DNA of 35,046 nucleotides from Flammeovirgaceae bacterium (lineage in GTDB: Bacteria > Bacteroidota > Bacteroidia > Cytophagales > Cyclobacteriaceae): contig QIMC01000390.1 in NCBI GenBank assembly GCA_003232185.1, positions 1-35,046 on the forward strand. Direction: 5' to 3'. The notes under the pieces are model-generated. The model saw only the letters and a list, made by a program, of their open reading frames with translations. It did not search any database and was not told the DNA's origin. Shown here one piece after another: positions 1 through 35,046 of the stretch (its first letter is position 1; every line of letters begins with the position of its first letter). Position numbers and translations under genes: made by a program.

Positions 1-350
<350 letters not shown>

Positions 351-457
351 AAGGATTTACCACGTGCAATTTTTAATAACGTTACTCCAGTTACTTCCAT
401 GTCAAAGAAATTGATTCACGCCACCGAGCGTGAGACTCACCGTAAGGGTGAGTAAAG

Positions 458-483
458 CCCGCCTTCGCCAAGGCTATGGCGGG
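458..483. repeat. Palindromic hairpin in the 23S-5S spacer
   Basis: cccgcc-ttcgccaaggctat-ggcggg, 6-bp outer stem; core gccttcgccaaggctatggcg resembles gcctccgctaaagctatggcg found in the repeats at ~828 and ~3000. Confidence 0.6.
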
Positions 484-484
484 T

Positions 485-621
485 AAAGATTATATGGTGT
501 CCCGTCCCGATAACTATCGGGAATCGGGAGGCGCCGGGGTCCACCCCTGCCTTTGGCAGGCAGGTCTATCATTCCGAACAGTTCGGAAGGTATACCAGGG
601 ATGCCCTGGGAGCTGTAAACC
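485..621 (+). pseudogene. Partial 5' duplication of the 5S rRNA gene interrupted by palindromic segments
   Basis: Three exact blocks shared with the downstream 5S in the same order: aaagattatatggtg (485-499 vs 622-636), gcgccggggtccacc (531-545 vs 643-657), cattccgaacag (570-581 vs 664-675). The sequence between blocks is hairpin-forming and absent from the 5S. Confidence 0.7.
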
Positions 622-627
622 AAAGAT

Positions 628-742
628 TATATGGTGATTATTGCGCCGGGGTCCACCTCTCTCCATTCCGAACAGAGCAGTTAAGCCCGGCCGCGCTGAT
701 GGTACTGCCTTCACCGGTGGGAGAGTAAGTCGTCGCCAGCCT
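628..742 (+). rRNA. 5S ribosomal RNA
   Basis: Canonical 5S core 'ccattccgaacagagcagttaagcccggccgcgctgatggtactgcc...ggtgggagagtaagtcgtcgccagcc' just after 23S; ends approximate. Confidence 0.93.
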
Positions 743-747
743 TTATT

Positions 748-780
748 AAAGGGTACTACTGAGAAGTAGTGCCCTTTTTT
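748..780 (+). terminator. Rho-independent terminator of the rRNA operon
   Basis: aaagggtactact-gaga-agtagtgccctttttt: long stem with one G-T pair followed by a T run. Confidence 0.85.
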
Positions 781-797
781 ATTGCCTCCACAAACTA

Positions 798-950
798 ACT
801 TCTTTAAAAAATCGTTCCATAGCTGTGCCTCCGCTAAAGCTATGGCGACACGCGGAATGGCTATGTGCATATTTTTTGTCCCGAGTACTCGGGACCTGGG
901 AACAAAAATACCTGCGACTTATACCACACAGTACACTGAACTTAACACTA
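798..950 (-). repeat. Partial inverted copy of the 2881-3096 element
   Basis: Near-identical to the reverse complement of 2883-3039, ending in the same aacttaacacta terminus; contains perfect palindrome gtcccgagtactcgggac (878-895). Confidence 0.85.
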
Positions 951-1144
951 AAATGTAATCAGTTAAGGCTCAAAATGAATTTCTAATACATAATTCGGTT
1001 AAAATAGTATGCTGTACCTGTATTTATCCTTCGTCAAACGAGTTCCTTATTCTTCGGTTGTTTTGATATGCTTATGCTGGTGGATTTTCCGATTTTTACT
1101 TATAAATGCTAACATCTGTCCTGTATATTACCGATGTTTGTACA

Positions 1145-1606
1145 ATGCTACTAAAAGATCTGCACAATTTATTCCTGATATCGGGGCTCCTTTTAGCGGT
1201 ATCATGTTCTACACCTGAGCAACCGGAGTTTATTAATATAAAAGATCTCAAGGTTCATGAATTTACTGATGAACAGATAACACTTACAGGTGTAGCCATA
1301 CTTTTTAATCCCAATAGATACTCTATTACCGTAAAAGAAATTGATATTTCTGTTCAAGTAAATAATCATGCGATTGGGAAAGTAAAACAAATTGGCGAAG
1401 TCAAAGTCCCTTCTAATTCTGAATTTGAGGTCCCGCTAAATGTCACTTTTGCCCCCCAAGATGTTTACGACAACCTCCTAAGCGGCTTAATTAACTATAT
1501 AATGAAAGGTAAGTTCGCGGTACACTATACTGGATATATACGAATAAAGGTGTCTGGCTTGGTTTTTAAAGTAGCTGTAGATCATAAGGGAAATGTAAAG
1601 ATCTAG
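1145..1606 (+). CDS. LEA type 2-like lipoprotein
   Basis: ORF 1106-1606; internal ATG at 1145 places a signal peptide with lipobox-like LLLAVSC near the N-terminus; beta-rich 'TLTGVAILFNPNRYSITVKEIDISVQVN...VPLNVTF' resembles LEA_2/WHy domains. Confidence 0.7.
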   Translation: MLLKDLHNLFLISGLLLAVSCSTPEQPEFINIKDLKVHEFTDEQITLTGVAILFNPNRYSITVKEIDISVQVNNHAIGKVKQIGEVKVPSNSEFEVPLNVTFAPQDVYDNLLSGLINYIMKGKFAVHYTGYIRIKVSGLVFKVAVDHKGNVKI

Positions 1607-1607
1607 G

Positions 1608-2870
1608 TCAACCTACCACTACTTTACTTAAATTCTCCAGTACTAAATATTCTTGAGCCAATTGCCGGATTTTTATACTGTCAATTTCCATTATAGTTTG
1701 GACATAATTCTGATAAAAGCTATAGTCCAGTCCGCCATAATGAATGGTTTTAAACTTATCAGCCAGGGCAAAAGGGGTATCTGTTTCAGATATAAATGTG
1801 CCCAGCATGTAGTTTTTTACCGTGTCAAGTTCTTCGTTTGAGACCAACTCATTTTGCAGGATCTTGATTTCTTTTATAATTTCATTAATAGTTTGATCTC
1901 TGAATTCTTTTTTCACTTCTGTACTGATAACTAACATACTGTTGTGTTTGAGACAACTAATTCCAGAATGTATGCCATATGTGTACCCCTTATCTTCTCT
2001 GATATTACGCATCAATCGGGAACCGAAATAACCTCCAAGAATCTCGTTTACTACCAGTATAGCATTGAAGTCAGGGTGGTGGCGATTAATAAATGTCATT
2101 CCCATCCGTACTGAGGATTGCAAGCTTTCCTCTTTTTCTATTAGCAAACTCGATGGGTTATATTTATATGGCAATACTGTAGATTCTAATCGAGAAAATT
2201 TTGGAATTTGACCAATTAACTCATTGATCCTTTTCAGATCATCTTCGGTCACCTTTCCTGCAACTACTATTTCGAAATTCCCTTCCAGTTGCTTAGTATA
2301 GAACTCAGAGACCAGCTCAGCTGTGGTATTGTCAATATCTTCGCTATTCAAAGATCTTCCGTATGGATGCTCTTTCCCAAATACGTTTCCAGTAAATTTT
2401 TGAGCAGCAATGAAGCTGTTCTTTTCAAGGTCCACCAATAATTGTTGCTTCTTCAGCTGTTTTATATTTTGGAGTTCAGCATCTCTGAAGGCAGGCTTAC
2501 TGATAATTTCTACGATTACTGGTAACAAAGTAGCAAGGTGCTTGGTTAGCAGGTGGATAGACAGGGTAATGCGGTCAAATCCTGGGATCACTTCCACAAA
2601 AGCACCTAGGTTATCAAATACCATAGAAACTTCTTGCGCTGATTTCGATATGGTACCCTCTGTGAGCATTTTTCCAGTGAAATAGCTAAGACCGGGTTTG
2701 GTTTCGAACCATTTTCCTGCCTTGAAAATGATTTCCAGTCGCATCACTGGTTGTTGTCCAGCATTTAAGTAAAACAAGGGAACCCCATTGTTCAAGCACA
2801 CTTCTTTTGCCTCTTGAAGTGATACCTGATCAATTGGTTGTATGATCGGGGCAATTGTTCTATCCGGCAT
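1608..2870 (-). CDS. M16 family metallopeptidase-like protein, apparently non-catalytic subunit
   Basis: M16 fold; 'GGYFGSRLMRNIREDKGYTYG' matches the M16 R/Y region; the expected HxxEH zinc site is replaced by 'GLSYFTGKMLTEGT'. Confidence 0.88.
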   Translation of the reverse strand: MPDRTIAPIIQPIDQVSLQEAKEVCLNNGVPLFYLNAGQQPVMRLEIIFKAGKWFETKPGLSYFTGKMLTEGTISKSAQEVSMVFDNLGAFVEVIPGFDRITLSIHLLTKHLATLLPVIVEIISKPAFRDAELQNIKQLKKQQLLVDLEKNSFIAAQKFTGNVFGKEHPYGRSLNSEDIDNTTAELVSEFYTKQLEGNFEIVVAGKVTEDDLKRINELIGQIPKFSRLESTVLPYKYNPSSLLIEKEESLQSSVRMGMTFINRHHPDFNAILVVNEILGGYFGSRLMRNIREDKGYTYGIHSGISCLKHNSMLVISTEVKKEFRDQTINEIIKEIKILQNELVSNEELDTVKNYMLGTFISETDTPFALADKFKTIHYGGLDYSFYQNYVQTIMEIDSIKIRQLAQEYLVLENLSKVVVG

Positions 2871-2880
2871 AAAAATGCTG

Positions 2881-3096
2881 GCTAGTGTTAAGTTCAGTGT
2901 ACTGTGTGGTATAAGTCGTAGGTATTTTTGTCCCTAGGTCTTCGAGTACTCGGGACAAAAAATATGCACATAGCCGCCATTCCGCGTGTCGCCATAGCTT
3001 TAGCGGAGGCACAGCTACGTAAGTATTTTTTAAAGAAGTATGGGGCAAAAAGAGCAAGACTTGGTTTGGCTAAAGTATGCTTAACTTAACACTAGC
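2881..3096. mobile_element. MITE-like non-coding element with 14-bp terminal inverted repeats
   Basis: Left end gctagtgttaagtt (2881-2894), right end aacttaacactagc (3083-3096), exact inverted repeats; internal stem-loops including tatttttgtccc...gggacaaaaaata; second copy at 798-950. Confidence 0.55.
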
Positions 3097-4315
3097 TGTC
3101 AAAGTTGAATAATAAACTGAATCTAAGGGTTTCAGCAAGCGGATGTTCTTGCTCAGTAGGGATTAAATAGGCAAAATCAAGCCCGAATACCTGGTACCTG
3201 AAACCTAAACCTATGGTAAAATATTTCCTGTTTCCTTTATTTTGGTTCTCGTAGAAATAGCCAGCACGGGCTGCAAACAGGTCATTGTACCAATACTCGG
3301 CTCCTATAGAAATCATAACCTCTTGCATTTCTTCACTAAACCCATCGGGTGCGTCAAAAAATGAACCAAACATTCCGGAGATTACGCCGCGGTTGGGATC
3401 CTTTCCTTTTGAAATTTCAGGATCTCCATTTGGATCAAATACAATATCTCCATTTTCGTCAGTTTCATAGATTGGAGGAGTTGGAACCATTAATTTGTTG
3501 AAATCCAAGGATAATGTAATGGTATTATACGCATCGAAGTTAGCCGTCCACGCTGTTCCCAATCGTAAATTCGTGGGTAAAAAATCTTTGGTTTCATTAT
3601 TTAGATAAGAGATCTTACCTCCAATGTTGGAAATAGATCCTGCAAATGAGATACTGGAAGTACTGGCACCCATTTGGAGGTCAGTTTTGTAATACACTGC
3701 AATATCTCCTGCAACTGATGTACCGGCCTTGACATCACTTCCTAAAGAAGCAATGTTTTGACTGATATTGCTATGAATAAATCGTAGACTAACTCCCACT
3801 CCAAGCTTTTCACTCAATTTACGTGAATAGGTGCCCCCTAATGACCATTCACGGGGTCGTACACTTCCATTTGAGACACCATTATCATTGAACAGGTCTA
3901 TATCCCCCAAATCAAAGTATCGTAATTCCATACCTACTGCTTGATCATCTGATAACTTGTAGTAACCTGATAGGTAAGACAAGGACATGTCGTTTACGAT
4001 TTTGCCTAACCAAGGAGTATAGTTTAAAGAAAACCCCATCTTCTTTTCTGCAAACGCCAGTTTCCCAGCATTCCAAAAAATGGCATTCGCATCTGCGCTG
4101 AGCGCCGATCCGGCATCTCCCATGCCTGCCGCTCTGGCATCAGGAGTAATTGACAAAAACCCGACTGCGGTGGTAATAACTCTTCTGGTGGTGTCTTGCC
4201 CTACAAATTGACCAAAACTAGAGTGAATTGAACCTAATTGTATCAATCCAAGAATTGCACCAAATATTAATTTATTATTCATTCCTATTCTTTTCAGGAT
4301 CACAAATTTAATCAT
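3092..4315 (-). CDS. porV: Type IX secretion system outer membrane protein PorV (LptO)
   Basis: 'VGFLSITPDARAAGMGDAGSALSADANAIFWNAGKLAF' signature, beta-barrel pattern, adjacent to porU; ATGA overlap with the porU stop. Alternative start at 4282 (MNNKLIFG). Confidence 0.93.
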   Translation of the reverse strand: MIKFVILKRIGMNNKLIFGAILGLIQLGSIHSSFGQFVGQDTTRRVITTAVGFLSITPDARAAGMGDAGSALSADANAIFWNAGKLAFAEKKMGFSLNYTPWLGKIVNDMSLSYLSGYYKLSDDQAVGMELRYFDLGDIDLFNDNGVSNGSVRPREWSLGGTYSRKLSEKLGVGVSLRFIHSNISQNIASLGSDVKAGTSVAGDIAVYYKTDLQMGASTSSISFAGSISNIGGKISYLNNETKDFLPTNLRLGTAWTANFDAYNTITLSLDFNKLMVPTPPIYETDENGDIVFDPNGDPEISKGKDPNRGVISGMFGSFFDAPDGFSEEMQEVMISIGAEYWYNDLFAARAGYFYENQNKGNRKYFTIGLGFRYQVFGLDFAYLIPTEQEHPLAETLRFSLLFNFDS

Positions 4316-7300
4316 TTTATTAATATCATTTTTCTATTTTCGATATTTTTGTCACTACTGGTCAATGATTTAACAATCACCTGATATAGATAAATACCCC
4401 TTTTTAGCTCAATCCCATTACTATTAGTGCCATTCCAGGTGGTACCTTCTATAGAGGACGGACTATTTTCATAATTAGTCAAAATTTGATGTACAAGCTT
4501 ACCCTGCTGATCAAATATTCGAACCTCTACCTCTAATGTCGCTCCTGGTTGATTGTGGTCTATAAGAAAAGTAGTAGATTCTCTAAAGGGGTTTGGGTAA
4601 TTCAATACCCGGCTTAACTCTAGTCTGTCACCATCAAAAACATAAAAGTCCAGACTTGCGTCATTCGAATTATTATATACATCCCAAACTTTCACATTTA
4701 TGGTTTGTTTCCCTTCATCTAAATCATCAATAGGGTAACGCACCCAACCACTTTGATAACTATCTAAATCAGCCGTAAAAAAATCATTCAGAACAAACTC
4801 TTTTTGGGAGTTTAGTAACGCTGATATATCTTGTCCAATTCCTATATTTGAGATATTTATTCCGCTTTTATCAGTTATCCTGGCTAAGAGCACTGTGCTA
4901 TTCCCAGTAGATCCTCCATCAACAAATGAAGTATCGTCCATAAATAACGTGATTTGGGGCGGTACATTGTCTAAAGGGGCATTATTATTACTTCCGCCAA
5001 TGATAAATGAGTTTGTAGCTCCGCCTGCATCCTCTAACCCATTGGAACTGAGAGCATATAGACTGATTTTCCCTTGACCTGTCTGATAATTAATATTTTT
5101 AGGAACCACAAAATTTACCTCGAATTGCCCGGATTTAATACTAGCCTGTCCCCTGAAGATTACACTGTTCCGCTCCTTGAAAGTGAAGGTTCGCCCTCCC
5201 TCGCTTCCCAGTGTTTCGGTAGTAGTTTCTTTATCAAAAACCGTTATTTCTGCCGTACCTTCATAATTCAGTATTGGCTCTCCTGCCTCATTGGTAACTG
5301 TTCCCTTCATTCGTACCATACTGAGTGCGTGAACAGTATCTCCAGCAGCTAATCCATCCGCTGCAATTTCAGTAATTCTCAGGTTTTTCCTGGGATAAGA
5401 CAACTTCATAGAAGGGTCACCTAAAAGAGCAAAATTGCGATTGGCGACTATAGCATAACTATCATTTTTGGTGTATTTAAATATATCTCCCAGTGTGGGA
5501 TATCCGGAGTCCGTAAGCTCCAGGGCAATTTCATAAAAGGCCCTGTTTAATATGAAATTTTTGCTGGCAAATACAGGACGTGCAGTGGTTACCAGTCCTA
5601 TCGCACCTCCTTGTGGATTAATAATTAGTTTTTCAGCTCCTGATATCCGTTTTGGGTCATCATGCCTCCCAAACTCACAGGTTGCAGTAACAAATAAGGG
5701 CAATCGATCAAAGTTGTCCCAGCTATCGATCATTTGATGATCTAGAATGGTTTCATCTGCCCATCGAAATTCACTGCCGTGACCAGTGTAATTGATTATC
5801 AATGCTCCTTTTTTAATGGCTTCTTCAATGGCCTGATTAACAGCATCTGCTGATTCGCCATTAGGTGTTTGATCCTGAGGGAATGCATCCATGTAAATTT
5901 TATGGACATTGAAGTCTTGATTGGAGGTATCAACCATAGTGGCCAATCGGTCAGCATCTCTTTGATGAAGATTAAAATCTCCGTCATCTGCTACGTAATA
6001 AATATCCTGACGCCAAGAACCCAGAGTTGCGGGACTGGAAGCGTAATGAATCAGTTTGTCTACTACTCCTCGGGCCTCCTGTACTGTAGTGACTGGTAAA
6101 CGCCCTACGCTGATATCCAGAATATGCCCTCCTACACCCGATAACTCCTCCGACCAGATGCCTTCATCTTCATCTAAGAACCCAAAGTAGTCGTCTGAGT
6201 TGTGGCTATATATTGGATCCACCGAGTTTCGGGATTGATAAGTTGGGACATAGTTGGTATTGTTTTGGATAATGTTCTTGTAATCAAATGAACATCGCCC
6301 AAATAGTAGTAAATATTTTAGATCAGAACTCCTCTGATACAGATACCTGGCAAAATCCCTAATAGCTGTGACATCTTGCCCCCCTGAACTAAATTCATTA
6401 TAGATTTCCTGAGGTGTGACCACTTGTACTTCCAAGAGATCGTTTTGAGTACGAAAAGCTGCAAGTCTTTCAGCTTCGATTGTAAACATAGGGTGCGCAA
6501 CTATTAGCAGATTAGGAACCCGCATTCCGTGCAGATCCTGGTTGGCAACAGGTTGCGAAGCCAATGGCAACGGAAAATCACTACCTGAAAACACCACATA
6601 TTCCTTTAGAGACTGAGTAAGAGCTCCAAATTTTGCTTGGTTTTCGGCCAGGGTAAATTCCTGTATAACCGAGTTTCGGGGATCACTAATATCCCAAATT
6701 ACGGTTTCTTGATTAACATTATTTATCCGAAAGGTGCTGGTGGTATTATTCAAGCCGGCGGGAGAACTGAAGAAAGTGACAGAACCGTACTGTTCTAGGG
6801 GGCTTTCATAGGATACCATTAGATTGTCGAACAGGCCATTCCCTGCAGCGCTGAAGGAGACTCGAATGTCGAAGGACCCCTGCTGATTAACTTGACTTTG
6901 GTCGACCACCAGGGTATCGGTTGCTACCACTCCTTTGTCATCGTAAATACCAGACCCTACTCCAGAAACTTCAATGAATCCGATATTTGATCCGTTAAGG
7001 CTGAAACTGAAGTTGGCTTTTTCCTTACTGCGATTAAGCACGGTAGAGATGACCTTAACAGATGTACCCTGCGTTAGCGGGGGGATATCCGAAAAATGTA
7101 TATCCAAAGCTTTTGAAGCACTAACCAGTTCTCCATACCATTCCCGGCCAGAACTTAAAATATTGCGAAGTTCTGACTCATGATAAGCATAACCAATATA
7201 ACTGCTAACTATAGGGTGGTCATTGCCCTTGTTGGTCACTATTTCCATTCGTTTGCCAGGCTGACTACCTATAGTGAGAAAGTAATAGACAGTATCTGCG

Positions 7301-7707
7301 TAGAGGTTTTTTTGATAAACCAAGTGTCCATCGTTGTTAATGAACTCCAGGTTTGGACCTTCAGCAAAGAATAAAAGGTAATCAGCTGGATCGAATGAGT
7401 CATCATCTAAACCTACGCTGTAAAATGCGCTTTCTTGAAGATCATCTGGCCTGCTGGCTTGATTGCTCTGAGGCAACATACCTCCACCTTGACCAAAAAT
7501 CTGAATATTATCCGTTTTCAAGGTTGCCGGGTTAAATCCTGCATTTTTTAGGGTTTCAAAATCTACTTTATAGATTCCTTTTGAAGTGACTCCCAACTTC
7601 ACCCACTGACCTGAAGCCAATACCGATGAATTCTGAGCCACTACCGTAAAGCTCAGGCAGCACAGTATTACTATATGATAATATTTTAAGGCACTAAGGG
7701 AATTCAT
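4312..7707 (-). CDS. porU: Type IX secretion system sortase PorU (C25 gingipain-like)
   Basis: C25 motifs 'INYTGHGSEFRWADE' and 'LFVTATCEFGRHDDP'; C-terminal FlgD-like/T9SS tail 'NYPNPFRESTTFLI...KRGIYLYQVIV'. Confidence 0.94.
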   Translation of the reverse strand: MNSLSALKYYHIVILCCLSFTVVAQNSSVLASGQWVKLGVTSKGIYKVDFETLKNAGFNPATLKTDNIQIFGQGGGMLPQSNQASRPDDLQESAFYSVGLDDDSFDPADYLLFFAEGPNLEFINNDGHLVYQKNLYADTVYYFLTIGSQPGKRMEIVTNKGNDHPIVSSYIGYAYHESELRNILSSGREWYGELVSASKALDIHFSDIPPLTQGTSVKVISTVLNRSKEKANFSFSLNGSNIGFIEVSGVGSGIYDDKGVVATDTLVVDQSQVNQQGSFDIRVSFSAAGNGLFDNLMVSYESPLEQYGSVTFFSSPAGLNNTTSTFRINNVNQETVIWDISDPRNSVIQEFTLAENQAKFGALTQSLKEYVVFSGSDFPLPLASQPVANQDLHGMRVPNLLIVAHPMFTIEAERLAAFRTQNDLLEVQVVTPQEIYNEFSSGGQDVTAIRDFARYLYQRSSDLKYLLLFGRCSFDYKNIIQNNTNYVPTYQSRNSVDPIYSHNSDDYFGFLDEDEGIWSEELSGVGGHILDISVGRLPVTTVQEARGVVDKLIHYASSPATLGSWRQDIYYVADDGDFNLHQRDADRLATMVDTSNQDFNVHKIYMDAFPQDQTPNGESADAVNQAIEEAIKKGALIINYTGHGSEFRWADETILDHQMIDSWDNFDRLPLFVTATCEFGRHDDPKRISGAEKLIINPQGGAIGLVTTARPVFASKNFILNRAFYEIALELTDSGYPTLGDIFKYTKNDSYAIVANRNFALLGDPSMKLSYPRKNLRITEIAADGLAAGDTVHALSMVRMKGTVTNEAGEPILNYEGTAEITVFDKETTTETLGSEGGRTFTFKERNSVIFRGQASIKSGQFEVNFVVPKNINYQTGQGKISLYALSSNGLEDAGGATNSFIIGGSNNNAPLDNVPPQITLFMDDTSFVDGGSTGNSTVLLARITDKSGINISNIGIGQDISALLNSQKEFVLNDFFTADLDSYQSGWVRYPIDDLDEGKQTINVKVWDVYNNSNDASLDFYVFDGDRLELSRVLNYPNPFRESTTFLIDHNQPGATLEVEVRIFDQQGKLVHQILTNYENSPSSIEGTTWNGTNSNGIELKRGIYLYQVIVKSLTSSDKNIENRKMILIK

Positions 7708-7729
7708 TGTTTTTTAACTAAGCTGACTG

Positions 7730-8428
7730 TCAACGTCGTTGATATTGCCACATAAAAGACAATACCAAGTACAACAACATGATCACCGGAATGGCAGTAA
7801 TTCCCATTGCCAGGCCAGTAATCAACGAGATCAAAATTAGGATATACCTGTATTTATTGTCGGTCCAACCTAAATTTTTAAATTTGAAACCAAACAATCT
7901 GATTTTCGACACCAGTAGGTAGCATAAAATAGCCAGCATCAAAAGCCAAAAAGTCGGGTTTTCTAACCCAAGACGTAATTTTTCACTATTTTGGTAAATA
8001 AGAGCAGGGAAACTGCTAATGAACAAAGCGATTGCCGGAGTGGGTAACCCAATAAAATTAATACTCTGCTCTGAGTCAATATTAAACCTGGCCAATCGCA
8101 GGGCAGAAAACAAGGTCAGTGCAAATGAAAAATATGGCCAGGGGTCAGGTAAATAAGCTGAGCTGAGGGAGTAGAGGATGGTTGATGGCAATAAACCAAA
8201 TGATATGAGGTCAGCCAAGGAATCCAATTGCTTTCCTATGTCCGAAGAAACTCCAAGGCTCCTGGCTACTAATCCATCAAGTAGATCAAGCACTGCACAA
8301 ATCCAGATCATGTATACCGCCAACTGGATTTGAAGATTCAAAGCCCAGACAACCCCCAAACAGCCACATAGCAGATTGGTAAGAGTAATCAGATTAGGTA
8401 AAAAACGTAAAGGGCTCTCTTTGACCAT
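7730..8428 (-). CDS. pssA: CDP-diacylglycerol--serine O-phosphatidyltransferase
   Basis: CDP-alcohol phosphotransferase motif 'DGLVARSLGVSSDIGKQLDSLAD'; ORF runs to 8506, but the start at 8428 falls just after the preceding gene's stop. Confidence 0.9.
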   Translation of the reverse strand: MVKESPLRFLPNLITLTNLLCGCLGVVWALNLQIQLAVYMIWICAVLDLLDGLVARSLGVSSDIGKQLDSLADLISFGLLPSTILYSLSSAYLPDPWPYFSFALTLFSALRLARFNIDSEQSINFIGLPTPAIALFISSFPALIYQNSEKLRLGLENPTFWLLMLAILCYLLVSKIRLFGFKFKNLGWTDNKYRYILILISLITGLAMGITAIPVIMLLYLVLSFMWQYQRR

Positions 8429-8429
8429 T

Positions 8430-9074
8430 CTATACAATTGCACAAAAAGGATTGGTTCTTTTTTCTTGGCCCACAGTAGTTGATGGCCCATGACCAGAAT
8501 ACACAATTACCTCATCAGGCAATGAAAACATCTTTTCATGGATGCTCCTAATCAATGTCTGATAGTCACCTCCGGGCAGGTCCGTACGTCCGATACTGTT
8601 TTGGAAAAGAACATCGCCTCCAAAACATACCTTGGAGTCGTCATGATAAAACGCAAGATGCCCCGGAGAATGGCCCGGCATCAAAAGTACCTTTAATACT
8701 GTATTTCCAAACTTCAGAGTACCTGGTGATTTAATAAAGATATCAACATCAGTTTCCTGATATTTTGGAAATCCATAATTAGGGGCATAAACCTTTACCG
8801 AGGCCAATACTTCCATTTCTCCTTCGGGGATCGCCAAGGGGACCTGATACTTGTCTTTTACGTATTGGTTTCCCAGAACATGATCAATATGGCAATGTGT
8901 ATTGACAACCTGAGTGATTTTGATTTTATTATCGCTGATAAATTGGGATAAAGCATGTTGTTCTGGTAGTTCATAGCATCCTGGATCCAAGACTATACCC
9001 TCACCTGTTTCATCATATATCACATAAGTATTCTCCTGAAATGAACCGAAAACAAAGGACTCTGACTTTAACAT
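8430..9074 (-). CDS. MBL-fold metallo-hydrolase (glyoxalase II-like)
   Basis: 'THCHIDHVLGN', 'LLMPGHSPGHLAFY', 'GGDVLFQNSIGRTDLPGGD'; likely start MLKSESFVFG at 9074 within ORF 8430-9155. Confidence 0.9.
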   Translation of the reverse strand: MLKSESFVFGSFQENTYVIYDETGEGIVLDPGCYELPEQHALSQFISDNKIKITQVVNTHCHIDHVLGNQYVKDKYQVPLAIPEGEMEVLASVKVYAPNYGFPKYQETDVDIFIKSPGTLKFGNTVLKVLLMPGHSPGHLAFYHDDSKVCFGGDVLFQNSIGRTDLPGGDYQTLIRSIHEKMFSLPDEVIVYSGHGPSTTVGQEKRTNPFCAIV

Positions 9075-9148
9075 GTACCTGATAAATGATTGATGTAAAT
9101 TTGTGTAATAATTAGCAAATATCCACATCACATACTTTAATTTGGTGC

Positions 9149-10213
9149 ATGACATGGGATTACTTCATAGTAGGCCAGGGTCTGGCAGGGTCAATTTTGG
9201 CATACAAATTGCTCAAGCATGGTCTAAAGGTATTGGTATTCGATGACCCGGGTTTACTAAAATCAAGTACGGTTGCTGCTGGGATTTACAATCCGTTTAC
9301 TGGCAGAAAACTGGTCAAGACATATATGGCTGATCAACTTTTTCCATATCTACTGAGCTTTTATAAGGATCTGCAGCGGGAAATGGGGGTTCAATTACTT
9401 TATGAGTTACCTATGTACAGGCCTTTTCTTTCGGTGGAGGAACAAAATGAATGGGGAGCTCGATTGTTTGAGGATGGTTATAGTCAATATATTAATGGTA
9501 TCATAAAGCCAACCGAGGCACTTAATCAAGTGGTAAACCCTATGGGGGGATTGATGTTAAGAAAATCCGGATTCGTTGACACAGCAATATTGATCAATTC
9601 AATGACTGAACTTCTCAAGCAGCACAGCGCTTACCGATCCGAGCGATTTTTGTATCAAGAACTTAAATTATCTGAAGACCAGGTGGAGTACCAAAGCCAT
9701 TTGGCAAGGAAAGTGATATTTTGTGAAGGTCCATCATTGGGTAATAATGTATTTTTCAATTGGTTGCCGCTAATACCCGTAAAAGGAGAATTACTTGAAA
9801 TTGAGCTCCAGGAGCCACTAAACTGTATTGTTAATCGAGGAGTATTTATTCTACCGGTAAATGGCAGTCACTGTAAAGTGGGATCAACATTTGATCATGA
9901 GCACCTTAACTGGAAAGTAACTGAAAAGGCCAAGATCCAGTTACTTCAAAAGTTGAACAAGTTGATTAGTATTCCTTATCGTGTAACAGGACATACTGCT
10001 GGTGTCAGACCGGCATCTGCTGACAGGAGACCGTTCATTGGTTTGCACCCCAAGCACGAACCTTTAGGTATATTTAATGGTTTAGGAACCAAGGGTGTTT
10101 CATTGGCTCCTCATTTTGCAGAGGAGTTTTTTAATTATTTGGAGGGAGGGAAGCCTTTGGCTAAGGATGTGACTATTAGTCGCTATTTTTCTTTATATTA
10201 CAATAAAAATTAA
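9149..10213 (+). CDS. FAD-dependent oxidoreductase (DAO family)
   Basis: N-terminal Rossmann motif 'DYFIVGQGLAGSILAYKLLKHGLKVLVFDD'; C-terminal 'GHTAGVRPASADRRPFIG...NGLGTKGVSLAPHFAEEF'. Confidence 0.85.
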   Translation: MTWDYFIVGQGLAGSILAYKLLKHGLKVLVFDDPGLLKSSTVAAGIYNPFTGRKLVKTYMADQLFPYLLSFYKDLQREMGVQLLYELPMYRPFLSVEEQNEWGARLFEDGYSQYINGIIKPTEALNQVVNPMGGLMLRKSGFVDTAILINSMTELLKQHSAYRSERFLYQELKLSEDQVEYQSHLARKVIFCEGPSLGNNVFFNWLPLIPVKGELLEIELQEPLNCIVNRGVFILPVNGSHCKVGSTFDHEHLNWKVTEKAKIQLLQKLNKLISIPYRVTGHTAGVRPASADRRPFIGLHPKHEPLGIFNGLGTKGVSLAPHFAEEFFNYLEGGKPLAKDVTISRYFSLYYNKN

Positions 10214-10221
10214 TCCAATTT

Positions 10222-13200
10222 ATGGCGCTCAGATCTATCTTATGCTCTGTGCTGGTAGTATTTTTTGTCTGCATTTTCGAAGATTCCAAAGGGCAGGATT
10301 ACACCGGTGATTTTGGAAAGAACAGGGTACAATACAAGAGATTCAACTGGCATTATTACAGCTCGGATAATTTCGATGTGTACTTTTATGAAGGCGGCAA
10401 ACAAAATGCTAAAAAAGCTGCCGAGTACCTGGAAGATGAATACGACCGCATCACCCAAGATGTACTAGGGTATGCCCTTTATTCTAAGGCGAAAATATTT
10501 ATCTACAATTCTATTTCTGATCTGCAACAAAGCAATATTGGTATAAACAACAAGGACTTTACTTCCAGTGGCCAAACTGATTTCGTGAAGCCTCAAGTGG
10601 AAGTTGCCTATCCGGGAGACGCTGTAGAATTCAAGCAAGAGTTAATTTTTCAGGTTTCTAAACTGCTTATCCGTGATATGATGTATGGAGGTAGCTTAAC
10701 GGAGATGTTTCAAAGCTCATACCTGTTTAACCTCCCGGACTGGGTAATTGATGGAGGTGCGCTATTCATTACCAATGGCTGGTCGGTGGAGATGGACGAT
10801 TACATGCGGGACTATTTCGAGACCAGGAAATTCAAGAAGCTAGGTAAACTTGGAGGAAAGGAGGCAGCTTTAGTTGGGCAGTCAATTTGGAATTATATCG
10901 CAGAAAATTATGGGCTTAACAATATCTCGAATATTTTAAACCTGACCCGAATCAATCGCAGTGAAAAAAATAGCATAATCTATACTTTGGGTATAACCTA
11001 TGATCGTTTCATCGCTGAATGGATGGCCTATTATGTAAACATGGCTGATCAGGTGAATGTTAGCTATCAGACTCCCAACAAGGGCTTTGCAATTCTTGGC
11101 GAGAATAAGAAGGGCTTGATCTACAATCAAGCAAAAATAAGTCCTAATGGAAACATTCTGGCTTATTCTACCAATTTCAACGGTAAACATGAAGTTCGAA
11201 TTAGAGACTTAACATCGGGGCGCGAAGAAACCGTTGTGAGAGGGGGCTATAAAGTGATTAATCAAGAGGTGGACGAGGATATTCCACTATTATCCTGGAA
11301 AGACAATAACACTTTGGGTATAATTAATGTTGATAAAGGTAACTATCAATTAATTCTACATGATATTGGCTCAGGAAGGTCTCAAAAACGAACCTTAAAG
11401 AAAATCACTCAGATAAAAGATTTTGAATTTCATGAGAACGGAAAGACAGCTATTGTAAGTGCAGATAGTAAAGGGCAGAATGACCTGTTTCTGCTTTCTT
11501 TGAGCAAAAACTCTTTAAGAAGGATTACTAATGATTCTCATGATGATTTAAATCCCAAGTTCTTGCCCGGCACCAACAATGTGGTCTTTTCATCTAATCG
11601 AACCAACGATACCTTAAAAAGAGAATCTCTCAAACTTAAAGATGTAGAGTCGAATTTTAATCTTTTTATACTCAACCTGGATTCACTGAGTAACGTACTG
11701 CACCGGGTAACCAATACATTGAGTCACGATATTCAACCGATGCCTCAAGACACTAATGTAATACATTACATTAGTGATCAAAAAGGTATATACAACCTGT
11801 ATAAATATGAATTAAGTAGCAAACTGTATACTCAAATATCCAAGCTCTCCAAAAGCATTAAGCATTATGACATCAATTTCAGAAAGGGTTCAATGGTCTA
11901 TGTGATAAACTTTGCAGGAGCGGATCAAATCTTCTATCAGGGAAATTTCAATCTGAACCAGAATAACTTTACCCCTCAAACTCGACGCCAGGAGATTAAG
12001 CAGGCCTTGTTTGTTTCCGGTCGAATAAGGGACCGTAAACTACGGGAGCTTGAACAATTAGAGAATGATCCTGGGCTCCAGGATACGTTAAAACTTGATC
12101 TATTCCAACCTACAGACAGCATCTCAATGGATGACACAAGCGAGCCCACTGGTGCAATTGATACTGACAATTATGTATTCGATACGGATGTCTTGGAGGG
12201 TATTAATCAGGAAGAAGAGGAGCCTAGTTCTATTTTGCAAAATTTCAGAAGGTTATCCAGAGAAAGTGAAATTAACGGCCCTTTTAATTACGAACCTCGA
12301 GTGGGATTCGACAACATTGTTTTTTCCTGGGTAATAGATCCGTTAATTGGATTTGGTATTCAAGCGGAAGTTACAGTCAATGATCTATTAGAAAACCATA
12401 AGTTTTATGGTGGGGTATTGGCAACCACCGATCTCCGAAGTGGTAGCTACTACGGAGAGTATCATTATTTAAAAGATCGCCTGGATTACCATGCGGGGTT
12501 CAGTCGACGGACTGTTTACCGAACTATCAATGACCCTATTGACGATTTTGACATCAAATATGTTAAGAGCAGGGTGGAGATTGGGGCCAGTTACCCCATA
12601 AATATCAGGAGTAGAATTAGAGTTACACCATTTTACACTGGAACCAGATCATATGACCTGGACCCCGATAAATTGAGTTTTCCTCCAGGAACTCCAGGCC
12701 AACAGGATCCTGCTGATACCAAACGCGATTATTTTGGGGGTCGGTTGGAGTATGTATACGACAATACGGTGGTGAATGGATTGAATTTCGAAGGGACCAG
12801 GCTCAAGGCCTTTTTTGAACATTATGAAAGTTTCAATAACAGCCAATTGAATTTTAATACCTTTAAAATTGATGTTAGACATTACTATAAAATTCATCGG
12901 GATTTAATATTTGCCGGCCGGTTGTTCTATGCGCGTTCCTTCGGAAATGACCCCAAAGATTTTTTGCTGGGGGGGATGAGCAACTGGATGTTTAACGATA
13001 CGGATAATGAAAATAATGAAGGAGATCCGTTAAATGATCCAGTTGATAAGGACAACAGTGACATACTTTTTGTTGAGTATGTAACTAATATGCGGGGATT
13101 CGACTACAATAAATTTAGCGGAAATAATGCATTGTTATTTAATGCGGAACTAAGGTTCCCAATAGTCAAATTTTTCAATAGTGGCCCAATCGCATCAAAC

Positions 13201-13482
13201 TTTTTTCGAAACCTACAACTAATTGGGTTTTATGACTTTGGCTCTGCTTGGACTGGCAATAGCCCTCTGGCCGATGAAAATAGTCTGAACACAGAGATTA
13301 TTGAGGCAGGTAACTTTAGGGCCAGAATCAATAACTTTGGAAGTGCCTGGCTGGCTAGTTATGGAACAGGTATCCGAACAGTACTGCTCGGATACTACCT
13401 GAAATTTGATGTAGCCTGGCCAATAGAAGATTTCGAAGTTGGCTCTCCCAAATTTTACCTTACCCTTGGATATGATTTTTAA
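10222..13482 (+). CDS. TolB/PD40 beta-propeller protein with C-terminal BamA/Omp85-like barrel
   Basis: Signal peptide, PD40-type repeats ('ISPNGNILAYSTNFNGKHEVRIRDL', 'NPKFLPGTNNVVFSSNR'), C-terminal barrel 'FLLGGMSNW...NAELRFPIV...FYDFGSAW' ending in Phe. Confidence 0.78.
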   Translation: MALRSILCSVLVVFFVCIFEDSKGQDYTGDFGKNRVQYKRFNWHYYSSDNFDVYFYEGGKQNAKKAAEYLEDEYDRITQDVLGYALYSKAKIFIYNSISDLQQSNIGINNKDFTSSGQTDFVKPQVEVAYPGDAVEFKQELIFQVSKLLIRDMMYGGSLTEMFQSSYLFNLPDWVIDGGALFITNGWSVEMDDYMRDYFETRKFKKLGKLGGKEAALVGQSIWNYIAENYGLNNISNILNLTRINRSEKNSIIYTLGITYDRFIAEWMAYYVNMADQVNVSYQTPNKGFAILGENKKGLIYNQAKISPNGNILAYSTNFNGKHEVRIRDLTSGREETVVRGGYKVINQEVDEDIPLLSWKDNNTLGIINVDKGNYQLILHDIGSGRSQKRTLKKITQIKDFEFHENGKTAIVSADSKGQNDLFLLSLSKNSLRRITNDSHDDLNPKFLPGTNNVVFSSNRTNDTLKRESLKLKDVESNFNLFILNLDSLSNVLHRVTNTLSHDIQPMPQDTNVIHYISDQKGIYNLYKYELSSKLYTQISKLSKSIKHYDINFRKGSMVYVINFAGADQIFYQGNFNLNQNNFTPQTRRQEIKQALFVSGRIRDRKLRELEQLENDPGLQDTLKLDLFQPTDSISMDDTSEPTGAIDTDNYVFDTDVLEGINQEEEEPSSILQNFRRLSRESEINGPFNYEPRVGFDNIVFSWVIDPLIGFGIQAEVTVNDLLENHKFYGGVLATTDLRSGSYYGEYHYLKDRLDYHAGFSRRTVYRTINDPIDDFDIKYVKSRVEIGASYPINIRSRIRVTPFYTGTRSYDLDPDKLSFPPGTPGQQDPADTKRDYFGGRLEYVYDNTVVNGLNFEGTRLKAFFEHYESFNNSQLNFNTFKIDVRHYYKIHRDLIFAGRLFYARSFGNDPKDFLLGGMSNWMFNDTDNENNEGDPLNDPVDKDNSDILFVEYVTNMRGFDYNKFSGNNALLFNAELRFPIVKFFNSGPIASNFFRNLQLIGFYDFGSAWTGNSPLADENSLNTEIIEAGNFRARINNFGSAWLASYGTGIRTVLLGYYLKFDVAWPIEDFEVGSPKFYLTLGYDF

Positions 13483-13549
13483 GACATTGGCATTCCTTGG
13501 ATTTCAGGAAGAATAATTTGTATATTCCTTTCAAACCTTCAAATATTTT

Positions 13550-14428
13550 ATGATCAAGTCGATGACGGGCTATGGTACGGCTCAGCTAGAAAATGACACA
13601 CTTAGCATATCTGTGGAAGTGAAGTCACTGAACTCAAAGTATCTGGATACAATGATTAAACTTCCCAAAGTATTTTTTGATAAGGAAGTTGATGTCAAGA
13701 AATTCGCTACGGAAAAATTGGAAAGAGGCAAAATCGCGGTAGTCATAAATTACCAGAGGAAGGACTCTGAAGTCGCTAAAATTTCCATCAATGAAAAGTT
13801 ACTAAAGACGTATTATAAGAAGTTGAAAAATATTGCATCCGAAGTAGGGGCTCCTACTGATGGATTGTTAAAAATGGTCCTGGAGTTTCCAGAAGTGATG
13901 AGAGCAGAAGAGCCAAAGGATAAGCTACAAGATGATTGGCAACGGGTGAAGGATATAATACTTGAAGCGATCAACAAATGTGAAGAGTTTAGGGTCACAG
14001 AGGGTGCCACGCTAAAGAACAAATTGGTGATTTATATAGATAAAATTGAGTCCTATCTGACAAAGGTTGACAAAATGGATCCCTTACGTACTGAGGCAAT
14101 TAAAAAGAGGCTACAAAAACACTTGATGGAGATCGATGGTAACGAAAAATTTGATCCAAATAGATTTGAGCAAGAGATGGTGTATTACCTTGAAAAACTG
14201 GATATCAGTGAAGAAAAAGTAAGATTAAAGACACACTTGGACTATTTCCTGGTGATTTTAAGTGAAAATACATCACAGGGTAAAAAGCTTTCATTTCTGA
14301 GTCAGGAGATGGGTCGTGAGATCAATACCATAGGATCCAAAGCCAACGATGCAGAAATTCAAAAACTAGTGGTTGGGATGAAGGATGAGCTGGAAAAACT
14401 TAAAGAACAACTACAAAATATCCTATAA
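13550..14428 (+). CDS. yicC: YicC/YloC family endoribonuclease
   Basis: N-terminal 'MIKSMTGYGTAQLENDTLSISVEVKSLNSKYLD' and C-terminal 'EMGREINTIGSKANDAEIQKLVVGMKDELEKLKEQLQNI'. Confidence 0.96.
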   Translation: MIKSMTGYGTAQLENDTLSISVEVKSLNSKYLDTMIKLPKVFFDKEVDVKKFATEKLERGKIAVVINYQRKDSEVAKISINEKLLKTYYKKLKNIASEVGAPTDGLLKMVLEFPEVMRAEEPKDKLQDDWQRVKDIILEAINKCEEFRVTEGATLKNKLVIYIDKIESYLTKVDKMDPLRTEAIKKRLQKHLMEIDGNEKFDPNRFEQEMVYYLEKLDISEEKVRLKTHLDYFLVILSENTSQGKKLSFLSQEMGREINTIGSKANDAEIQKLVVGMKDELEKLKEQLQNIL

Positions 14429-14433
14429 AAATA

Positions 14434-14460
14434 CCCTGACGAAATCGCCAGGGCTATATT
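14434..14460 (+). terminator. Putative terminator hairpin downstream of yicC
   Basis: ccctgacg-aaat-cgccaggg stem then ctatatt; T-tract weak. Confidence 0.5.
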
Positions 14461-14465
14461 TAATC

Positions 14466-14500
14466 CTCCTTCGCGTTCACTTGCGTCAACGCTGAAGGAG
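14466..14500. repeat. Imperfect palindrome in the yicC-tonB convergent gap
   Basis: ctccttcgcgtt...aacgctgaaggag, one-nucleotide bulge. Confidence 0.55.
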
Positions 14501-14572
14501 CTCGGCGGACGAAAAGATTGGTTTTAATTCACTGACGCTTTACGTCGAAATATTAAAATAAATTCAACTTAA

Positions 14573-14598
14573 TACCTCGCATGCTCTGCATCGAGGTA
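14573..14598 (-). terminator. Hairpin between convergent yicC and tonB
   Basis: tacctcg-c-atgc-tct-gcat-cgaggta; an 11-bp bulged stem downstream of the minus-strand tonB. Confidence 0.5.
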
Positions 14599-14621
14599 GT
14601 TTATTGTGGTGGTATTTCTTT

Positions 14622-15296
14622 CTATTGCAGTCTAAATATAATTGGTAGCTGCATTCTAACTCGCACCGGGCGACCACGTTGCTTACCAGGCTTCCATTTT
14701 GGTGCTCCATTCAACACTCGGATAGCTTCTTCATCACAACCAGCACCAATTCCTTTTAAAACCTTTACTTCAGTTAGTGTTCCGTCTTTGCCTACCACAA
14801 ATGAAACATAAACTTTTCCCTCAATACCCATTCGTCTAGCTTGGGCAGGATATTTCATTTGTTTTGAAATGTAGCCATAGAAAGCTTTCAGACCGCCTGT
14901 AGGTGTAGGTTGATCTTCAACGAATTGAAAGATTTCATCAGCAGCTTCTTCATCAGGAGCTTCTTCAAAAATAACATCTTCAATTACTGTTTCTTCAGTA
15001 ACTTCAACGTCAAGGTTTACATCGATCTCTTCTTCAATTTCCTCTTCATCAGGAACCTCGATAATTTCCGGAGGTGTTACCTGAGGAGGAGGAGGAGGAG
15101 GCTGTTCGGTAATTGGAATATCCTGTAGCTCTTCAAAATCAGCATCTAAACTTCCTAGGTTTACTAAATCGCTGTCATCATAAGACCTCCACTCAAAGGC
15201 TGTTACTGCAAATAACAAGCTGAACATCATTCCTATGCTCATATAGAAGCTGGACTTTCTAAAAAGGTCAGCATCTGGGTGTTTTTTGTATTCCAT
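14622..15296 (-). CDS. TonB family protein (paralog 1)
   Basis: N-terminal TM segment, 'TEQPPPPPPQVTPPEIIEVPDEEE' linker, TonB C-terminal domain 'GKVYVSFVVGKDGTLTEVKVLKGIGAGCDEEAIRVLNGAPKWKPGKQRGRPVRVRMQLPIIF'. Confidence 0.92.
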   Translation of the reverse strand: MEYKKHPDADLFRKSSFYMSIGMMFSLLFAVTAFEWRSYDDSDLVNLGSLDADFEELQDIPITEQPPPPPPQVTPPEIIEVPDEEEIEEEIDVNLDVEVTEETVIEDVIFEEAPDEEAADEIFQFVEDQPTPTGGLKAFYGYISKQMKYPAQARRMGIEGKVYVSFVVGKDGTLTEVKVLKGIGAGCDEEAIRVLNGAPKWKPGKQRGRPVRVRMQLPIIFRLQ

Positions 15297-15396
15297 ACTA
15301 TAAAATTATATAAAGGGTAGAATACCCACTAATTCAAATATACGAAAGAAATCATCTACTGTCCAATATCTTTTTTACCAAATGTTGCTAAGCCGT

Positions 15397-16059
15397 CTAG
15401 TTAAGCCTAAAGAAAATAGGTAGCCTCATCCTTGTCTTTACCGGATGGGCTCCTTGCCTGCCTGGATTCCACTTTGGCACCAGACCTATTACCCGAATTG
15501 CTTCTTCATCGCAGCCGGCGCCTATACCTTTTAATAGAGTAATATTGGTTATAGTGCCGTCTTTTTCTACTACAAAACTAACATATACTTTTCCTTCAGT
15601 TTTCGTACTAATGGCCCTTCTTGGATATTTAATGTGCTCGCTAATAAATTTATAGAAGCTACTCATACCACCTATAGGTTCTGCATAAACTTCTGGAAAA
15701 TCATACATAATATCCGGTTCTTCATCGATAGGGGCAGCAATGACCAGCTCTTCTATTTTGTCGTCTTGTAAGGTCTCGACATCGAAAATGTGTGGTTCGA
15801 TGTCGATTTCTACCTCATCAGGAACTTCAATTACCGCACGAGGAAGAATAGGCTTCGGAGGTTGTTGAATGGTAATCGTTATATCAATCAAGTCATCAAA
15901 ATTATCTTTCAGGTGATAAGGTTCTATCACGATTGCTTTATATGGGCTTTTCCATTCAAAGGCAGTAACTATAAACAGAAGGCTTAACATCAAACCGATA
16001 CTCATAAAGAACATTGATTTTTTGTACAAATCGGAATTCAGATTTTTCTTTAGTTCCAT
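15397..16059 (-). CDS. TonB family protein (paralog 2)
   Basis: Same architecture; 'GKVYVSFVVEKDGTITNITLLKGIGAGCDEEAIRVIGLVPKWNPGRQGAHPVKTRMRLPIFF'. Confidence 0.92.
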   Translation of the reverse strand: MELKKNLNSDLYKKSMFFMSIGLMLSLLFIVTAFEWKSPYKAIVIEPYHLKDNFDDLIDITITIQQPPKPILPRAVIEVPDEVEIDIEPHIFDVETLQDDKIEELVIAAPIDEEPDIMYDFPEVYAEPIGGMSSFYKFISEHIKYPRRAISTKTEGKVYVSFVVEKDGTITNITLLKGIGAGCDEEAIRVIGLVPKWNPGRQGAHPVKTRMRLPIFFRLN

Positions 16060-16117
16060 AAGTCAAGATTTTAGTAGATCAGAGGGTTATACACCCATAC
16101 TATAAAATACCAAAAAA

Positions 16118-16489
16118 TCACCTGCTTTCCAATAGCTTCATTAGTTTAACAATTCCGAGATAGATAAAATTCCCGGAGATGATACCCACAATATTGGCAA
16201 TAACATCCAGCCAACTGAAACTCCTGGAAGGGACTAATAATTGCAATGTTTCTAGTAGTAGCCCGTAAGCTGCTAATAAAAGGAAAACCTGGATCAGTCG
16301 TCGTTGATGCCGAATACCACTTTTAATAAGTAATAAAAGGCCTAAAGCCATAAACATCAGCGAGTGGGCGAGCTTGTCAAACGAAATATGCCAATCAGGT
16401 GACTCTGGAATCCGATGGGATGGGATTAGAGTAAGTATTAAAATAACAATGGCCCACAAGATTGCAGGCCAGTAGGTTTTGACTTTCAT
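16118..16489 (-). CDS. VanZ family protein
   Basis: Small membrane protein; 'DKLAHSLMFMALGLLLL', 'ETLQLLVPSRSFSWLDVIANIVGIISG'. Confidence 0.9.
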   Translation of the reverse strand: MKVKTYWPAILWAIVILILTLIPSHRIPESPDWHISFDKLAHSLMFMALGLLLLIKSGIRHQRRLIQVFLLLAAYGLLLETLQLLVPSRSFSWLDVIANIVGIISGNFIYLGIVKLMKLLESR

Positions 16490-16495
16490 TTCTGT

Positions 16496-16879
16496 TTAAG
16501 CACCTATTAACGATGCATATTCCGCTCCACTGATAAGGCCGGTTCGATCATCATCAGAAAGATTAATTCTAATCATCCAACCTTTTCCATATGGATCATT
16601 ATTCACCTCTTCCGGGGCGTCCGCGAGTGCTTCATTTACCTCTGAAACAATCCCACTCAAGGGCATGAAAAGATCAGATACTGTTTTTACAGCTTCAACA
16701 GTACCAAAAATCTCTCCTCTGGCAATTTTTTCACCCTGAGTTTCTATTTCAATGTAAACGATGTCACCAAGCTCTTGCTGAGCGAATTCAGTAACCCCTA
16801 CCAATGCAGACTTTCCTTCTTCGTCGATTAAAACCCATTCATGATCTTGGGTGTATTTAAGGTTTTCCGGAATATTCAT
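16496..16879 (-). CDS. gcvH: Glycine cleavage system protein H
   Basis: 'YTQDHEWVLIDEEGKSALVGVTEFAQQELGDIVYIE' and lipoyl-Lys motif 'GTVEAVKTVSDLFMPLSG'; start MNIPENLKYTQDHEW at 16879. Confidence 0.97.
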   Translation of the reverse strand: MNIPENLKYTQDHEWVLIDEEGKSALVGVTEFAQQELGDIVYIEIETQGEKIARGEIFGTVEAVKTVSDLFMPLSGIVSEVNEALADAPEEVNNDPYGKGWMIRINLSDDDRTGLISGAEYASLIGA

Positions 16880-16893
16880 GTACTTTGTTTTTT

Positions 16894-16922
16894 CAAAAAT
16901 ACATTCTTTTTGGAAATGCAAA
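16894..16922 (-). promoter_or_regulatory. Possible Bacteroidota-type promoter (TTTG / TAnnTTTG) ahead of gcvH
   Basis: On the minus strand TTTG-17nt-TATTTTTG close to the gcvH start; AT-rich, so chance match is possible. Confidence 0.25.
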
Positions 16923-16926
16923 AATA

Positions 16927-19900
16927 TTATTGAGCTAAACTGAAACTGATTTGAGTCCCAAATCTGGTAGTGGCCCGTTTGAATGAGTTGGTTACTTTTG
17001 GTTCGTTGATGTTTCGTTCGAAATAGAGCTGTAAATTAAGCCGGTCATTCACCACATAACTAATAGTAGGACTTAGTTGGAAGTTTAAGTTACCACTGGT
17101 TATGGTATTGGATTCTTCAAGTTTTCGTTGAATGGTCTCGCTCTCACCGATGCTCAAGGCCAGCCTGAAGGTAAGATCGTTTTCGAGGGTAACTGTTTTT
17201 CCTCCCATTTTCCAGGGAATTTTAAACCCTTGTTTTCGATAACCGATATCAACTACAAAATCCTGTCTATTTAGTTCCGTAACCTGAGCGTTGGATAACT
17301 GAAGGGCTAAATTCCGCTCTTTTCTATATTCAATTCTAAAGTCAAGCCTGCTTTTAGTACGCAAATTTATACCTATTAAGGGTGCAAAACGTTCGGTAAT
17401 AACTACCTGGTTGATTACATACAGAGGTACCCATTCTCCATTGTCATTAAATATGGATGATAAGGGATAATCCTCTATATCATTATCCAGGGTGATCAAG
17501 CTGGGGTCAAGGTATTGCCCTGAAGCTGTGAACCCAATTACATCATAAGTTGAAGTATAGCTGTGGGTTATATTTATGGAAGAGAATACATTAGACCATT
17601 TAGGAATTTTGCTCAATCCTGCATAATCAAGTCGCCAGTTGGGCATTGGAGTTCGAGGGAAAGGTGTTAGTTTGATTGAATTAGGATCCTTTCCTGAATA
17701 GGCCGCAAGGAAAGCGGGGATCAGAACATCCTGTGATTGTGACCCATAGGATCCCCCAGGGGTAGCATTTTCCGACTCCAGTCGTTGTTGGATAATGCTG
17801 ATGTTGTTTTCAAATTCATTGAATACCGGGCTTGAATTATCAGATCGGCTTCCATTAAAGGCTGTTTTCAAGGTAAAATATGAAATGCTATAGCTTCCTG
17901 TCCGGGTGGGATTAAAAGAGGTAATCGTCTCACGATCGTCATCAAACCGGAATATTTCATTGTAGACTGCTGACTTTAATTTTCGCATGCTCAAATCTAT
18001 CCGCAGGTCAGGAAGTGGTTCGACCCTTCCAGTAATATTTAAATCAATGGTACTGGATTGACCAAATGGTTGAGTAAGGAATGGGCTGGGTGCCAACCAT
18101 CCGTTTTCTACAACCTTATCCTTGATTGCAAGACTTTGACTACCCAATACAAATGACCATCCCGGCGCATTAAACCCTTGATCCAGTCCAAACAAGTGGG
18201 CATCTGGCATAAATCCGGACAAAATAGTGCCTTCCCGTTTGCTATAAGTCGCATTAACTGACCGCAAGGACATAAATACCCGCATAATTGCTTTTATCAG
18301 GCCATTATTTGGTCCAGCCTGTGCCGTTGTGTCATTGGGGTCGGGTCGGGAGCGCCCACGTGCTGGCTGGTTAATATTTTTAAGGAATTGAATTTTGTTA
18401 TAGAGTTTTACTAAATCTACCCTGCTGGTAATGTTTCGGTCTCGGTTATTCTGAACAATATTACCCAAAGTGTCTTTTTGATTGCCCTCATTGAAAGGAT
18501 TAAAGGCCCCTGAGGTCCAGGTGTAGTTGACATTATATCCAAGATCTGCATTCAGCCAATCAGTAAAAGGAATCTTATCCAGTGGAAGACGGTAGTTGAG
18601 TGCCAAAGTTTGGTCGAAATTCTTTAATCGCCCCATGTCGAACAAATTACTCCTTACCTGTTCACGTTTTTCACTAGTATCAAGCTCACCGTCAGGCTCA
18701 TCTATTATGGCCAATGCCCGTGCTGAATAGTCCAGAGACAGATTGCGTGACAAGTTCCATCTAAGGTTATAGATGCGACTAAATGTAAAGCTTTTTTCAA
18801 AATTTGGATTTATACCATTAGTAGTAAGATTGTTGTTCTCATCCACTCCCCATAGCTGAGTTTTAATAAACCGGCGGTCTACATCGGCTCTAAATGAAAA
18901 ATTACTAGGCATTAGTGAAATATTAATGTCTTTGATCAACTTCAAATATGGAGAACTGAACGACTCCGAATCCTTTAAAGGCGCAATATTCCATTCTTTA
19001 GGACTAAAATTGTAAGATAATGCACCTTTATAGGACTTGTAATAATAAGTTTCCATTTGGAAACTGTGGCGCTTAATATCGCTAAAGGCATAGGTAAGAG
19101 AAAAGTTTTCTATATCATACACTCTGGATTTGCCCTCTTCATTGGTTTTAACCTTTCTGACGTTGGTAAAGTTAAGGCTTCTCCGAGTGGTCTTGTCTTG
19201 GGCAATTTTACGATACTCTTCCCGCTCAGCTTCGTCACCGATAGAGGCCAGGGAGTTTTCCAGGGTAATATCAGGGTCTCTGGGATCGAATTGGGGGGTG
19301 ATTGTAGTTGTTTGGTAACTGGCATACATTGGAACATGAAGCCCTAGTTTTTCCGGAAGGAACTTATCCAGGTTTAAGTTTGCAGAAACATCAAATTCAG
19401 TGGTTTCTTCACGGGCACGCTCAGAGATTCTATCCTGAATGCTACCAAAACCGAAGGTAGTATGTCGTATCGAAGCACTTACATTTCCAAGATCCGCCAG
19501 TTTCATGTTCAGGCTGGCATTTGCTGCCCATCCCGCGGTTTGGTCGAAATCACTTACCCGCAATTCATTGGCCCAAATACAAACAGACTTAGGAGCGCCA
19601 TCCAAGGATTCCGGGTTTCTTATACCAATCATCATGGCATAGACAGTGGACATATCAGGATTTCCCAAAACCCTGATTCCATGGCGACCTACAATATGAG
19701 GTCCATCTTGAGGAAACGGAAGATTGATTTCTGCATTCAATTGGTTTCTAAGGCTTTTTAGTTGATACAACTCATTAATATCCAGGTCGATCTCATTCTC
19801 AAGCGGCCATATCTCACGGGAATCAGTGCTTCCATCCGGAGTCATTTTCAAGGGAATTTGAATTTCATAGTAGTTTTGAGTGAAGTCTGTACCTATGCGT

Positions 19901-22900
19901 AGGAATGCAGTTAGCTCATCATCTTTAGTATCTAGACTTTCGGCATGTAGGAACATCTTGATTCGGCCGTAATTGACCAGATCGAAATCTACATTTTTGA
20001 AAACTGCCCGGGCGTCCCGGTCAGGTAAATCCTCTACACACAACTCAATAGATTGCTCATTGAGACGCCTATTAAGCGTGGAGAGATTATCCCGATCCCT
20101 CTGAAACCCCGGAGGAACTACATATCCTGGGTTCTTTTCTTCACTAACTACCGAAATAGTAAATCTGGGGTCTTGGGTATCCCTGTCCTCAAAAAACCCT
20201 GTTTCTTCCAGGTTTTTATTAAAACGTCGCCATTGACTACCCACCAAATGAAAATCTGCCATACGCAATACCACAGGATCAGTGAAGCCTGTCATATACA
20301 TTCTCATATATCTGATAGATTTAAAACCTTCGATACTGCCCTGCTTGCGGTCCGGCTGTCTTACCGGTATACGAAATAAGTACCAGGAGACTTGGTCTCC
20401 ATTAATTGTGTTGGTCACTTTGTCTTGAATGTTTTGATTTCCAACTACCAAAGCTGCTGGAGTTAGGTCAATATTGTATTCGTAGTATTCCTCCAGGTCA
20501 CTAATGGTATTATCGATATTCAAGTCCTCATTCTCAGGGAAATTACTTCCGGAAGGGATAAACGATTGACTGGCATCAGTTGCTACCGGAGAATTGTTTT
20601 CCATACTATTAAAATCCTGGTACCGTTCTACGATCTGTTGATTTTCAGCATCCTTGTCGGCATCTAAAAAATAGGTGAAATCATCCCCTGAAATATCCCC
20701 CTCTATTTCCAGCCTAATTGGTTCAGGCAACAATGAAACTCTTTGTTTAAATTCGGAGAATAGCGTATCGCTTAACTCCGTTTCACTGTTAACTCCATCC
20801 AGCCCAATATCCTGATTGTCTCTGGCACTTATATCGTTGTCAAATGCATTGGTCAAGAATTGTTGCGTAGTAGTCCGCCCCCAGGCACTGGTATTGATAT
20901 TGCCATTGCCCTCTGTTATTATCCCATCGGCTGGCATTCCATTTTCGAACCCATGACTATCATCCGGAATTACATCTTCAGATACACTTCCAAGGTTCAA
21001 TATTAGTTTCCCACTCAAATCAGTATTATTTACAGGGTTATCACCCACCAATACCCGTCCATTTGGACCTGCAATAAAGGGATCCATTAACCAAAACTCA
21101 ATGAATTCAATATTGGTTTTGTCGAAATCTACATCAGAGGTAATGGCCCGGGTCAGTCCCCCCCAATTCTTCTCTGGTTCCGGCAAGCTGCCATTGTTCA
21201 GTATATCTGGATTATAGTTATACGGCCCACGCTCAGTGGGGAAATAGGCAATATCAAAAATGGGTAAATTAATATTTACTTGTTCACGGTCTTGTTCTGC
21301 AAAAATCTCTTGTGGTACCACCGACCTGGAGTAGTGGTTGTCAGTGTCTATATTCTCGGGGGTATTGTTGTCATTACTGCGATAAAATACATTGTCCACT
21401 ATATACCAGGCGACCTTTCCCCGTTTATATCCAGAGTCGAGATTATTTGCACTTGGCGTGCCAAACCTGCCATCATCGGTAACCGGTGTACTGGCCAGCT
21501 TCCAGTTCAACACACTGGTAAGATTAAATGGGGTTACAGCTGCTTCAAAATCATCCAGATAGGCCAATCCTTCCCCTCCATTTCGGTTGGAGGTACCAGG
21601 AAGTAATTGTGCAAATTCGGCATTGAACACCACGTTTGAGGGCTCTTTGGTACTGATTAATGGCAAGGCATCTACCAATTGAGTAAGAAATCGTGATTCT
21701 TTTCTATAATTAAAGTCCAGCCCCCATTTAACATTACGCACCGGTTCACTTCCTACGCTGATCCTGGTGATCAATGGGCGCTCATTCAGGTAGAGCAAGG
21801 TTCCTCCTAGGTTTACATCATCACTGAATCGATAGTCCAGTCTGGTGCCCATGAGGCTCCTGGTTTGAAAGTTGAACAGATCAGCCTTTTCATAACTTAT
21901 TTTGATCTGTTTTCCGGATATCAATATCCCTTCATCGATGAGGATTACCTTCCCCAAATTGTAGTCTACCCGATAATGGACTCCTTCAGTAAGTATGGTA
22001 TTTCCAGCAGTAACGGTTACTGAGTTTTCCGCAATATTGATCCCGGGCAGTACGATTTCATTGGAGGATCCAGCTTGCAATTGGCCTTTTAAAAAAAACT
22101 TGTTTAACAAAACGTTTTGCTCCGCATCGTTTTTTGTGCCGGAATACAGCTCATTAAAAACAAACCGGTCTTTAAGCTCCTGTTCATTGTCGGTAAAAAG
22201 TTTTTCCAGATCACTACCAAATGGTTCCAAAACCGGGAAAATAATTTGCCCAACATCAGCTTTAATAGTAAGCCCATCAACAAAATCAAAATTCCCATCC
22301 GGTTGTGGATCGAGATTAGAATTCAGTTGGTCAAGGTCCAATAACTCCACCAATGGAATGTTTTTGGTATTTACCCCTTCATGAAGACTCGGATTGTCTT
22401 GTCCGGTTATATCATCCCTGTAAATAATTCGCAACTGGAAACCTTCTTGGGCTACTTGATTGGCGTTAAGGCTATAAACGTTTTTCATCATCAAGTCCCA
22501 GGTATTCGCGGAAGTGTTGATTTTTCCGGGCCTCAGCAGTTTCAGGAATATTACCTCGTCTTCAGGCCGATTGGCATAATCGTCTGTAAGTTCACCTACT
22601 TTGTAATTCGTTCCATTGATATTGTACTCATAGGCAACTGCTAATACTTCATCATTTTGAAGCTTTCTAAACAGACTGATATACCCGAGCTGTTTGCTTA
22701 TGTTGTATTCTCTTTCGTTGAGTTTACGTGCACCTCTAATTACTTCAAAATCAGAAGATTTATTGAGGCCAAGCGCAGTCAATTCATCACTTACAGTACT
22801 TACATTTCTAAATGCCGGATCGTCTACGATATCCAGAAGATCATTGGCGTTGTTGTTGTTAGGTGCATCGGGATCATTACTGGTAAAGATATCGGTTCTT

Positions 22901-24042
22901 TGAATGACTGCACCTTCCGCGAGATCCATGTAGGCAGCAAAATTTCGCAGGGTTTCGGTATCGTTATTCCTGTTTAATATATACACTTCGACCCTGGTGA
23001 CATTCACCCTGGATATGATCTGAGGTAAAGAGGTTAACCAAGAGTTGTAGTGGTCTCTAAAGAAATGTCCAAGAAAGAAATGCCTATTTTCGTCATACCC
23101 TGCCGATGATAGCTCAAACTCCCTGGCTTGAGATCCCCCTTCGATGGTAATGGCATCAGTGCTCCCTCTTTGCGTGGAAAATACTCCGGTAACAAACAAT
23201 TTTCCAAACTGAAGTTCAGTTTTGACTCCAAACAGATTTTGTGAGCCCCTGATCAGGCTGTTATTGATGCCCATACTGACGTTGCCAATTTCAATTTTTT
23301 TGATGATGTCCTCTTCAAACCCTGTATATTCAACACGAAGGTCATTTTCGAAATCAAAAGAAGTGTTGTTGTCAAAGTTGGCGGTAACTCTCAGTTTCTC
23401 TCCAATTTTTCCAATCACGTTCATACCAATACGTTGGTCAAAGTCAAAAGTGCCTTGTTTTTGCCGTCTAATAGGAATTGCGGGGTTGAAAATACGCTCT
23501 GATCTAAATCCAAAATCAAGGGTAACAGACCCATTGGGTTGAATGTCAACAAAACTGCCACCAAAAATTCGATCAAATACCGGGCTAATAGGAATTTTGG
23601 GTATCAATCTCTTGCCGCTCACGGCACTCTCTCCGTCCAACTCAGCTGATTTGGTTTTCCAATAATCCCGAATCATGTTTCGCTCTATCAAACGTGAATA
23701 TTCTTCAAATGTCATAATGGTGGGTGGCCTGAAATCCAATCCATCCATTCGTTCATAGATGCTGTAGTTCAATGCAGTATCTACCTCGACATCCAGACTT
23801 AAGCCAAATGGGTTCTGGTTGATCAAAGATGATTGTTCAACTTTGTCGGAGAAGGGATCACCCAGACGGTCGCGAGCATCATAAGTAGGTTGTCTACTTT
23901 GTTGATAACTGGGAATGGTATCGGTAACCTGTTGAAATTGAATCAGATAGTAGTTTATGCCCTGTGATTTATGACATGCACCAAGCATTAGTAGGAGTAT
24001 TAAAACTCCTGATATAATATACTTGTAGGTATTTAGCTGCAA
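16927..24042 (-). CDS. sprA: Cell surface protein SprA (type IX secretion translocon)
   Basis: 2371-aa outer membrane protein; 'FGFRSERIFNPAIPIRRQKQGTFDFDQRIGMNVIGKIGEKLRVTANFDNNTSFDFEN', 'AYLDDFEAAVTPFNL'; ruvA-sprA-gcvH context. Confidence 0.95.
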   Translation of the reverse strand: MQLNTYKYIISGVLILLLMLGACHKSQGINYYLIQFQQVTDTIPSYQQSRQPTYDARDRLGDPFSDKVEQSSLINQNPFGLSLDVEVDTALNYSIYERMDGLDFRPPTIMTFEEYSRLIERNMIRDYWKTKSAELDGESAVSGKRLIPKIPISPVFDRIFGGSFVDIQPNGSVTLDFGFRSERIFNPAIPIRRQKQGTFDFDQRIGMNVIGKIGEKLRVTANFDNNTSFDFENDLRVEYTGFEEDIIKKIEIGNVSMGINNSLIRGSQNLFGVKTELQFGKLFVTGVFSTQRGSTDAITIEGGSQAREFELSSAGYDENRHFFLGHFFRDHYNSWLTSLPQIISRVNVTRVEVYILNRNNDTETLRNFAAYMDLAEGAVIQRTDIFTSNDPDAPNNNNANDLLDIVDDPAFRNVSTVSDELTALGLNKSSDFEVIRGARKLNEREYNISKQLGYISLFRKLQNDEVLAVAYEYNINGTNYKVGELTDDYANRPEDEVIFLKLLRPGKINTSANTWDLMMKNVYSLNANQVAQEGFQLRIIYRDDITGQDNPSLHEGVNTKNIPLVELLDLDQLNSNLDPQPDGNFDFVDGLTIKADVGQIIFPVLEPFGSDLEKLFTDNEQELKDRFVFNELYSGTKNDAEQNVLLNKFFLKGQLQAGSSNEIVLPGINIAENSVTVTAGNTILTEGVHYRVDYNLGKVILIDEGILISGKQIKISYEKADLFNFQTRSLMGTRLDYRFSDDVNLGGTLLYLNERPLITRISVGSEPVRNVKWGLDFNYRKESRFLTQLVDALPLISTKEPSNVVFNAEFAQLLPGTSNRNGGEGLAYLDDFEAAVTPFNLTSVLNWKLASTPVTDDGRFGTPSANNLDSGYKRGKVAWYIVDNVFYRSNDNNTPENIDTDNHYSRSVVPQEIFAEQDREQVNINLPIFDIAYFPTERGPYNYNPDILNNGSLPEPEKNWGGLTRAITSDVDFDKTNIEFIEFWLMDPFIAGPNGRVLVGDNPVNNTDLSGKLILNLGSVSEDVIPDDSHGFENGMPADGIITEGNGNINTSAWGRTTTQQFLTNAFDNDISARDNQDIGLDGVNSETELSDTLFSEFKQRVSLLPEPIRLEIEGDISGDDFTYFLDADKDAENQQIVERYQDFNSMENNSPVATDASQSFIPSGSNFPENEDLNIDNTISDLEEYYEYNIDLTPAALVVGNQNIQDKVTNTINGDQVSWYLFRIPVRQPDRKQGSIEGFKSIRYMRMYMTGFTDPVVLRMADFHLVGSQWRRFNKNLEETGFFEDRDTQDPRFTISVVSEEKNPGYVVPPGFQRDRDNLSTLNRRLNEQSIELCVEDLPDRDARAVFKNVDFDLVNYGRIKMFLHAESLDTKDDELTAFLRIGTDFTQNYYEIQIPLKMTPDGSTDSREIWPLENEIDLDINELYQLKSLRNQLNAEINLPFPQDGPHIVGRHGIRVLGNPDMSTVYAMMIGIRNPESLDGAPKSVCIWANELRVSDFDQTAGWAANASLNMKLADLGNVSASIRHTTFGFGSIQDRISERAREETTEFDVSANLNLDKFLPEKLGLHVPMYASYQTTTITPQFDPRDPDITLENSLASIGDEAEREEYRKIAQDKTTRRSLNFTNVRKVKTNEEGKSRVYDIENFSLTYAFSDIKRHSFQMETYYYKSYKGALSYNFSPKEWNIAPLKDSESFSSPYLKLIKDINISLMPSNFSFRADVDRRFIKTQLWGVDENNNLTTNGINPNFEKSFTFSRIYNLRWNLSRNLSLDYSARALAIIDEPDGELDTSEKREQVRSNLFDMGRLKNFDQTLALNYRLPLDKIPFTDWLNADLGYNVNYTWTSGAFNPFNEGNQKDTLGNIVQNNRDRNITSRVDLVKLYNKIQFLKNINQPARGRSRPDPNDTTAQAGPNNGLIKAIMRVFMSLRSVNATYSKREGTILSGFMPDAHLFGLDQGFNAPGWSFVLGSQSLAIKDKVVENGWLAPSPFLTQPFGQSSTIDLNITGRVEPLPDLRIDLSMRKLKSAVYNEIFRFDDDRETITSFNPTRTGSYSISYFTLKTAFNGSRSDNSSPVFNEFENNISIIQQRLESENATPGGSYGSQSQDVLIPAFLAAYSGKDPNSIKLTPFPRTPMPNWRLDYAGLSKIPKWSNVFSSINITHSYTSTYDVIGFTASGQYLDPSLITLDNDIEDYPLSSIFNDNGEWVPLYVINQVVITERFAPLIGINLRTKSRLDFRIEYRKERNLALQLSNAQVTELNRQDFVVDIGYRKQGFKIPWKMGGKTVTLENDLTFRLALSIGESETIQRKLEESNTITSGNLNFQLSPTISYVVNDRLNLQLYFERNINEPKVTNSFKRATTRFGTQISFSLAQ

Positions 24043-24047
24043 TGCTT

Positions 24048-24641
24048 TTAGGATGATTTAAGAACCCGCTTTATTAGCTCTTCCACAGTTATATCCTTGT
24101 TGGCATTTTTCAGGTTGTTGATAATGGCTCTTTCGGCCACGTTTTTGTTAATTCCTAGGGTGACTAAGGCGGATAACGCTTCTTTTTGAAGGCTATTGTG
24201 TGAATCCAGGTAATTTTGTCCGGTGTGAACTACCAGGTTTTCTTTTAACAATTTGTCTTTTAGCTCTAAAATAATTCGTTGTGCAGTTTTGGCCCCTACA
24301 CCTTTTACACTTTGAATTAAGGGTGCGTTCTCAGTTAGTATGGCATTTTGAATTTCCTGTGGCGATAAGGAGGACAATATTAATACTCCCGTAGCAGGCC
24401 CTACCCCGGAAATAGAAATCAGAGCCATGAATAGATTTTTCTCTGACTGATCGATAAACCCATAAAGAGTATGGGCATCTTCTTTTATGTGGGAATAAGT
24501 AAATAACTTGACCTTACTCAAATTTTCAATAGCTGAGTAGGTGCCAAGTGTTATTTTTAATTGATATCCTATACCTCCAACATCAATTACCACAAAAGCA
24601 GGTTCTTTGACCACCAAAGAACCTTCAATATATGCAAACAT
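24048..24641 (-). CDS. ruvA: Holliday junction branch migration protein RuvA
   Basis: 'MFAYIEGSLVVKEPAFVVIDVGGIGYQLKI', 'LISISGVGPATGVLILSSLSPQEIQNAI', 'VKGVGAKTAQRIILELKDKL'. Confidence 0.97.
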   Translation of the reverse strand: MFAYIEGSLVVKEPAFVVIDVGGIGYQLKITLGTYSAIENLSKVKLFTYSHIKEDAHTLYGFIDQSEKNLFMALISISGVGPATGVLILSSLSPQEIQNAILTENAPLIQSVKGVGAKTAQRIILELKDKLLKENLVVHTGQNYLDSHNSLQKEALSALVTLGINKNVAERAIINNLKNANKDITVEELIKRVLKSS

Positions 24642-24694
24642 GGTCAATCATTTGTTGCCTCTAAAGTTAATACAATTTGACTTTAAGCTGTGAC

Positions 24695-26962
24695 CTAGGT
24701 CTGGTTAATTTGTGCTTCTACTACTGCAATTGCCACCATATTCACAATCTCCCTAACCGTACTGCCCAACTGCAAAACATGAACCGGTTTATTCATGCCC
24801 ATAAGGATAGGGCCTATGGCTTCAGAGCCTCCTATTTCCATAAGTAACTTGTAAGCAATATTGCCTGACCCGAGGTCAGGGAATATCAAAGTATTGGCTC
24901 CGTTTCCGGCCAATTCACTGAAAGGGTAGTTAGATTGTTGAATTTCAGTATTCAGAGCTACATTGGCCTGAATGTCACCATCGATGATCAGATCAGGATA
25001 CTTCTTTTTTGCTAAAGCAGCAGCTCGTGCGGCTTTAGCAGGTACTTTACCTTTACTGGATCCAAAATTGGAATAGGAGAGTACCGCCATTCTCGGTTCG
25101 ATGTTAAAGAACCTTACTGCATTGGCAGTAAGTCCGATGATGTCAACCAGGTCTTCGGCGGTAGGTTCGACATTAACGGTTGTATCGGCTAAAAAATAAG
25201 AGTCTTTCTTGTCTGATATGATGTACATGCCAGCCACTTTATTGACTTCAGGTTTTGTGCCAATAACCTGTAAGGCCGGGATGATGGTTTTCGGATAGTC
25301 CTTGGTAAGCCCGGATATGAAGGCATCTGCTTCTCCCTGCTCAACCATCATGGCTCCGAAATAGTTTCGGTCCCGCATTAGCTTTTTACCTTCAAAAAAA
25401 GTTAATCCTTTTCGTTTTCTTTTCTCATAAAGTATTTTGCCATAGGCCTCAGCTTTTTCCTCCTTTTCAGAAGTATCAATGATTTGACAGTTACCTAAAT
25501 CAAGGTTGTAGGTTTTTGACAATTGCTCGATATGTTCTCTTTTACCCAGTAATATTGGTATTGCAATTCCTTCTTCCAGGAGGATCTCTGCCGCTTTTAG
25601 TATCTTGTAATTATCGGCTTCCGCGAAAACCACCTTTTTAGGATCCTTTTTTGCCCTGGTAATCATATGGCTGGCCAGTTTATGATGGATCCCGATACGT
25701 TTTTGAAGATCCTGGTGGTACTGCTCCCAGTCTGTTATGGAAATCCTACTGACGCCGCTGTCGATAGCAGCTTTAGCAACTGCAGGAGCAATAGTGGTTA
25801 TGAGCCTTGGGTCAAGCGGTTTTGGGATTAAATAATCCCTTCCGAAGGTCAGTGACTTCCTACCATAAGCTTTGCTTACTATGTCGGGTACCGGTTCTTT
25901 GGTTAGTGCAACCAGGGCCTTTACAGCAGCCATTTTCATTTCCTCATTAATGGCAGAAGCCCTTACATCTAAGGCGCCTCTGAATATATAGGGAAAACCC
26001 AATACATTATTTACCTGATTTGGATGGTCAGATCTTCCGGTTGCCATAATTATATCTTCTCGGGCCGCCATAGCCTCCACATAGGGAATTTCCGGATCAG
26101 GATTAGACAAGGCAAAAACGATAGGATTTGCCGCCATAGTTTTAAGCGCTTTTCCGGTTAAAATATTTCCCTTTGACAACCCAAGAAACATGTCTGCCCC
26201 GACCAGTGCTTGTTTCAAAGTAGCAACCTTCCTGTCCGTAGCAAAGGCAGCCTTTATGGAATCCAGTTTGGGGCGATCTTTATGAATGACCCCTTTACTA
26301 TCCAGCATTACAATATTTTCTTTTCTGGCCCCTAAAAGCACATACAATTTAGTTGAAGCAATAGCAGATGCGCCTGCTCCGTTAACCACGATTTTCAATT
26401 CGTTGATCTTTTTGCCAACTAATTCGACCGCACTCAATAACGCAGCCGCAGAAATGATAGCGGTACCATGCTGATCATCATGCATAATGGGAATCTGCAT
26501 ATGCTCCTTTAGTTCCTCTTCGATTCGAAAGCTTTCCGGTGCTTTGATATCTTCCAGGTTAATGCCACCAAAAGTGGGTTCAAGTGATTTGACGATTTTA
26601 ATAAATTGATCAGGATCCTCCTCATCGATTTCTATATCGAAGACATCAATTCCCGCGAATTTTTTGAACAGTACTCCTTTACCTTCCATTACTGGCTTTG
26701 ATGCGCTGGCTCCAATATTACCCAAACCCAGAACTGCAGTCCCATTAGTAATGACTCCTACAAGATTTCCCTTGGCAGTATATCGATAAACATCATCCGG
26801 GTGATTAGCAATTTCTAAACAGGGCTCAGCAACTCCTGGTGAATATGCCAGGGCCAGGTCTAACTGTGTGCTTAACATTTTTGTAGGTACAACTTCGATT
26901 TTTCCAGGTACACCTTGCTCATGATAGTCCAGAGCATCCTGTTTTTTGATCTTCATACTCAT
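24695..26962 (-). CDS. maeB: NADP-dependent malic enzyme fused to phosphotransacetylase-like domain
   Basis: Malic enzyme half '[16 protein letters not shown]...[18 protein letters not shown]' plus C-terminal PTA-like half '[34 protein letters not shown]'. Confidence 0.95.
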
Positions 26963-27065
26963 AATTTATCGCGTTATTGGGAGAGGCACAATTTAAGTGT
27001 TTAATGCTAATTATTCCTATTATGAAGGCCACATTCGTTGGCTATCTGACCAAGTGCCTGGGTGT

Positions 27066-28130
27066 TTAGGAAGAATGCTCGGATTGAGTCTGGAAAGTCC
27101 TTAAAATGGTTTCCAATTCCCTCAGGGTATTTCTTTTTTTCTTACCTGGAGAATAGACAAACCCTTCTACATAGTATAATCTGCCGATTGATTGATCTAC
27201 AAAAACATAGCCCAAAAAAGGACCTCCCATGGAGTTGTTTTTTAGCTTCCAGGCTCCTCGAACTTCGACTGCGAATTTTTCACCAAGATTTAAACTGATT
27301 GAATCTATTGGAACCAGAGGCTCAGTTATCATATAGGATAGGCTATCGTCTCCCAAGAGCAGTTGTTTCCATGCCTTGTTTCTGAATGCAATGATCTTCT
27401 CTCGATTGAAAGCCTGTTCTTCTGAATAGTCTTTGTAAGCAATGAATAGATTTTTATCCACTTTGTTGTCCATCAATCTGATCCAGATACTGTGATCAGT
27501 TTCTATCCCAATTTCGTAACCGTAAGGTACCTGTAAGAAAAATTGATGATTTTCAAGTAGTTTATTTTCAATTCCTTGCTCTCTAGGAGCTTGATAAAGG
27601 GCCTTTCGATAACGTGATTTTTGAACATTAACAAAGTAGTTTTGGATAATGGTCCTATTGGCGACCAGATGATCTATCAACAAGTCACTATTACGCTGGA
27701 ACAAATGCATAACTGCCTGGTCTCGGGCAAATAGATCATCTTGCTTAGTATAATAGATGTTGGAGTCAGCCAGGATTTTTGCTTGTGACTCTTTGGTAAA
27801 GTAATTGCGTAAGATAATGTCACCACGGCTGTTTCCCTCTAATGTAGAGACAAATACCAGATTTCTGGCATTTCTCAATACACTATTGAACTTATCCGGA
27901 TCTACACGAACCAGGTTAAATAGTGGTTCATCCTGAATTAAACCGGGGAATGGAGCTTTGAAAATATTTCTAATCTCATCTCCCAGCGCACCGGCCCACT
28001 TAGTGGAATCCATAATTAAAATGATCTCACCAGCTCCCCCTGTAGCACGTGGCAATATAGCCTTGTTGTCAAGAAAGGAACATCCGTAAAACAACAGGCT
28101 CAGAAGGACAGCAGTTATTTGGGCTTTCAT
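27066..28130 (-). CDS. DUF4837 family lipoprotein
   Basis: Lipobox LLFYGC; 'LPRATGGAGEIILIMDSTKWAGALGDEIRNIFKAPFPGLIQDEPLFNLVRVDP' typical of the family. Confidence 0.82.
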   Translation of the reverse strand: MKAQITAVLLSLLFYGCSFLDNKAILPRATGGAGEIILIMDSTKWAGALGDEIRNIFKAPFPGLIQDEPLFNLVRVDPDKFNSVLRNARNLVFVSTLEGNSRGDIILRNYFTKESQAKILADSNIYYTKQDDLFARDQAVMHLFQRNSDLLIDHLVANRTIIQNYFVNVQKSRYRKALYQAPREQGIENKLLENHQFFLQVPYGYEIGIETDHSIWIRLMDNKVDKNLFIAYKDYSEEQAFNREKIIAFRNKAWKQLLLGDDSLSYMITEPLVPIDSISLNLGEKFAVEVRGAWKLKNNSMGGPFLGYVFVDQSIGRLYYVEGFVYSPGKKKRNTLRELETILRTFQTQSEHSS

Positions 28131-28193
28131 AGTGGAAAGTACTCTATAAAATTTAAAAATAGCAAGACGTGGACAATAGAACAGTCGATTGAG

Positions 28194-28212
28194 AGAAATT
28201 GAAGCAATTTCT
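28194..28212. terminator. Hairpin between the DUF4837 gene and the transglycosylase gene
   Basis: Perfect agaaattg-aag-caatttct; downstream of the minus-strand CDS ending at 28253; no strong T tract. Confidence 0.35.
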
Positions 28213-28252
28213 TTAAACCAATCGTTTATTAGTTCACCAGTGCTAAGAATCG

Positions 28253-29620
28253 CTAACCAATGATCAATGTTTGGCCAGGCTTGATGGTGCTGTTTTGCAG
28301 ATTATTCAGCTGTTTGATCCTTTCAATAGTGAGGCCTCTATACTTGAGTGAAATTTCCCACAAGGTATCGCCAGGCTGAACCAGATGGGTTTTAGAAGAA
28401 GGGATATTAATTGGGCTGGATTTGCTACTAGCAACGGCTTGTTGTTGGCCAGGTTTGACCCAAATGGTTAGCATTTGGCCTGAGCGGATCAGATTGCCTC
28501 TGACATTATTCCATTTTCTGACATCTGATACCCGAACACTATACCGTTGTGCTATGGTGCCCAATACCTCTCCGGATCGTACCCTGTGTCGAACCTTGTG
28601 ACGCCCATAAATACTTCCTGGTTGTGTAGCCGCTAACTTGGCCAACTCTTCCTTTCCTTTGATCGAAGCGGAGTCAAGAATCTCTTTTCTGTGCGCTAAT
28701 AAATGGGGCATTTTATCTATTGGGATCCGCAAAGGATATTTCTTGGCATGAGCTGGTATCGCTCCTCTTCGAAGTGCCGGATTTAGGGTTATTATGTCTT
28801 CTACGCACACGTCTATTTGTTGGGCAAATGAATTGAGGTCAACATAGTGACTTACCTGTATGGTGTCACTTTTAATGGGATAAAATACATAATCAACTTT
28901 CAAATTGTGATCATCCAGATGATTAAATACATAGATCATCGCGGTGAATTGAGGCAGGTAAGAACGCGTCTCCCGGGGTAGGAAATCGTAAATTTCCCAG
29001 AACTTCTTTTTGTATCCTGACTTTCTTATGGCTCTTCGTACCTTCCCAGGCCCTGCATTGTATGAGGCAAGTACCAGTTCCCAATCTTTAAAGCGATTGT
29101 AGAGACTTTTTAAGTAAATACAAGCCGCTTCCGTAGATTTATATGGATCCAAACGTTCGTCTATGTAGAAGTCCTGATACAAATTAAATAGCCGGCCGGT
29201 TGCTGGCATGAATTGCCAGAGCCCTGCAGCTCCCACTCTTGACCGGATTGTTGGGTTCAGACCGGACTCAATAATAGACAAGTATTTTAGTTCATCCGGA
29301 AGTCCGTGTTTTTCAAGATAATATTCGAATATGGGAAAATACAAATTGATCCTTTGCATCATCAGCTTAGTATATTCCCGATCCCGTACGGTGAAGTAAT
29401 CAATGAACGATTTAACTACCTTATTATACGATATAGGCACCTCGGATGCTAAACAGCTAATTCGGTCCCCTACTTCATGATAGGATAGATCTGGAACATA
29501 CTCATATTGAATTTCAGGAAGTATATTTTTGGAGGTATCGGCATTAATATATCCACTTGCAGTAAAAGCTGATAGTGTTATGGACAATAAAAGCAAGATA
29601 TGTCTGTGAACCTTCATCAA
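28253..29620 (-). CDS. Lytic transglycosylase with LysM domains (MltD-like)
   Basis: SLT motif 'LPDELKYLSIIESGLNPTIRSRVGAAGLWQFMPATGRLFNL', 'LASYNAGPGKVRRAI'; two C-terminal LysM domains. Confidence 0.93.
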   Translation of the reverse strand: MMKVHRHILLLLSITLSAFTASGYINADTSKNILPEIQYEYVPDLSYHEVGDRISCLASEVPISYNKVVKSFIDYFTVRDREYTKLMMQRINLYFPIFEYYLEKHGLPDELKYLSIIESGLNPTIRSRVGAAGLWQFMPATGRLFNLYQDFYIDERLDPYKSTEAACIYLKSLYNRFKDWELVLASYNAGPGKVRRAIRKSGYKKKFWEIYDFLPRETRSYLPQFTAMIYVFNHLDDHNLKVDYVFYPIKSDTIQVSHYVDLNSFAQQIDVCVEDIITLNPALRRGAIPAHAKKYPLRIPIDKMPHLLAHRKEILDSASIKGKEELAKLAATQPGSIYGRHKVRHRVRSGEVLGTIAQRYSVRVSDVRKWNNVRGNLIRSGQMLTIWVKPGQQQAVASSKSSPINIPSSKTHLVQPGDTLWEISLKYRGLTIERIKQLNNLQNSTIKPGQTLIIG

Positions 29621-29628
29621 GCTAGAAT

Positions 29629-31056
29629 TTAATTATCTCGACCTTTAAGTATATCATTTGAAAGAGCGTATAAGCCTTTTTCATTAAAATCCGCAGCTAT
29701 AATCTGAAATCCAATAGGAAGCCCATTCTTGTCTGTGCCATTTGGAATGGAAATAGCGGGGTTCCCTGATACTGAAGCTTGCACGGTAAATAGATCAGAC
29801 CAATACATCTCCAACGGGCTATCGGAAAACCGGCCAAGTTCAAAAGCTGTGGTAGGTGATGTTGGCATAACCAAAAAATCAAACTGATCGAACAACTCGC
29901 TGGTTTTTTCTTTTATTAGCTTCCTGACTTTTTGTGCCTTGGTATAGTAAGCATCATAGTAACTGGCACTAAGCACGAAAGTACCCAACATTATTCTTTT
30001 CTGTACTTCTTTGCCAAACCCTTCACTTCTGGTGTGCTTATAGAAGGCTTCCAATGAATCCTGCTCATTGGAACGATAGCCATATTTTACCCCGTCATAT
30101 CGAGATAAATTGGAGCTGGCTTCTGCTGTAGTCAACAAATAGTAGGTAGGCAGAATATAATCCATCAACGGAAAATCTACTGCTTCTACCTGATGTCCCA
30201 ATTCCTTCAAATGCTCCAGTTGTAATTGGGTCCGATCTCTTACTTCTTTTTGCACCCCTTCATTTTCCAGCGAATCCTTGATGAACCCTATTTTGGCAGG
30301 GCTATGTCTATCAAAAGAAGAATATGAAGTCACCGGTGTTCTGGAAACTGTACTGTCGTATTCATCAAGGCCGGCAATAACTTCCAATATCAGAGCATTG
30401 TCCTCAATGTTTTTAGTGAGAATTCCAATGGAATCAAAAGAGGAGGCGTAGGCCACCAACCCGTAACGTGAGATCCTTGAATAGGTGGGTTTTAATCCTA
30501 TAATTCCAGTAAAAGCTGCTGGTTGCCGGACTGAACCTCCGGTATCTGACCCCAAGGAGGCATGGCACATACCACGTTGAACTGCTACTGCAGACCCACC
30601 TGAGGATCCACCAGATACTTTTTGAGGATCAATGCCATTGTGAACCGGTCCATAAGCGGAATTCTCATTGGATGACCCCATACCGAACTCATCACAATTC
30701 TGCCTTCCAATAATGATGACATCTTCATCTAACAACCGTTGAACTGCAGTACCAGTGAATTGTGATTCGAATCCTTCAAGAATTTTGCTGCCTGCTTGAA
30801 GCGTATGATCCTGATAACAGAGCATGTCTTTTAGCCCCACCACCAAGCCAGCTAAACGGCCCGCAGTTCCCGCAGAAATTTTATGATCAACCAAAGAGGC
30901 CTTTTCAATAGCCTCTTTGCTGTATACTTCCAGGAATGCGTTAAGATTTGATTCCTGGTCAATAATTTTGAGGCATGATGCCACCACTTGGCTACAGGTG
31001 ATAGCCCCAGACTTTAGGTTATCTTGAATTTCCCTCAGTGAGGTAAATGACTCCAA
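29629..31056 (-). CDS. gatA: Asp-tRNA(Asn)/Glu-tRNA(Gln) amidotransferase subunit A
   Basis: Amidase signature 'VSGGSSGGSAVAVQRGMCHASLGSDTGGSVRQPAAFTGIIGLKPTYSRISRYGLVAYASSFDSIG'. Confidence 0.95.
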   Translation of the reverse strand: MESFTSLREIQDNLKSGAITCSQVVASCLKIIDQESNLNAFLEVYSKEAIEKASLVDHKISAGTAGRLAGLVVGLKDMLCYQDHTLQAGSKILEGFESQFTGTAVQRLLDEDVIIIGRQNCDEFGMGSSNENSAYGPVHNGIDPQKVSGGSSGGSAVAVQRGMCHASLGSDTGGSVRQPAAFTGIIGLKPTYSRISRYGLVAYASSFDSIGILTKNIEDNALILEVIAGLDEYDSTVSRTPVTSYSSFDRHSPAKIGFIKDSLENEGVQKEVRDRTQLQLEHLKELGHQVEAVDFPLMDYILPTYYLLTTAEASSNLSRYDGVKYGYRSNEQDSLEAFYKHTRSEGFGKEVQKRIMLGTFVLSASYYDAYYTKAQKVRKLIKEKTSELFDQFDFLVMPTSPTTAFELGRFSDSPLEMYWSDLFTVQASVSGNPAISIPNGTDKNGLPIGFQIIAADFNEKGLYALSNDILKGRDN

Positions 31057-31061
31057 AGCTA

Positions 31062-31265
31062 TTATTTTTGATCCTCGGTAATTGACTTGGATCCTTCTTC
31101 AATCTCATCTTTGATCTCTTTGGTTGCGTCCTTAAATTCCCGAATACCCTTGCCCAGTCCTTTTGCAAGTTCAGGAATTTTTTTAGCTCCAAAAAGTAAC
31201 AAAATGGCAAAGATAATTACAAAGATCTCTGGTCCTCCCAGTGAAAATGCTAATAAAGTGTGCAT
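31062..31265 (-). CDS. tatA: Twin-arginine translocase subunit TatA/TatE family
   Basis: 'GGPEIFVIIFAILLLFGAKKIPELAKGLGKGIREFKDATKEIKDEIEE'. Confidence 0.95.
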   Translation of the reverse strand: MHTLLAFSLGGPEIFVIIFAILLLFGAKKIPELAKGLGKGIREFKDATKEIKDEIEEGSKSITEDQK

Positions 31266-31404
31266 GATATTAGTTTATCGGTGATTGTATTTTGTTACCA
31301 ATTAGTAAATATATGCAATAATAGCCTGTACGCAAATCGGCACTGATACTATTTTATATATTATCTTACAACCCTGTGATACAGAGGCAACTTGTTTTAA
31401 TTTA

Positions 31405-32607
31405 CTACTTTGGTTGGAGCCAGGCTAATGGATCAAGTTTATTGAAGTTTTTCCATACTTGAAATTGTACTTCTGATACACCATCAATATCAGTAAACAC
31501 CTCTCCAATAGGATCTTTGGTCTTTACATGGTCTCCTGTTTTTACTAAAGATTTCCTTAAATTGGCATAAACAGTTCGGTATTCTCCGTGCTGTATGATG
31601 ATTACTATTCCATTCATCCCAGGGATTGAAGCGATTTTAGAAACTGCGCCATCGAATACGGCCCGTACTATTTCAGATTTTTGCGTTTGAATGTCTACAC
31701 CGGGGTTTTCAATCTTAACACCTTTGAGTACCGGATGTGGTTGCAAACCGAACTTGCTGGAAACGAAACCTCTTGCTACTGGCCAGGTAAGTTGCTTTTG
31801 GTTGCCTTGGAAATTTGATGATAATTTGATGCCATCTGGAGTTAATTCAAAGTCACCACTGGAGTTTTTGCTTTTCTCCATTTCCACCCTGATTACCTCA
31901 GCGATCATTCGGTTTAACTTGCCGATGGCCTTTTTTCGCTTTTTTACATCCCTGGTGAGATCCGTTTCCTTTAATGCCAGTTGTTTAACTAACTGACCTT
32001 GCTGTTTTTTAGCAGTAATCAAGCCTTGGTTGTGTAGCTCCTGTTGTGCTAATAATTGTTGTTGCTGCTTTTTCCTCTTGTTTATGACTGTAAGCTGTTC
32101 TTTTAACTCGATTTGGACTAATTGTATTTCTTTGGCCTGGTCCTGTCTTGATTTGGTGTATTGCTGTAGGTATTTTGCTCTCATCACCAATTGACTAAAA
32201 GAAGCAGAGGAGAACAAATAGAACAGGCTTCCATAGTTGTTCTGTGCTTTGCTTGCCTGGTAGATCATTTGGGCATATTCATCTTTTAGGTTATTTAGGT
32301 CCTTTTCAAGGCTCTTTGCCAAACCCTTACTCTCCTTGATATCGCTATTGAGCAGACGGATATTACTTCTGTAGGTACGAATTAAGGATTCCTGGCTTCT
32401 GATTTGTTGATTTAGAGCTGTTAGCCGCCCAATGCTGGTCTTTTTTTGACTTGAAGTTTGTTTTAGAATCTTTTCAGCTTCTTTGATCTTAGTTAGATTT
32501 TCCTGCTTTTCTCGCTCTAACTTCTTCTTTTCTTGCTGACCGTGCAAAGGGTGTAATAAAAAAACCATCCCGATCAGGAATATGATAAGAATTTTACTTC
32601 CGTACAT
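31405..32607 (-). CDS. EnvC-like murein hydrolase activator (coiled coil plus degenerate LytM/M23)
   Basis: N-terminal coiled coil 'EKKKLEREKQENLTKIKEAEKILKQTSSQKKTSIGRL' and C-terminal M23 fold; start MYGSKILIIF at 32607. Confidence 0.9.
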   Translation of the reverse strand: MYGSKILIIFLIGMVFLLHPLHGQQEKKKLEREKQENLTKIKEAEKILKQTSSQKKTSIGRLTALNQQIRSQESLIRTYRSNIRLLNSDIKESKGLAKSLEKDLNNLKDEYAQMIYQASKAQNNYGSLFYLFSSASFSQLVMRAKYLQQYTKSRQDQAKEIQLVQIELKEQLTVINKRKKQQQQLLAQQELHNQGLITAKKQQGQLVKQLALKETDLTRDVKKRKKAIGKLNRMIAEVIRVEMEKSKNSSGDFELTPDGIKLSSNFQGNQKQLTWPVARGFVSSKFGLQPHPVLKGVKIENPGVDIQTQKSEIVRAVFDGAVSKIASIPGMNGIVIIIQHGEYRTVYANLRKSLVKTGDHVKTKDPIGEVFTDIDGVSEVQFQVWKNFNKLDPLAWLQPK

Positions 32608-33361
32608 ATCTTCTGGGTATTTCAAATGGAAAACGTAAGGTTGAAGCCAGTTTAACATTTCCATGTTTTATTTTTATCTCGGTACTTTTCAATTCATTGT
32701 CTTGTTCATAACCTAAGCTGATCAAGCTCAGGAACGGTATTGATATGGCTTCTACCCGCTGGTAGTTATCAAACTCCAGAATCATCTTATTCTTGTTTGA
32801 TTCCTCAGAAACTTCTACTTTTTGCAGTTTCATCCACTCTTTGCTGAAGTAGTTCTTAATAGAATAAGATCCGCTCTCTTGTCTTATTATATAATGATGT
32901 TTCGAACTAACAATTTCGTTTAGCTCCTGGTATTCAAGTGGCATGTTTCCCAAGATCAATGATTGTATCAAATCATAGCTTATTTCGAATTGGAATTGTT
33001 CACTTAAGCTATTAAAATCATAAACCAAATATTCTCTGTTCAACCTGTTCATGAACACCATAGAGTCTTTGTTGATTATAACTCGGGCTACTTCAATCCC
33101 CAAAAATGGTGTTAATGACATCCATATGATGCTGTCTTTCCTAATTCTAATGCTGGCGGAAGTACTGACATTGCGATCAGCGTCCTTATATTGGATTCTG
33201 GTCTTTGTATTAAGGTATTCGAATTCAGGAACAGCAAAAACAAGCTTGTTCTTCTCAATAAAATCTGGGTCTGTAATGGTCACTTTTCGACTACAGGCGC
33301 TGGCAATAACTAAAAAAAGAAAAACCCAAAATCGACTATTCATATAACTTACGATCTGCAA
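32594..33361 (-). CDS. DUF4292 family lipoprotein
   Basis: Lipobox 'FLVIASACS'; LolA/LppX-like content; between a TPR gene and an M23 gene, a familiar Bacteroidota arrangement. Confidence 0.8.
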   Translation of the reverse strand: MQIVSYMNSRFWVFLFLVIASACSRKVTITDPDFIEKNKLVFAVPEFEYLNTKTRIQYKDADRNVSTSASIRIRKDSIIWMSLTPFLGIEVARVIINKDSMVFMNRLNREYLVYDFNSLSEQFQFEISYDLIQSLILGNMPLEYQELNEIVSSKHHYIIRQESGSYSIKNYFSKEWMKLQKVEVSEESNKNKMILEFDNYQRVEAISIPFLSLISLGYEQDNELKSTEIKIKHGNVKLASTLRFPFEIPRRYVRK

Positions 33362-35046
33362 TTTTTTTGTCGATCAATTCAGAGGTGTCATCCATGCCTT
33401 TTGCTCTATTCCATTGTATAACAGCATTTTCTATGTCACCTAATTTGAAAAGTACGTCACCATAGTGTTCGATAATGGTGCCACTAGCGTCTTTCTTTAA
33501 CGCCAGTTCCAAATATTTCTTGGCTTCTTTATAATTCCCTTGCATATATAGTACCCAGGCATGAGTGTCTAAGAATGTGGGTTCGTCTGGATTGTTTTTA
33601 ATTAATTTAGCCGACATCCGTTTGGCTTTGTCCAGATCTTGTTTTCGAAGTGACAGAAAATAGCTATAGTTGTTGAGCACATGATCATTATCGGGCTCCG
33701 TTTTTAAGACAGCTTCATAAGCTTCTTCTGATTTTTGATAATTCTCTAATTCATTGTAGGCATCTCCCAATAAAGAATTGAAAACTACCTGCATATTCGG
33801 GTCATTTTTTGATAGATTTTTTCCCTGTTCTAATACCATCACAGCAGATTCAAAATTGTCATTGGACAGATTGGCAGAACCATTGTAATAATATAGAGAT
33901 GGCTGATTGGGAAATACCTCTATTGCCTGATTGGAATGTTTTTCCAGACTGTCTATCTCAGACATTTCAGCTTCAATCTGCAAAACATTCTGCCATATGT
34001 TAAAATTGCTATTATCCAGCACAAGTGCCTGTTGATAATATTTCATAGCCTTAATCTTGAACTGGTCGTTATTGGTAAGATTGGCCAGGTTTAAATATAA
34101 GTCTCCATTTACAGCGTGTGCGTTTCCATCATCTGGATGAGCTAATAATATATTTTCTGCCAGTGCAATAGAATTCTGTTGCACAATTTTATCCGGAAGT
34201 TGCTTCATATATTCCACCAATACATTCAATTTTGGAGTGAGTTCTAGTGAAGGATTAGTAAAGGCCAGAATCATTTGTTCTATGCCCAGGTTAATTTTTC
34301 CCTGTCTTTTATATACCTCTGCCAGCAGTAACCGTGCACGGGCATCATCTGGATTATTTTTAAGGTATACATCCAGGTAGGGAATAGCATCTTGTTCCCG
34401 GTTGTTAGACAGATAAAGCTCGGATAAGTTGAGTACGAAATCAGGTTCGTCTGGAAAAAGGACAATCATTTCTTTGATTTGACCGATAGCTTCTTCCAAC
34501 TTATTTTGTTTGAGATAAATACGTTGTTTTGAGAATACCAGCTCTTTACTTTTTCCAAACCTGTCTTCTATTTTATCATAGGTGGCTATAGCAGCATCAA
34601 AATCACCTCCATATACGTACAAGGCCGCCAAATCGAATAGATAAGAATCGGTATCTGGGATGGTAGCTAACATGGTTTCATATACCTGAGCGGCCGCAGC
34701 AAAATTGGATTGCTTAGAATATACGTCAGCGTTTTGTAGATAATAGAACTTATTAGTTGGATCCATCTGTACCGCACGAGCGGCGTAGTTCAATGCTTTA
34801 TCAGGCTCTCCACTCAAAAGTAATATTTGGCCCACTTTGTAATAGCAAGCGGCATTATTGGGGTTAAGTTCCAGAGATTTTTCGAAAAATATCAGGGCTT
34901 TGCTGAAGTCTTCAATCATGAAGTACTTTTGCCCTTCCAGAAAGATAACTTCTGCTTGTAGGTATGACCTTTGGTTGGATTTTAATTCTTCCTCTTTGGC
35001 CTTTTTTTTACGCCCCTGAGCATCAGCAGAGTGAATTGAAGCCTGG
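33336..35046 (-). CDS. Tetratricopeptide repeat protein, N-terminus beyond window end
   Basis: Multiple TPRs ('AACYYKVGQILLLSGEPDKALNYAARAVQMDPTN'). The frame stays open upstream of the ORF-track start at 34919 to the window edge (...QASIHSADAQGRKKKAKEEELKSNQRSYLQAEVIFLEGQKYF-M). Confidence 0.93.
   Translation of the reverse strand, partial: QASIHSADAQGRKKKAKEEELKSNQRSYLQAEVIFLEGQKYFMIEDFSKALIFFEKSLELNPNNAACYYKVGQILLLSGEPDKALNYAARAVQMDPTNKFYYLQNADVYSKQSNFAAAAQVYETMLATIPDTDSYLFDLAALYVYGGDFDAAIATYDKIEDRFGKSKELVFSKQRIYLKQNKLEEAIGQIKEMIVLFPDEPDFVLNLSELYLSNNREQDAIPYLDVYLKNNPDDARARLLLAEVYKRQGKINLGIEQMILAFTNPSLELTPKLNVLVEYMKQLPDKIVQQNSIALAENILLAHPDDGNAHAVNGDLYLNLANLTNNDQFKIKAMKYYQQALVLDNSNFNIWQNVLQIEAEMSEIDSLEKHSNQAIEVFPNQPSLYYYNGSANLSNDNFESAVMVLEQGKNLSKNDPNMQVVFNSLLGDAYNELENYQKSEEAYEAVLKTEPDNDHVLNNYSYFLSLRKQDLDKAKRMSAKLIKNNPDEPTFLDTHAWVLYMQGNYKEAKKYLELALKKDASGTIIEHYGDVLFKLGDIENAVIQWNRAKGMDDTSELIDKKIADRKLYE

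Follow-up and report, generated by a model that had tools for sequence, protein, structure and literature searches.

A probable IS630-type MITE at the porV stop codon of a Flammeovirgaceae bacterium, and the family of hairpin repeats to which it belongs

Between the gene for the type IX secretion protein PorV and an M16 peptidase-like gene of a Flammeovirgaceae bacterium lies a structured stretch of 216 bp, and the question raised by this locus is what such a sequence is and how it came to be there. It was studied within a window of 35,046 nucleotides, this being the whole stretch of contig QIMC01000390.1 that was analysed, and a first-pass annotation made from the sequence alone had read it as a non-autonomous transposable element or palindromic repeat. 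Further copies, empty sites and autonomous insertion sequences (ISs) with the same termini bear out the transposable reading, and positions 2883-3094 are very probably a non-autonomous MITE of the IS630/Tc1-mariner type, presumably mobilised in trans and inserted at a TA within CTAG. The repeat family, the ends common to autonomous ISs, the TA/CTAG site and the empty sites are directly supported. The MITE is positioned at the porV stop codon and upstream of the M16-like gene, and its parts are as follows.

1608-2870, minus strand: M16 peptidase-like protein gene (PF05193/PF00675; open reading frame), its ATG about 12 nt from the TA of the element
2883-2884, no strand: TA target-site duplication, left copy, in CTAG (from empty sites and counts of the flanks of termini)
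2883-2896, plus strand: left terminal motif TAGTGTTAAGTTCA, including the TA, which matches the ends of IS630-family ISs (L226, L229, L230 and others)
2885-3092, plus strand: the MITE proper, 208 bp with G...C ends and no coding capacity (from the terminal inverted repeats, family members and empty congener sites)
2906-2914, plus strand: left subterminal motif GTGGTATAA, 9 bp inward of the terminal motif, spaced as in the ISs
3081-3094, minus strand: right terminal motif TAGTGTTAAGTTAA, including the TA, equal to an end of the L229 IS and to an end of the L230 IS
3092-4315, minus strand: porV, type IX secretion outer-membrane protein (NF033710, 499 bits; open reading frame), its stop TAG overlapping the end of the element
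3093-3094, no strand: TA target-site duplication, right copy, also in the porV stop codon (TAG, minus strand)

The exact 14-bp inverted ends described at the outset, gctagtgttaagtt and aacttaacactagc (2881-2894 and 3083-3096), are present and lengthen to 23 nt at 87% identity, and the absence of coding capacity holds in that no open reading frame of at least 80 aa lies inside the element. The outermost GC/GC and TA of the 216-bp stretch are target site and lie outside the element, which with both TAs measures 212 bp. The first-pass annotation had seen no target-site duplication, and here it was mistaken, as the TA is duplicated within CTAG. Among 54 termini the base outside the TA is C in 43 and varies on one side only, and the first base of the element is G in 53, a pattern that fits duplication of TA within a preferred CTAG. 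At CTAG targets themselves a TA and a CTAG duplication are indistinguishable, so that the TA call rests on the off-consensus sites; a 4-bp CTAG duplication was set aside on account of this one-sided variation of the flanks. That IS630 favours a TA in CTAG is indicated by the title of Tenzen & Ohtsubo 1991, as cited in PMC2170065.

Empty sites had been proposed as a check, and they are found in three congeners, where the porV-M16 junction is without the element. On the minus strand the occupied junction of the host reads GACAGCTA[GTGTT...AACAC]TAGCCAGCATTTTTATG, and the empty ones read GATAACTAACCAGCAT..ATG in G002 (full form GATAACTAACCAGCATAGATG), GACAACTAGTGC..ATG in G001 (locus L020; full form GACAACTAGTGCTTCCGTAGATG) and GACAATTAACCATCC..ATG in G003 (full form GACAATTAACCATCCTTTATG), the junction of Cyclobacteriaceae bacterium DHS20C17 (L019) having the same sequence as that of G002, from which a Cyclobacteriaceae-like host seems likely. 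Since the element starts with G, the porV stop TAG is retained after insertion, and a survey of open reading frames around the copies revealed that the terminal TAG of the element forms the end of several neighbouring ones.

Searches with the full 216 bp and with the ends, as the first-pass annotation had advised, turned up 10 places in the host genome by BLAST and 45 exact occurrences of the terminal motif TAGTGTYAWGTYMA in the assembly of 3.34 Mb, where a reversed control pattern occurs 0 times. Many of the 45 form pairs about 166 bp apart. Had there been no other copies and no conservation of the termini, the terminal repeats might have been coincidental; the many copies and conserved ends exclude this. 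The host carries about 11 full-length relatives, among them three near-identical copies (C162, C100 and C108) of 164 bp each including both TAs, together with deleted forms down to 38 bp. Two main sub-families share a common core, namely A, with ends TAGTGTTAAGTT and resembling the window copy, and B, with ends TAGTGTCAAGTCAA, of which internally deleted forms of 38-83 bp retain only the ends. Deleted MITEs of 38-75 bp with intact ends occupy separate sites at L140 (C76), L139 (C64), L141 (C122) and L138 (C26). The further copy that had been suspected elsewhere in the window is also genuine.

798-950, minus strand: second copy of the MITE, right-truncated and chimeric, immediately downstream of the 5S rRNA gene

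This copy is inverted and is 94-100% complementary to the porV-M16 element over three blocks. It consists of A-type outer and B-type inner sequence, a composition that points to probable recombination between copies.

A covariance model was made from 18 members and applied to 247 genomes of the GTDB family, 33 of which had matches at E <= 0.001; these cover 22 of 85 genera. Copy numbers are lower bounds because at most 11 candidates were scored per genome. The strong matches are mostly 163-168 bp long. Weaker ones proved on inspection to be without the diagnostic ends, and those at L290, L292, L293, L295 and L298-L302 were excluded as members, so a safer count is about 20 genomes with clear relatives. 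This is a previously unnamed family of hairpin elements of about 165 bp, spread across many genera of one bacterial family. As far as the literature consulted shows it is new by sequence, a search for the end sequences having returned no transposon paper on this MITE family; the kind itself is already known.

An autonomous IS with the same termini had likewise been proposed as a check, and such ISs are found elsewhere in the GTDB family. The first with matching ends was a decayed IS630-family IS in genome G121, the N-terminal domain of whose transposase was then searched against 397 genomes. All eight of the best matches, which were inspected and belong to the same GTDB family, are loci with TAGTGTYAWGTYAA-type ends; both ends were found in five (L226, 1199 bp; L229 and L230, 1198 bp each; L224; L199) and one end only in L225, L227 and L228. 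The transposases match IS630 models (NF033545, DDE_3). In ISs and MITEs alike the terminal motif of 14 bp is followed, after a spacer of 9 bp, by a subterminal motif of about 9 bp, which is GACGG/GTCGT/TTCGGGTAA-like in both, and the subterminal motifs of the ISs (GTCGTGTAT, TTCGGGTAA and GACGTATTT) are spaced as in the window MITE. All 14 bp at the right end of that MITE recur unchanged at an end of the L229 IS and at an end of the L230 IS. Only the ends match, and derivation of the MITE by internal deletion of the ISs found was therefore rejected.

Within L226 (1456-2654) the transposase of the partner IS is split over two overlapping frames, which suggests programmed frameshifting or slippage, and in L227 (1180-1379), at the edge of a contig, a MITE-like end pair adjoins an IS630 element on its right. 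The host assembly, which is 87.7% complete and in 488 contigs, yielded no intact IS with these exact ends, and this absence is weak counter-evidence. The host's own full-length IS630 gene was considered as a partner and rejected, its ends, CTAGTACAACGTC, being different. That gene (C381, locus L191, 835-2117) encodes a 378-aa transposase within inverted CTAGTACAACGTC ends, which are nested in turn in a perfect inverted repeat of greater length, with further transposase-like genes on its flanks.

The window copy is longer than the 164-166 bp core because it contains two extra short palindromes.

2938-2950, plus strand: inserted short palindromic segment around CGAGTACTCG, 13 extra bases, absent from the 164-bp core and also in the 798-950 copy
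2978-3012, plus strand: inserted REP-like palindrome TCCGCGTGTCGCCATAGCTTTAGCGGAGGCAC, 32-35 nt, set in the central CCAT/AGCTA site of the MITE (from alignment with the core form)

Two strong interior structures had been noted earlier, and both palindromes, around CGAGTACTCG and GCGGAGGC, do exist; they are later insertions, specific to some copies, and lie outside the core structure. The REP-like palindrome is held in 35 extra bases of the window copy. In its 32-bp form it has an identical central position in both sub-families, is also found in C324, C28a and C127 of the host, and behaves as an indel at an orthologous copy, being carried by C127 of the host and missing from C87 of the sister genome G004 within the same flanks. 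A third palindrome of about 20 bp, CCTGCCTGGCGGCTGGCAGG, takes one fixed position in L017 (C15c), L018 (C7) and L080 (C65 of G004). Short palindromes GCCTTCGCCAAGGCTATGGCG, CCCGATAACTATCGGG and CCTGCCTTTGGCAGGCAGG, which resemble those nested in the MITEs, lie in the 23S-5S spacer (461-567).

The folding that had been recommended shows the 216 nt to be far more stably folded than dinucleotide shuffles (z -6.3 on the plus and -5.3 on the minus strand, with 0 of 200 shuffles as good), and family members form a single hairpin from end to end. Under the structure of a single member 77.9% of cells are paired, a share that drops to 38-47% with a slid partner. Covariation scores 0.229, compared with 0.126 in shuffles, of which 0 of 500 scored as high; the terminal repeats account for part of both signals. 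In 38 of 39 members the plus strand is the better folder, and columns with G-U exceed those with A-C (18 vs 8; singletons 10 vs 6) among members that share ancestry, which is at most a hint of constraint on one RNA strand. That the core of about 163-168 bp and its hairpin have been kept across genera by structural selection, the folded strand having a job, seems to us doubtful; such a job might be, for example, that of an RNA from the plus strand or of a DNA shape in the transposition complex, and the MITE family would then be more than a passive passenger.

The same strong fold, the covariation of the hairpin across copies and the better folding of the plus strand would also suit a structured RNA or cis-regulatory element under selection between porV and M16 (an attenuator, a stability element or an RNase III site) that is transposon-like only by resemblance. 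The sequence is, however, missing from this junction in three congeners, its copies adjoin unrelated genes with no bias in orientation, its ends match those of ISs, and an Rfam search of the window found no family on the element, the sole matches being the 23S end and 5S rRNA. As a conserved feature of the locus this account is largely refuted, and we consider it very unlikely overall.

Two other accounts keep the mobility and change the mover. A REP/REPIN-type palindromic repeat would owe its spread to a RAYT, a Y1 tyrosine transposase, instead of a DDE enzyme, and the inserted 32-bp palindrome is indeed REP-sized, with near-matches in other genera, REPs being described in PMC3733652 as palindromes of 20-40 bp, many of them GTAG- or CGTC-tagged. 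The whole element, at 164-212 bp, is nevertheless outside that size; its terminal inverted repeats are long, TA is duplicated, and the ends are identical to those of IS630 ISs. For the element this origin is highly improbable, and the REP/REPIN reading may be restricted to the nested palindrome. The CTAG seen on both sides of many copies might instead speak for a transposase of another family that duplicates CTAG (IS481, or IS5/IS4-like DDE enzymes), to which we attach almost no credence, given that the base outside the TA varies on one side only, that the G is fixed and that IS630 ISs carry the ends. The PF01609 (IS4/IS5-type) transposases of the genus were examined as movers and rejected, as their loci are without these ends.

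On the reading as an IS630-type MITE, an IS630-family transposase acting in trans would recognise the two-part ends, consisting of TAGTGTYAWGTYMA, a 9-bp spacer and an RNCGKRTAA-like motif. The element would be excised and pasted into a TA within CTAG with duplication of the TA, the cut-and-paste route being proposed by analogy with ISY100 (PMC2170065). One such insertion presumably struck the CTAG with which porV ends, preserving the stop TAG, and the leader ahead of the M16 gene would have gained about 210 bp of strong hairpin; we infer that expression of the neighbours may be affected. Overall the element is a well-supported and fairly ordinary mobile repeat. In Bacteroidota it provides a clean case of a bacterial MITE paired with IS630, in which the two-part ends match, the target is a TA in CTAG, and both empty sites and partner ISs are known. 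Its constant length, covarying hairpin and nested palindromes make the family useful for testing selection on MITE hairpins, and also for studying the insertion of tiny palindromes at set places.

Among known systems, ISY100 and IS630, of the Tc1/mariner superfamily, share TA duplication and ends of about 24 bp (PMC2170065) and differ in being autonomous, the window element having no transposase. The ISY100 transposase binds its 24-bp ends through an N-terminal double helix-turn-helix domain, and 30 bp of each end is enough for transposition, with duplication of TA (PMC2170065). RUP of Streptococcus pneumoniae, for which mobilisation by IS630-Spn1 has been proposed (PMC2229807, PMC3049150), was at the time of PMC2229807 the sole bacterial small repeat with a known matching IS, and repeats of its kind insert into one another (PMC3049150). 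Compared by description, RUP is likewise small and non-coding, resembles an IS630-family IS in its terminal repeats, inserts at TA and has a tight fold, and it differs in sequence, in host phylum and in its 107 bp and 9-bp terminal repeats, as against the 164-212 bp, 14-bp exact ends and second subterminal motif found here. The Correia/NEMIS elements of Neisseria, also compared by description, resemble the family in their terminal TA, long stem-loop and short and long forms (about 107 and 155 bp) distinguished by an internal segment, and differ in sequence and in having 24-bp terminal repeats (PMC2229807); unlike theirs, the difference between short and long forms here is a central REP-like palindrome. 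RUP with IS630-Spn1 and Correia/NEMIS are the closest known precedents.
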